This document shows positions 1 to 64,000 of a stretch of 64,000 bases of DNA, piece after piece. The DNA lies in contig JANXMQ010000069.1 of the NCBI GenBank assembly GCA_025354565.1, forward strand, positions 21,259 through 85,258. The letters run 5' to 3'. Positions within the stretch are counted from its first letter, which is position 1, and the number at the start of each line of letters is the position of its first letter. The notes below the pieces were generated by a model. The model saw only the letters and a list, made by a program, of their open reading frames with translations. It searched no databases and was not told where the DNA came from. Origin of the DNA: Akkermansiaceae bacterium (GTDB taxonomy: Bacteria; Verrucomicrobiota; Verrucomicrobiia; Verrucomicrobiales; Akkermansiaceae). The translations under genes were made by a program, and so were the position numbers.

Positions 1-1058
1 AGGGTGGCGATGCCGCTGGTGTCCGGCTTGAGGGCGCGGGCGGTGGCGTCGTCGATGAAGGCGACGAGGGTGAGCTTGGCGCTGGCAGGGATGAAGGTGG
101 CGAAGGTGGTGTGGGCGGTCAGACGGCCGTGAGGGACGAGGCTTTTCGCAATTTCGCCGGGCATCCAGCGGCCATTTTCGATGGGGCCGTAGTAGAGCCA
201 GCCATCGGCGGGGGCTTTGAACTCGAACAAGGCGCGGTCGGCTTCGAGGTCGGCAAGGTCTTGTTTCGCGCGCTCGTGGGCGGTTTTGTGGGCGGCGAGG
301 GCGAGTTTGTTGAGTTCGAGCGAGCGCGGAATTTCAGTCTCCGCTTTTTTCAGGGCGATGGCGGTGTCGCGCTCGTTGTCGGCGAGGGATTTCGCCTCGC
401 GAGGGAGGGTGACTTCGACGGTGCGCTTTTGGTCAAGCATTTCCATGCGCAGGGCGAACTCGGCGGCGGCGACGGCGTCCTGCTGGCGGATGAGGATGAT
501 TTCCTCGGTGTCCTCGGTGACGTCATCCGCAGCATACATCTTGGTGAGTTGGCGGAGTTCCTCGCGTTGGTTCGAGAGGATTTGCTGGCTGCGTTTCAGT
601 TCCTGGCCGGCGGTTTCCTCACGGGCCTTGCGGCGGGTTTGGGTAAAATAGGTATTCTCTTCCTTGGCGATTCCAGCGGCGCGGCGAATGGCTTCCAGCT
701 TGTCAGGCGCGGATTCGATCAAGAGCTTCGAATCTTGCTCGGCTTGAATGAGAGCGAGGGTGCCGGACTCAAATGCGCGGCGGGCATCGGTGAGTTTCTT
801 GTCAATTTCCTCTGCATCGAAACGGACCAGGGATTCGCCCTTCGCGAGTTTGGAACCGTGAGCGGCGAGTTGGACGATTTCGAAGCTCGGCCAGGATTTA
901 GGGTCCAGGCGAAGCAGCACGCAATCACCAGTGGGCAGGGCGGCAGCACCGAAGGATTTCTCGATAGAAAACGGCCGTTGCTCGACGATGACTTCCCCGG
1001 CGTGGGAGGCAGCGGCGATCAGGGCGGGAATGAGGTGCAAGGGAGTGAGGCGAGCCAT
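1..1058 (-). CDS. HlyD/membrane-fusion-like secreted protein, partial (runs off left edge)
   Basis: Open minus-strand frame from ATG at 1058: MARLTPLHLIPALIAAASHAGEVIVEQRPFSIEKSFGAAALPTGDCVLLRLDPKSW... with a long coiled-coil and a C-terminal 'FEFKAPADGWLYYG' typical of adaptor proteins. Confidence 0.7.
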   Translation of the reverse strand, partial: MARLTPLHLIPALIAAASHAGEVIVEQRPFSIEKSFGAAALPTGDCVLLRLDPKSWPSFEIVQLAAHGSKLAKGESLVRFDAEEIDKKLTDARRAFESGTLALIQAEQDSKLLIESAPDKLEAIRRAAGIAKEENTYFTQTRRKAREETAGQELKRSQQILSNQREELRQLTKMYAADDVTEDTEEIILIRQQDAVAAAEFALRMEMLDQKRTVEVTLPREAKSLADNERDTAIALKKAETEIPRSLELNKLALAAHKTAHERAKQDLADLEADRALFEFKAPADGWLYYGPIENGRWMPGEIAKSLVPHGRLTAHTTFATFIPASAKLTLVAFIDDATARALKPDTSGIAT

Positions 1059-1095
1059 GGGTGCGGGGGGAGTCAAGCACGCTGGAAAGGAAAGA

Positions 1096-1773
1096 TCAAT
1101 CGGCAGCTTTACCTTTCCGCGCAAGCCAGATGGGAAGAAACCTAGGCCGTTTCGCGTTGGGCGAGGACGGGACGGTGAACTCCGCCACCTCGAAGCCTGA
1201 GCCCTGGAGGCGGCGAGTCAGATTGGCGACCGGACGCGATCCGGCGATGGCGAGAAGGCCGCCCGCTTGCAACGCTTCGTAGGCGGCGGACATCCAGCGT
1301 CGTTCGTCCAGCCAGGGGCGGTTGCGTGGCCCGGTAGGCGAGGCGTCGAGATGGACGAGTATGGCGTGGAGCAAGCCGGCGTGGCGGATGAGTCCGGCTG
1401 GTCCGCAGTCGGCTTCTAACGAAACACGAGGGTCTGTTAGTAAGGGGCTCTCCGGGAGGTGCGCGCGGTGCCACTCTGGAATCGCAGCTAACGGCTCGGC
1501 GACGATGAGGTTGGCGCGCTTTTGCGGAAGTTCCTTGGCAACGGCGGCGAGCAAGTGGCCGAGGCTCAGACCGGCGAACCAGATTTGCGGCTGGCGGGCG
1601 GGTCGGAAGGGGGCGCAGGCGAGGCGTGCGAGTTCCTCTTCGGCGGCGCGGGTGGCGGGGCCGCAGATTTGCTGACCATGGACCAGCAAGGACTTGCGGC
1701 CATCGTGCTCTTGGAGCGCGAGGATATTGCCATCGGGCAGTTGGGCTTCGGCGAGGGTAATTCTTGGTTTCAT
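1096..1773 (-). CDS. spermidine synthase-like methyltransferase-fold protein
   Basis: 225 aa ORF, 'IWFAGLSLGHLLAAVAKELPQKRANLIVAEPLAAIPEWHR' SAM-binding-like core. Confidence 0.55.
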   Translation of the reverse strand: MKPRITLAEAQLPDGNILALQEHDGRKSLLVHGQQICGPATRAAEEELARLACAPFRPARQPQIWFAGLSLGHLLAAVAKELPQKRANLIVAEPLAAIPEWHRAHLPESPLLTDPRVSLEADCGPAGLIRHAGLLHAILVHLDASPTGPRNRPWLDERRWMSAAYEALQAGGLLAIAGSRPVANLTRRLQGSGFEVAEFTVPSSPNAKRPRFLPIWLARKGKAAD

Positions 1774-1823
1774 GAGGGTTGAGGCTTGCGTTGTTGGGGA
1801 GGGTTTAGTAAACGAAGGGCACT

Positions 1824-2099
1824 ATGTCCACAGAACCTTCCGCTTCCACTCCCTCCACGCCGCCGGCCGGTGCCGAAAAGAAAATGCTCGCCGGCTTGCT
1901 GGGCATTCTCCTCGGATGGACCGGGGCCCATAAATTCGTCCTCGGCTACCAAAAAGAGGGTGTGATCCAGCTTGTGGTGAGTTTGGTCACCTGCGGTCTT
2001 TTCGGTATTGTCGGATTGATCGAGGGAATCATCTACCTGACCAAGAGCGACCAAGAATTCGTCAACACTTATATCACGAACAAAAAAGGCTGGTTCTGA
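1824..2099 (+). CDS. TM2 domain-containing protein
   Basis: 91 aa, 'GLLGILLGWTGAHKFVLGYQKEGVIQLVVSLVTCGLFGIVGLIEGIIYL'. Confidence 0.85.
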   Translation: MSTEPSASTPSTPPAGAEKKMLAGLLGILLGWTGAHKFVLGYQKEGVIQLVVSLVTCGLFGIVGLIEGIIYLTKSDQEFVNTYITNKKGWF

Positions 2100-2130
2100 G
2101 TTTTACGAACGATTGATTCCATCAAAAAGA

Positions 2131-2160
2131 AAACCCCGGCCAGTTGGCCGGGGTTTTTTT
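2131..2160. terminator. bidirectional rho-independent terminator
   Basis: Perfect 12-bp stem AAACCCCGGCCA-GT-TGGCCGGGGTTT with upstream A-tract and downstream T-tract, between convergent TM2 and HU genes. Confidence 0.9.
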
Positions 2161-2205
2161 GGTTTTTTTAGGGATGATTCAAGGAAACCGGAGTCTCCTA
2201 GATTT

Positions 2206-2481
2206 TCAGAGGCTGCCCTTCAGCACGGAGGAAGGCTTGAAACCGACCGACTTGGAGGCGGCGATTTTCATGGCTTCTCCGGTCTTCGGATTGCGACCTT
2301 GGCGGGCGGCGCGCTTTTTGACTTCGAAAGTTCCGAATCCAATGATTTGGACTTTCTTGTCCTTCTTCACGCCTTTGGCGATGGAAGTGAGAACGGCGTC
2401 GAGTGCTTCGTCGGCAGAGCGTTTGGTGGCGTCTTTTCCGAGGGCGGCTTGGATGGCTTCAATAAGTTCAGCTTTGTTCAT
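2206..2481 (-). CDS. HU family DNA-binding protein
   Basis: MNKAELIEAIQAALGKDATKRSADEALDAVLTSIAKGVKKDKKVQIIGFGTFEVKKRAARQGRNPKTGEAMKI. Confidence 0.95.
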   Translation of the reverse strand: MNKAELIEAIQAALGKDATKRSADEALDAVLTSIAKGVKKDKKVQIIGFGTFEVKKRAARQGRNPKTGEAMKIAASKSVGFKPSSVLKGSL

Positions 2482-2897
2482 GGCAGCGACCTTTCTGCGA
2501 ATGTGACCGATGGTTGGCAAGTGAAAATCTGTTGAAATTACAAGGATTTTTTTCTAGTGGCGGCTTGACTTGTCGGGTGTTTCCTGAGTAAGGCGGAACT
2601 GATTCGACAATAAGCTTCTGGTGGAGCAGGGCTGATTCGTTGTTGAATTCAATGAATATCTATCCGCTAACAGGTGTGGCCGATGTGTCGTGCGCTCGCT
2701 GGGGGGGATGCAGAATCCGTTAGGCGGGACCGACTTTCCGCGAGTGAGGTGCTGCTGGAAACGGGCGGCGGCGGGGGGCGAAACCCTTGATTCTCAAGAT
2801 GATATTTGGGCTTGTGAAATTTTTCACAAATAGAACTTGCGAAAGTTGGCGGCATTCCTTTAAAGACCCCGCGCCCGCTGTCAGCGGAGTCATTCAC

Positions 2898-3743
2898 ATG
2901 CGTTTCGTCCTTTCCACATCAGCATTTTGGCTAGTTGGTATCATCTCCACCTTCGCGGGGGAAGAGGCTGCACATGAGGGGCTGCCGCTCCACGCAGAGC
3001 GGATTTTTGACAATCTACCGATCACCAATTCGATGGTGATGTCGTGGGTTGCGGCGCTGCTCGTGATTTTGTTTGCCAAGGTAGCCACGCGTCAAATGGC
3101 GGTGATTCCAAGCGGCATTCAAAATTTCGCCGAATGGCTGGTGGAAAGCCTTTATAACTTCCTTGAAGGGATTTTAGGCGCCCATCTTGTCAAACGCACG
3201 TTCTGGTTTTTCGGCGGGGTCTTCATCATGATCCTGTGTTCCAACTGGATCGGACTCTTCCCTGGAGTCGGAACGATCAAATGGGGCGACGCGCCGATTT
3301 TGCGCGGTGGCAATGCCGACCTCAATATGACCCTCGCGCTGGCTTTGGTCGCCACGGTGCTCTGGTTTTACTGGGCAATCACTGAAAACGGGGTGATGGG
3401 TTTCTTGAAACACATTTTCGCGCCGAAAGGGGAGTTCAATGGCCCCATGAAGCTGCTCATGATCGCGATCTTCTTCATGGTGGGCATCATCGAGGTGTTC
3501 TCCATCCTGCTCCGGCCGGTCGCGCTGTCTTTCCGGCTTTTCGGCAACGTCTTTGCGGGCGAGAACATGCTAGACATCATGATGAAGTTGGTAAATCCGA
3601 AGATCGCCTTCTTGCCAGCCCTACCTTTCTACTTTTTGGAGCTTCTCGTCGGGCTTATCCAAGCCTTGGTTTTCATGCTCCTGACTGCAGTCTTTCTCCA
3701 ACTGATCTGCGATCACGGCGACGACCACGAAGAAGCCCATTGA
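2898..3743 (+). CDS. atpB: F0F1 ATP synthase subunit a
   Basis: 'LLRPVALSFRLFGNVFAGENMLDIMM...LPFYFLELLVGLIQALVFMLLTAVFL'; first gene of the atp operon. Confidence 0.95.
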   Translation: MRFVLSTSAFWLVGIISTFAGEEAAHEGLPLHAERIFDNLPITNSMVMSWVAALLVILFAKVATRQMAVIPSGIQNFAEWLVESLYNFLEGILGAHLVKRTFWFFGGVFIMILCSNWIGLFPGVGTIKWGDAPILRGGNADLNMTLALALVATVLWFYWAITENGVMGFLKHIFAPKGEFNGPMKLLMIAIFFMVGIIEVFSILLRPVALSFRLFGNVFAGENMLDIMMKLVNPKIAFLPALPFYFLELLVGLIQALVFMLLTAVFLQLICDHGDDHEEAH

Positions 3744-3818
3744 AATTTCCCGCCCTGACCATGAAATCCTCGTGGGGAGCGGAAAAACCAACACTGTAAA
3801 ACAACAACCATCAAATTC

Positions 3819-4046
3819 ATGACAACCCTCATCGACCTCACCCCTTATCTCAGCGAACTAACCGGCAATCCAACAGCCGGAATCGCCGCCCTCGGTGCCG
3901 GCATCGGCATCGGCCTCATCGGCGGCAAAGCTGCTGAAGCCACCGGCCGCAACCCCGGCGCATCCGGAGCCATCCTCACGATCTCGATCATTCTTGCAGC
4001 GCTCGTCGAAGGTGCCTTCTTCGTCGCCGCTCTTGTCAAAGGTTAA
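3819..4046 (+). CDS. atpE: F0F1 ATP synthase subunit c
   Basis: 75 aa two-helix proteolipid with GIGIGLIGGKAAEATGRNPGA loop and essential Glu in ALVEGAFF. Confidence 0.95.
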   Translation: MTTLIDLTPYLSELTGNPTAGIAALGAGIGIGLIGGKAAEATGRNPGASGAILTISIILAALVEGAFFVAALVKG

Positions 4047-4052
4047 TCACCC

Positions 4053-4087
4053 GATACCGGCGGGTCTAACACCCGCCGGTATCTTTT
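4053..4087 (+). promoter_or_regulatory. intercistronic stem-loop between atpE and atpF
   Basis: Perfect 13-bp stem GATACCGGCGGGT-ctaac-ACCCGCCGGTATC followed by TTTT. Confidence 0.85.
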
Positions 4088-4123
4088 CGCCTTCACTTTT
4101 CGTTCATTTTAAACCACAGCGCC

Positions 4124-4672
4124 ATGCTCGATTTCATCAATGTTCTTGCGGTTGCAGATTCCGGCAATCCTATCAAAGCTATCGTCAGGACGTTTGACGT
4201 TGATGGGTCATTGCTATTCGCGCAGATCCTGAATGTTTGCGTGGTCCTGTTCGTACTCAATAAATTCGCATTCGGGCCGATTCTAAAAATGCTCGAAGAG
4301 CGCCGCGCCCGCATCATCGCCGGTGAAGATAAGATCAAGCTTATCGAGCGCCAGCTCGCCGACTCGGTGGAAACCACCGCCGCCGCTATTTCCAAGGCCA
4401 ATGACGAAGCCGTCCGCATGGTGACCGAGGCGAAACAAGGAGCCGCCACTTTCACCGAGCAAAAGGCTCAGGAAGCGATTTCAAGCGCCCAACAAATCCT
4501 CGCCAAGGCGGAAGCCGCCGCCAAGGCAGACCGCGAGCGTCTCACCGCCGAGTTGAAGCGTGAATTCGGCCGCCTCGTGGTGGCGACGACCTCCCAAGTC
4601 ACCGGCAAACTCCTCACGGCGGACGACCAGAAGCGCATCAATGAAGACGCCCTGGCCAAGGTCGAAGGCTAA
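4124..4672 (+). CDS. atpF: F0F1 ATP synthase subunit b
   Basis: N-terminal TM, 'FGPILKMLEERRARIIAGEDKI' and long helix. Confidence 0.9.
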   Translation: MLDFINVLAVADSGNPIKAIVRTFDVDGSLLFAQILNVCVVLFVLNKFAFGPILKMLEERRARIIAGEDKIKLIERQLADSVETTAAAISKANDEAVRMVTEAKQGAATFTEQKAQEAISSAQQILAKAEAAAKADRERLTAELKREFGRLVVATTSQVTGKLLTADDQKRINEDALAKVEG

Positions 4673-4698
4673 TCGCCCGTTTCCCATTTTTCCGCGCC

Positions 4699-5091
4699 AT
4701 GAAAATTTCAAAAACCGCCGCCGCCGCCGCTCGCCGCTTGTTCGGGCTTTGCCAGACGGGCGACCGGTTCGACGCCGCGAAAATGCAGACCGTGATCGCT
4801 CGCTTGATCGAAGCCCAGCCGCGGGATTACAAGGCCATTCTCGCCGCCCTCCAACGCCTGACCCGTCTCGAACTCGCCCGCCGCAAGGTGACCGTAGAGA
4901 GCGCCGTGGAAATGGACGCTGCCACCCGCCAGCGCGTGATCGCCGGCCTCGCCACTCAATACGGCCCGGACCTCGCGATCCAATATCAAGTCACTCCCGC
5001 CCTCCTCGGCGGCCTCCGCATCCGCGTGGGCGATGATGTTTTCGACGGCTCCGTCCAGAACCGCCTCGATCGCCTTGCCAACCTTTTCTAA
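4699..5091 (+). CDS. atpH: F0F1 ATP synthase subunit delta (short, 130 aa)
   Basis: C-terminal '[29 protein letters not shown]' matches the OSCP/delta C-terminus; operon position. Confidence 0.9.
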
Positions 5092-5140
5092 CTTCTTTTT
5101 TGCTGAAACACCGAACCCCGATCCCCAGCCAATTTTTCTT

Positions 5141-6682
5141 ATGAGCAGCATCCTTCAGGAACTCGAACAACAGATCGCCGGCATCACGACCTCCGTCGAA
5201 AAAACCAATGTCGGCACCGTCCGCCAAGTCGGTGACGGCGTGGCTAAAGTGGAAGGCCTTTCCGACGTCATGCTCAATGAGATGATCGAATTCGGTGGCG
5301 GTGTCACCGGCATGGCCCTCAACCTTGAGGAAAGCGAAGTCGGCGTCGTGCTTCTCGGCAACTACGCTGCCGTGACCGAAGGCGCGGAATGCCGCACCAC
5401 GGGCAAATTGCTCTCCGTACCGGTCGGCGAGGCCGTGCTTGGCCGCGTGGTCAATGCCCTCGGCGCCCCCATCGACGGCAAGGGCGATATCGCCGCCGCC
5501 GCGAACTATCCGATGGAAAAAATCGCGCCAGGCATCATCAAGCGCAAATCCGTTTCCGTCCCCGTCCAGACCGGTATCATGTCGATCGACGCGATGATCC
5601 CCGTTGGCCGTGGCCAGCGCGAGCTCATCATCGGCGACCGCGCCACCGGCAAGACCACCATCGCGGTGGACACCATCATTTCCCAAGCCCTCCAGAACAA
5701 GGCGGCGGAAAATGGCAAGCTCCAGAACCACAAGCCGCTCTATTGTATCTACGTCGCCATCGGCCAGAAGCTCTCTAACGTCGCCCGGATTCAGAAAATC
5801 CTCGAAGACGCCGGTGCCATGGAATACACCACCATCGTTTCCGCCTCCGCTTCGGACGCCGCCGCCATGCAGTATCTCGCGCCGTATGCCGGTTGCGCAA
5901 TCGCCGAGTATTTCATGGATCAAGGCAAGGATTGCTTGATTGTTTTCGACGACCTTTCCAAGCACGCAGTTGCCTATCGTCAGGTGTCGCTGATTCTCCG
6001 CCGCCCATCCGGCCGGGAAGCTTATCCGGGCGACGTGTTCTACCTCCACAGCCGCTTGCTCGAACGTTCCGCCCGCCTTTCCGAAGCTGCGGGTGGTGGT
6101 TCGCTCACCGCGCTGCCGATCATCGAGACGCAGGCTGGCGACGTTTCCGCCTACATCCCGACCAACGTGATTTCCATCACCGACGGTCAGATCTATCTGG
6201 AAACCGACCTTTTCTATCAGGGTATCCGCCCCGCGATTTCGGTGGGTCTCTCGGTGTCCCGCGTGGGTTCCGCTTGCCAAACCAAGACGATCAAGTCCGT
6301 CGCCGGCACGACCAAGCTGGACCTCGCGCAGTATCGCGAGCTTCAGGCCTTCGCCCAGTTCGGTTCCGACCTCGACGCCTCCACCAAGAAGAAACTCGAC
6401 CGCGGTGCCCGCATCGTCGAACTCTTCAAGCAGAACCAATACAGCCCGCTCGCCATGGAGATGGAGTCGGTCTATCTCTTCGCCATGCAGAACGGTTACT
6501 TCGATGACGTCGCGGTGCCGGATGTTAAACGCTTCCAAGCCGCGCTCGGTGAATTCTTCAACACCCGCAAGGGCGAACTGCTCGACAAGATCCGCAACGA
6601 AAAGCCGGACCTCAAGAAGGACAAGGAAATGGTCGAAGCCGTCAAACAAGGCGTCGAGGATTTCAAAAAGTCCTGGAAATAA
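5141..6682 (+). CDS. atpA: F0F1 ATP synthase subunit alpha
   Basis: [14 protein letters not shown]...; Walker A GDRATGKT, '[42 protein letters not shown]'. Confidence 0.98.
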
Positions 6683-6727
6683 CCCTCTTCCTTGATTCTG
6701 GACTCTTGATTCTAACTATTTCCTAAC

Positions 6728-7573
6728 ATGGCCAACCTCCGCGACATCCGCCGACGCATCAAGTCGGTTAAAAACACCGCGCAGATCACTCGCGCGATGC
6801 AGCTTGTCGCCGCCGCCAAGATGAAGAAGGCGCAGGATCAGGCGCTGGCCGGTCGTGAGTATTCAAAGCAGCTCAACGGCGTCCTTCAGGACATCAGCGA
6901 GAGTTTCAGTGATGCCACCCACGCGTTGTTAGAAAAGCGCAGCGGCAACCGCGAATTGGTGCTCATCATTTCCACCGACAAGGGCCTTTGCGGTGCCATC
7001 AATACCAACCTCGCCAAAGTCGTTCGCAAGCAAACTTCGGCGGACGCGGACTACGTGACCGTCGGTCGCAAACTGCGCGTCATGATGGAAAAACTCGGAC
7101 GCACGGTGGTTGCGGATTTCACGGTGAAAGACCCGGTGCCGTTCTCGGATGCGCGCGCCATCTCGGCCTTGATTTCCAAACATTTCATCGCTGGAAAATA
7201 CGACAAGGTCACTGTGGCCTACACCCGCTTCGTCAACACCATGACCCAGGTGCCGGAAGTCGTCCAACTGCTGCCGGTCGAGACGCCTACCGACCACGCT
7301 GAAGTCACCGCCACCAACGATTTTCTCTTCGAGCCTTCTCCTGCCGATGTTTTGAGCGCGATTCTCCCGCTTTACATCAACTTCCGTGTCTTCCAAGCCC
7401 TCGTCGAAGCCCGCGCCTCCGAGCACTCCGCCCGCATGGTCGCCATGAAGGCCGCCACCGACAACGCGAAGAAATTCATCAAGGAACTCACCCTCGAATA
7501 CAACAAACTCCGCCAAGGCGCGATCACCGCCGAGCTGCTCGAAATCACCACCGCCATGAAGGCGATGGAGTGA
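6728..7573 (+). CDS. atpG: F0F1 ATP synthase subunit gamma
   Basis: MANLRDIRRRIKSVKNTAQITRAMQLVAAAKMKKAQ... Confidence 0.97.
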   Translation: MANLRDIRRRIKSVKNTAQITRAMQLVAAAKMKKAQDQALAGREYSKQLNGVLQDISESFSDATHALLEKRSGNRELVLIISTDKGLCGAINTNLAKVVRKQTSADADYVTVGRKLRVMMEKLGRTVVADFTVKDPVPFSDARAISALISKHFIAGKYDKVTVAYTRFVNTMTQVPEVVQLLPVETPTDHAEVTATNDFLFEPSPADVLSAILPLYINFRVFQALVEARASEHSARMVAMKAATDNAKKFIKELTLEYNKLRQGAITAELLEITTAMKAME

Positions 7574-7594
7574 CCTCTAACTTTTAACATCTAA

Positions 7595-9082
<1,488 letters not shown>

Positions 9083-9117
9083 ATCTCAAATTTGAAATTT
9101 TAAATCTCAAATCCAAG

Positions 9118-9531
9118 ATGCCCCTCGAACTCCATATCGTCACCCCCGAGAAGAGAATTTTCTCGGACCTCGTGGACAATGTCTATCTGCCCGGCGCGGA
9201 TGGCGAATTGGGCGTGCTGCCGATGCACACGGGGCTGGTGACTGCGCTGAAGCCGGGCGAACTCCGCTACGCCTATCACGGCACGGTCCAGACCCTCGCG
9301 ATCGGCTCCGGTTTCGCCGAAATCACCCAGACCAAGGTCGTCGTCCTCACCGACAGCGCCCTCGGTGAGGCGGACATCGACGAAGCTCACGTTGAGGAGG
9401 CAATCAAACGCGCTCAGGAAAAACTCGCCACCGTCGATCACAACCTCGACGCGGAGGAAGTCGCCTACCTCCAAGGCGTCATTTCCAGATCCACCGCCGC
9501 CCTTCATTTCAAGCGGAAATACCGGCCATAA
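9118..9531 (+). CDS. atpC: F0F1 ATP synthase subunit epsilon
   Basis: MPLELHIVTPEKRIFSDLVDNVYLPGADGELGVLPMHTGLVTALKPGEL. Confidence 0.95.
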   Translation: MPLELHIVTPEKRIFSDLVDNVYLPGADGELGVLPMHTGLVTALKPGELRYAYHGTVQTLAIGSGFAEITQTKVVVLTDSALGEADIDEAHVEEAIKRAQEKLATVDHNLDAEEVAYLQGVISRSTAALHFKRKYRP

Positions 9532-9555
9532 GTAGTACGGCACGTCTGATTTTCC

Positions 9556-9589
9556 AAACCCACCCCGGTCCGTCCGCGGTGGGTTTTTT
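9556..9589 (+). terminator. rho-independent terminator after atpC
   Basis: AAACCCACC ... GGTGGGTTTTTT hairpin with T-run. Confidence 0.85.
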
Positions 9590-9645
9590 CGTTAGCGTCA
9601 CCCTTGTCCCCGCTGCGATTTCGGGCTAGCTTCCGCCCCCGCGCA

Positions 9646-11514
9646 ATGAACACAAACATCCAGATTTTTTCCCCGGAACGCATCGCCCGACTTGCGGATA
9701 CCATGTCGATCGCGGCGGATGAGCTTGCGGCGATCATCAGGCAGGGTTTCTCGCAAATCTATCCGACTGGAGCCTGGCTCTTCCACGAATCCGCGCCCCG
9801 GCTGTGGATGGGCATCGTCGAGGAAGGGGAAATTGAAATCGTGCGCGGCAACCACGGCAGCAGCACTCGCCTCGCCACGCTCACCCGGGGCAGTGCCTTC
9901 AGTGAGGGGGTGATGTTGGATGATCTGCCGCACTCGGCCTCTGCCATCGCGCTGACCGAGGTGCGGGTTTGGCTGGTTCCTCGCGTGGTGTTTGAACAGC
10001 TTCGCGCTGAGAAACCGGAGGTCTTCTATCGGATGGTCGGCCACATCGCCCGCCGTTTAAGTGCGCGACTGTTAGCTTCTAACGAGCACCTCGTTTCCGG
10101 CCGCTCGCCGGTCATCGCCACCTGGCGCAAGGAGCACGATTCGCTCGGCGAGCGCGAGCTGCCGGACACCGCTTACTACGGCGTGCAAACTTTGCGGGGG
10201 ATGGAAAATTTCCCCATCTCCGGCATCCCGCTCCACCATTTCAGCCACTTCGTTCGTAGCCTCGCCTATGTGAAGAAAGCCGCTGCCCGCGCGAACCAGG
10301 AACTCGGCGTCGTGCTGCCGGACCGCGCCGCTGCAATCATCGCCGCTTGCGACGAGATCATCGCCGGGAAGTGGCACCAGCATTTCACCATCGACATGAT
10401 CCAAGGCGGTGCCGGCACCTCGACAAACATGAACGCCAACGAGGTCATCGCCAACCGCGCCCTCGAAATCCTCGGCCACCGCAAGGGCCAATACGAATTC
10501 CTCCACCCGAATGACGACGTCAACCGCTCGCAATCGACCAACGACGCCTACCCAACCGCCATCAAGCTCGGCGTCATACTAACCATGCGCGACGCCACCT
10601 CCGCTCTGCGCGAGTTGCAAGCCTCGCTCATCGCTAAAGCGGGCGAATTTGCCGACGTTTTGAAAATGGGCCGCACCGAGAACCAGGACGCTGTGCCGAT
10701 GACCCTTGGTCAGGAATTCAGCGCGTATGCCTCGATGATCGGCGACGGCATCCGCTACATCGAGCGCGCTGCCGGGGAATTTCTCGACGTCAACATGGGA
10801 GCCACCGCCGTCGGCACCGGCATCAACAGCCCGCCCGGCTATGCGGAGCTCTGCACTCGGCATTTGGCCCAAGTCAGCGGCCTGCCTGTGCGCCTCGCGG
10901 AGAATCTCGTACAGTCCACCCAAGACAGCGGCTCGTTCGCGTTGATGAGCGGTTCGATGAAAACCGCGGCCGTCCAACTTTCAAAAATCTGCAACGACCT
11001 CCGCTGGCTCTCGTCCGGCCCGCGCTGTGGACTTTATGAAATCCGCCTGCCCGCCATGCAACCCGGCTCTTCAATCATGCCCGGCAAGGTGAACCCCGTC
11101 ATCCCGGAAATGGTTAGCCAAGTTTGCTATCAGATCATCGGCGCGGACGTGACAATCTCCATGGCTTGCGAGGCTAGTGAACTGGAACTCAACATGGCCG
11201 AACCGATCATCGCCTTCAACTTGTTCTTCGGCCTCACCCTGCTGCGCAACGCCGCCATCGCTCTGCACACCCGCTGCATCTCCGGCATCGAGGCGAACCG
11301 CGAGCGCTGCCTGGCATATGTGCAAAACTCCATCGGCCTCGTCACCGCGCTCAACCCAGTGCTCGGGTATGAAAAAAGTGCGGCCATCGCTAAGGAAGCC
11401 CTTGCCACCGGGTCCAGCGTTTACAGCCTCGTGCTGGAAAAAGGCTGGCTCAGTAAGGAGCAGTTAGACGATCTCCTCACGCCGGAAAAAATGACCCGTC
11501 CGCGGCCATCCTGA
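9646..11514 (+). CDS. cyclic-nucleotide-binding (CRP-like) domain fused to aspartate ammonia-lyase
   Basis: N-terminal ~140 aa cNMP-binding-like fold (IVEEGEIEIVRG...LTRGSAFSEGVMLDD), then aspartase/fumarase core with GSSIMPGKVNPVIPEMV signature. Confidence 0.9.
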   Translation: MNTNIQIFSPERIARLADTMSIAADELAAIIRQGFSQIYPTGAWLFHESAPRLWMGIVEEGEIEIVRGNHGSSTRLATLTRGSAFSEGVMLDDLPHSASAIALTEVRVWLVPRVVFEQLRAEKPEVFYRMVGHIARRLSARLLASNEHLVSGRSPVIATWRKEHDSLGERELPDTAYYGVQTLRGMENFPISGIPLHHFSHFVRSLAYVKKAAARANQELGVVLPDRAAAIIAACDEIIAGKWHQHFTIDMIQGGAGTSTNMNANEVIANRALEILGHRKGQYEFLHPNDDVNRSQSTNDAYPTAIKLGVILTMRDATSALRELQASLIAKAGEFADVLKMGRTENQDAVPMTLGQEFSAYASMIGDGIRYIERAAGEFLDVNMGATAVGTGINSPPGYAELCTRHLAQVSGLPVRLAENLVQSTQDSGSFALMSGSMKTAAVQLSKICNDLRWLSSGPRCGLYEIRLPAMQPGSSIMPGKVNPVIPEMVSQVCYQIIGADVTISMACEASELELNMAEPIIAFNLFFGLTLLRNAAIALHTRCISGIEANRERCLAYVQNSIGLVTALNPVLGYEKSAAIAKEALATGSSVYSLVLEKGWLSKEQLDDLLTPEKMTRPRPS

Positions 11515-12058
11515 CTTCTAGCAGGTTGAAAGTCTCGTCATCAATCACCGTTCTAGCAGAGTCCATCCAGTCCATCGGCGGCGGCGGGAGATTCACCCAA
11601 CTACGACAGCCGCCGTAATTCGCTTCATAGGGAAATTCCCAAGGCGTGGCGAGTTCCCGGACCCGGATCAGCGCGAGATGGATGCTGCCCGCCGCCATGC
11701 CCTTGCCCTCCCAGTTGAAACGCTCACTAACTGTTTTCTCGGCGTAGATGTGGTATGGGACCAGCGCGGCGACCTGGCCCAAAACAGTTAGAGTGACCGC
11801 CCAGATGGCTTCCGCATGGTGGGTGATGCGGATGAGGTCGCCCGGTTGCCATTCGGGCAGGAGGCTCACCTCGCCTTCCCGGATCTGATCTGCAAGCGCG
11901 TGGAAACGGGTGGGAAACAGAAAAAACGACTCGTGAGCGAAGGAAAATCCCTGACGTCCTTCATGGATCCCGCCTTTGCGCAGGAGGATCGCCTGCCGCC
12001 CGGATGCCAGGGCGTCGCAAACCACCTGCCATTCTTTGAAGCCGATGGAAGCACTCAT
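11477..12058 (-). CDS. DUF1802 family protein
   Basis: MSASIGFKEWQVVCDALASGRQAILLRKGGIHEGRQGFSFAHESFFLFPT. Confidence 0.7.
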   Translation of the reverse strand: MSASIGFKEWQVVCDALASGRQAILLRKGGIHEGRQGFSFAHESFFLFPTRFHALADQIREGEVSLLPEWQPGDLIRITHHAEAIWAVTLTVLGQVAALVPYHIYAEKTVSERFNWEGKGMAAGSIHLALIRVRELATPWEFPYEANYGGCRSWVNLPPPPMDWMDSARTVIDDETFNLLEVRMAADGSFFPA

Positions 12059-12064
12059 GAAATC

Positions 12065-12295
12065 TCAGCCGAGGTCATCGGCGGTGACCGACGTTTGCTC
12101 TCGCGAGCCAAGAATCCGCGCTTGGAGCACCACACGATCCGGCGCGGCGTCGAAGCGATAGCTGTGGCAGTTCGGGCAGAGCGCGGCAGCACTGCCAACG
12201 ATCGAGTCGCAGCCCTCGCAGACTTTGTAGCCTGTGGGGTTAGCGGCGATCTTTGCAGCAGCGGCGGCGCGATTCGGTGGCGGGGATTCGGGCAT
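12065..12295 (-). CDS. small zinc-ribbon protein
   Basis: CxxC pairs 'VCEGCDSIVGSAAALCPNCHSYRF'. Confidence 0.65.
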   Translation of the reverse strand: MPESPPPNRAAAAAKIAANPTGYKVCEGCDSIVGSAAALCPNCHSYRFDAAPDRVVLQARILGSREQTSVTADDLG

Positions 12296-12373
12296 GGTGG
12301 AGATGAAAAAAGCGGCACCGGAGAACCGGTCCGCTTGTTTCGTTGGATTGCATGAAACCGGCTGACTGGCCAA

Positions 12374-12637
12374 TCAGGCGATGGCGGCAATTGCCCTCGC
12401 GGTTTTGCTCTTCATGTTAGCAGCTTTATTCGGATGAATCAAGTTGCGCTTTGCAGCCTTGTCCGCGACGGAGGAAAATACCGAGCTGGCAGCCGAGGCG
12501 GCGGCTTTGTCACCGGCGGCGATCGCCGTAAGAACCTTCTTGCGAAGCGTCTTCATACGGCTTTTTTCAGCGCGATTGCGTTCGGTCCGGACGACGGTTT
12601 GACGTGCGCGTTTGATTGAAGATTTGTGATTGGCCAT
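12374..12637 (-). CDS. rpsT: 30S ribosomal protein S20
   Basis: [35 protein letters not shown]. Confidence 0.97.
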
Positions 12638-12728
12638 GGTCTTATTGTAAAATAAATCAGTCGCCGGGTGGCGGGCGGGGGAAAATAGGAATTTCAGCGC
12701 AGGTGTCAAGCGCCTGTTTCAAAAGATC

Positions 12729-13367
12729 TCAGCCGCGTGAGTGAAAACCGCCATTTCCATTGGATGCGGTGTCCTCATTCGCCTTGCTGCTCTGGATCGA
12801 ACCGCGGATCACGAAGACATCGGCTCCGGTGCCGATGCGGTTGTAAAGGTCCGCCACGTCGCGGCTGCCCATGCGAATGCAGCCGAAGGAGGCAGGTGCA
12901 CCCAAGTAGCGCTCTTCCGGGGTGCCATGAATGTAAATGGTACGGCGGAAGGCGTTCTGGTTGCGGGACTCGGTGCCGGTCAGCCAGAGGATCCGCGTGA
13001 CCACGGGATCGCGGCCGGGTGCGTTCGGCTTGAGAACCTCACCGGTGGGCCGGCGGCATTTGAAAACACTGCCTACCGGGGCATTGTCGCCGATTTTTTT
13101 CGCAACCTGAAGCCGTCCGAGCGGGGTGCAGTTACTGTTAGGACGATCCCCGACGCCGAATTTGGAGGTGGAAATCTTGTAAGCCTTGACCGGAGTGCCA
13201 TCGTGAACGAGCAGCATTTTCTGATCACGCACGCTTACGATCATTTTATTGTGGGTATCCCCGCCATTGAAAGCGAACGAGTCCGAGCCGCAACTGGAGA
13301 ACCCGAGTGCTGCCAAGAGGCTGAGCGAGGCGAGAAAAAGCACGCGCGGCAGTGGAATTCCGTTCAT
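12729..13367 (-). CDS. L,D-transpeptidase (YkuD) lipoprotein
   Basis: Lipobox-like 'LAALGFSSC'; 'IYIHGTPEERYLGAPASFGCIRMGSRDVADLY' catalytic motif. Confidence 0.9.
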   Translation of the reverse strand: MNGIPLPRVLFLASLSLLAALGFSSCGSDSFAFNGGDTHNKMIVSVRDQKMLLVHDGTPVKAYKISTSKFGVGDRPNSNCTPLGRLQVAKKIGDNAPVGSVFKCRRPTGEVLKPNAPGRDPVVTRILWLTGTESRNQNAFRRTIYIHGTPEERYLGAPASFGCIRMGSRDVADLYNRIGTGADVFVIRGSIQSSKANEDTASNGNGGFHSRG

Positions 13368-14872
13368 GGTGTTTTGCGATTCACGATCTTCGCGACCGCT
13401 GCCTCCGGGGCGGATGGCAGAAGACGGACCAAAGAAGATAAGGATGTATAAAAGAATCCGACGGGGAATGGAAGCAAAAGAATCGCGGAAGGCCAATTTG
13501 CGCTCATCGCGGCATCAACAACGACGAAGAGGAAGAAAAACCCGAATAGCAGCTCGACGAAGGGCGTGAGCGTTTTCATGGCCTTATAGCTGCTTTTTTT
13601 CCAATCGCTGCGGCGGTTCTGGCCGATGCCGTATTTCGGGGTGCGGACGAAGGCGCTCTGATGATTGAAGATCGCTTCGAGCACTGCCTTGGTATTGCTG
13701 ATGGACATGCCGATGCCGAGGGCGAGCAGCAGCGGGAGGTAGGGGATTTCTTTCCACCATGAGCCGGGTCGCAGCGCCTTTTGGGCAACCATGTAGAACA
13801 CGATCACGGAGACCGACGAGAAGAAGAATATCGGGACGTTGACGATGTAATAGGTGAGTTTTCCAAAATCCGGCTGCCACTGCTGGTTCGGATAGATCAG
13901 GAAGCACAGGCAGATGAGGAGTAGGTAGGCGAAATTCGAGGTGAGATGGGCGGTGGCCTCCATCTTGATGAAGAGCGGCACGTCGCTTTTCCAAATGGCC
14001 GGGAGGACTTTTTTGCAAACTTGGATCGAACCCTTGGTCCAGCGGTGTTGTTGGCTTTTGAAGCCGTCCATATCGACCGGCAGCTCGGCGGGCGTTTCCA
14101 CATCGTTGAGGAAAATGAAGCGCCAACCCTTGAGCTGGGCGCGGTAGCTGAGGTCCATGTCCTCGGTGAGCGTGTCGTGTTCCCAGCCTCCGGCGTCGGC
14201 GATACAGGATTTCCGCCAGATACCGCCGGTGCCATTGAAGGTGAAAAACCGGCCGGAACGATTGCGGGCGGTCTGCTCCAGCTCCAAATGGCCGTCGAGA
14301 AACATCGCCTGGATGCGGGTGAGCACGTTGTAGGTCCGATTCAGGTGGCCCCAACGCGTCTGGATCATGCCGATTTTATCATCGGAGAAATAGTGGATCG
14401 TTTTTTGCAGCAGGTCTGGATTCGGGACAAAGTCGGCATCGAGGATGAGTAGAAATTCGCCTTTTGCGAAGCGGATGCCGTTCTCTAGCGCGCCCGCCTT
14501 GTAGCCGGTGCGGTCGGTCCGGTGGATGTGCTCGGCATCGAAACCACGGGCCTTCAAGCCCTCGATCCCAGCCCGGCAAATTTCCACCGTCTGATCCGTC
14601 GAGTCATCCAAAAGCTGGATCTGGATCTTGTCCTGCGGGTAATCCAGCGCGGAAACCGAGGCTAGGAGGCGGTCCACGACGTGCATCTCGTTGAAAACCG
14701 GAAGCTGGATGGTCACCAAGGGCAGTTCCGCGAACAATTCCTTGGGATGCGGATGCTTGCGCGAGTGTTTCAGGTAGAGAAAAACGATCGTCAGACGATG
14801 CGAGCCATAGCCAGCCAAGCCGATGAGGACGACAATATACGAAGCATACCAAAGTGGTGAGGACCAGTCCAT
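13364..14872 (-). CDS. family 2 glycosyltransferase (cellulose synthase-like)
   Basis: 'VTIQLPVFNEMHVVDRLLASVSALDYP', 'ILDADFVPNPD', 'TLTEDMDLSYRAQLKGWR', 'QQHRWTKGSIQ'; multiple TMs. Confidence 0.92.
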   Translation of the reverse strand: MDWSSPLWYASYIVVLIGLAGYGSHRLTIVFLYLKHSRKHPHPKELFAELPLVTIQLPVFNEMHVVDRLLASVSALDYPQDKIQIQLLDDSTDQTVEICRAGIEGLKARGFDAEHIHRTDRTGYKAGALENGIRFAKGEFLLILDADFVPNPDLLQKTIHYFSDDKIGMIQTRWGHLNRTYNVLTRIQAMFLDGHLELEQTARNRSGRFFTFNGTGGIWRKSCIADAGGWEHDTLTEDMDLSYRAQLKGWRFIFLNDVETPAELPVDMDGFKSQQHRWTKGSIQVCKKVLPAIWKSDVPLFIKMEATAHLTSNFAYLLLICLCFLIYPNQQWQPDFGKLTYYIVNVPIFFFSSVSVIVFYMVAQKALRPGSWWKEIPYLPLLLALGIGMSISNTKAVLEAIFNHQSAFVRTPKYGIGQNRRSDWKKSSYKAMKTLTPFVELLFGFFFLFVVVDAAMSANWPSAILLLPFPVGFFYTSLSSLVRLLPSAPEAAVAKIVNRKTP

Positions 14873-15183
14873 AAAGGTGGGGAAAATCGGAGTTCAGGCG
14901 GATGTTCCGAGCCCTCGGTATGATAACAGGCCAGTGCTCGGCTGCTGGGTCGGTGATCCATTGTACCACGGTGCCAGACGCCGCAGGCAAGCGGGAAACG
15001 GGCCACGAGTCAAGCCCCAAGTCGGGGTCCGAAATTTCCAGCGTGGCATGTGTTGTCTTGAAAATCGAAATTAGCCGGAATGGGTGCCTGGTTTTTGACT
15101 GCGTTCGTGGACCTAGTCTGACCCGGCGGGGTTTTTCTTTCCATTCTGCATGCGATCCGCCACGTTGCCGCCCTTTCCCGATC

Positions 15184-18402
<3,219 letters not shown>

Positions 18403-18435
18403 ACGCGGCGTGCCGCTCAAGCATTTCGCGCCGCG

Positions 18436-19281
18436 TTACTTCGCCCACTCGGCTTTCGTAAAGTCGATGGTCTCCTTGATTTTGGGGACGCTGTCTTTCC
18501 AGTCGTTTTCATGCTCGACGGAAAAATGTCCTTTGAACCCTTGGGCCTTGAGTTCGGCAACGCAGGCGGCGACATCGACAACACCTTTCCCAGCGGGAAC
18601 TACCTCGCCTTTCGGGCCAAATTCGGACTTGTCCTTGAGGTGGACGCTGATGATGTGACCCTTGAGAATGTGCAGGCATTCGATGGGTTTTAACCCGGAA
18701 GTACACCAGTGACCGAGGTCCGCACAGGCCCCGATCCGTGGATCGCGGCTCTCGACGACGCCACGGATGTAAAGCGGATGCCAAACCTTGTAGCTGGGAT
18801 TCGACATCGATCCGCTGTGCTCATGAAAGGCGACCTTGATGTCGTATTCCTTCACCGCAGCTTCCCAATCGGCCACGAGTTCGGTTGATTCCGTGCAAAC
18901 GCTATAGAGTCCCATGGTTTTGGCGAACTCCATGATTTTATGAATTTCGGCAGCGTTGGAGGCACCGACGACGCCGTAGTTGACGGGGTAAATGCCTTGT
19001 CGTGTGCATTCGTCCTTGAGCGCCTTGATGGCCTCGGGACTGGCGTTGTGATGGACGATTTCGCCCTTGGCCGAGTCCGGGCGAAGCTTCTGACCGGGGT
19101 AGAATTCGATGATCTTACCGCCGGCTTCCTTGGTTTTAGCGATGGCCTCGAAGGCGCTGAACTCTTTGAAGGAGTATGCCTGACAGCCAATGGCGAGGCC
19201 GTTATCACGGGCCTCATCAGGAATCGGGGCGGCGGTGAGTTTCAGTGCAAGGCCGAGTGTGAGTAGGAGGAAGAAGCGCAT
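18436..19281 (-). CDS. secreted sugar phosphate isomerase/epimerase (xylose isomerase-like TIM barrel)
   Basis: Signal peptide MRFFLLLTLGLALKLTAAP; 'KVAFHEHSGS', 'GACADLGHWCTSGLKPIECL', 'HFSVEHENDW'. Confidence 0.85.
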   Translation of the reverse strand: MRFFLLLTLGLALKLTAAPIPDEARDNGLAIGCQAYSFKEFSAFEAIAKTKEAGGKIIEFYPGQKLRPDSAKGEIVHHNASPEAIKALKDECTRQGIYPVNYGVVGASNAAEIHKIMEFAKTMGLYSVCTESTELVADWEAAVKEYDIKVAFHEHSGSMSNPSYKVWHPLYIRGVVESRDPRIGACADLGHWCTSGLKPIECLHILKGHIISVHLKDKSEFGPKGEVVPAGKGVVDVAACVAELKAQGFKGHFSVEHENDWKDSVPKIKETIDFTKAEWAK

Positions 19282-19816
19282 GTTGGTTTTTATTTCTCTG
19301 AGGTTTTCGCAACGAGGCTGCCAAAGCAAGGAAAACCATGGCTCGGTTACGATTACATCCGTGAAGACCCGCCGGAGCGATCCCTGCCAAAGTCGGGCGT
19401 GATGATGAATCTAATTTCATTTGGACAATGCCTTGAATGAGCTCGGCTCAACCTCCGCCCCGATCATTGGAAGCGAGTGTATATGGATTCTGGGAGCAAA
19501 TTTTTTTCTCGGGAAATCCTCGACCGCTTGAGATTTCCGTTACTTCACAAGCACCAACCTCTTGCGCGAGATATCATGGGATCGGCAGCGTTTGACGACA
19601 GAATCGTCACCATCCGCCAGCGCGACTTGGCCCGTCTTGTGCTGCAAAAGTTTGATGACCTTGGACTATTCATTGAAACGAAATCGTTGCCAAAATATTG
19701 CCCGCTCCGTCATGGAAACCCACTAGTTTTCGTCTGATCTAGCCGAAATGGCCGCTGATTTCTCAAATGCACATCCAGCCCGCCACTAGGACCCAGCCAA
19801 TCAAGACGCTTTTGAT

Positions 19817-21889
19817 ATGAAACCAAGATTCATTAGGATAATAAATCCACCTTGTGCTGCACTCACCTTAGCGGTGGCTTTCGCTACTGGTGTGCAGGCA
19901 GCGGATCAATTTTTCGATGGTTCCACCACTAACGCCCTGACCACCTCCAAATGGGGAGCGACCAACGCGGGACCGTTTACGAGTGCCTTTACCAGTGGCA
20001 ACACCGCTGTTTTCGCCACAGTCAACGGTACCGGTAGCGGTGCAAGTGGAATCACCGTGGCAGGTATTCGTGCGGAAGAAAATTTTACTCTTAGCTCACC
20101 AACTGGCACACTCGCCACCGGAGGTACAGTAGCGACCGTGAATGTGTTCAGCGGTAAGACACTTGATTTGGGTTCCCTGAGTCTTTCCACCGCTGCAGGC
20201 ACGGGTTTTAACAAAACAGGTAGTGGTGTCTTCGCCACTGCTGGCAGTACCTATACGGGTGGTTTCACGCTCACTGCGGGGACCATCATTGCTCGCGGGG
20301 TGAATGCGATGGGTTCTGGTGGTGCGCTCACCTTAAACGGAGGGACTGTGGCAGGTAGTGCAACCCGCGATTTTACAGGTAAATACACCAGCGGCATCAC
20401 CGTTGGTGGTAATGTCCAATTTGGCGAGCTTGCTGCAAATGTTGCCTTGGCTAACGACGCGGCCAATCTGACTTATACCAACAACATGGCGCTAGGCGGT
20501 ACCAATCGCATCCTCACGCTTGGGAACGCAGGCAGCGTAGCGTTCGGTGGCGTGATTTCAAACACGGGCGGAGTTGGAGTTACCTTCGCCGCAACTACGG
20601 GCGGAACAGGACGGTTCGATGTGACCGGCACGGCCAACACCTATACCGGCACCACTACCATCACGGGTGGCGAAGTGCGCTTTACTTCGGATGCAAGTCT
20701 GGGAACTGCCCCGGGTTCCCTTACGGCCAACAGCATCGTTATTGATGGCGGCAGATTCGCCACGCTCAACGGCGCGACCTATACGCTGAATTCCAACCGT
20801 GGTATCCAGATCGGGGCGACGGCGGGTACAGCCATAAGCACACCTGGCAGTGGTATTCTGACCTACAACGGCGTCATCGCCGACAAAACGACCACAACCG
20901 GCGCATGGGCCAAACAAGGCGGTGGTACTCTCGCTCTCGGTGGTGTGAGCACCTACAGCGGCAGCACCAGCATCAACAGCGGTATCCTCCAACTCACCAC
21001 CGGTAATGACCGCTTGCCCACCGGTACCGTGGTCAGCATTGGTCAGTCTGCGAGCGCCAACCTCGGCACACTCGATCTCAATAGTCGCAACCAGCAAATC
21101 GCCGGCCTCGTCTCTACCAGCGGCACCAGCGTCTCCACGACGCTGAAGAACACCGTTACTTCCACCGCAGCGGCCACGTTTACCCTCGGCGGTAGCGGCA
21201 CTTATGCTTATGGCGACGGCACAGCGGCGAATTCCGGGGTGATCACCGGTGCCATTTCCTTGGTTAAAAACGGCAGCGGCACTCAGACGCTGGGTGATAC
21301 GAATACCTATAACGGCACCACCACTGTCAACAACGGCAAGTTGCTCATCAACGGCAACATCTCCACCAGCATCACCACGGTGAATAACGGCGGCACACTT
21401 GGCGGCTCGGGAACAGTCGGTGCGGTGACGGTCAATTCCGGTGGCACGCTGGCACCCGGCAACAGCCCTGGCATCCTTTCCGCTGGCGATACCAGTCTCT
21501 TGGCCGGGTCCACCTTGGGTATCGAGATCGACGGCACCACCATCGGCAGCCAATACGATCAGTTCAACGTCACTGGCACGGTGTCGCTGGCGGGTTTGCT
21601 TTCCGTCACCCCCAGTCTCGCCCTTGCCGACAATACCTTGTTCTTCATTCTAGCCAACGACAGTACGGATGCGATTACCGGTACTTTCAGCAACGCCCCG
21701 ATCAATGGGACGGTTTACAAATTCGGCACTCAGGATTTCCAAATCAGTTATTTCGGTAATTACACGGGCGGGGGCCTCGGCACGTTCACTGGTGGCAACG
21801 ACATTGTCCTCAGGGCGATTCCCGAACCGGCCACTGCGCTTGTTGGTTCGCTGGGCCTGCTCGCCCTGCTACGCCGTCGCCGCGCCTGA
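19817..21889 (+). CDS. autotransporter-associated beta-strand repeat protein with PEP-CTERM sorting signal
   Basis: Gly/Thr/Asn-rich repeats 'GTNTYTGTTTI...GGTLALGGVSTYSGSTSINSG'; C-terminus IPEPATALVGSLGLLALLRRRRA. Confidence 0.9.
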   Translation: MKPRFIRIINPPCAALTLAVAFATGVQAADQFFDGSTTNALTTSKWGATNAGPFTSAFTSGNTAVFATVNGTGSGASGITVAGIRAEENFTLSSPTGTLATGGTVATVNVFSGKTLDLGSLSLSTAAGTGFNKTGSGVFATAGSTYTGGFTLTAGTIIARGVNAMGSGGALTLNGGTVAGSATRDFTGKYTSGITVGGNVQFGELAANVALANDAANLTYTNNMALGGTNRILTLGNAGSVAFGGVISNTGGVGVTFAATTGGTGRFDVTGTANTYTGTTTITGGEVRFTSDASLGTAPGSLTANSIVIDGGRFATLNGATYTLNSNRGIQIGATAGTAISTPGSGILTYNGVIADKTTTTGAWAKQGGGTLALGGVSTYSGSTSINSGILQLTTGNDRLPTGTVVSIGQSASANLGTLDLNSRNQQIAGLVSTSGTSVSTTLKNTVTSTAAATFTLGGSGTYAYGDGTAANSGVITGAISLVKNGSGTQTLGDTNTYNGTTTVNNGKLLINGNISTSITTVNNGGTLGGSGTVGAVTVNSGGTLAPGNSPGILSAGDTSLLAGSTLGIEIDGTTIGSQYDQFNVTGTVSLAGLLSVTPSLALADNTLFFILANDSTDAITGTFSNAPINGTVYKFGTQDFQISYFGNYTGGGLGTFTGGNDIVLRAIPEPATALVGSLGLLALLRRRRA

Positions 21890-21922
21890 TTATTTCTGCT
21901 AGCTCGTGTCGTGTTATGGCAG

Positions 21923-21956
21923 ATGGCGGATCGCTACGGCGGTCCGCCATTTTTTC
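21923..21956 (+). terminator. rho-independent terminator
   Basis: ATGGCGGA ... TCCGCCAT followed by TTTTTT. Confidence 0.8.
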
Positions 21957-22084
21957 TGCCTGAGACGTGCGGCATTTTCCCTGGTTGTGGCTTGACCCGC
22001 TTCCGTCACACCGCCAGTGTGCCGCCCCGCCGCATGCCCCGATGGCAGCGGCGCAACCTAACTGAACCAACCTACCGCTCCGCC

Positions 22085-23131
22085 ATGGCCGCGAAGATCT
22101 ATACCACCAAGGACGCTCCGATCGCTCCGCTCAAGAAGAAAACCCTCGCCGTGATCGGCTTCGGCTCACAAGGCCATGCCCACGCGCTTAACCTCAAGGA
22201 CAGTGGCCTCCAGGTCATCATCGGCCTCTATCCGAAGTCGAAATCCCGCGATGTTGCCAAAAAGCTCGGCTTCGAGGTGATGGACACCGCAGAGGCAGTC
22301 AAGGCTGCCGATGTGATCTTCGTCGCCACCCCGGACACCGTGATTCCCTCGGTTTACAACAAGGACATCGCGCCCCACCTGACCAAGGGCAAGACCCTGC
22401 TGTTCTCCCACGGATTCGCCGTCCATTTCAAAACCATCACCTGCCCGAAGGATGTCGATGTGATCCTCGTTGCGCCGAAAGGCCCAGGTCACACCGTCCG
22501 TTCGCAGTTTGTCGCGGGCAAGGGCGTTCCCGGCCTCATCGCCATCCATCAGGACGTTTCCGGCAAAGCCAAGCAAATCGCGCTCGCCTGGGCCGGTGGC
22601 ATCGGATGCGCCCGCGCCGGGGTGTTTGAAACTAACTTCCGCGAGGAAACCGTCACCGACCTTTTCGGCGAGCAAGTCGTCCTCTGCGGTGGCACTACCG
22701 CGCTGGTGAAAGCTGGTTTCGAAGTGCTGGTCGAGGCGGGCTTCCAACCCGAGATGGCCTACTTCGAGTGCCTTCACGAGCTCAAGCTCATCGTCGATCT
22801 GATGAACGAGCAAGGCATCGCCGGGATGCGGTTCTCGATCTCCGAGACTGCCGAATATGGCGACGTCACCGTCGGTCCGAAGATCATCGACGCCTCCGTG
22901 AAAAAGCGGATGGTCGCCCAACTCAAGAACATCGAGAACGGCAAATTCGCCAAGGAGTGGACCGCCGAATACGCGGCTGGTAACAAGAATTTCAATGCGA
23001 TCCGTAAGTCGGAAGCTCAGCACCCGATCGAAAAGGTTGGGGAAAAGCTCCGCTCCACGATGAGCTGGATCAAGTCGAGCAAGATCAAGAAAGGCGCGAG
23101 CCAAGCGAGTTTCACTTCGTCCTCGAAGTAA
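22085..23131 (+). CDS. ilvC: ketol-acid reductoisomerase
   Basis: [41 protein letters not shown]... Confidence 0.95.
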
Positions 23132-23149
23132 TCCGCAGAGTCAATCACC

Positions 23150-23183
23150 ACGCCCGTTTTCCGTAAGGGAGGCGGGCGTTTTT
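23150..23183 (+). terminator. rho-independent terminator after ilvC
   Basis: CGCCCGTTTTCC-gtaa-GGGAGGCGGGCG stem (with G-U pairs) followed by a T-run. Confidence 0.8.
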
Positions 23184-23205
23184 TATGGAAGAGTCATCCA
23201 GAAGA

Positions 23206-24498
23206 TCAACCTTCACCTTGGCGATCCAACAGAACTTCGGTTCCCAGCACCACCAAATCCACGCTGCCCTTGAGGGTTTTGTCGAGGAAGGGAGTGTTCT
23301 GGGATTTGGATTTCATGAAGTCTTTGCTGAAGGTCGTTTCTGCATCAGGGTCAAACAGGATGAGGTTGGCGGGTTGGCCGACTTCGATCGAAACAGCGGG
23401 CAGTCCCATCAGACGCCGGGGTTCGGCGGAATAGCGTTTCACGATGAGATCCCAGCCGAATTTTCCGGTGGCGACGAAGTAATGATAGAGCGAAACCAAT
23501 GCGGTATCCATGCCGGTGATGCCATTGGGTGCGCTGATGAAATCTTGGGATTTCTCGAATGGCGTATGCGGTGCGTGGTCGGTGGCGATGAGATCGAAGA
23601 CGCCTTCGATCAAGCCTTCTAACAAGCCCTCGTTATCCGCCTGAGTTCTCAACGGCGGGTTCATCTTGTAGTGCGTATCGTAGTCGCCGATGTCTTCGTC
23701 GGTGAATAACAGATGATGTGGGGAAACCTCGGCGGTGACTCTAACATCGCCCCGTTGTTTCCACCAGCGGATGGTTTCCATGCCGAGCTTGCTGGAAACA
23801 TGCTGGATGTGGATGTGCGCCCCGGCGGCATGGGCGAGCCGGATGTCGCGGTCGATGATGATTTCCTCGGCACAGGCGGGTGAGCCTTTGATGCCGAGCC
23901 GGTAACTCACGACGCCTTCGTTGAGCGCCCGCGGGCCTGCGAGTTCAGGCACCTCGCAATGGCTGGCGAAGAACATGCCGAACTCGGTGGCGTATTGCAT
24001 GGCACGGAGCAGCACGGCGGGATCGGCGGTGGTGTCGCCATCGTCTGTTAGCATTTTCACGCCGAGCGCACGCATCCCGTCGAGGCCAGCCATTTCCTTG
24101 CCATGGCGGTCCTTGGTGACGCAGCCGGAAGTATAAACCGGGATGCGGGCGGTGCGCTTGGCGATATCTAAAACATTGGCGACGACCGTGGCGGAGTCGA
24201 TGGCGGGGCGGGTGTTCGGCATCATGACGACGCCGGTGATGCCGCCATTGATCGCGGCCTCGGTGCCGGTGGCGATGGTTTCCTTCGCTTCGAATCCGGG
24301 TTCGCGGAAATGGACGTGAGCATCGAACATGCCGGGCATGAGGATTCGGTGGCGGGCGTCGATGATGCGGGTGCCTGCGGGAGTGCTCAAGTCCTTGCCG
24401 ATTTCGCGGATGATGCCGTCTGACAAAAGAACGTCGGCTTCGGTGAGCGTGGGCGAGTTTTCCGAGGCGATGCGGGCGTTGGTGATGAGGAGATTCAT
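23206..24498 (-). CDS. pyrC: dihydroorotase
   Basis: 'MPGMFDAHVHFREPGFEAKETIATGTEAAINGGITGVVMMPNTRPA'; 'DLIATDHAPHT'. Confidence 0.95.
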   Translation of the reverse strand: MNLLITNARIASENSPTLTEADVLLSDGIIREIGKDLSTPAGTRIIDARHRILMPGMFDAHVHFREPGFEAKETIATGTEAAINGGITGVVMMPNTRPAIDSATVVANVLDIAKRTARIPVYTSGCVTKDRHGKEMAGLDGMRALGVKMLTDDGDTTADPAVLLRAMQYATEFGMFFASHCEVPELAGPRALNEGVVSYRLGIKGSPACAEEIIIDRDIRLAHAAGAHIHIQHVSSKLGMETIRWWKQRGDVRVTAEVSPHHLLFTDEDIGDYDTHYKMNPPLRTQADNEGLLEGLIEGVFDLIATDHAPHTPFEKSQDFISAPNGITGMDTALVSLYHYFVATGKFGWDLIVKRYSAEPRRLMGLPAVSIEVGQPANLILFDPDAETTFSKDFMKSKSQNTPFLDKTLKGSVDLVVLGTEVLLDRQGEG

Positions 24499-24510
24499 GG
24501 GAAAAAGAGT

Positions 24511-24556
24511 TTGAACCGCAGAGGCGCAGAGGTCACTGAGAGGAGCGCGGAGGTTT
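24511..24556. repeat. 'accgcagaggcgcagagg' type intergenic repeat
   Basis: TTGAACCGCAGAGGCGCAGAGGTCACTGAGAGGAGCGCGGAGGTTT; internal GCGCAGAGG/GCGCGGAGG copies. Confidence 0.5.
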
Positions 24557-24579
24557 AAAAGGTTTCTGGGTTGTGGGTG

Positions 24580-24978
24580 CTAAGTTGGACTGATGATTTT
24601 CAGTCCCGTCAGAGTGTGCTCACGGATCATTTCGAAATGCGCATCCATGGCAAGGAGCGGCAATTTCCCCGAATCGGCGACGATGGCGATGAGCAGATCG
24701 GATGCGGGGAGCTTGATGCCTTTGGCTATTAGTGCTGCATTTGACGAGCCGGCGAGGTCCCAATGCTCTGGGAGCAATACGATGCGGGACGCCAGACCCA
24801 GGCCGATGCGAAGATCATCCAGTTCTTCCTGCCGCGCTCCGGTGAACAATTCGAATGCAACCGGGCAGGTGTAGGCGGCTTTTTGGATCGCCAACAAATC
24901 GCGGACGAGTGCCTTGACCTGCGGATCGCCACGGCGGCGGAAGAACTCAATCCAAGCGGAAGTGTCGATGAGAGTCAC
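24580..24978 (-). CDS. PIN-domain ribonuclease toxin (VapC-like)
   Basis: MTLIDTSAWIEFFRRRGDPQVKALVRDLL... PIN acidic motif and length. Confidence 0.9.
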   Translation of the reverse strand: MTLIDTSAWIEFFRRRGDPQVKALVRDLLAIQKAAYTCPVAFELFTGARQEELDDLRIGLGLASRIVLLPEHWDLAGSSNAALIAKGIKLPASDLLIAIVADSGKLPLLAMDAHFEMIREHTLTGLKIISPT

Positions 24979-25190
24979 GGCTTCGGCAAATCGGTGAGTG
25001 ATTCCAATTCTTCGTTGGACGCGCGGTAGTCCGTTCCTCCCGCCATGACTTTGGCCAGAAACTCTTGCCGCTGGCGTTGCTCGATGAATTCGTCGAGGGC
25101 TTGGGCGACGGCGGGCGATTTCTTTGTCTGGCTGGTTAGCTTGAGGATGGAACGAAGTTTCTTCTGTTCGATATCGACGGTGATTCTCAT
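24975..25190 (-). CDS. VapB-like antitoxin
   Basis: 71 aa MRITVDIEQKKLRSILKLTSQTKKSPAVAQALDEFIEQRQRQEFL; 4-bp overlap with toxin gene. Confidence 0.8.
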   Translation of the reverse strand: MRITVDIEQKKLRSILKLTSQTKKSPAVAQALDEFIEQRQRQEFLAKVMAGGTDYRASNEELESLTDLPKP

Positions 25191-25207
25191 CTTTTTTAGA
25201 TTTAAGT

Positions 25208-25236
25208 TGATGAAAATTTAACGTAAATTTTCATCA
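25208..25236. promoter_or_regulatory. putative VapB autoregulatory operator
   Basis: Perfect 13-bp inverted repeat TGATGAAAATTTA-acg-TAAATTTTCATCA directly upstream of the antitoxin. Confidence 0.75.
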
Positions 25237-25258
25237 TTTCAAGTTGCTTTCTCAAGGA

Positions 25259-26191
25259 TCATTCTTGAGTAGAGCCCGGTTTGAGCCAATAAAGCACCGC
25301 CATTCTAACAGCGATGCCGTTTTCGACCTGATCGTTGATGAGCGAGCGTTCGTAGTCCATCACGGCATCGCAGAGTTCGACGCCGCGGTTCACGGGGCCG
25401 GGGTGCATGAGGTAGAGGCCGCGCTTGCGGATTTCCTCGAGGCGGGCGTCGCTAATGCCGTAGAGGCGGTGGTATTCGCGGAGGCTGGGGAAAAATTGGA
25501 CGTCCTGCCGTTCCATCTGCACGCGTAACAGATAGACAATATCCGGTTGCCAGACCATCGCTTCCTTGTAATCGGTGAAGCGGCGGATGTTTTCCGGGCC
25601 AGTGCGCGGGACCAGCGAGCCGGGGCCGAGGTAGGCGACATCGACCCCGAGTTTTTTCAGGATCGTGCTGGTGGAACGGGCGACCCGGGAGTGGAGGATG
25701 TCGCCGATGATGAGAACTTTCCTGCCGGTGGGATCGGGAAATTTTTCCTTGATGGTGAAAGCATCTAACAGCGCTTGGGTGGGATGGGCGTGGGCACCAT
25801 CGCCGGCATTGATGACCGAGGCTTTGGTTTGTTTCGCGATCATGCCGGGCAGGCCGGAGCGGCCGTGGCGGACGATGATGTAGTCGGTGCGCATGGCTTG
25901 TAGCGTCTCGACGGTTTCCCTAACAGACTCGCCCTTGGTGATGGAAGAGTGGGCGACGTCGAAGTTAGTGACATCGGCGGAGAGGCGTTTGGCGGCGACC
26001 TCGAAGGAGGAATGGGTGCGGGTGCTGGCCTCGTAGAAAAGCATGAGGACCGACTTGCCTTTGAGGGCCGGGACTTTTTTCACCGAGCGGGTGAAGAGTT
26101 CTTTGAACGGGATGGATTGATCGAGGAGGAGGTCGATTTCCTCCCGGTCGAGAGCTGCGATGTCGAGTAGGTCCTTACGTGCCATTTTCAA
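25259..26191 (-). CDS. pyrB: aspartate carbamoyltransferase catalytic subunit
   Basis: 'LMLFYEASTRTHSSFEVAAKRLSADV', 'GDGAHAHPTQALLDAFTI', 'LMHPGPVNRGVE'. Confidence 0.96.
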   Translation of the reverse strand: MKMARKDLLDIAALDREEIDLLLDQSIPFKELFTRSVKKVPALKGKSVLMLFYEASTRTHSSFEVAAKRLSADVTNFDVAHSSITKGESVRETVETLQAMRTDYIIVRHGRSGLPGMIAKQTKASVINAGDGAHAHPTQALLDAFTIKEKFPDPTGRKVLIIGDILHSRVARSTSTILKKLGVDVAYLGPGSLVPRTGPENIRRFTDYKEAMVWQPDIVYLLRVQMERQDVQFFPSLREYHRLYGISDARLEEIRKRGLYLMHPGPVNRGVELCDAVMDYERSLINDQVENGIAVRMAVLYWLKPGSTQE

Positions 26192-26976
26192 AGGTCTTTG
26201 TGGGTAACGGACTTTTCTTCAGTCTGATGCTGAAAAGTGCTGTAGGAAAGCTGGGGGAAATAATAGAGTGCGCCGAAGACGATGACGAACAGGGCCGCGA
26301 CGGCGATGAAGGCGGCGTGGTGGCGGGAGAGGGGTTTTTTAAAGAAGATGAAAATGGCGACGAGTAGCGAGGCGATCACGCAGGCGGCGGTGATGCGGAT
26401 TTCCAGCTCGTAATAATAGAAACAGGCGGCACCGGCGAGGGCGAAGAGGTAGCCGGGAAAAATGAGGGCGCGGTGTGCGGTGAGTGATGGTGGTGGGATC
26501 GCAGACTCTAACAGAATGAGTGCTTCGTGACGGCGGATTTCATTGAGTTCATGGCCGCTGTGGCGCTGGATTGGCAGGGTGGATTCCGGCGGCGGCGGCC
26601 TGGGGGCGATGGGGGCTTGCTCAGATTTGCGCAGTGATCTAACGGGCTTGGGGCTTTGCAGGAGCGGCAAGGTCGCAGTCGGCTGTGCGGCTTCCAGATG
26701 AGTGACAGGCGGCGGCTGCACCTTTCCGGCTTCGACCGGCAGGATCGGAATCCGCTCGGTGCGCCGGAGCGAGCGAACCTGTTTCGCGGCGGGTGCCTCC
26801 GCGCTTGGCAATGGGGCGAGCTGAGATGGGGAAATTTCCTGAGTCGCCATGATCGGCACGGGATTAACGGGCTGCGGCGGCCCGGCATCAGGGGCCGACG
26901 GAACTGCGATGCCGAGGGACTCGCGGAGTTGCGCGATTTCCTCGGCGGATTTCTTGTGTTCGGGCAGCAGGCTCAT
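26188..26976 (-). CDS. hypothetical proline-rich membrane protein in the pyr cluster
   Basis: 262 aa, Pro-rich N-terminus and about three C-terminal TM segments; overlaps pyrB and pyrR by 4 bp. Confidence 0.7.
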   Translation of the reverse strand: MSLLPEHKKSAEEIAQLRESLGIAVPSAPDAGPPQPVNPVPIMATQEISPSQLAPLPSAEAPAAKQVRSLRRTERIPILPVEAGKVQPPPVTHLEAAQPTATLPLLQSPKPVRSLRKSEQAPIAPRPPPPESTLPIQRHSGHELNEIRRHEALILLESAIPPPSLTAHRALIFPGYLFALAGAACFYYYELEIRITAACVIASLLVAIFIFFKKPLSRHHAAFIAVAALFVIVFGALYYFPQLSYSTFQHQTEEKSVTHKDL

Positions 26977-27506
26977 GGGCTTGGCTTGGCGACGATTTTG
27001 ACCTGATCCTTGCCGTCGGTCCCCTCGAGAGAAACCAATACATGATCGAGACGGCGGGTGTCGAGTACGATGCCCACATAGTCCGGCTGAATCGGCATTT
27101 CGCGGTGACCGCGGTCGATGAGGACCGCCAACTCGACCTTCGCCGGGCGGCCGTAGTCAGACAGCGCATCGAGCGCGGCGCGGATGGTCCGACCGGTGAA
27201 CAGCACGTCGTCCACGAGAATGATGTGCGCACCCTCGACTGGGAAAGTGATATCGCTTTCCTGCAACAGCGGGTTTTCATGAAGGTGCTCGAAATCATCC
27301 CGATACAGGGAAATGTCCAGCACCCCGAAGGAAAGCTCCCAATGATCCTCAGCGGAAAGCAGCGTGAGCACTCGTTCCGCCACCTCGTCGCCCCGGCTGC
27401 GGATACCCACGAGCGCGATGGGTTGGCCGCGATTTTTTTCCGTGATTGCCAGGGCGAGGCGATCCACGCCGGCGGCGATGTCTTCAGCGGTGAGGAGGTT
27501 TTCCAT
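26973..27506 (-). CDS. pyrR: PyrR bifunctional regulator/uracil phosphoribosyltransferase
   Basis: PRPP motif 'IILVDDVLFTGRTIRAALDAL'; 'VGIRSRGDEVAERV'. Confidence 0.93.
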   Translation of the reverse strand: MENLLTAEDIAAGVDRLALAITEKNRGQPIALVGIRSRGDEVAERVLTLLSAEDHWELSFGVLDISLYRDDFEHLHENPLLQESDITFPVEGAHIILVDDVLFTGRTIRAALDALSDYGRPAKVELAVLIDRGHREMPIQPDYVGIVLDTRRLDHVLVSLEGTDGKDQVKIVAKPSP

Positions 27507-27511
27507 GGGGT

Positions 27512-28762
27512 TTAGAAATTGAGGATGCCAATATCGCGTCGCCGTTGCAAGCCATCGAATTTTACCTGATCCGCCGCTGTGTGGGCCTTACTAACAGCGT
27601 CTTCGCGGGTTGCGCCACCAGCCACCACGGCCAGCACGCGACCGCCGTTGGTTTCCCAATCGCCGTCCGCCGTCCGCCGGGTGCCGGAGTGATAGACGCG
27701 GGCGGCGGTGATTTCCTCCAGCCCGGAAATTTGATCGCCGTTGCGCGAGGTTTCTGGATAGCCAGCGGAGGCGAGGATCACGCAGACGCTCCAGCCATCG
27801 TTGAAATTGATCAAATCCGCCCGCAGTTCGCCCAGTGCTCCGGCGAGGCAAAAGGCTGCTAGATCCCCCTTTACCAGCGGCATCACCGCTTGGCATTCGG
27901 GATCACCGAAGCGGCAGTTGTATTCGATTATCTGCGGCCCGGTCGGCGTGAGCATGATACCGAAGTAGAGAAATCCTCGGTAAGGCAGACCCTCATGGCG
28001 GAGTCCTGCCACCGTGGGTCTAACGATTTCACGCTCGATCTTTTCTAACATTTCCGCCGGAATCAAGCGGCGGCTGGCGACTGCGCCCATGCCGCCGGTA
28101 TTCGGGCCGAGGTCGCCATCGTGCGCCCGCTTGTAATCGCGGGCCGGTGTGAAAATCAGATATTGTGCGTCGATGATCGCTGCGAACACCGAGACTTCCG
28201 GGCCGGTTAGACATTGCTCGACCAAGACACGTCCCGGGCCGAAGCGGCGGCGGGTGAAAACCTCATTCAGGAAATCCATGGCACTTGGCTCATCCGCACA
28301 TACGGCCACGCCTTTGCCCGCTGCCAGCCCGTCGAATTTCAACACTGTCGGGTATTCTCCGGCGATTGCGTTCATCGCATCTTGCAAGGTGTCGGTTGCG
28401 GTCGCCCGTGCGGTGGGGATACCATTTCTAACGAGAAATTCCTTCGCAAATTCCTTGCTGGCCTCCAATTGCGCGGACTCCTTCGGTGGGCCCCAGCAGG
28501 GGATGCCGTGTTTGGCGCAGAGATTCGCCAGCCCTTCGCCTTTCACCAGATAGCTCTCCTCGCCGGCCACGCAGAGGTCGATGGAATTTGCCAACATCCA
28601 CGCGACCAATGATTCCAAACCATCTGCGGCCACGGGTTGTGCTATCGCGAAAATCGCATCGCTACCGGGAAAACAAAACAGCTCCGGTTGGCCCGGAGAT
28701 TCCGCCAATGCCCTCACCAGCGCGTGTTCGCGCCCACCTTTGCCAACCACCAGAATTCTCAT
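27512..28762 (-). CDS. purD: phosphoribosylamine-glycine ligase
   Basis: MRILVVGKGGREHALVRALAESP; 'LKFDGLAAGKGVAV'; 'EYNCRFGDPECQAVMP'. Confidence 0.97.
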   Translation of the reverse strand: MRILVVGKGGREHALVRALAESPGQPELFCFPGSDAIFAIAQPVAADGLESLVAWMLANSIDLCVAGEESYLVKGEGLANLCAKHGIPCWGPPKESAQLEASKEFAKEFLVRNGIPTARATATDTLQDAMNAIAGEYPTVLKFDGLAAGKGVAVCADEPSAMDFLNEVFTRRRFGPGRVLVEQCLTGPEVSVFAAIIDAQYLIFTPARDYKRAHDGDLGPNTGGMGAVASRRLIPAEMLEKIEREIVRPTVAGLRHEGLPYRGFLYFGIMLTPTGPQIIEYNCRFGDPECQAVMPLVKGDLAAFCLAGALGELRADLINFNDGWSVCVILASAGYPETSRNGDQISGLEEITAARVYHSGTRRTADGDWETNGGRVLAVVAGGATREDAVSKAHTAADQVKFDGLQRRRDIGILNF

Positions 28763-28863
28763 CCGCCGTGATTTTTGCCAAATCCGACGGCGGACTCAAT
28801 CCCGAATCGCGAGGCGGCCAAAATCTTTCCCGAGGACAGGATGCGGTGAAATCCAGGCGCGGC

Positions 28864-29904
28864 TCAATGCTTGATGGCGGTCATGAAACCACGGGCGGCG
28901 ATGGTGTTCCGGTAAGGGCCAATTTCGAAACCGAACTCACGAAGGATTTCCGCATACTCGGCATGGGAGTAGCATTTTCCTTGGGTGATGTTCATGATCA
29001 GGGCGGAGTATTCGGCGACGGGGAGTGGCCCGGATTTGTCGTCGCTGATGAAGGCGTCGTGGATCACTAACAGGCCGCCGGAGCCGAGGGTGTGGGCGGA
29101 TTTTTCAAGCAAAAGGCGGACTTCGGGGAAATCCCAATCGTGGAGCACGTTCGAGAGAAGGATGATGTCGGCCACCGGCCATGGCCCGTGGAACATGTCA
29201 GCCGTGTGGACTTTGATCCGGTTTTCCAAGCCGTGGTTCGCGATCTCGCGGCGGGTGATGGCATCGACAGGCGCTTGTTCGAGCACTGTGGCTGTTAGGT
29301 TGGGATGCGTGGCGACGATGGCGGAGGAATAAATCCCAGAGCCGCCACCGATGTCTAGCAGATGGTGGCGGGGACCGAGATGAGGGGTGAGGGTTTGGGC
29401 GAGTTTCTGGCCGAAGAGGGTGCCACGTGCGTTCATGAGGGCGGTGAAACTCTGGGCGAAAGATTCATCGAGCATGGATGCGTGCCAATCCGCAGTGCCG
29501 GCCTTGGCCTGCCAGTTGGCGGGCTTGCCGCTGCGGAGGACTTGCAGGAAACCGGTGACGATTGGCGTGTCCTTGATCGGCGCGTAGTAGGGGCCGAGGA
29601 ACCACGGTGAATTTTTCACGAAATATTCCCGGCCGAGAAGGGTGAGTTGATTGCCCCCGGCAGCGTCGGTTGTTAGCAGTTCATTGGCGCGGCAAAGCGT
29701 GAGCAGGACATCGAGCGGGCGGGCGGCGAAGCTGAAATGGCTGGCGATTTCTGCGGTGGTGGCCCCCTGGTTTTCATCTAACCAAGAGAAAAAATCGAAG
29801 TGCAGGAGTGCGGCGGCGATGAGTTCGGCGGCGTATTGGCCGTCCCGATAGCGCAAGAGTTGGGCTGGATCGGTGGTGGGAAGAGTGGTCAGCGGGTGGA
29901 TCAT
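28864..29904 (-). CDS. SAM-dependent O-methyltransferase (acetylserotonin O-MT/CrtF-like family)
   Basis: 'HHLLDIGGGSGIYSSAIVATHPNLTATVLEQAPV', 'ILLSNVLHDWDFPEVRLLLEKSAHTL'. Confidence 0.85.
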   Translation of the reverse strand: MIHPLTTLPTTDPAQLLRYRDGQYAAELIAAALLHFDFFSWLDENQGATTAEIASHFSFAARPLDVLLTLCRANELLTTDAAGGNQLTLLGREYFVKNSPWFLGPYYAPIKDTPIVTGFLQVLRSGKPANWQAKAGTADWHASMLDESFAQSFTALMNARGTLFGQKLAQTLTPHLGPRHHLLDIGGGSGIYSSAIVATHPNLTATVLEQAPVDAITRREIANHGLENRIKVHTADMFHGPWPVADIILLSNVLHDWDFPEVRLLLEKSAHTLGSGGLLVIHDAFISDDKSGPLPVAEYSALIMNITQGKCYSHAEYAEILREFGFEIGPYRNTIAARGFMTAIKH

Positions 29905-29967
29905 GGGATTTGGCTGGGATGGCGAGGAAAAATTAGCCCGCCTACCCGGCCTACGACCAGTGTGAAC

Positions 29968-31758
29968 TCACCAATCCACCGTGATCCCGGCATAGACGCC
30001 GGTGCCGGAGCCTTGAAGCGTGGTGCCGAAGAAACTGGCGAGTTGATAGTTCGCGTCGAACGCGTTTTCGACACGTCCGATGAGCCGAATTTTATCTGTT
30101 AGCTGATAGGAGCCGTAGAGGCGGGCGACGGTGTAGGCGCTCAAAGGATCGCCGCCCCATGAGTGGGCCGAAAGGTGGGTGGCACCGATGCCGATGAGCG
30201 ACTTGCCCGTCGGTTTCCAATCGAGGGACGCGGTGGCGGCGTTGCGCGGTTGGTCGCTGAGGCTTTGGTGGAGATAGGTCCAGGCGAGTCGGTAGTTGAG
30301 GGCATCATCCAACCATGAGCCGTGAAAGCCGAACTCAAGGCCGTCGGTGGACGTGTCGCCGCTGATATTGACTGGGGGTGTGGGAAACGACTGGATTTGA
30401 TCGGTGATGCGGTTGTGAAACCAGGTGGCCTCGGCGGTGTGGTGGGAGCTGATTTTTTGGCCCACGCCGAAATCCCAGCCGATCGCGGATTCCGCCTGGA
30501 GATTCGGATTTCCAGCACCGAACGACGAGCCGAAGAGGTCGAGATACGAAGGCGAGCGGAATGACGTGCCGACGCCGCCCCGGAACGAGGTGGCGGTGGC
30601 GGCGAGGTTGTAAATGGAGCCGAGACGCCAGGTGGTCTCGTCCCCAAAAGCGGCATAGTCTTCCCAGCGGACGGCGGCGGTGGTTGTCAGGTGCTCGGTG
30701 GCATCCCATTCCAGAACGGCGTGGACCCCGTAGAGATCGCGATTTTCGTCAGTGCCGATGGTGTTTTGGAAGGAGCTTTGGTTAAAATACGCACCGGCTA
30801 ACAGGCGGAAATTTTCAGCGAGAGTGATTTCATGATCGGTGGAAACTGTGCCGGCGCGGAGATCGGTGCCGTAGTTGCCGAAGGCCGAGTCGCTGTCGTA
30901 AAATTCCTGTTGGAAACCTGCTAGAAAATGGGCGGTCCAGCAGGTAGAAATTTTCCCACCGGCATAGATGGTGACGAGCTGGGAATCGAGATAGTTACCG
31001 GAATTTCCCGAGTCGTTGAAATAGGAATTGCTGCCCCGGTAGGTGGTGCCGACGGTCCAGACCGGGTTGATTTTTCCCTCCACGCGGAGGGCGGTGTTTG
31101 CCTGATGGAAATCTTGGTGAGGGCTGTCGTTATCGGTTTCCTCGTAGCCGCCGGACAGGTAGTAGGAGAGGTCGCCGGTCTGGCCTTGGAAGTTGCCGTG
31201 TGCGGCGAGCGAGTGCCAGAAACCGGCCTCGAAAGTGGTCTCGCCATGAGGACTGCCGGAGCCATGCGGGGTCTCTAACCAGAGCACGCCGCCGACGGAT
31301 TCGCCACCGTAGATCGCACCTTGAGGACCGCGCAGAAGCTCGATGCCGCCAACATCATACGTCCGTCCGGCTGATAGAATATTGCCCAATGGTGTGGTTG
31401 AATCGCTGAGGCGCAGGCCATCGACAACGATCTGTGAGTAGGCGGTGGTGGTGCCGCGGATGAAGAGCGAGCCGAGTGCTCCGGTCTGGCCGCCGGTGGA
31501 GGTGGAAATCACACCGGGCGAGGCGTTGAGCGCGTCCCGGAGTTGGAAAAGTCCCTGATTTTGCAGCTCCTCGGGGTCCAGCACGGTCACGGCGGAGGTG
31601 ACGGTGGCTGCATCCTGGGGAATCCGCAGGGCGGAGACGATGAGGGGTGGGAGTTGATCGACCGACTCCACCGCACGAGCCGGAGTTTGGGCGATCAGGG
31701 CGAGCAGTGCGAGGGCACTCCGGTAGGTGCCTGCGAGAGGCGATGTTGGTTGAGTCAT
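29968..31758 (-). CDS. TonB-dependent outer-membrane receptor, BtuB-like
   Basis: Plug domain 'GLFQLRDALNASPGVISTSTGGQTGALGSLFIRGTTTAYSQIVVDGL'; downstream of a cobalamin riboswitch. Confidence 0.9.
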   Translation of the reverse strand: MTQPTSPLAGTYRSALALLALIAQTPARAVESVDQLPPLIVSALRIPQDAATVTSAVTVLDPEELQNQGLFQLRDALNASPGVISTSTGGQTGALGSLFIRGTTTAYSQIVVDGLRLSDSTTPLGNILSAGRTYDVGGIELLRGPQGAIYGGESVGGVLWLETPHGSGSPHGETTFEAGFWHSLAAHGNFQGQTGDLSYYLSGGYEETDNDSPHQDFHQANTALRVEGKINPVWTVGTTYRGSNSYFNDSGNSGNYLDSQLVTIYAGGKISTCWTAHFLAGFQQEFYDSDSAFGNYGTDLRAGTVSTDHEITLAENFRLLAGAYFNQSSFQNTIGTDENRDLYGVHAVLEWDATEHLTTTAAVRWEDYAAFGDETTWRLGSIYNLAATATSFRGGVGTSFRSPSYLDLFGSSFGAGNPNLQAESAIGWDFGVGQKISSHHTAEATWFHNRITDQIQSFPTPPVNISGDTSTDGLEFGFHGSWLDDALNYRLAWTYLHQSLSDQPRNAATASLDWKPTGKSLIGIGATHLSAHSWGGDPLSAYTVARLYGSYQLTDKIRLIGRVENAFDANYQLASFFGTTLQGSGTGVYAGITVDW

Positions 31759-31794
31759 GGTTATTCATTCAATGTCCGAAAATCGCGGACCTTT

Positions 31795-31925
31795 GAAAAA
31801 CCTCTCCAGGCTGGCGATCTGGCTGACCGGCCTGCTTTCACAGTCCGGCATCACAGTGGCGATACCGCGCCGGAATCACACCGGCTTCCCCATCAATTTC
31901 CCGCCCTAGCGAAGGGCTTCCCACA
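31795..31925 (-). ncRNA. cobalamin (AdoCbl-class) riboswitch
   Basis: Minus strand: GGGGAAGCCGGTGTGATTCCGGCGCGGTATCGCCACTGTGATGCCGGACTGTGAAAGCAGGCCGGTCAGCCAGATCGCCAGCCTGG; matches the conserved GGGAA..CGGTG..AATCCGG..GCGG...CGCCACTGT core and a B12-box-like segment. Confidence 0.92.
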
Positions 31926-32058
31926 GAGAGTCGGAATTTCTCCGACAAGCAATGGGTAAGCGCGGGGCGTATCGGCAGGCAAGCATGGATTGCGAAATAT
32001 CTCGGTGAAAATAGTGCGAGCGCTTGACGCCGCTGCGGCGGGCGATTTCCTTCGCCAG

Positions 32059-32406
32059 ATGTTGCGCGAGGTTCTGAAATCCAAACTGCACCGGGCGATG
32101 ATTACCGGTTCGGACATTGATTATGAAGGCAGCATCGAAATCCCAGCCGACCTCATGGCTGCCGCCGATCTGTGGCCTGGAGAAAAAGTGCTGGTCGCCT
32201 CAATCACCACTGGCGCGCGTCTGGAAACTTACGTTCTGGCAGGCACGCCCGGCACCGGCCATATTTTGATCAACGGCGGCGCGGCCCATTTGATCAAGAC
32301 GGGCGAACGCGTGGCCATCATGGCGTTCGCGTTTTCTGAGGTGCCACTGGTTTCACGGAATTTGCTGTTGGACGAGCACAACATGATTCTCCGTCAGAGC
32401 CAATGA
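32059..32406 (+). CDS. panD: aspartate 1-decarboxylase
   Basis: MLREVLKSKLHRAMITGSDIDYEGSIEIPADLM; YEGS self-processing site. Confidence 0.95.
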   Translation: MLREVLKSKLHRAMITGSDIDYEGSIEIPADLMAAADLWPGEKVLVASITTGARLETYVLAGTPGTGHILINGGAAHLIKTGERVAIMAFAFSEVPLVSRNLLLDEHNMILRQSQ

Positions 32407-32471
32407 GCCGCAGCCGGGTCGCATGAAATGCCGTTGACCAAGGCCGCGAGGCGTGCCAGATTGTTGCCTCT

Positions 32472-33137
32472 ATGAAACCTATCCTGGTTCTAACTACCTT
32501 CGTCGCCCTTGGTCTCGTCGCCTGCGACACCATGACCGCCCCTCTAACAAGCGGCGACTACAATCCGCTCATGCCGCCGGGGAGCAACCGCCACGCCAAC
32601 GCTAGCGCCAGTCCTGCGTTCGCTGCGGGTGAGTTTGTCAGAGCGTCGATGAATAACACGGCGTTTTTCAAAGTCCGCCCGAATGGCAATGCGGATGCCG
32701 ACAAGCTGCTCAAGCAGGGTACTTCGATGAAGGTGATTTCACTCAGTTCCAGCTATGTGAAGGTGGAGCTCGACAGCGGAGAAGTCGGTTTCGTCCCCTC
32801 GGTGATGCTTGAAAATCCCAACCCCCCGGCCCAAACGCCCATGCTCGCGCCGGGTCAATATCAGGTCTATCCACCGCTGCCCGGTGGCGGTACTGGAGTC
32901 GGGCAACCGCTACCGGCCTTCGATCCCGCAGGCCTGCCGCCGGAAGGGTCGATTCCCACGGTGATCGACCCGGATGCCTCACGCAATAACGTCCCTGTGC
33001 CTCCCGTGACTCCGACGACCGATACTTTCCCAACGCCCCCGCCAACGGTGCAACCCAAGGTGGAGGCCACTCCGCAGCCGCCCGCCGAGCCGGAAAAAAA
33101 GCCGGAGGAAGTGGTGCCAAAGCTGGAGAAAGAATGA
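32472..33137 (+). CDS. SH3-like lipoprotein with proline-rich tail
   Basis: MKPILVLTTFVALGLVACDTM lipobox; 'LKQGTSMKVISLSSSYVKVELDSGEVGFVPSVML' SH3b-like. Confidence 0.6.
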   Translation: MKPILVLTTFVALGLVACDTMTAPLTSGDYNPLMPPGSNRHANASASPAFAAGEFVRASMNNTAFFKVRPNGNADADKLLKQGTSMKVISLSSSYVKVELDSGEVGFVPSVMLENPNPPAQTPMLAPGQYQVYPPLPGGGTGVGQPLPAFDPAGLPPEGSIPTVIDPDASRNNVPVPPVTPTTDTFPTPPPTVQPKVEATPQPPAEPEKKPEEVVPKLEKE

Positions 33138-33210
33138 GCTTCCGAACCCTAAAGCCAAGCGGCGGATTCTTGTCCTTGAAACTCCCTCGCACGCTGTTTG
33201 AATACGCGGC

Positions 33211-33669
33211 GTGAATCTCTCTTACAGTCTGCTTGTGGTGGTGTTGCTAGCCGCCTGTGTCGGGCCGCGTGAGGCGCTGGTCGTGAAACAATTCCAACTC
33301 CGTGACCAAGCTCCCGGCACGACCTATGAGCCGATGGTGGAAATGGAAAAAGAACGGCGGCTGCACGGTGCGGTCAGCATGGCGGAGCGGCGCAACCGGC
33401 TCGGCCAGTATTACACCTTGCTTTGGAGCGACCCGGCCGGCGCTGGTCAAGGTGAGGTGGAGCTGGTTTTCCAATACCAACAAGGAGCCACCGGCAGTCT
33501 GGTCAAACAAGCAGTTAGAAAATTTCCAAACACCGCCGTCGAGGGGAAGGTGGAGTTCAATGTGATCGGCGAGGACTATTTCAAAGGCGGCAAAGTGCTG
33601 GCCTGGAAAGCCACGTTACGGCGTGGAAAAAAGGTGATCACCACCCGCCAATCTTATCTCTGGCAGTGA
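33211..33669 (+). CDS. hypothetical lipoprotein
   Basis: MNLSYSLLVVVLLAACVGPREALVVKQ. Confidence 0.6.
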   Translation: MNLSYSLLVVVLLAACVGPREALVVKQFQLRDQAPGTTYEPMVEMEKERRLHGAVSMAERRNRLGQYYTLLWSDPAGAGQGEVELVFQYQQGATGSLVKQAVRKFPNTAVEGKVEFNVIGEDYFKGGKVLAWKATLRRGKKVITTRQSYLWQ

Positions 33670-33761
33670 GTGAGGGAAATTTTCAGATGGATGGTTGACC
33701 AGCGGCCCCACTGAATATAAGTTATTACTCCTTTCGCCGCCATGATGACGGCCTTTTTCCT

Positions 33762-34310
33762 GTGATTGCGGAATGCCCAATATTAGTCGGAATCTTCGAT
33801 GGATGCAGTTGGATCCGTTGTGAGGGCAAGGGTTCGTTTCTAAACAGCCCGGTCATGAAGGATTTTGGCGATGCGCGGATCTTGGCGGGCGAGTGCTGTC
33901 TGGTCGTGGACTTAGAGGCCTGCACCGGCATGGACTCCACCTTTATGGGCACCCTCGCCGGGATGGCCTCACGCCTAGCCGTTAACCCTGGCGGCGTGCT
34001 CCATATCGCCGAGGCCGGGATGCGAAACAGACGCTCGCTCGAAGACCTCGGTCTGGATTTTCTGATGGAAATCGACCCGCCCGGTGCAAGCTGGTGTGAC
34101 GATCTCGAAACGCTCCGGGCCCGTTTAAAGCCACCCCAGTCCCTCGCCCCCCAAGATAAACTCCAGCGCACTACGCATGTGCTAGAAGCCCACCAATTAC
34201 TGGCCGACACGAATGAGAAAAACGCCCAGGTCTTTTCCAGTGTCATCGCCGTGTTAGAAAACGAGCTGGCAGAAAACAGGGAACCTGCCAATCCTCCGCG
34301 GGAAAGCTGA
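33762..34310 (+). CDS. STAS-domain anti-sigma-factor antagonist
   Basis: 'LVVDLEACTGMDSTFMGTLAGMASRL' STAS phospho-site region. Confidence 0.85.
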   Translation: MIAECPILVGIFDGCSWIRCEGKGSFLNSPVMKDFGDARILAGECCLVVDLEACTGMDSTFMGTLAGMASRLAVNPGGVLHIAEAGMRNRRSLEDLGLDFLMEIDPPGASWCDDLETLRARLKPPQSLAPQDKLQRTTHVLEAHQLLADTNEKNAQVFSSVIAVLENELAENREPANPPRES

Positions 34311-34321
34311 AGCCCCGCGCG

Positions 34322-35764
34322 ATGCACGATTCCACCCTCATCACCCTCGCCGCTGCCGCGCTGGTCGTCGCAGGTTTGTTATTAGCTCTTCAAAACCAAC
34401 GCCGCCGTGTGCGGGCGATCCGGCGGAGATTCATCGATCTCGAGGGCGGTGAGCAGCGGATGTTCACCTTCCTCCATGACCTCGGCCTAGCCATCGAAAA
34501 CGAGCCGTCGCCCTCCGTGCTTTCCCGCATCATTGTCGATGGCATCGACAAGGTAGTCACTGCCCGTGGCGGGGCCATTTACTTCGTGACCGATGGCGGC
34601 GATTTCCTCAACCCCTCCTACATTTCCGAGGAATGCCCGCCCCTCATCGGCATCCCGGTGGAAATTCGCAAGAAAGCCGAGCGCGATCCACGGGCGCTGG
34701 AAAGCCACATCCGCCTGTCCCGCGTCGCCATGACCGATGGCATCCTCGGCCATTGCCTCAGCGTGGGCGAGCCGATCCATGTGCGGGACGTGAAAAACCA
34801 TCCCTCGTTCCGGGATGCGTTCACCCGTTACACCGATGACGTCTCAGTGCTGCTTTCCCCCCTCCGCCATGCGAATAAGGATCTCGGGGTGTTAGTCGTG
34901 GCCCGCCGTCGCGAGGACGGAGTGTTCACCGCCAATGACTTCGCCGTCTTCCGCTCGGCGGCCGAGCAATCCTCATTCGCCATCGGCAACGCTCGCATCC
35001 ACCGCGAGGCCCATGAAAAACGGGCGATCGAGGGCGAACTCCAGAACGCCCGCGAAGTCCAGCGCATCCTGCTTCCCCAACACGATCCCGTCGTTAGCGG
35101 CTTTCGCATCAGCGGCACCAATCTCCCCGCCCGCATCATCAGCGGCGACTACTACGACTACATCGAACTCGGCGAGGGGAAACTCGGCATCGTCATCGCA
35201 GACGTCTCCGGCAAGGGGGTACCCGCCGGCCTACTGATGGCCATGTGCCGCAGCGCCTTACGCTCGGTCGCGGCTGGCGGCACGTCACCCTCAAAGGTCA
35301 TGGCCGCCGTCAACCGCCAGCTTTTTCCTGACATCCGCGAGGACATGTTCATCAGCATGGCCTACAGCATCTTGGACGCCGCCAGCGGCAAACTCAGTCT
35401 CTCCCGCGCCGGCCATGATCCGGCACTCCTCTACCGTCGGGATACCGGCCAAGTCGAACTCCTTCGCTCGCCCGGCCTCGCCCTCGGCATCGACAGCGGT
35501 GATGTCTTCGAGCGCGTCACTCGCGATCAGGAAATCGAGCTGAAATCTGGCGATTGCGTGCTCTTTTACACCGACGGCGTGAAAGAAGCCGTGGACGCAT
35601 CCGAGGAAGAATTCGGCATGGAACGCATGTCCGAAGCCTTCCGCCTCGCCGCCCCTCTCGGTGCCGAGGCTGTGCTCACGCGGATGCAGGAAGCTCTAGA
35701 ACAATTCACTGGGGATGGTCCGCAAATGGATGATATTACTTTGGTGGCTGTGGAAAAGCGTTAG
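34322..35764 (+). CDS. GAF + SpoIIE-type PP2C serine phosphatase (RsbU-like), membrane-anchored
   Basis: 'REVQRILLPQHDPVVSGFRISGTNLPARIISGDYYDYIELGEGKLGIVIADVSGKGVPAGLLMAM', 'FYTDGVKEAVD'. Confidence 0.93.
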   Translation: MHDSTLITLAAAALVVAGLLLALQNQRRRVRAIRRRFIDLEGGEQRMFTFLHDLGLAIENEPSPSVLSRIIVDGIDKVVTARGGAIYFVTDGGDFLNPSYISEECPPLIGIPVEIRKKAERDPRALESHIRLSRVAMTDGILGHCLSVGEPIHVRDVKNHPSFRDAFTRYTDDVSVLLSPLRHANKDLGVLVVARRREDGVFTANDFAVFRSAAEQSSFAIGNARIHREAHEKRAIEGELQNAREVQRILLPQHDPVVSGFRISGTNLPARIISGDYYDYIELGEGKLGIVIADVSGKGVPAGLLMAMCRSALRSVAAGGTSPSKVMAAVNRQLFPDIREDMFISMAYSILDAASGKLSLSRAGHDPALLYRRDTGQVELLRSPGLALGIDSGDVFERVTRDQEIELKSGDCVLFYTDGVKEAVDASEEEFGMERMSEAFRLAAPLGAEAVLTRMQEALEQFTGDGPQMDDITLVAVEKR

Positions 35765-35895
35765 ATGTGAAATTTTATGGATTAATGCGGGGATGCCGCA
35801 CTTCACATCTGGCGCGCCGCGAAATGTGCGCCAAATTGGGTGCATTTTGAAAATCCGCGCGAAACGGAACCAACGACACCAGACTTGGCTTAAAA

Positions 35896-36291
35896 ATGAA
35901 AGGGGTGAAGAAACAGCATTTGCCGGAGAGAGAGTGCGTCACTTGCGGGCGGCCCTTTGCGTGGCGAAAGAAGTGGGAGCGCGTTTGGGACGAGGTGAAA
36001 TTTTGCAGTGATCGCTGCCGCATGAACCAAACCGCCTGCTCGCCGACCCATGAAAGTGCCCATGACGCCAACACAGATTTCCAGTATCATTCGTCTCGCG
36101 TGGGAAGATCGCACCACCTTCGAGGATATCCTAACACGCACCGGGCTGGCCGAGCACGAAGTGATCACGATCATGCGCCGCGGACTGAGGCCTTCCAGCT
36201 TTCGACTCTGGCGGAAACGCGTGCGCGGCCGGGTCACCAAGCATCGCAAGCTTCTGGAACAACGACTCGCCGGTCCGGCCCCTGCGGATGA
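35896..36291 (+). CDS. DUF2256 zinc-finger protein (functional part probably only the first ~45 aa)
   Basis: '[41 protein letters not shown]'; adjacent to photolyase. Confidence 0.7.
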
Positions 36292-36307
36292 ACTGCACCC
36301 TGAATAA
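36050..36307 (+). CDS. TIGR03643 family protein
   Basis: '[57 protein letters not shown]'. Confidence 0.8.
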
Positions 36308-36356
36308 GTCCGCACCTGCGATCGATACGCTTCAGGCATTCATTTACTAAATCTCC

Positions 36357-37934
36357 ATGCGAAATTTGATCCTCATTCTCGGTGACCAACTCGATGCAGA
36401 GTCGGCGGCCTTTGACGGCTTCGATCAGGAGCAGGATGCCGTGTGGATGGCGGAGGTTGCGTATGAGAGTAAAAAAGTATGGAGCACGAAGCCGCGGATC
36501 GCGATGTTTCTCACCGCGATGCGGCATTTCCGCGAGTTGCTGCGGGCGCGCGGGTGGATGGTTGTTTACCGGGAGCTCAGTGAGGATTGTGATGTTTGGC
36601 GTGGCGAGAAGGATAACGAGAAACCGGCAATCGGCGGCACGTTTGGAGAAGCTTTGGGCGAGTCGCTGGCAAGTCTGAAGCCGCAACGCGTGCTGATGGT
36701 GGAGCCGGGCGAGTGGAGTGTGCGGGAGGAAATCCGTGCTGCGTTGGAGTCGGTGAAGCTACCGCTGGAGATGCGTGAGGACCGGCATTTTCTTTGCAGT
36801 CACGCGGAGTTCGCGGCGCACTGCGAAGGCCGGAAGCAACTGCGCATGGAGTTCTTCTATCGCGAAATGCGCAAGCGTCACGGCGTGCTGATAGATGATG
36901 GCAAGCCGACGGGCGGCGATTGGAATTTCGATGCCGAGAATCGCAAGAGCTTCGGTAAGGCCGGACCGCCGCTGCACAAGGCACCGCGGAGTTTTCCGCC
37001 GGATGAAATCACGCGCGAAGTCATCGCGATGGTGGGTGCGCGCTTCGCGGATCATTCTGGCGAGCTCGCAAAATTTGATTGGCCTGTGACTGCGGCGGAG
37101 GCGGAGATCGCGTTGCAGGACTTCATCGAGTATCGGTTAGTGGAATTCGGCGACTGGCAGGATGCGATGTGGACGGTCGAGCCGTGGCTATTTCACAGTC
37201 GTCTGAGCGCGGCGATGAATCTTAAACTGCTGAACCCGCGCACGGTCATCGCTGCGGCGGAGAAGGCCTATCGCGATGGCCATGCACCGCTTGCGAGCGT
37301 GGAGGGATTCATCCGCCAAATTCTCGGCTGGCGCGAATACGTGCGCGGAATTTACTGGCGCTTGATGCCCGGCTACCTGGACATGAACGCGCTTGATGCC
37401 GACCAGCCGCTGCCGAAATTCTACTGGACCGGCGACACCGAAATGGCCTGCCTGCGTGACTCCATCGGTCAGACCTTGCGACTCGGCTACGCGCACCACA
37501 TTCAACGGCTGATGGTCACGGGGCTATACGCGTTGATGCTCGGGGTGAGGCCGCGAGAAGTTCATGAATGGTATCTCGCTGTCTATGTCGATGCCGTGGA
37601 ATGGGTGGAACTGCCTAACACACTCGGGATGTCGCAGTACGGCGACGGCGGCATGATGGCCAGCAAGCCCTACATCGCGACGGGCAAATACATCCAGCGC
37701 ATGTCGAACTACTGTGCCGGCTGCCGCTTTGAACCCGCCGAGGCGACCGGCCCGAAAGCGTGTCCTTTCACCACGCTCTACTGGGATTTCCTGCTCCAAC
37801 ATGAGCCGATGTTGCGGAAAAATCAACGCATGTCGTTGCAGGTGCGCAACCTCTCGCGGCTTGATAATCCCCGGCGGAAAGAGATTCAAAAACAGGCTGC
37901 TAGAATCCGCGCGGAGAGTGCCAACCCATCATGA
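36357..37934 (+). CDS. FeS-type (CryB/PhrB-like) cryptochrome/photolyase
   Basis: MRNLILILGDQLDAESAAFDGFD; Cys cluster 'MSNYCAGCRFEPAEATGPKACPFTTLYWDFL'. Confidence 0.92.
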   Translation: MRNLILILGDQLDAESAAFDGFDQEQDAVWMAEVAYESKKVWSTKPRIAMFLTAMRHFRELLRARGWMVVYRELSEDCDVWRGEKDNEKPAIGGTFGEALGESLASLKPQRVLMVEPGEWSVREEIRAALESVKLPLEMREDRHFLCSHAEFAAHCEGRKQLRMEFFYREMRKRHGVLIDDGKPTGGDWNFDAENRKSFGKAGPPLHKAPRSFPPDEITREVIAMVGARFADHSGELAKFDWPVTAAEAEIALQDFIEYRLVEFGDWQDAMWTVEPWLFHSRLSAAMNLKLLNPRTVIAAAEKAYRDGHAPLASVEGFIRQILGWREYVRGIYWRLMPGYLDMNALDADQPLPKFYWTGDTEMACLRDSIGQTLRLGYAHHIQRLMVTGLYALMLGVRPREVHEWYLAVYVDAVEWVELPNTLGMSQYGDGGMMASKPYIATGKYIQRMSNYCAGCRFEPAEATGPKACPFTTLYWDFLLQHEPMLRKNQRMSLQVRNLSRLDNPRRKEIQKQAARIRAESANPS

Positions 37935-38006
37935 GTTAGAACATCACCCCCCATTCGTTTCAGCGTGCCGTGGAAACCCCACTCATCTCGCGGAACTGGA
38001 AACCGC

Positions 38007-38450
38007 TCAGGCAAGTTCGGTGGCGTGAAATTCGGCCCAGTCGTCGAGGTTGTTGAGATTCACTGCGTCTTTCGGGGCGGAGGCATCGTTGGCGATTCCG
38101 GCGGTGGCGAGGATCGTCTTTCGGACATCATCGGTGTGATGGTAGCCGGCGATTGAGGCATTGAGAGCATCGACGGTCGCCGCATCCAATTTCACACCCG
38201 GTTGCTGGGTGATCCAAGTTTCAAACTGGGCGTATGTCGGGTGGCTTGTGGCGATGAATTCGATAAGTGCATCTTTGTTCAGACCAAGGCCTTCAATGAC
38301 CATGTAGTCGTAGCCGGGACCGGGACCCTTATAACCGTCGGCAAGCTTGCCACGGGATGCGAGGGAGACTTTCTGCCAGAGGCGGGGAAGGTGGAGGACA
38401 CCTAGCGGGCCGGCGCTGCCGGAGCTGATTAAGGGGACTATTTTATTCAT
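38007..38450 (-). CDS. DUF5069 domain protein
   Basis: 'LHLPRLWQKVSLASRGKLADGYKGPGPGYDYMVIEGLGL'. Confidence 0.7.
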   Translation of the reverse strand: MNKIVPLISSGSAGPLGVLHLPRLWQKVSLASRGKLADGYKGPGPGYDYMVIEGLGLNKDALIEFIATSHPTYAQFETWITQQPGVKLDAATVDALNASIAGYHHTDDVRKTILATAGIANDASAPKDAVNLNNLDDWAEFHATELA

Positions 38451-38567
38451 GGTCCGGCTAGAAAAGCACAGAGTCGGACGAGGTCAATCCGCATCCGAGA
38501 AAGAGCGGCCCATTTCCCAATCCACCCGATCAAGGCAAGCTGCCGCTTTAGAAATTCCAGATTCCGA

Positions 38568-41531
38568 TTACTCGGCCTTGAACTCCAAGGTCAGCAGTGC
38601 GGAAACGAGAGGTTGGGGAAACGCCGTGCCCTCGAAATAGGCCCAGTCGCGATCGGTGGTCTGAGTGCCTTCCTGAACCGGGGTGGTAAGCCAGGTGCCG
38701 TCCGCAAGGAGGACTCGGAGGGAAACCTGCCGGAACTTGAACATGTCCTCGTTCGTCGAGCGCCGGATTTCGAGTTCGTTCGAGGGCTTCAATGATTTCG
38801 GATCGATCGGGATTGAAATCGATTTCCACGCGTCCCCGACCACCGGCAGCGCAACCACTTTGCCGCCATTCAGCCAAACCGACTTCTCACCAAAATCCAC
38901 GCCATTCACACCGAAGAGACCGATGACGAGCTTGGCTTCTGTCGCCTTGGAAAGTTCATCCGGGGAAACGGAACGACGGCTCGCTCCCGCTTCCGCGAGG
39001 GCCTTCTCGGGAATCAGGCAGACCGTTTGACGCCTCAAGCCCGCATCGATTGCCCATGGCTGATCCTTGCCATCTCCACTTGCATCCGCTCCCTTGCGAT
39101 CCATGAGAAGCCAGGCTTCGGCGCGGGTCGATCCTTCGCTGGAAGATCCGATTGAAAGGACCATCTCCTTGCCGATGAGTGCCTTCACGTCAAACGACGC
39201 CATCTTCCAAGGTCGCGCCTTGTCGCTCGGCATTCCGGCGCGGGCATAGCCGGGAAAGGGATTCAGTTTCGCTGCGCTGCTGCGGAGCGGAGTTGCCACC
39301 TGACCGTTGATCTTCACTTCTGGCAATTCCGGGTAGCCGATGACCAGCACTTCCGCCCGACCGCGAGTGTCCGCCGGTATGACGGTTGTGACCTCACTTC
39401 CCGAAAACTTCACAGGCACTGCCGACAACACGGCTCCTTGTTTGGCACGGCCACGGTCGAACTCTAACGCCAGCGTCTGGCAGCCGGGAATCTCGATTCG
39501 GATGGTTCGGCCACTCCAGAAGGTCGGCGACGAATCGTCGTGATAGGGAAACACCACGCGCGAGTGGTATTCCAACGGGGGCCTGGAATTTGGACCGAAC
39601 GGGATCTCAAGGGTCTGGGTTTCCGCCGAGGGATTGCGGGTGACGAGCACTCCGTGGCTATCATTCCAACCGATGTATCCGTAAACCTTTCCTTCATCCG
39701 GCCGACCGCCGACATAGACCGTGTTCGCCAGTGCCTTGAAGTTTTTTTCCGCCCAGCGATGGATGCTGCACAGCGCCTTCCAGTGATCCGGCGTGGCGAC
39801 CTTCGGCGTGATGTACCATTCCTTCATCTGAATACCACGTCCATAGTACATCATCACATGGTCGGCCCACTCGCGGACACCGTCGCCGGGGCCTTCGAGC
39901 TGATGACGCGCATTGAGAATGATGCCGTGGGTCATCAGTCGGGAAATCGGCACCAGCGGACGATCCGCCGCGTCGCCCCACATCCGCCAGAGAAAGGTAT
40001 CGCGATCGGTCGTGGCCATCGCTCGGACCGAGAGTTCCGGCCAGTTTCCATTCGCCCCATCATCGCCTGCTAGCATCCATAACGCATCGCCATGCATCAG
40101 CCACCACGGCGAGAACCACACCCAGTTCGTTAGATTCTGATAGACCTCCGGGTTCACCTCGCGGGTGACATGCAACAACCGGATCATCGCATCGACATTC
40201 GCCTCATGACCATGACGATCCGTGGGCGGATGCCCGTTACCTTCGCCGATATCGGACAGGTGGTTGAAGTCGTGCTTGAAATAGCCCACCTTCGCCTCGC
40301 CCGCGAGGCGGCGGAGTTGCTGCTCGAGCTGGGTCCGATACGCCTCGGAGCTGAGCGAGTAGTGACCGAAGTAACGCGAAAAATAGCGATTCGCCTGTGC
40401 CTTCGCATACCCCTTTGTCTGGCCCCAGTTCGCATCGGAGTTCGTGCCATCGAGCGCGAGCCACAGCCCGAGATTCGTTCCCTCCGCCCGCAGCGCCTCG
40501 CTCAATTTTACCAGATCCGCAAAGCCGCCGGGGAAATCACGCGGCGTCGGCTCATAAACCGACTGCCGGTTCTGCCAGCCATCGTCCGGGACCATCGCAT
40601 CGATCTTCACGCCATAGGGCGCGATGGCCGTTTTGAAATCCCGAAAGATGTTCACGAAGTTGTCGCCCTTCAATGATTTCCCGGCCGGATCAAACCAGTT
40701 GTTGTAATGCGTAAATGAACGATCCGGCTTTTGGATTGTTTGCAGGTAGTCCGCGAACTGCGACTCCACCGAGACACCGCCCCCGCACACCGCCGACTTG
40801 CTAGTAATTTTCCACACCGCTCCTTCCTTTACCGCGAATCCGGGAAAGTGGAACAAGCGGATCAGTCCCGCCCGCGCATGGTCTTCACGATCACGACCGT
40901 CCAGATCGACGAAGCTGTAATTCCCCACCATCTCGTAATGATGCGTGTCTGGCTTCGGCGTATTGCCATCGGTATGGCGGCTGTGGCCGGCGGGATATTC
41001 CAATCCGAAGAACCACTTGCCCGAGAGAAACACCGGCTCACCACGACCTCCGCGCGTCGCTTCACCGGTTGCGGAAAATCGTTCCACTTCGAGTCGGTCG
41101 ATCGTTGCTTCCGTGGCAAATTCCATATCTAACGATTTCCGAATCCAGCGTTCGCCCGGCTTCGAAACATACCGCACATTCACCTTCGACGGCACCACGC
41201 CCTTCGCCTCCCGCCCCAACGGCCATTGGTAGCGAATCGTCCATACGGAGGCCTCGCCCTCCTTTGTCAGTGTTGGATCTCCGACTGCCACGAAATCAGA
41301 AATCGTCCACTCGCGGTCATCCATCATCCGGATGTGGAACTCGTCACTCTGGGTCGATATCGATTCCTTTCCTGATATGAACTTCGTCGTCCGCCACACC
41401 TTTCCATCGGAGGTCAGCTCGCGTTGGAATCCCGGTTCACCGATCAGCATCGGCGCGGCCTGGCCCCGTGAGCAGATGCACAAACCCATGGCAACAATCC
41501 ATAGCGCAACGAGCGGACGTGAAGTGATCAT
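38568..41531 (-). CDS. secreted GH36/alpha-galactosidase-like glycoside hydrolase
   Basis: 'YNNWFDPAGKSLKGDN', 'IDAMVPDDGWQ', 'VGYFKHDFNHLSDIGEG' catalytic-Asp-like motif; N-terminal signal peptide. Confidence 0.75.
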   Translation of the reverse strand: MITSRPLVALWIVAMGLCICSRGQAAPMLIGEPGFQRELTSDGKVWRTTKFISGKESISTQSDEFHIRMMDDREWTISDFVAVGDPTLTKEGEASVWTIRYQWPLGREAKGVVPSKVNVRYVSKPGERWIRKSLDMEFATEATIDRLEVERFSATGEATRGGRGEPVFLSGKWFFGLEYPAGHSRHTDGNTPKPDTHHYEMVGNYSFVDLDGRDREDHARAGLIRLFHFPGFAVKEGAVWKITSKSAVCGGGVSVESQFADYLQTIQKPDRSFTHYNNWFDPAGKSLKGDNFVNIFRDFKTAIAPYGVKIDAMVPDDGWQNRQSVYEPTPRDFPGGFADLVKLSEALRAEGTNLGLWLALDGTNSDANWGQTKGYAKAQANRYFSRYFGHYSLSSEAYRTQLEQQLRRLAGEAKVGYFKHDFNHLSDIGEGNGHPPTDRHGHEANVDAMIRLLHVTREVNPEVYQNLTNWVWFSPWWLMHGDALWMLAGDDGANGNWPELSVRAMATTDRDTFLWRMWGDAADRPLVPISRLMTHGIILNARHQLEGPGDGVREWADHVMMYYGRGIQMKEWYITPKVATPDHWKALCSIHRWAEKNFKALANTVYVGGRPDEGKVYGYIGWNDSHGVLVTRNPSAETQTLEIPFGPNSRPPLEYHSRVVFPYHDDSSPTFWSGRTIRIEIPGCQTLALEFDRGRAKQGAVLSAVPVKFSGSEVTTVIPADTRGRAEVLVIGYPELPEVKINGQVATPLRSSAAKLNPFPGYARAGMPSDKARPWKMASFDVKALIGKEMVLSIGSSSEGSTRAEAWLLMDRKGADASGDGKDQPWAIDAGLRRQTVCLIPEKALAEAGASRRSVSPDELSKATEAKLVIGLFGVNGVDFGEKSVWLNGGKVVALPVVGDAWKSISIPIDPKSLKPSNELEIRRSTNEDMFKFRQVSLRVLLADGTWLTTPVQEGTQTTDRDWAYFEGTAFPQPLVSALLTLEFKAE

Positions 41532-41640
41532 GTTGGGATTTGGTTCCTGAGAAATTAGTTTTGTATGTAAACGCGGAGTTTTTTGGCGTTGCGTCGTCTG
41601 ATACGAGCAACGATCAAAACCACCCGTCGCCCTGCAGCGA

Positions 41641-41726
41641 GGACCGTGAAATCATCCCCGGGATGTTAAAAGACAATAAGGCGCAGACGGATCAAATCCT
41701 CAGCGTCTGCTCCTATTTCACGGTCC
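41641..41726. repeat. cloverleaf-like palindromic element
   Basis: Perfect 12-bp closing stem GGACCGTGAAAT/ATTTCACGGTCC enclosing CATCC-ccg-GGATG and GCAGACG/CGTCTGC hairpins. Confidence 0.8.
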
Positions 41727-41730
41727 AGGC

Positions 41731-42606
41731 TCATGCCCGGCTGCTCACGACCCGCCAAGTAGCGAGCAGTGTGAGAGCCGCGCCAGCGATTTCTAAAGGT
41801 CGGAAGATCTCGCCGAAAAACAGGAAGCCACCCAGCGCGGTGGCCAGCGGCAGCAGCATTTGCAGCGATGAGCCGCGCGATACCGACATGAACTGATAGG
41901 CGCGGGTCATGATGAGTTGGGCGATGGTAACGACCACCGCTGCTAGAATCAGCACGACCCATGTGGAGGGCGGGAGTTCGGGCAATTTCACCACCGCAGG
42001 AGCGGCGAGAATGAGGCTGTAAAATGCCTGCGAGGCGTATATCGTGGCCGGGTGTTCTTCATGCCGCAGGCGGCGAATGATGACGATCACCCAGCCCGCG
42101 CCGACTGCGCCAGCTAGGGCGATTAGATCGTAGAGCGAGGGGCGTGGAAATTGGCCGTCGCCGCTGAGGAAAAGGGCCAGACCGCCGAAGCCGACGAGCA
42201 TCCACAGCAGCGCCGCGCGGCTGGGTTTTTCATTGAGCCAGAACGCGGCGATGAGGGTGCCGAACATCGGATATGTTAGATTCAGGATGACCGCGCGACC
42301 GGCCCCGATTTTCACCACCGTCACATAATAAGCAACGATGCTCAAGGCCCCGACGATGCCACGGATGGCGATGAGCCGCCCGGTGAACAGACGTGTGGGA
42401 TCCAGCCCGCGGCCCCGACCGTAAACTCCGAAGACCACTAACAGCCCGACGCCGCCCCGGAAAAAAGTAGCGACCCAGCCACCCGCCGCCGGGGTGTGCA
42501 GGGCGACGGCGCGGACCAGCAACGTGTTCACGGCGAACAGCGCCACCGATCCCAGCATGAGCATCACGTTGCGTCGGCTGAAGGAGTCATCAGGTTTCAT
42601 TTGCAT
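41731..42606 (-). CDS. EamA/DMT superfamily transporter
   Basis: ~10 TM ORF with two EamA-like halves ('NLTYPMFGTLIAAFWLNEKPSRAALLWMLVGFGGL'). Confidence 0.9.
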   Translation of the reverse strand: MQMKPDDSFSRRNVMLMLGSVALFAVNTLLVRAVALHTPAAGGWVATFFRGGVGLLVVFGVYGRGRGLDPTRLFTGRLIAIRGIVGALSIVAYYVTVVKIGAGRAVILNLTYPMFGTLIAAFWLNEKPSRAALLWMLVGFGGLALFLSGDGQFPRPSLYDLIALAGAVGAGWVIVIIRRLRHEEHPATIYASQAFYSLILAAPAVVKLPELPPSTWVVLILAAVVVTIAQLIMTRAYQFMSVSRGSSLQMLLPLATALGGFLFFGEIFRPLEIAGAALTLLATWRVVSSRA

Positions 42607-42860
42607 GTCGGTTCCGGCGGGAAAACCGGAACGTCCGGGCGACAGGCGGGACTCACTCGATCCCCGGAACCTGCCGTATTAGCGGTCGTTCTGGAGATGG
42701 ATTGCGGATGAAATTTCCGCGTCAAGCTCCGTGCGCCAGCCCATGCCGCCACACCATGGCGGCGGAAAGTTTGGCTCGGAGTGGAAGGACGGAAATCATC
42801 GCGCGGCGGATTTGGCAGGGATGTTCTCGGAGGTCAAGAATCGACTTGAGGTTTGTGGCG

Positions 42861-43463
42861 TCAAAACTCGGACAATCGCGATACCCGCAGGCGTTCGGCG
42901 GCGATGATTGCTTGGAACTGCGCGTAGTCCCGCTCCTTGGTCGAGGACACGATGCAATAGGCGTAGCGTCGCCAATGGCGCATTTCCTCGAGGGCGTTGG
43001 TCATGCGTAGGGCGATGATTTCCGCACTGTCGGTGCCGCGGCTGGAGAGGCGGTGGTGAAGTTCTGCCTCGCTAGGTGGCATGACGAAGAGATCGATGAA
43101 GGCCTGATGAATCTCCGGGTCCGGGCAATCACGAATCTGATCCGCGCCCTGGACGTCGATGTCCATGACGACATCGGTTCCGGTCTGGAGATACGAAATG
43201 ACCTCGGATTTCAGCGAACCGTATAGGTTTTCATGGACGACGGCGTGTTCGAGGAAATCGCCGGCAGCGAGTCTTTGTTCGAAATCCGTGCGCGTTAGAA
43301 AATGATAGTCCTTGCCATTTTCCTCGCCGGGACGCGGCGGGCGAGTCGTACAGGATATGGAATAGTGGACCTCGCCCGAGTCGGCCAGTTTTCGGCAAAG
43401 CGTGGTTTTTCCCGATCCCGAGGGGCCAGAAACGACAAGAAGGACGCCGGTGCGCTCGGACAT
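42861..43463 (-). CDS. gmk: guanylate kinase
   Basis: 'LLVVSGPSGSGKTTLCRKL', 'YSISCTTRPPRPGEENGKDYHFL', 'VVMDIDVQGADQIR'. Confidence 0.95.
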   Translation of the reverse strand: MSERTGVLLVVSGPSGSGKTTLCRKLADSGEVHYSISCTTRPPRPGEENGKDYHFLTRTDFEQRLAAGDFLEHAVVHENLYGSLKSEVISYLQTGTDVVMDIDVQGADQIRDCPDPEIHQAFIDLFVMPPSEAELHHRLSSRGTDSAEIIALRMTNALEEMRHWRRYAYCIVSSTKERDYAQFQAIIAAERLRVSRLSEF

Positions 43464-43648
43464 TGGGTGATGATGTAGAAACAAAGGCCGGGGCGGAATC
43501 GAGAAGATTTTCGATTTTTTAAAAACTCCCCGGAGCGGTGTAAAATCTTCGGTGCTCCTGGTTGTGACGAAATCGTCACTGATTCCGAAGCGGGAAAATT
43601 CGCCTGATGTGATGCTTTGAGTTGGGTTTAACAAACGATCCTGCATTC

Positions 43649-45643
43649 ATGAAAATCGACATCGTGACGGATACCTACGCCCCGGATGTGAACGGGGTGG
43701 CGATGACGCTGGGTCGTTTGTGTGACGGATTGAAAGCGCGCGGACATCGGATTCACGTCATCCACACCGGCGAGATCGCCAAGCCGGGTGAGACTTGTTC
43801 CGCAGCAGTGGCGTTGCCCGGCTATCGTGAGGTGCGGGTGGGCCTGCCCGAGCCGTTCAAGTTGCGGACGCGGTGGTTGAAAAAGCGCCCGGACGCGATC
43901 TACGTCGCCACCGAGAGTCCGTTAGGCAAGTCCGCACTCAAGGCGGCGAACGCGCTGGGCATCCCGGTGGCCACTGGGTTTCACACGAATTTCCATCAAT
44001 ACATGGAGCAATACCGGATGGGTGGCTTGCAGCCGGTGGCGATGGCCTATCTCAAGAATTTCCACCAACGCGCGGACTGCACTCTGACGCCGTCCCAAGA
44101 CGTGGTGGATAAGCTGTTAGCTGAGGGTTTCCGAAATGTCTATCTGCTAGGACGCGGGGTTGACACCGTGTTATACGCACCTGAGAAACGCTGTGCGACG
44201 CTTCGCGCGGAGTGGGGTGCCAGTCCGGGATCGCCCGTGGCGATGATCGTCGGACGGGTGGCGGCGGAGAAAAATTTTGACCTCGCGCTACTGGCCTTCG
44301 AACAAATGCGCCAGGCCGTCCCGGATGTGCGCTGCGTGGTAGTCGGCGATGGTCCGTTGCGGGAGAGGCTGGCAGAGAAATACGCTTGGCTGCATTTCGC
44401 CGGAGTCCGGCTCGGGGAGGATCTGGCGCAGCACTATGCCTCGGCAGATGTGCTGGTTTTTCCCAGCGAGACGGAGACCTTTGGCAATGTCATGTTAGAA
44501 GGCCTGGCCAGCGGCCTGGCCACGGTGAGTTATGATTATGCCGCCGCCAATCTGCATGTGCAGGATGGCGGGAACGGCCTGAAGGCGGTCAAGGGCGATG
44601 CGGTTGGTTTTCTGAAAATCGCGGTCGAAGCTCTCTCAATCCGCTCGGATCACCCGCTGCGACTGGCCGCGCGTGAAACGGCGGAAACTCTCGGCTGGGA
44701 GCAGGTGGTGAAGGAATTTGAAAACCGCTTGGAAACCATCGCCGGAATCAAGCCGACCACTACGCCGCCCGCCTTCAAGCTGGCGAAACGCCCGAAGTTC
44801 CATTGCCGGACGGTTTTTCTATCAGACATCCATCTCGGCACGCCCGACAGCAAGGCGAACGAGGTGGTGGATTTCCTCAAACATATCCGCTGCGCCAAGC
44901 TGGTCCTCAATGGCGACATCATCGACGGCTGGGCCCTGCGGCGCGGTGGAAAATGGAGCGCCCGCCACAGCCGCGTGATCCGCAGGGTGCTCAAGATGAC
45001 CGAGCGCGATGATACGGAAGTGATCTATCTGCGGGGCAATCACGATGACATCCTCGAACGTTTTCTGCCGCTGTCCTTTGGCCGGATCAAGTTCACCAAG
45101 GAACACATTCACCTAACTGAAACAGGCAAGCGCTATTTCATCGTGCATGGCGACGGCTTCGACAGTGTCTCCACCAATCACCGCTGGCTGGCCTCACTGG
45201 GCGCGGTCGGCTACGATTTTCTGTTAAGTGCAAATCGACTCTACAATCATTGGCGGGCATGGCGGGGTAAGGAATATTTCTCACTTAGCAAGCGGGTGAA
45301 GGCCAAGGTAAAATCCGCTGTTAGTTTCGTGGACCGCTATGAGGAACTGCTCCAGGATCTGGCCCGCCACAAGAAATGCGACGGCATCATCTGCGGTCAC
45401 ATCCACACGCCGGAGGACAAACAGGTCGGGGAAATCCACTATCTCAACTCGGGCGACTGGGTGGAGAGTCTGACCGCCATCATCGAGCATGACGACGGAC
45501 GGATGGAGCTGATCCAGTATGATGAGTTCATGAAATCGCTACTGGCAACGGCAGAGCCTGAGGCGAAAAATCCGCCTGCGGAACCGGCCTTGGCAGGGAC
45601 CGAGTTGCCAGCGGCCATGCAGATAGCGCTTCGCAGTAGATAG
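43649..45643 (+). CDS. GT4 glycosyltransferase fused to LpxH-like metallophosphoesterase
   Basis: N-term 'MKIDIVTDTYAPDVNGVAMTLGRLCDGLKARGH' + 'VFPSETETFGNVMLEGLASGLATVSYD'; C-term 'SDIHLG','NGDIIDGW','LRGNHDD','HGDGFD','GHIHTP'. Confidence 0.93.
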   Translation: MKIDIVTDTYAPDVNGVAMTLGRLCDGLKARGHRIHVIHTGEIAKPGETCSAAVALPGYREVRVGLPEPFKLRTRWLKKRPDAIYVATESPLGKSALKAANALGIPVATGFHTNFHQYMEQYRMGGLQPVAMAYLKNFHQRADCTLTPSQDVVDKLLAEGFRNVYLLGRGVDTVLYAPEKRCATLRAEWGASPGSPVAMIVGRVAAEKNFDLALLAFEQMRQAVPDVRCVVVGDGPLRERLAEKYAWLHFAGVRLGEDLAQHYASADVLVFPSETETFGNVMLEGLASGLATVSYDYAAANLHVQDGGNGLKAVKGDAVGFLKIAVEALSIRSDHPLRLAARETAETLGWEQVVKEFENRLETIAGIKPTTTPPAFKLAKRPKFHCRTVFLSDIHLGTPDSKANEVVDFLKHIRCAKLVLNGDIIDGWALRRGGKWSARHSRVIRRVLKMTERDDTEVIYLRGNHDDILERFLPLSFGRIKFTKEHIHLTETGKRYFIVHGDGFDSVSTNHRWLASLGAVGYDFLLSANRLYNHWRAWRGKEYFSLSKRVKAKVKSAVSFVDRYEELLQDLARHKKCDGIICGHIHTPEDKQVGEIHYLNSGDWVESLTAIIEHDDGRMELIQYDEFMKSLLATAEPEAKNPPAEPALAGTELPAAMQIALRSR

Positions 45644-45658
45644 GATCTCGCCAGCGCT

Positions 45659-45681
45659 CGCCCGACATTCCGGGCGTTTTT
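45659..45681 (+). terminator. rho-independent terminator
   Basis: CGCCCG-acattc-CGGGCG followed by TTTTT. Confidence 0.75.
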
Positions 45682-45781
45682 GACAACCGGGCGTTTTCCC
45701 CGCATGGGAAAAATTTCGCACTGCATCGAGATTTCATGAATCCTTCATCAAGCATTCATGCGACGGGTGGATTCATGGCGC

Positions 45782-47425
45782 ATGGCCAAATTCAACAAAC
45801 TGTTACTGATTTCCGCGCTGGCATCGAATCTGGTCTGGGCAGGGCCGGGGCTGGATCTGGCAGAAGTGAAACTGCCTTATGGCGAATTGAAATCTCTCAT
45901 CACTGCGGCCACCCGCCCGGTCGCCAATCGAGGGCCGACGTCCGCGCTGTTGTCGGCGCGGTTCCGGTTTAGTATGATGGAAGGCAAGCCGGTGGCGGAT
46001 GCTCTATTTCGCACCACGGCCTTCGCCGAGGGCTTGGCGATGGTTCCGTTAGTTGGCGGTGCTGTGTCAGTAGCAAGCCAGCAACCGCCGGATTCAAGGA
46101 TCGTGATTGAGGATAATATGCTCTGTCAGGCGCTCGAAAAACCGGGCAGCCAGAATCTCGAAATGCGGCTTTTACCTGTCTTTGGTGGGGAAGGAGCGGG
46201 TCTGATCATCCCCGCCTGCCCGGCGGCGATATTTGAAACCGGTGAGCTGGGTGCTGAGTGGTCGCTGGGCGTGAAACTCGACGGCAAGGAGCAAGTGCTG
46301 GGTTCTAACCAAAAAGTGGCGCTGCCGTTCGGCGGGGGCGTGGTGGAGATTCGGATGTTGGGTGGCGAGGAAACGCGTGAGGCGCTGCGCCCGCCGGAAC
46401 CCTCGGTATGGAGCTGGCAACAGCAGGCGCTGGTCATCCCGGGCGATGGCGAGATTGCTTATCGGGTGTTGGGCCGTGCATCCGCAGCGAGTGGCTCGGG
46501 AGTCGCGGCAGCGCTGGCTTTGCCGGCGGACGCGCGGGAGGTGAAAGTCACGGGCGATAACCTTGCCGGGACCAAAGTCACACGCGGGGCGGATCGCGCT
46601 CAGACACTACAGATCGAGTGGAAAACCCGGGGACTGCTAGAGCGCGAGGTGGCGATTTCCTACCTGTTGCCGTGCCGTCCGCTGGATCGTAAGTGGAAAC
46701 TTCAGGCCCCTTCGGCTCCGGGAGAGAACGCGACTCAAACGCGTTTCATCATTCCCGGAGTGCCCGAGTTCGCCTATGCGGCGGACGGATTGACGGGGCC
46801 GTTTGCGGTCAAGGGCCTGCCGCAGCGCTTGACCAGCGATCTCAAAAGCCAAGCCTGCTATCAGATAGATGCCGCCACTGTGGCGGATCTGACGGTGACT
46901 CCGCTGCCCTTGGTGGCGACGGCGGATGCGATCATCAGCGAGGCGCTGTGGACCGTGAAGCTTGAGCCGGACGGCGCGATGTTGGTCGAGGGGACGATGA
47001 GCCTTGAGCATCGCGGGATGCTTGGAGTGTTGCTAGACGTCCCGCCAGGGATGACGCTGCTGGCCTGCAATGTCGGCGGGAAGTCGGCCTCACCGGTGGA
47101 TGCGGGGGCGGGAAAACTAGAGATTCACCTAGCGGGGGAGGAGGCCAGCACGCGGATTTCATGCTCATTCACCGGTCGCGTTGCGGCGTTTGATCCGGTG
47201 GCCGGAACCTTGGAACTGGCATTGCCGCAGACCCCGTTATTTATCCGCGCACTGACATGGAAGATCGAGCTGCCGCGTGGCTATCAGGCGGAAACCCACG
47301 GCAATCTGGTCCGCGTGGCGGATTCCGGTGACCCAACTTCCCGGCTGACGCTGCGGAAAAACCTGTGCCGTGAAGAGCGGCCTGAGACCCATGTTTTCTA
47401 TCAACGCTCCGATTTGAAAAACTGA
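45782..47425 (+). CDS. secreted hypothetical protein, paired with the downstream membrane protein
   Basis: MAKFNKLLLISALASNLVWAGPGL signal peptide; beta-rich 548 aa. Confidence 0.6.
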   Translation: MAKFNKLLLISALASNLVWAGPGLDLAEVKLPYGELKSLITAATRPVANRGPTSALLSARFRFSMMEGKPVADALFRTTAFAEGLAMVPLVGGAVSVASQQPPDSRIVIEDNMLCQALEKPGSQNLEMRLLPVFGGEGAGLIIPACPAAIFETGELGAEWSLGVKLDGKEQVLGSNQKVALPFGGGVVEIRMLGGEETREALRPPEPSVWSWQQQALVIPGDGEIAYRVLGRASAASGSGVAAALALPADAREVKVTGDNLAGTKVTRGADRAQTLQIEWKTRGLLEREVAISYLLPCRPLDRKWKLQAPSAPGENATQTRFIIPGVPEFAYAADGLTGPFAVKGLPQRLTSDLKSQACYQIDAATVADLTVTPLPLVATADAIISEALWTVKLEPDGAMLVEGTMSLEHRGMLGVLLDVPPGMTLLACNVGGKSASPVDAGAGKLEIHLAGEEASTRISCSFTGRVAAFDPVAGTLELALPQTPLFIRALTWKIELPRGYQAETHGNLVRVADSGDPTSRLTLRKNLCREERPETHVFYQRSDLKN

Positions 47426-47458
47426 TATTTAAAGTATCAACTCTCGCCTTATATCTCT

Positions 47459-48667
47459 ATGAAAATCATTCATTTAATCGCATCAGTATTCATCGTCGGC
47501 TGCACGACACTGGCTTGGTTCGTGCTGGCGTTCGCTATGTCGAAACGGACTGAAGAGTCATCGCAAACCATGTCGCGTGAAGTCACCGGCGTGTGGAATC
47601 CCGCCTTGGAACAGAAACACCCTGAGGCTTGGTATGAAACGCCCAATGCGCCCGGTGGTCGTGCGACTTTGCTACCCGCGAAGTCCACTGTGCTGGTTGA
47701 TTTGAAATTTGTCCCGAAACAACGCGGCTTGTTCCGCCACCGCACCTATGATGTGGGTTTCAAGGCGGACTATACTTTTGTCAATCCGACCCGCATCCCA
47801 CAGACACTTTATATAAGTTTCCCGTTGCCAGCGGGGGCGGAGAAACTGGAAGGATTTGAATGCATGTTCGATAATGTGAAGGAGTCAGTAGCCACGAGGC
47901 CGAACAGTTCCGGTGAGGCGACACGGGCCATTGTGGTGCCGGCTTCTGGAAGTATCATGCTCCACGCGGCCTATCAGACGAGAGGCACCGGAACATGGAC
48001 TTATGGGTTTCCGGATAAACGCCGGATCGCCGGATTTATCCTGAAAATGCGCACGGATTTCACCGAGATCAATTTCCCAATGGGGACTGGATCGCCGAAA
48101 GATGGCGACCGGAAAATGGATGGCAATGGCTGGGATCTGGTTTGGAATTACCCGGACGTGCTGGCGGTGCCGTCGATCGGGATGGACATGCCGAACCTAT
48201 TGAATGCCGGGCCGGTGGCGGCGCGGATTGCGTTTTTTGCACCGGTCTCGTTGGTGTTTTTCGTGACGGTGTTGTTATTGGTCGGCGGACTCAAGGGCGT
48301 GCCGCTGCACCCGATGCATGTGTTTTTTGTCGCCGCAGGGTTCTTCGCCTTTCACCTGTTGTTCGCCTATTTGGTGGATCTGATTCCGCTCTATCCGAGT
48401 TTCGCGATCGCGACGGTGGTTTCGGTGGTGTTAGTTTGTGGCTACCTGCGGGCGGTGGGTGGCAATACTTTGTTTAAAGTGGCATTACCGGCACAGCTCG
48501 CCTATCTGGTTTTGTTCAGCGCGTCATTTTTCTTCGACGGCCTAACAGGTATCACGTTGACGATCTGCGGGGTGGCCACGCTCGCCCTGTTGATGGCGCT
48601 GACCGCCAGGGTCGAGTGGCGCACGCATTTCACCAAACGCCGGGACATGGTGGCTGGGGTGAGTTGA
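47459..48667 (+). CDS. CreD-like multi-TM inner-membrane protein
   Basis: N-terminal TM, beta domain, then 5-6 TM 'GLKGVPLHPMHVFFVAAGFFAFHLLFAYLVDLI' similar to CreD C-terminal region. Confidence 0.65.
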   Translation: MKIIHLIASVFIVGCTTLAWFVLAFAMSKRTEESSQTMSREVTGVWNPALEQKHPEAWYETPNAPGGRATLLPAKSTVLVDLKFVPKQRGLFRHRTYDVGFKADYTFVNPTRIPQTLYISFPLPAGAEKLEGFECMFDNVKESVATRPNSSGEATRAIVVPASGSIMLHAAYQTRGTGTWTYGFPDKRRIAGFILKMRTDFTEINFPMGTGSPKDGDRKMDGNGWDLVWNYPDVLAVPSIGMDMPNLLNAGPVAARIAFFAPVSLVFFVTVLLLVGGLKGVPLHPMHVFFVAAGFFAFHLLFAYLVDLIPLYPSFAIATVVSVVLVCGYLRAVGGNTLFKVALPAQLAYLVLFSASFFFDGLTGITLTICGVATLALLMALTARVEWRTHFTKRRDMVAGVS

Positions 48668-48696
48668 ACCTGGAACTCATCCTCGCCGCCGCGCTG

Positions 48697-49203
48697 TCAC
48701 GGGGTGGCGAGGAACTTGAGCACGTCTTCCGCCTGTTTCTCGGTCGCGGCGCTGAGGTCGAACCAGACGAGTTTGGAATCTTTGAAAAGATATGCCTGAC
48801 GTTTGGCGAAGCCCATGGTTTTCGGCACGCCGAAGGCATCGACGACCTTGCCATCGTGGTCAGCAAGGAGTTCGAAGGGGAGTTTGTATTTGTCCTTGAA
48901 GGCTTTCTGGGCAGGAACCTTGTCCATGCTCACGCCATAGATTTTGACGCCTTTTTGTGTAAGTTTTTCATAAGAGTCGCGAAGGCTGCATGCCTGTTTG
49001 GTGCAGCCGGGCGTGTCGGCTTTCGGATAGAAATAAACGAGCGTGTAGCCTTTCGCGCCAGCCTCGGCGAGTTTCACGACTTGTTCGTCCTGATTTTTTT
49101 GTTCGACCGCTGGCAGCGCGGCCCCGAGGGCGAGTGGCGCGGCTTGGGCGGTGGTGGCAATGATGCTGGCGGCGGCGGTGAGGACTTGGGCAACGGTTTT
49201 CAT
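48697..49203 (-). CDS. secreted peroxiredoxin (AhpC/TSA, Bcp-like)
   Basis: Signal peptide MKTVAQVLTAAASIIATTAQA; 'LVYFYPKADTPGCTKQACSLRDSYEKL'. Confidence 0.93.
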   Translation of the reverse strand: MKTVAQVLTAAASIIATTAQAAPLALGAALPAVEQKNQDEQVVKLAEAGAKGYTLVYFYPKADTPGCTKQACSLRDSYEKLTQKGVKIYGVSMDKVPAQKAFKDKYKLPFELLADHDGKVVDAFGVPKTMGFAKRQAYLFKDSKLVWFDLSAATEKQAEDVLKFLATP

Positions 49204-49348
49204 CGCCGCAAATCTCGCACCGTATTTTAAAATGGCAATCCCGAGTTGCGGCCAGTGAAATTTACGCAGCTCGCTGAGGTGGTGCGGGCAGGATGGCGGC
49301 ATTCCGGCGCTGGAAATTGTGTCTTGAATCCCGCCCCCGGATGGAATC

Positions 49349-51130
49349 ATGCTGCGTCAGAACATGCCACAGTCCGGTAGCGAGCAAGAGATCATCTATG
49401 AGGGAATCCCAGCTTCTCCCGGCATCGCCATCGCCCCGGTGCATGTGAGCGCCCGTGGCTTCGCGGCACCGGATATTTATGAAATCAATGTAACCGAGGT
49501 GGAAGGCGAGCAGGCCCGGTTCATGCAGGCGTTGGACATCACGAAGCGCCAGTTGGTCGAATTGCAAAGTCGGCTGGAGGATCTATCAGGCAATAACGAG
49601 AGTGGCATCTTCGAGGCGCACGCGATGATTCTCGAAGACCGGGCAGTGGTGGATCGCGTCATCCAAGCCATCGGCCGCCGCCAGCAAAATGCCGAGTATG
49701 CCTTTTACGCGGTGATGCAAAATTTCCTCGAAGCCATGCGCCGCATCCCCGATCCCTATCTGCGGGAGCGGACCGCCGACATCGAGGACGTGGCCCAGCG
49801 GGTATTGAGAAATTTCAGCACCGAGGGCGACGTCCGACCGCTAGGCCCGGAGGATCAACATGTCCTCGTGGCATACGATTTAGCACCGTCGGACACCGCC
49901 TCGATGAACCGGCGGCATGTGTTAGGCTTTGCCACCGAACAAGGCAGTGTGAACTCGCACACCGCTATCCTCGCCCGCTCGTTCGGCATTCCCGCAGTCG
50001 TCGGCTTGGACGGCGCGGTCATCGACATCATCGCGCTGACGCCTTCGATCCTTGATGGTTACACGGGAAAACTGATTTTACACCCCGCCCCTGAAACGCT
50101 GGAACGCTACCGAAGCCTGATGCTGGCTAAGGAAAAAGTCCGCAGCTCGCTGGATGCGATGCGCGGTGCGGCCACTGAAACCGTGGACGGGCGATCTCTA
50201 ACGGTTTCTGCCAACATTGAACTCGTCGATGAACTTGCCCTGGTGAAACGCAGCGGAGCGAAGGGCATCGGCCTCTATCGGACGGAGTTTCTGTTACTCA
50301 ACGGCGAGGAAATGCCGGACGAAAAGCAGCAGGCGGAAGTCTATACCCGAGTTGCCCGCGAGATGGCCCCACACACGGTCATCATCCGGACTCTGGACGC
50401 GGGTGGTGACAAGCTGCCGGTAGAGCCACTAACCGATCCTGAGCCGAATCCCTTTCTTGGCTGGCGTGGCATCCGGGTTTCACTAGCGCGGCCAGCGATG
50501 TTCCGGGAGCAAATACGGGCGGTGCTGCGGGCCAGTGCTTTCGGGAAAGTCGCGCTGATGTTTCCGATGATCTCGGGGATTTCCGAAGTCACCCGGAGCA
50601 AGGAAATGGTGAAGCGCTGCATGGATGAATTAGAAAAAGAAGCGGTTCCCTTCGATCACCACCTGCCTGTCGGGATCATGATCGAGGTGCCAGCCGCCGC
50701 CATTTGCGCGGATCTGCTCGCGCCGGAAGTGGACTTTTTTTCAATCGGCACCAACGACTTGATCCAATACACCGTCGCCGCCGACCGCGTGAATCCCCAT
50801 GTCGCGGAACTCTACCGGCCCACCCACCCGGGGGTGATCCGCTTGATCAAGCGCACTATCGACGCGGCCACCGACAACGGCATCTGGACCGGTGTTTGCG
50901 GGGAAATGGCTGGCGATATTCGTCTAACACCCTTGCTGCTGGGCCTGGGTGTTGAGGAACTTTCGGTCGGTCCGCAACAGGTCCCACGGGTCGGCCAAGT
51001 GATCCGCTCGCTCAGTCATGCGGAGTGCGCGGCGATGGCGGACGAGGCGCTTCGGCTATCGCGAAGTCAGGACATTCTCGAGCTTTCGATGTCGCTCGCT
51101 CGCAAGCATTATGCTAATCTGCTAGATTGA
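49349..51130 (+). CDS. ptsI: phosphoenolpyruvate-protein phosphotransferase (EI)
   Basis: 'GSVNSHTAILARSFGIPAVVG' His site; 'IGLYRTEFLLL'; 'FFSIGTNDLIQYTVAADR'. Confidence 0.95.
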   Translation: MLRQNMPQSGSEQEIIYEGIPASPGIAIAPVHVSARGFAAPDIYEINVTEVEGEQARFMQALDITKRQLVELQSRLEDLSGNNESGIFEAHAMILEDRAVVDRVIQAIGRRQQNAEYAFYAVMQNFLEAMRRIPDPYLRERTADIEDVAQRVLRNFSTEGDVRPLGPEDQHVLVAYDLAPSDTASMNRRHVLGFATEQGSVNSHTAILARSFGIPAVVGLDGAVIDIIALTPSILDGYTGKLILHPAPETLERYRSLMLAKEKVRSSLDAMRGAATETVDGRSLTVSANIELVDELALVKRSGAKGIGLYRTEFLLLNGEEMPDEKQQAEVYTRVAREMAPHTVIIRTLDAGGDKLPVEPLTDPEPNPFLGWRGIRVSLARPAMFREQIRAVLRASAFGKVALMFPMISGISEVTRSKEMVKRCMDELEKEAVPFDHHLPVGIMIEVPAAAICADLLAPEVDFFSIGTNDLIQYTVAADRVNPHVAELYRPTHPGVIRLIKRTIDAATDNGIWTGVCGEMAGDIRLTPLLLGLGVEELSVGPQQVPRVGQVIRSLSHAECAAMADEALRLSRSQDILELSMSLARKHYANLLD

Positions 51131-51207
51131 GCGAGCCTGCGTGGTGGGCATGCTGAGAATGACGAAATGGCATTAGGCGGAACGGCGGATTCAATTATGA
51201 TGTCGGC

Positions 51208-51924
51208 ATGAACACAAACCTGGACCTGAAAATCCGCCGCGCGGGTGAGCGTGGCCATGCAAATCACGGCTGGCTCGACAGTTGGCACACCTTTTCCTTC
51301 GCCGACTATTATGACCCGGAAAACATGGGCTTCCGCTCGCTGCGCGTAATCAATGACGACCGCATCGCCGGTGGTGGCGGATTCCCGACGCATCCCCATC
51401 GCGACATGGAAATTTTCTCCTACCTGTTAGCGGGAAATCTCGCTCACCAAGATTCGATGGGCAACCACCGCGTGCTCAAGCCCGGTGAGATCCAAATGAT
51501 GCGCGCCGGCTCCGGCGTGCGGCACTCCGAGTTCAATCCCTCCGCCACCGAGCCAGCCCATTTGTTGCAAATCTGGATCACGCCCGACACCCGCGGCCTC
51601 ACTCCGGCCTACACCGAGTGGACGCCAGCGCCGGGCCATGAGAACGATGTCAAAACACTGGTGATTTCCACCGACGGGCGGGACTGTTCCGCCACCATCG
51701 CCCAAGATGCGTCGATTTATCTGTTGAAATTCCAGCCCGGCAGCAGCACCAGCCACCAACTCACCGCCGGTCGCGGCCTGTGGCTGCATGTCGCCAAAGG
51801 CTCGGTTAACGTGAACGGCATTCTTCTAACAGCAGGCGACGCGCTCGCCCTGGAACAGCCGGGTGAAATCGCTATCACCGCCACTGCCGAAGCTGCCGAA
51901 GCGATTCTATTTGACCTTGGCTAA
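51208..51924 (+). CDS. pirin family protein (YhaK-like)
   Basis: 'RGHANHGWLDSWHTFSFADYYDPENMGFRSLRVINDDRIAGGGGFPTHPHRDMEIFSYLLAG'. Confidence 0.95.
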   Translation: MNTNLDLKIRRAGERGHANHGWLDSWHTFSFADYYDPENMGFRSLRVINDDRIAGGGGFPTHPHRDMEIFSYLLAGNLAHQDSMGNHRVLKPGEIQMMRAGSGVRHSEFNPSATEPAHLLQIWITPDTRGLTPAYTEWTPAPGHENDVKTLVISTDGRDCSATIAQDASIYLLKFQPGSSTSHQLTAGRGLWLHVAKGSVNVNGILLTAGDALALEQPGEIAITATAEAAEAILFDLG

Positions 51925-51960
51925 ATCCCGCTAAGTTCTCCTAACACTACACCAACTCCC

Positions 51961-53037
51961 ATGTCCGATCCACTATTCCAACCGCTGCGAGCCGGGGCGC
52001 TCACGTTTTCTAACCGCATGGTGATGGCGCCGCTCACCCGCTGCCGCGCCTCCGCCGGGCGTGTGCCTAACAAGATGATGGCCGAGTACTATGTCCAACG
52101 TAGCGCCTTCGGTATGATCCTGACAGAAGCCACCTCGATTTCGCCGCAGGGCGTCGGTTATCCGAACACTCCCGGCATCTGGTCTGCGGAACAAGTGGCG
52201 GGCTGGCAGCTCGTCACCCGTGCCGTGCATGAGGCGGGTGGTCGGATTTTGCTCCAACTCTGGCATGTTGGCCGCGTTTCCGATCCAATCTACCTGAATG
52301 GTGAACTGCCTGTCGCTCCCAGCGCCATCGCGCCAACGGGGCATGTGAGTTTGATTCGTCCACTCAAGGATTTCGTAACGCCCCGCGCCTTGGAACTAAC
52401 CGAAATTCCCGGCATCATCGCAGACTACCGCCGTGCGGCGGAAAACGCGATGACGGCTGGCTTTGACGGAGTGGAAATCCACGGAGCTAACGGTTATCTC
52501 ATCGACCAGTTCCTCCAAGACTCCTCAAACCTGCGCACGGACGAATACGGCGGCTCGATTGAAAACCGCGCCCGTTTCCTGCTAGAAGCCACGGATGCCG
52601 TCACCTCCGTCTGGGGTGCGGGCCGCGTGGGAGTTCACCTTGCCCCTCGTGGCGATGCCCACGGCATGGGCGATTCGGCCATTTCCTCGGTCTTCCATCA
52701 CGCCGCCCGCGAACTCGGAAAACGGCACCTTGCCTTCCTCTGCGCCCGTGAGTCGTATGACAAGCCCGCCCTCGGTCCATCGCTCAAGCACAGCTTCGGC
52801 GGCGTTTACATCGCCAACGAAAATTTCACCGCCGAGGCCGCGCGGGAAGCGATTCGCTCGGGCACAGCCGATGCGGTGGCGTTTGGGAAAACCGCCATCG
52901 CCAATCCTGATCTGGTCGAGCGCTTCCGAGTCGGCGCGCCCCTCAATCCGCCCGACCCGACGACCTTCTACGGCGATGGCCCGCAAGGCTATACCGACTA
53001 TCCATTTCTCGAAACCACAACGATCCAACCATCATGA
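51961..53037 (+). CDS. Old Yellow Enzyme family alkene reductase (NemA-like)
   Basis: 'NRMVMAPLTRCRASAGRVPNKMMAEYYVQRS', 'GFDGVEIHGANGYLIDQFLQDSSN'. Confidence 0.95.
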   Translation: MSDPLFQPLRAGALTFSNRMVMAPLTRCRASAGRVPNKMMAEYYVQRSAFGMILTEATSISPQGVGYPNTPGIWSAEQVAGWQLVTRAVHEAGGRILLQLWHVGRVSDPIYLNGELPVAPSAIAPTGHVSLIRPLKDFVTPRALELTEIPGIIADYRRAAENAMTAGFDGVEIHGANGYLIDQFLQDSSNLRTDEYGGSIENRARFLLEATDAVTSVWGAGRVGVHLAPRGDAHGMGDSAISSVFHHAARELGKRHLAFLCARESYDKPALGPSLKHSFGGVYIANENFTAEAAREAIRSGTADAVAFGKTAIANPDLVERFRVGAPLNPPDPTTFYGDGPQGYTDYPFLETTTIQPS

Positions 53038-53603
53038 ACCAACCACGCATCCTTATCTTCGGCGGTAGTCTCCGCACCGAATCCTACAATCAGAAACTCG
53101 CCACCATCGCTGCGGACGCCGCCCGCGTCGCCGGGGCGGAAGTCACCCTCATCGCCCTCCGGGATTTCCGGATGCCGCTTTTCGACGAAGATCTCGAAGC
53201 CGCCGAGGGAATGCCGGAAACCGCGCGGAAATTGAAAGCGTTGTTTGCGGAAAACACCGGACTCATCATCGCATCGCCCGAGTATAACAGCACCATCACC
53301 GCCGCACTCAAGAACGCGATTGACTGGGTTTCCCGGGCGACTGAGCCTAACGAAAAACCGCTTTCCGTCCTGAGCGGAAAATCCGCAGCGATCCTATCCG
53401 CCTCGCCCGGCGGTTACGGTGGTGCGCGTAGCCTCGCCCAGCTCCGGCCGTTTTTGGAAAACATCGGCATCACCGTCCTCGCGGATCAGGTTTCGATTCC
53501 TAAAGCCTACGAAGCCTTTGATGCCGCTGGTAAATTAATCGATCCCGTCCATGCCGCCGCAGTCACCGCGCTCGCCGCGAGCCTCGTGGCGAAACTTGCA
53601 TGA
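53034..53603 (+). CDS. NAD(P)H-dependent FMN reductase
   Basis: 'ILIFGGSLRTESYNQKLA', 'LIIASPEYNSTITAALKNAIDWVSR'. Confidence 0.93.
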   Translation: MNQPRILIFGGSLRTESYNQKLATIAADAARVAGAEVTLIALRDFRMPLFDEDLEAAEGMPETARKLKALFAENTGLIIASPEYNSTITAALKNAIDWVSRATEPNEKPLSVLSGKSAAILSASPGGYGGARSLAQLRPFLENIGITVLADQVSIPKAYEAFDAAGKLIDPVHAAAVTALAASLVAKLA

Positions 53604-53696
53604 CAGGCCGATTGATACTCGCCACTCCTCCAAGTATTCCAAATTCCGCGAGAAATTCCGATGGCGGTATCCGCGTTGCTGATGCATTGCTTTGCC

Positions 53697-54089
53697 ATGC
53701 ACGAAACGAAGTCTCATAGCAAAACCATCGGCTATCTGTTATGGATTTTCGGTTTCACGGGTGCGCATCGGTTTTATTATGGCAAGCCGATCAGTGGAGT
53801 AATCTGGTTCTGCACGTTGGGTTTATTGGGCGTGGGCTGGCTCATCGATCTCTTTCTGATTCCCGGCATGGACCGTCGGGCGGATGCGCGCTACACCAGC
53901 GGCAGATATGATTATTCGGTCGCATGGATTCTGCTGACCTTTCTCGGAGGCTTTGGCATCCACCGCTTTTATCTTGGTAAACCACTTACCGGATTGCTCT
54001 GGTTGTTTACAGGCGGCTTATTTCTCGTTGGCTGGCTCTATGATTTCTGCACGCTCAATGACCAAGTGGATGAGATGAACCGCGCTTGA
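53697..54089 (+). CDS. tandem TM2-domain protein
   Basis: 'GYLLWIFGFTGAHRFYYGKPISGVIW' and 'ILLTFLGGFGIHRFYLGKPLTGLLW'. Confidence 0.85.
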   Translation: MHETKSHSKTIGYLLWIFGFTGAHRFYYGKPISGVIWFCTLGLLGVGWLIDLFLIPGMDRRADARYTSGRYDYSVAWILLTFLGGFGIHRFYLGKPLTGLLWLFTGGLFLVGWLYDFCTLNDQVDEMNRA

Positions 54090-54114
54090 TGGGTAACTCT
54101 GGAAACGGCCGAAT

Positions 54115-54195
54115 TGGAGCGTGGACATCTTGTCCCGCGTGCTTCCGGCGGACAGAATGTCCGCAGCACCAAGCGTTCAGAATGAACGCGCTCCA
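54115..54195. repeat. multi-hairpin palindromic repeat
   Basis: Outer TGGAGCG/CGCTCCA enclosing GGACA-tct-TGTCC, GCGGACA-gaa-TGTCCGC and GCGTTCA-gaa-TGAACGC. Confidence 0.8.
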
Positions 54196-54221
54196 GCGTC
54201 CGGTTAGCCTGGAGGATTAAC

Positions 54222-54869
54222 TCACTCTAGCAGATCTGACAAGGCTGCCGGTTCGTCAACCAGATGATCGGCTCCGGCGGCGATCAGACGCGCGCGATCG
54301 TGGAAGCCCCAGGTGACGGCGATCGCCCGCATTCCGGCGTTGTGGGCGGTTTCGAGGTCCATGGTGGAATCGCCGATGATGGTGCAGTCCGAGGGAGATA
54401 AATGCAGGGTGTTAGCAATTTCTAACGCACCGGTGGGATCGGGTTTGTGGGGAATGCCGGGGCGTTGGCCTAACACCATGGCAAAGCGGATGGTGGGAAA
54501 AATCTGCGCGACAATGGTTGCGGTGAACGGATGTGGTTTGTTGGACAGCACAGCTAACAGATAGCCACGGTCTTGCAGGGATTCTAGCAGGCTGGTGAGC
54601 CCGGCATAGGCGGTGGTGCCGCTTGGCCAGGTAAGATCATAGTCGGCTTTGAACGCCGCTTCGAGGGTGTGGAAGAGAGCGTCATCGGCATCCGCCGGAG
54701 CGCCACGCCGGATGAGAACACTGGCACCGTTGCCAATGAAATTTCTAACTGCCTCACGCGAATGAGTAGGCAGCCCGGAGGCGGCGAGGGCATGATTCAG
54801 TGAGGCGGCGATCCCATCCAAAGAGTCCACCAGTGTGCCATCGAGATCAAAGATCAGAGCGTGTTTCAC
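54222..54869 (-). CDS. HAD-family phosphoglycolate phosphatase
   Basis: 'ALIFDLDGTLVDSLDGIAASLNHAL', 'DCTIIGDSTMDLETAHNAGMRAIAVTWGF'. Confidence 0.92.
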   Translation of the reverse strand: MKHALIFDLDGTLVDSLDGIAASLNHALAASGLPTHSREAVRNFIGNGASVLIRRGAPADADDALFHTLEAAFKADYDLTWPSGTTAYAGLTSLLESLQDRGYLLAVLSNKPHPFTATIVAQIFPTIRFAMVLGQRPGIPHKPDPTGALEIANTLHLSPSDCTIIGDSTMDLETAHNAGMRAIAVTWGFHDRARLIAAGADHLVDEPAALSDLLE

Positions 54870-54908
54870 CTCACGAGACTGGCTGGACCGGGCGCACTGG
54901 GGAAGCGC

Positions 54909-55298
54909 TTAAAAACCGATCAGGCTGACCAATTCGTTATCGCTGAAATCGTCCATGTGATCCACTGCGGCGATCAGGGTTTCCGTTTCGGCGACTTCTT
55001 GGATGGCGAAGGCTTGGGGAGAATCCAGCACTGCGGCGTGTTCAATGGCGCTTGGCGTGGGTCCGACCAGAGAAACCATGGCGAAGACGATGGCAGCGGT
55101 GGCGGCGGCGAAACCCGCGAGCGGGGCGGGGGAGAGCAGGCGGAGCCACCAGGCTTTCGGCACACTGGAGAGGCGGGCCGCCCGCGCGGTATCATCGGCG
55201 AAGCGGGCGCTTGCGGTGATCGGTGGAACGCGGTCTAACAATTTCCACACAGCATCGGATTCCCAAGAGTCATCGGAAGGTTGGCGATTGTGGTTCAT
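54909..55298 (-). CDS. hypothetical single-TM protein
   Basis: MNHNRQPSDDSWESDAVWKLLDRVPP... one TM; anti-sigma-factor-like layout. Confidence 0.5.
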   Translation of the reverse strand: MNHNRQPSDDSWESDAVWKLLDRVPPITASARFADDTARAARLSSVPKAWWLRLLSPAPLAGFAAATAAIVFAMVSLVGPTPSAIEHAAVLDSPQAFAIQEVAETETLIAAVDHMDDFSDNELVSLIGF

Positions 55299-55409
55299 GG
55301 CGGCGTGCGGAGTGACGGATGAGGAAACCCGCCGCCGAGCGGAAAGTTGCAATCTTTTCAGCAAAAAAGCCAAGGGTGGCGTTTTAGATTTTTCACACCC
55401 TTAGATTTT

Positions 55410-56162
55410 TCACACCCCACGGCGGTCGCCCCAGAGTCGGATGTGGAGTCGATCACAAAACCGGAATCCTAATTCCCGGCAGCATTCCGCGAGCCATGCG
55501 GAGTGACAATCCAACTCGTCACAAGTCCGACCCTCGGGCATTAGCAGGACGCGCTGTCGGGGGATATCGTGGGCCACGAGGAGAGCTTGGATTTCCTCAA
55601 GATCCGCCGGTTCCGCGACGACGAATTTGAACCAGGCTTTCGGCGAATTTGCGAAAAATGCGAGGGCTTGCGGGTGCCGCCGCAGCGTTTCCGGCATCGC
55701 GGCGTTTGAAAGTTTTGGCGAGACATTGAATTGGTTCACCGCGTCGTGGAAGGCAGGTGAGGGGATACGGGTGCCGTTGGTTTCCACCTCGAACAGATGC
55801 TCCGGCTGGGCTTCGCGGATGTGTCCGATCATGGTGAGAAATTCGTCCTGTTGAAGCAGTGGCTCGCCGCCGGTGATGACAGTGCTCGGGCAATGATAGG
55901 CGAGAATTCGCTCGGCAGCATTTTCTGCAGAGATCTCGAAGGTGACCTCGGATTTGCGGAACTTCGCGTAAGTGGGCAGGGCGTCCTTCTCATGCGGCCA
56001 CGGTGTGCCCTCGAAATTCCAGGTGTGATCCGTGTCGCACCAGATGCAGTGGAGATTGCAGCGCGAGGCCCGGATGAAGACCGCAGGCAGCCCCGCGCTC
56101 ACGCCCTCGCCTTGGAGGGTATGGAAAATTTCCGGGCCATCGCCGAGTTTCGCAAGTTTCAT
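55410..56162 (-). CDS. queE: 7-carboxy-7-deazaguanine synthase
   Basis: Radical SAM motif 'RASRCNLHCIWCDTDHTWNFEGTPW'; 'VITGGEPLLQ'. Confidence 0.92.
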   Translation of the reverse strand: MKLAKLGDGPEIFHTLQGEGVSAGLPAVFIRASRCNLHCIWCDTDHTWNFEGTPWPHEKDALPTYAKFRKSEVTFEISAENAAERILAYHCPSTVITGGEPLLQQDEFLTMIGHIREAQPEHLFEVETNGTRIPSPAFHDAVNQFNVSPKLSNAAMPETLRRHPQALAFFANSPKAWFKFVVAEPADLEEIQALLVAHDIPRQRVLLMPEGRTCDELDCHSAWLAECCRELGFRFCDRLHIRLWGDRRGV

Positions 56163-56229
56163 GGACGACCAAGAGAAACCACGGATGAAGGCGGATGGAC
56201 ATGCTTTTTTCCGCTGCTAGGATCCGCGC

Positions 56230-56760
56230 ATGAGCATCATCACAGGCCGCGGCGATTCAGGGGAAACGGATCTGATGTTTGGCAGGCGCATCGCGAAAAC
56301 CGCCCCCCGCATTGAGGCACTGGGCGCGGTGGATGAACTGAACGCCGCCCTTGGCCTCGCCCGCGCGGTCGATGAAAATGCCGAAACAGTGGCAGTGATT
56401 GACGGCATCCAGAGCCGCTTGGTCGGGCTGATGGGCCAGCTTGCGACCTTGCCCGAGGACGAGGCGCTTTATTTGGCGAAAAAATACGCGGTCATCACGG
56501 CGGAGGATCTCGCTTGGGTCGTCGCGGTGGCCCATGAGTACGAGGCGAAGGGCGTGAAATTCACGGACTGGGCCAGACCCGGCGCGGCAGGTTCGCTCGC
56601 CCGCGCCGGACTGGACTATGCTAGAGCCGTCGCACGACGGGCGGAGCGCAGTGTGTGGGTTCTCCACGAATCCGGCGAGGTGGTGCCCGAAGTGGTTCGG
56701 CTGTTTTTCAACCGCCTCTCGGACCTGCTGTGGATTCTCGCCCGGAGCAGCGTCGCCTGA
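56230..56760 (+). CDS. PduO-type cob(I)alamin adenosyltransferase
   Basis: 'MSIITGRGDSGETDLMFGRRIAKTAPRIEALGAVDELNAALG'. Confidence 0.92.
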   Translation: MSIITGRGDSGETDLMFGRRIAKTAPRIEALGAVDELNAALGLARAVDENAETVAVIDGIQSRLVGLMGQLATLPEDEALYLAKKYAVITAEDLAWVVAVAHEYEAKGVKFTDWARPGAAGSLARAGLDYARAVARRAERSVWVLHESGEVVPEVVRLFFNRLSDLLWILARSSVA

Positions 56761-56824
56761 TTGCCAAAGATTTCAAAAAGGGATTGCCAAGCTCGGATCG
56801 AGTTCCTAGCTTCCCGCCTTCCAA

Positions 56825-56914
56825 GGGCAGGTGTCAGAGTGGTCGAATGAGCACGCTTGGAAAGCGTGTGTAGCAGCAATGTTACCGAGGGTTCGAATCC
56901 CTCCCTGTCCGCCA
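56825..56914 (+). tRNA. tRNA-Ser (anticodon GGA), CCA encoded
   Basis: Acceptor GGGCAGG/CCTGTCC + G + CCA; anticodon arm ACGCTTGGAAAGCGT; long variable arm; T-loop GGTTCGAATCC. Confidence 0.97.
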
Positions 56915-57078
56915 TCATTGGCAATCAATAGCCGCTCAGCAGCTCGGTCCATCGGCCCTTTCAAGAGCCACCCGCAAATGGAAATCCTAGCAATTTGATG
57001 AAAGTAATCCGCTTCCAAACGTAAGGAGCGGGTCAGGTTTCGATCCAAAACATCCTCATCTCCACCTGCTTATTTGCC

Positions 57079-58749
57079 ATGCAATTGCCTCATTCCCTTG
57101 AATCCCCTCCGGAAACCCACCAATCCACTCGATGGGATCGCTGGATGCGGCCATTGTATTGGCTAGCCGGAGCCCGCTGGGAAACCCTGCGCCACTGTCC
57201 GCCCTCGGAACGGGAACGGATCGCCGTCCTCGGCAGCACCGTGCTGATTCCGACGACAATGTCGTTTCTTGGAATGATCTTCTATTCAAAAAGCCGTTTC
57301 GCCGATCCACCTTGGCTTTCGGTGTTCGCAATCTCACTGGCGTGGTCCTTTGTGATCATGAATACCGACCGAATCCTGCTCGCGACTTATCGCCCATTTC
57401 AACCGTGGTGGCGCCGCATGATGCAGGTGATTTTCCGCTTTGCCCTCGCTGCGGTGGTCAGTGTTGCAATCGGTTTCCCATTTTGCCTCGATCAATACCG
57501 ACCTGCAATCAAGTACCGGATGCAGACCGAACTCCAAGGTAAGCTCAACATCCTGCGTGGCGACGAGGCCGCGAAACGAGATGTCCTTTCCGCGAATCTC
57601 CTGAAAATGCGCGACGATGAAACCCTTGCACGCAAGGAGATCGTGGAAACCCACACCACACAGCGCGAAGAACTCACGGCCCGCCTACCCAAGTTACAGA
57701 TGGCGGTCGTGAATCCGGAGGATGAGGCCGACAAGCGGATCGAGGACGAGCGGAAGAGGGCGGGCGAGTCGGATTTCGTCGCTCCAGCCGGGGCAGAAAC
57801 CCGCACGGTACTCGCTGCCATCGAGGCCCAGAAAGAGACTCTGACGAAGACAAAAGCCAACATCGAGGAAAAACAGGATCTTCACCGGAGACTTGTCGAG
57901 GCAGTTGCCCGTGAGAGCGCCGGCTTGCCGAATGAATTCTATCCTGAGCCCAAGAAGGCAGGCTCCGGGCCCCGGACCAAGGACATGCAGCTTCGCGACA
58001 AAGCGACTGTCGTCGAGTTGACGCGTCTATCGGGCCAACTCACGGCACAGGAAGAGGCTCTTGTGGCAAGCGATAAAAAACTCTCGGCTGCGCGGCTCGT
58101 GGACCGCAACGCTTATCTCGACAGTCTGGCAGACAAGCGCGACTCCTATGTTCAGGAGGCGAAGGAGAAGGAGCGGGTCCGGAAGGAACAACTTGCCAAG
58201 TTGAACTCCGACATTGCGGCGCGGGATGAAGATTACAAGCAGCGGCTCGCGCGGCTCGCGGAGCAGACCGCGACTGCCGAGAGCGCTCACAAGAACAATG
58301 TCAAACGCCACGATGAAACCTACCTTCCCCCCATCCTGCGCATCGAGGGGAAGATCAACGGCATTCTCGATCCCATGGAGGAAACCATGGGTCTTTACCG
58401 GGTAATTTTCGTGCCCTCGCCCGATGCCGATAAAACCGAGCAGGAAGAACAGGGCAAGAAATGGATCGCTGGCCTGTTCCAGTTCCTTGTGATCTTCGGC
58501 ACGCTCTTCGTCTTGGACATGGTGCCGATCATGACCAAAATCTTCAGCCGCGCCGGACCCTACGACGTGCTGGTTGAACACCCGGAATTCATCGCCAATG
58601 CCAATCTTCGCGTATTCCACACGGAATATGGAAAACGCTCCGAAGACTGGGGTATCACCGGAATGGCAGACCAACCCAGCGGCCCGGATTTAGTGAAAGG
58701 CAACCCGCGCAATGTGCCGCAGCCGCCAAAACCTGATGCGGGAAATTGA
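57079..58749 (+). CDS. DUF4407 membrane/coiled-coil protein
   Basis: 'RPLYWLAGARWETLRHCPPSERERIAVLGSTVLIPTTMSFLGMIFYSKSRF...FVIMNTDRILLATYR' followed by long coiled coil and a C-terminal TM. Confidence 0.8.
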   Translation: MQLPHSLESPPETHQSTRWDRWMRPLYWLAGARWETLRHCPPSERERIAVLGSTVLIPTTMSFLGMIFYSKSRFADPPWLSVFAISLAWSFVIMNTDRILLATYRPFQPWWRRMMQVIFRFALAAVVSVAIGFPFCLDQYRPAIKYRMQTELQGKLNILRGDEAAKRDVLSANLLKMRDDETLARKEIVETHTTQREELTARLPKLQMAVVNPEDEADKRIEDERKRAGESDFVAPAGAETRTVLAAIEAQKETLTKTKANIEEKQDLHRRLVEAVARESAGLPNEFYPEPKKAGSGPRTKDMQLRDKATVVELTRLSGQLTAQEEALVASDKKLSAARLVDRNAYLDSLADKRDSYVQEAKEKERVRKEQLAKLNSDIAARDEDYKQRLARLAEQTATAESAHKNNVKRHDETYLPPILRIEGKINGILDPMEETMGLYRVIFVPSPDADKTEQEEQGKKWIAGLFQFLVIFGTLFVLDMVPIMTKIFSRAGPYDVLVEHPEFIANANLRVFHTEYGKRSEDWGITGMADQPSGPDLVKGNPRNVPQPPKPDAGN

Positions 58750-58851
58750 ACACTGCTTATTAATTCGGTTCTAGACGCAAAAAGCAAATTCGTCGTTACC
58801 CACAACACCAATGACTTCCGCCGAATCGAAGGTTTAAACCCTGACGACTGA
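58750..58851 (+). pseudogene. remnant of a PIN-domain (VapC-like) toxin C-terminus
   Basis: In-frame with, and directly after, the DUF4407 stop: ...VLDAKSKFVVTHNTNDFRRIEGLNPDD*, matching the typical VapC C-terminal 'VTRNxxDFxxIxGL' segment. Confidence 0.65.
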
Positions 58852-59225
58852 CGCTGAAAACACCGAACATCTTGTTAGTTGAATTATTGTCTTAATCACC
58901 CACATCCATGATTCTCCTCTCACAGACTGCCGTCATCCCGGATATTGAAGACAGCGTCTGCCCCGCTTGCCGGGCATTTGCCCCCATTCCCTGCACGCAC
59001 AGGATTACCACCCGGGATACCATACCTGATCTACGCGCCTATCGAACTGCTCGAAGAGGAAACCGTGGGCGAGGAGCTGTATATGGACTGGCGCTACCAC
59101 CTTGTCTATTACTACTGATCCTTAGATTGTTGCAGGTCTGGAAGGAGGATTTAAGTTTGCTCCGAGACCAAAAGTCTTGCCTCCCCATATATTCCTGAAA
59201 ACGCACTCCTAATGAAGCACCCAAT

Positions 59226-61250
59226 ATGGCATTACCTAACAACAACACGCTGTCTCAAAAGTATCACGCAGAAATGCTTCGATTCGATCAGTTGCTCGAA
59301 AAACTTGAAAACAGCCTTCCGCACAAAAGACCGGTGATCCGCCGAGATGACGGCCAAAATTACCAGGCAGTAGACGAGATATTCATGCGCATCAAGCGGG
59401 CTAGAGGAGAATTTGACGCGCTACTCTTCTTTGCTGTCTGTTTCGGCATGCTTAAAAGCGGGAAATCGACCCTTGTAAACCTGTTTGCAGGAAGGCCGGA
59501 GGTATCGCCCACACGTTTCGGTTTGGATACCACTCTTCGCCCATGTTTGATTCTCGCTGGCGCCGTAGATCAAATTTCAATATTTGATATCAAGGATTTC
59601 AGCAAAAGGGGCGCGGACTCCGATTTTGAGCGAAAGTGCTTCCATGCGGTGATTGATCACCTGCGGGGAATTATCAACGAGGCCAATCTGTTGGCAAAGC
59701 ATTCTGTGAGTGTCAAAAAACACAGGTTTAGCTCGGACGCTATCTTCAAAGCGCTTTGCACAAAGGAAGGATTGAACGGAGAAAACCCGCTAATCACGGT
59801 GGTTCACCTCAATGGATCCAGTGATCTATTAAAGCATGACGTCGCGATACTTGATGTTCCGGGAATAGACAGTAACCAGTCAAACATTGAAAACTATATA
59901 TCCCTACTCGACCGCTGTGATCTTCTCCTCTTTATTCAATCCACAGTTTCCGCCCTCAACCACGAGGCGACAACACTCCTGCAAGGCCTCGTCGAAAGAA
60001 GTAAAAACTCGCCAATTTGGCTGATCCAAAACCGTTTTCAGGCGCAGAGTTGGAGGAATCAGAACAAACTCGATGAGCAGGATACAAAACTTGTCGAAAT
60101 TACTAAGCGTGAGCTCGCAAGCGACCTGAGAGTTGAATCGAAGCACATCCTCGCGCACCAGGTCAATCTGGGAAAGGCATACGATGCTCGTCTCAACCGG
60201 GGCGACCTTTCCGAAGAATCGGACGCTGCAAGGCTACTAAGCGAATCCAGATTCCCAGAGGTTGAGAAAGAGTTGATAGATAGAATCACTGAAAGCCGAC
60301 TCGACATTCAGCTTTCAAACTGCCTCAATCAATTTGACAGGTCAATCAAGTCAGGCCGAGAAGACCTCAAGGAACTGGAATTATGGTTGGGAAAGCAAGT
60401 TGTAGCTCTATTTGAATTTCGCAATAAATTTGACAAGCTATTTAAACAGATTGAGGGGGGGCATGGCGTATTGCCAAGCCTTCAGATCGGTGATGACTCG
60501 GTGGGACCTGCCGATTCGATTAAAAACACAATTTCTCAAAAACTCGCTTCCTGGAAAGACCATATCAACGCAACTTTAGACAGTTGGAGATCAGAAATTA
60601 CCACCGATCTTATCGCGGACGATTTTAATAAAGTTCTCAAGGAAAAATTTAACACAACGTTCGAATATGGCATGAAAAGCTCATTCAATCTAAAAGGGGA
60701 CTTTGGAATACAGCTTTCCGATCTATTCCGGAGTTGCATCGAGGGCCACCAACCATTCAAAGATTGGCTGGAATCCTGTCAAACATTTCTCCAAGACAGC
60801 AGCGGGAATCAGATGGATGCCGTCTATCCCTTGTGGGAACCAGAGCCCGAAGTTTGCTATCTTGATGTACATCCAGAGAAACCATCACAAGTGTCCGGTG
60901 GTAGGAGAGGCTGGACTTTGTACATTGCCAAACACAAGGTCAGTATCGATACGGTCAAAGAAAAAATAGACGAGGCAAAGAAGAATCTTGCCACAGCGGC
61001 CGACATTTACGCAGCAAAAATGCAGAAAGAAAAAGTCAAAGAGTTCTTCAGGCAATACAGAGATAATCAGTTGGCGATGTTCTTTAAAGAACAGCTCCGC
61101 GCCCAACGGGAATCAATGGATGAGTTTGCTCATAAGGAAAAAGCGGATCTGGAATCCTGTTCAGAATCGCTCAAATCCGTTGCCCATTGTTTGGATGAGC
61201 TTGGTAATTTTTGTGGAGAGTTCAGCGTTAAGATCGGTTCACACCATTGA
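59226..61250 (+). CDS. dynamin-like large GTPase
   Basis: G1 'GMLKSGKSTLVNLF', G2-like 'PTRFGLDTTLRPC', G3 'DVPGIDSNQSN'; long helical C-terminal region; low-GC gene. Confidence 0.8.
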   Translation: MALPNNNTLSQKYHAEMLRFDQLLEKLENSLPHKRPVIRRDDGQNYQAVDEIFMRIKRARGEFDALLFFAVCFGMLKSGKSTLVNLFAGRPEVSPTRFGLDTTLRPCLILAGAVDQISIFDIKDFSKRGADSDFERKCFHAVIDHLRGIINEANLLAKHSVSVKKHRFSSDAIFKALCTKEGLNGENPLITVVHLNGSSDLLKHDVAILDVPGIDSNQSNIENYISLLDRCDLLLFIQSTVSALNHEATTLLQGLVERSKNSPIWLIQNRFQAQSWRNQNKLDEQDTKLVEITKRELASDLRVESKHILAHQVNLGKAYDARLNRGDLSEESDAARLLSESRFPEVEKELIDRITESRLDIQLSNCLNQFDRSIKSGREDLKELELWLGKQVVALFEFRNKFDKLFKQIEGGHGVLPSLQIGDDSVGPADSIKNTISQKLASWKDHINATLDSWRSEITTDLIADDFNKVLKEKFNTTFEYGMKSSFNLKGDFGIQLSDLFRSCIEGHQPFKDWLESCQTFLQDSSGNQMDAVYPLWEPEPEVCYLDVHPEKPSQVSGGRRGWTLYIAKHKVSIDTVKEKIDEAKKNLATAADIYAAKMQKEKVKEFFRQYRDNQLAMFFKEQLRAQRESMDEFAHKEKADLESCSESLKSVAHCLDELGNFCGEFSVKIGSHH

Positions 61251-62164
61251 AATTTATAATGAAGACTCTTAAACCAATATTGTTTGCATCCGCTGCGACT
61301 TTAGTCCTGCTGCTTCCTGTGATCTGGATTGTCGCCGGCCTTGCCGCAGACCTTCACGCGTTTCATCCGTTGGCCGGATGGATGGTTTGGGTAATGACCG
61401 CCATCGCAATTGCCATACTGCTAATGCCGATAGTGAGAATGTTTCGACTGCCACGGCTACCAGATGCCCGCATTTGGGGAGAAAACAATTCCAAACTTGA
61501 GGATCGCCAATATCAGCAGATGGCCGACGTTCTGATACGAAGTGGCGAACAGGACGATACTCACCTTGCCAAGTTGAAAAGAATTCGAGATCAGAGCCCA
61601 GGCGATCTTAAGCGCCTTGTTATTGAAACAGTCGAGAGAAGGAAGACTGCCGCTGTAGAAATGAGGGGTGGGTATATCCGGCAGGCCGTATTCACTTCGA
61701 TCCTAAGTCCTCACAAGCGGCTTGATCATTTTCTTCTTCTCTGGATCAACCTGCAACAGATTTATCGATTGGCAAAACATTACGGATTCCGCCCGAGTCC
61801 TCGAGGATTGTATAACTTGTATCTCAAAGTGTTTGGAGCTGCTCTAGTTATTGATGCAGTCGAAGAAATTACAGCGCAGGGAATGGCTGAACTTGCTCAC
61901 CGTATCGCCGGAGGAATTCCGTTCGTACGGGAAGCTGCAGCGGTGGCATTCGACGGAGTAAAGGCGGGTGTCTACACAGGCTACGTGGGTCTGCTTACTG
62001 AATATCTCATGAGACATGAGTTTTCTTTGCCTGAACGAGATGAGAGAATTTCTCTTCGCAAGGAAGCATTAACTACGGCGTTAGCAGTCATCAAGATGTC
62101 CAGTTCTGATAAAAAAAATGACGAACTAGTTTCACACGAAGAACTCCAACCGCAAAAATCGTAA
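61247..62164 (+). CDS. two-TM membrane protein, YcjF/DUF697-like
   Basis: Two N-terminal TMs then a helical/Gly-rich domain 'FGAALVIDAVEEITAQGMAELAHRIAGGIPFVREAAAVAFDGVKAGVYTGYVG'; TTG start overlaps GTPase stop by 4 nt (or ATG at 61259). Confidence 0.7.
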   Translation: MKFIMKTLKPILFASAATLVLLLPVIWIVAGLAADLHAFHPLAGWMVWVMTAIAIAILLMPIVRMFRLPRLPDARIWGENNSKLEDRQYQQMADVLIRSGEQDDTHLAKLKRIRDQSPGDLKRLVIETVERRKTAAVEMRGGYIRQAVFTSILSPHKRLDHFLLLWINLQQIYRLAKHYGFRPSPRGLYNLYLKVFGAALVIDAVEEITAQGMAELAHRIAGGIPFVREAAAVAFDGVKAGVYTGYVGLLTEYLMRHEFSLPERDERISLRKEALTTALAVIKMSSSDKKNDELVSHEELQPQKS

Positions 62165-62205
62165 CTCTAGGATTTCAATCTTTTCCTTTGCTACCGATGA
62201 CAATA

Positions 62206-63339
62206 TCAAGTCAAACGCGATTTAAGTTGGTTTTTGTTAAAAGTGCAGGTTAGAGTCCTGACAGCTGGAAATATTGTGACAATGAAAATAGTAACCGATA
62301 TTGTGAATGAGGCGAGTCCGAGCCAAAACAAAATTTTGCGAATACCTGGATGATTCAATAACCAGTCAATCAGCCCATTTCTTAGGTCCTGCATTCGGCC
62401 TTTATATAAAAATTTTGTACCCCGCAGATAAGGTCGGGCATTGGCAATCCCCTTCGCGCCTTTACGGAGAGCTGTTCCAAGTGCGGTTTTGTTGCTGGCT
62501 AGATTTGCTTTCAGCCACTCGCCTCCTCCGGCGTCGAGGAGAACAATCGTTTCATTTGGAGCCTGTTTTGACCATTTGGCAACTGCCTTTAAATCATCCA
62601 ATGATTCGACCTCCTTCATCGCAGTTCCAAGAGTTCCTGCAGGTGCATGTTTAGCAAGTTCAGTCAAGTTTTCGACAAGATCTCCAAATCTACCAAGCTT
62701 GCGTGCTTTCACTGCTGCTTTAGCCAAATCAAACGACTCGCCTGCGAAACGATTGGTGAGCGCATTAACCTTTCGAAGTGCTTTCAAAAGCGATATTCCT
62801 ACATCCGCACTCGCAACTGCTGGTTCGCCAGGTTCTGGAACAGCGGCGGCCACAGACGTCGCAACTCCGAGTGCTGAAAGAGCTGTAACTATCTTGTCAA
62901 CCTCTTGACCCGTCGCCGCATTGTAGCCTTGATTGCCCAGATCGCGGATGTCTCCGATAACCAAGAAGTCAGAGATGATAGTTCCGGCCATTCCCTCCGA
63001 AGACGCAGTATTTCCTTTGATGAATCCACCTGTAAATCGTTTGGCTTTCCCGAACCAACTGGCCTGTTCCTCTTCCATTACGGCCTTGATTTTCAGAATT
63101 TCGTCACGATTTGGCATTCCTAGTTGGCTTTCAACATAACGGCAGATAGCAATTGCTTCCCCGACTTTTCCGTGATCCCGCCGATCAATGACTTCTTTTG
63201 TGTAATCATGATCTGGCACAAGGCTCAGTTCGCTTCCTTTCCATAGATCGAGCGCGAAGATTCCAATGGCTGCGAACACTGCGATGAAAAGTACTGAATA
63301 AAACCATCTAGGAATTTTGCTGATGATGTAGAATAGCAT
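62206..63339 (-). CDS. hypothetical membrane protein with N- and C-terminal TMs, convergent to the GTPase pair
   Basis: 377 aa; TM at residues ~13-30 and near C-terminus 'ILFWLGLASFTISVTIFIVTIFPAV'; Ala/Gly-rich central helices. Confidence 0.65.
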   Translation of the reverse strand: MLFYIISKIPRWFYSVLFIAVFAAIGIFALDLWKGSELSLVPDHDYTKEVIDRRDHGKVGEAIAICRYVESQLGMPNRDEILKIKAVMEEEQASWFGKAKRFTGGFIKGNTASSEGMAGTIISDFLVIGDIRDLGNQGYNAATGQEVDKIVTALSALGVATSVAAAVPEPGEPAVASADVGISLLKALRKVNALTNRFAGESFDLAKAAVKARKLGRFGDLVENLTELAKHAPAGTLGTAMKEVESLDDLKAVAKWSKQAPNETIVLLDAGGGEWLKANLASNKTALGTALRKGAKGIANARPYLRGTKFLYKGRMQDLRNGLIDWLLNHPGIRKILFWLGLASFTISVTIFIVTIFPAVRTLTCTFNKNQLKSRLT

Positions 63340-63381
63340 AAGTATCGAGTGTTATCTTTTGGTTGAAATCGGCGGTTAGAT

Positions 63382-63870
63382 TTATTGATAGACTCTCACC
63401 CAGTCCACAAGCATCTGCTGGGGAAATATCGTTTGATCGTTCGGGTTGCCTGGCCAGTTTCCACCGACTGCGATGTTCAGAAGGATGTGGAATCGTTCAT
63501 TGAAAGGGGCTGGGGAGCTGGCAGATTTGGAAAACCATCGAGAGGCGGGGGTTTCTCTAAAAAGCTGGTCGTCGCAGAACCACTTCATTCCTGTCTCATC
63601 CCAGTCTATGCGAAACACATGAAAGCCATCGGAAAAGTCACCTGTTTCCAGGCGGAAGTTCTCGCTGCCGTCTGAAGTATTTTGCGGCCAAGCTGCGCCG
63701 TAGTGGATAGTTCCCATGATTTGGTGCGGTTCATGACCGAGGAGTTCCATGATGTCAATTTCACCTGATGCCGCCCAAGGTCCGTATTTTTCATCTGTGG
63801 GAAGCATCCAGATCGCTGGCCAAATTCCGGGCCCCTTGGGAAGTTTTGCTCTAATTTCAAGCCTCCTCCG
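63382..63870 (-). pseudogene. 5'-truncated GH16 glycoside hydrolase
   Basis: Frame 'RRLEIRAKLPKGPGIWPAIWMLPTDEKYGPWAASGEIDIMELLGHEP...' with EIDIME catalytic motif, but an in-frame TAG (63871-63873) sits immediately upstream and the signal peptide/N-terminal strands are missing. Confidence 0.75.
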
Positions 63871-64000
63871 CTAAATCCGTGGGTAAAACCGGGGGCTAAC
63901 CGCCGCGAAGCGGCGTGAGCCTCTTGAAAGTTGTCCACGACAGACCGCTTCGAGAATGGGTCTGTAACTCGTCGGAGAAGTGGACTGTTGTGGGCAACTT
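63871..64000 (+). other. highly structured non-coding element at right edge (candidate mobile-element RNA end)
   Basis: Nested hairpins: CGCCGC-gaa-GCGGCG inside GGGGGCT/AGCCTCT; GTCCAC/GTGGAC enclosing CAGACC/GGTCTG; AAGTTGTCCAC (63928) / GTGGGCAACTT (63990). Confidence 0.55.

Follow-up and report, generated by a model that had tools for sequence, protein, structure and literature searches.

To our knowledge, the known bacterial dynamins either carry a membrane tip of their own or have a second dynamin as partner, and the function of the DUF697 domain is not known. Pairs of bacterial dynamin-like proteins (DLPs) tether membranes (PMC6104087), and lysis by phage is delayed by the clusters that DynA builds at the membrane (PMC8844932). 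A known pair of a GTPase with a DUF697 protein is YcjX/YcjF, which goes up with the Psp genes during phiX174 infection (PMC8125068). The DO-GTPase/GAP1 conflict systems likewise combine a GTPase with a partner and variable neighbours (Hsp70, kinase, TM proteins), and the text describing them does not mention dynamins or YcjX (PMC7159879). Among open-licence papers almost no literature on DUF697 was found, none joins 'DUF697' with 'dynamin', and nothing was found on the gene pair analysed here.

The window is a stretch of 64,000 nucleotides from an Akkermansiaceae bacterium (contig JANXMQ010000069.1). Its end holds a block of three genes for a dynamin-like GTPase (G), a DUF697 protein with two transmembrane (TM) segments (P) and a further membrane protein (T), which are summarized with the surrounding features in Table 1. 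With moderate confidence, G and P are read as a two-part, membrane-hooked bacterial dynamin that protects the envelope, with T as an optional accessory. In the scheme that we infer, for the complex of G and P, the patching of membrane, its trigger and the role of T alike, P would hold G at the inner membrane. The GTP-driven assembly of G on the membrane marked by P would then cluster, tether or patch damaged membrane, and the envelope would be kept intact, for example in phage lysis, pore formation or envelope stress. T would be an optional membrane accessory recruited by some GTPase-DUF697 systems.

Table 1. Features of the window, positions counted from its first nucleotide
Feature	Position	Strand	Remarks
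ORF, 987 aa	38568..41531	-	without Pfam match at 1e-5
ORF, 555 aa	45758..47425	+	without Pfam match at 1e-5
tRNA-Ser (GGA)	56825..56914		about 1.9 kb upstream of the block
DUF4407 membrane protein	57079..58749		between tRNA-Ser and the block
PIN-domain (VapC-like) gene remnant, 3' end	58791..58851	+	left edge of the block; matches the tail of the complete PIN gene in locus L002
Decayed small ORF	58899..59043	+	counterpart between PIN gene and GTPase in L002; tblastx pieces, 36-64% identity
G, dynamin-like GTPase, 674 aa	59226..61250	+	Dynamin_N 5.1e-9, above curated cut-off
P, two-TM DUF697 protein, 305 aa from TTG 61247 or 301 aa from ATG 61259	61247..62164	+	PF05128 41.2 bits
T, all-helical membrane protein, 377 aa, motifs LPD-DY and GDIRDL--QG	62206..63339	-	TMs 12-30 and 336-354
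Family-16 glycoside hydrolase (GH16) gene fragment	63382..64000		cut at about 63861 by the repeat end
Multi-copy repeat end	63861..64000	.	right visible edge; ends the contig; 21 places in the genome, 98-100% identity

The GTPase and its membrane partner

The open reading frame of G and the motifs claimed for it in the earlier note, a P-loop (GMLKSGKST), a DVPG switch and an atypical G4 region (LIQNRFQ), were all recovered. Dynamin_N was matched by all 14 aligned homologues, and G has the features by which a bacterial DLP is recognized, namely a Dynamin_N domain with P-loop, switch and DxPG. The canonical G4 (T/N-K-x-D) is replaced by QN...W, and K-x-D was seen in no aligned homologue. Since N269 and W276 do not vary among the aligned sequences (14/14 and 17/17), the alignment indicates that the atypical G4 is a trait of the subfamily and not decay, and for this reason G is called 'dynamin-like'. 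The dN/dS of G against an 82%-identical relative (L002) is 0.10, and this purifying selection reveals a real and maintained gene.

The AlphaFold model of G, whose input comprised the window and genome proteins and left out the public plasmid row, has a mean pLDDT of 69.5. The confidence is good at about residues 50-410 and where the C-terminal helix ends, and it is poor at 413-577. Its best PDB matches in Foldseek were the C. jejuni DLP pair Cj-DLP1/2, the mitofusins, IniA, SynDLP and BDLP, so that the dynamin-like assignment made earlier is borne out by fold as well as by domain. The hydropathy of G outside the GTPase domain peaks at 0.54, with no hydrophobic stretch, which suggests a helical trunk without hydrophobic tip or paddle, poorly modelled at residues 413-577, in contrast to BDLP1, where a hydrophobic paddle is present (PMC4159319). 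Within that poorly modelled region the trunk may contain a cryptic amphipathic membrane tip.

P passes the Pfam gathering cut-off for DUF697 (27.7 bits) and is the only DUF697 gene product of this genome. The two TM segments claimed for it are strong (hydropathy 2.6 and 2.4) and lie near the N-terminus. As no hydrophobic stretch was seen in G outside the GTPase domain and P has two strong TM segments, membrane attachment is probably supplied by P, the membrane part of the pair. The overlap of 4 nt with G, as described earlier, holds for the TTG start; the ATG start, which gives a gap of 8 bp instead, appears more likely since the P homologues begin with MK at the matching position. The former description of P as YcjF/DUF697-like stands for its DUF697 part only, as a YcjF-type protein was rejected by the TIGR01620 model (19.8 bits, where 160 are required).

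The pair was compared with the known systems. The bacterial DLP pairs (Cj-DLP1/2, BDLP, SynDLP, IniA, DynA) have in common with G-P the Dynamin_N domain, the fold of GTPase domain and neck and the close gene pair, whereas the partner of G is a DUF697 membrane protein rather than a second dynamin, and G has a variant G4 and no apparent hydrophobic paddle. YcjX/YcjF likewise joins a GTPase to a DUF697 protein with TM segments, and T is found beside both kinds of pair; however, G is a Dynamin_N protein without any match to PF04317 (DUF463) at E up to 1, and P falls far under the YcjF cut-off. Membership in YcjX/YcjF was thus rejected on profile scores. The DO-GTPase/GAP1 systems resemble G-P in their layout and differ in domains, as none of the proteins G, P and T matched a DO-GTPase or GAP1 Pfam model with an E of 1 or less.

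Conservation of the pair across genomes

The genome searches covered 388 genomes of one phylum, and G was found in 17 of them. P lies directly behind G in the window and in G124, G233, G252, G162, G348 and G069. A tblastn search of plasmids gave one relative of G, on pTS2 of Treponema saccharophilum, with a DUF697 gene directly behind it. Over these seven phylum genomes and pTS2 the gaps between the two genes range from -40 to +11 nt at a protein identity of 19-24%. Plasmids of Ilyobacter and Peptoclostridium carry DUF697 genes too, but these were rejected as further pairs, having no dynamin alongside. A P profile seeded with the same seven genomes and Treponema was run over the phylum and class; it recovered the seven seed genomes and gave five strong new matches, which alone form the independent test. 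G lies directly upstream of P in two of these five (G683 and G549, the reading frame of G being broken in two in the latter), bringing the total to nine genomes of the phylum, and the other three strong P-like genes (G667, G109, G353) have no adjoining G. Several lineages have G but no P, most notably a clade in genus g18, which belongs to the window's own family. In the tree of G, the P-bearing members are scattered over several deep clades and five label changes are needed, indicating that the pairing is old with losses, or was regained. The G-P pair is real and is conserved as neighbours over deep divergence, which is the outcome that the earlier note had proposed to look for.

The reading of G-P as a dynamin split into two proteins draws on this position of P behind G across distant genomes and Treponema pTS2, and on the fold match of G to bacterial DLPs and mitofusins. 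It further draws on the low dN/dS together with the low-GC, sporadic block and its edge remnants, and on the precedents of DLP tethering (PMC6104087), DynA (PMC8844932) and YcjX/YcjF (PMC8125068). Against it stand the lineages with G and no P and the three genomes with a P-like gene and no G, the seeding of the P profile with seven of the nine genomes counted, the variant G4, which bears on nucleotide preference, and the poorly modelled trunk. If a DUF697 protein replaces the dynamin tip in G-P, DUF697 would gain a concrete and testable job, and the obscure phage-shock genes ycjX/ycjF would be tied to dynamin biology. A candidate envelope-protection module from Verrucomicrobiota-type bacteria and an unnamed membrane protein family, T, would also be added. 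Only tentatively, and with less confidence than the reading of the pair itself, 'split dynamins' (Dynamin_N with DUF697) are suggested to be an undescribed class. With YcjX/YcjF included, this would make a broader family of GTPase-DUF697 machines at membranes, with exchangeable accessories such as T, acting in phage or envelope conflict.

Composition and edges of the block

The last 5 kb of the window have a GC content of 47.1%, compared with 58.3% (sd 1.1, minimum 54.9) for the other 5-kb windows up to 59 kb, and the AT-rich segment pointed out earlier at 60601-60660 has 36.7% GC. The third-position GC is 0.41-0.50 in G, P and T against 0.62-0.75 in the upstream genes. None of 36 further genomes in the same genus and 22 in the order has G, which makes 58 related genomes without it. 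The block is foreign in composition, sporadic and mobile-looking, as had been proposed from its base composition. A phage or prophage origin was rejected, as no relatives were found in phages, viral contigs or PHROGs.

At the left junction the DUF4407 gene ends at 58749 and the tail of the PIN gene starts at about 58791. A locus of an Akkermansiaceae MAG (L002) carries a complete PIN gene, then the small ORF and then the GTPase that is 82% identical to G. The contig of L002 stops inside that GTPase gene, and the comparison there covers the PIN gene, the small ORF and the partial GTPase, whose GC is 0.47 against 0.57 upstream in the same locus. The right visible edge is formed by the repeat end, and the inspected copies of this 21-copy repeat lie at or close to contig ends, as a collapsed mobile element would give.

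The DUF4407 gene has orthologues of 72-75% in 11 genomes of the same genus. It was rejected as a part of the system, as its GC is near that of the host and none of G, P and T was present in the fetched flanks of its orthologues. The gene order around it is not conserved among the compared same-genus genomes; none of the tested neighbour genes of the window lies near the orthologues in those 11 genomes, which indicates that either the DUF4407 gene or its surroundings moved. The tRNA-Ser gene was considered as an integration site and rejected, the search for att repeats giving none convincing. The two long ORFs of 987 and 555 aa (Table 1) lie farther upstream.

The third gene, the neighbours and the possible role

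T had been described as a convergent protein of 377 aa with TM segments at both ends, which was reproduced with a distance to P of 41 bp in place of 42. A weaker hydrophobic stretch lies at residues 150-168, and the model is all-helical with a pLDDT of 76. No Pfam, PHROG or PDB match was found for T (best PDB E 1.2). A kinship of T with the membrane proteins that precede G in L025 and L037 was considered and dropped, as the profiles showed no similarity.

T occurs in 18 of the 388 genomes, in nine genera, and outside the window in none of the window's class. Most T genes are solo genes, and DUF697 is missing altogether from 15 of the 18 genomes with T. In the three with a DUF697 gene (PF05128), namely the window, G348 and G119, T adjoins it. 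At genome level, three genomes with both were seen where about 1.1 would be expected, which falls short of significance (p about 0.09). The adjacency in 3/3, by contrast, would have a probability around 1e-9 if gene order were random, by a rough estimate. On the counts of solo genes and of co-occurrence, and as T is convergent in the window and hence not co-transcribed with G-P, T might be a bystander, an unrelated solo gene that came to face the pair by chance. We lean against this reading in view of the adjacency, of the low GC common to T and the block, and of the arrangement elsewhere. G-P-T run on one strand in G348, with 15 bp between P and T, and in G119 the DUF697 gene and, behind it, T share a strand. 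T is best seen as an optional membrane accessory of some GTPase-DUF697 systems, its role being put forward conditionally. The earlier idea of T as a third part is therefore retained in its non-random placement beside such pairs and not as a constant component, T being usually a solo gene. The G119 locus (L071, 7607-11713) reads YcjX (DUF463, 1e-35), then DUF697, then T, and in this row T would add a so far undescribed third member to a pair of the YcjX/YcjF type.

The T gene that joins a dynamin-type pair as well as a YcjX-DUF697 pair, the shared layout of a GTPase followed by a TM DUF697 protein, and the part of YcjX/YcjF in the Psp-type envelope response (PMC8125068) would fit a role of G-P in envelope stress at large, in which the pair does a job analogous to that of YcjX/YcjF and is not tied to phage in particular. 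This appears doubtful, as G is not a DUF463 protein and P scores so low on the YcjF model, and absence from the 58 related genomes with a foreign composition is unlike a core stress gene.

A different reading takes the block as a dedicated anti-phage system, abortive or lysis-delaying, in which G-P would sense phage membrane damage and T or the neighbours would be effectors. A weak match of G to the LeoBC profile of Eleos (1e-9), seen in 10 of the 14 homologues too, and the membrane GTPase in a mobile-looking block are consistent with it. Eleos membership itself was rejected, since the block has one dynamin with no LeoA alongside, P is not a dynamin, and the LeoA profile is unspecific, with weak matches in this genome and matches in all 14 control genomes. 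The remnant of a PIN gene at the block edge, the sporadic occurrence and the DynA precedent (PMC8844932) point the same way, as do caspase, kinases, Hsp70 and Leo-like dynamins at related loci. L042 reads sigma-like, kinase, caspase, G, P, T, and L043 reads sigma-like (by position and start), kinase, small membrane ORFs, G, P. L025 has PP2C and two membrane proteins before G and P, and in L005 an HNH gene and then immunity-type genes come behind P.

Besides P, no neighbour of G is common to all related loci, so the caspase, kinase and Hsp70 context gives hints of defence rather than proof; the kinase and caspase matches are moreover generic domains. No complete known defence system stands beside the block in the window, where the sampled upstream host genes are of ordinary metabolism, and the phage and viral-contig collections yielded no G-P member. 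A dedicated anti-phage block is on balance unlikely; the envelope-protecting two-part dynamin stays preferred, with an anti-phage or stress role possible by analogy with these neighbours and with experiments on other dynamins. The largest arrangement was observed in L037 (G162, 3169-14110), where a C39-like peptidase, LeoBC-like (2e-20) and LeoA-like (4e-12) dynamins, Hsp70, two membrane proteins, G, P and a PrsW-type protease form a tight same-strand row with three dynamin-like GTPases, which looks like a larger composite system.
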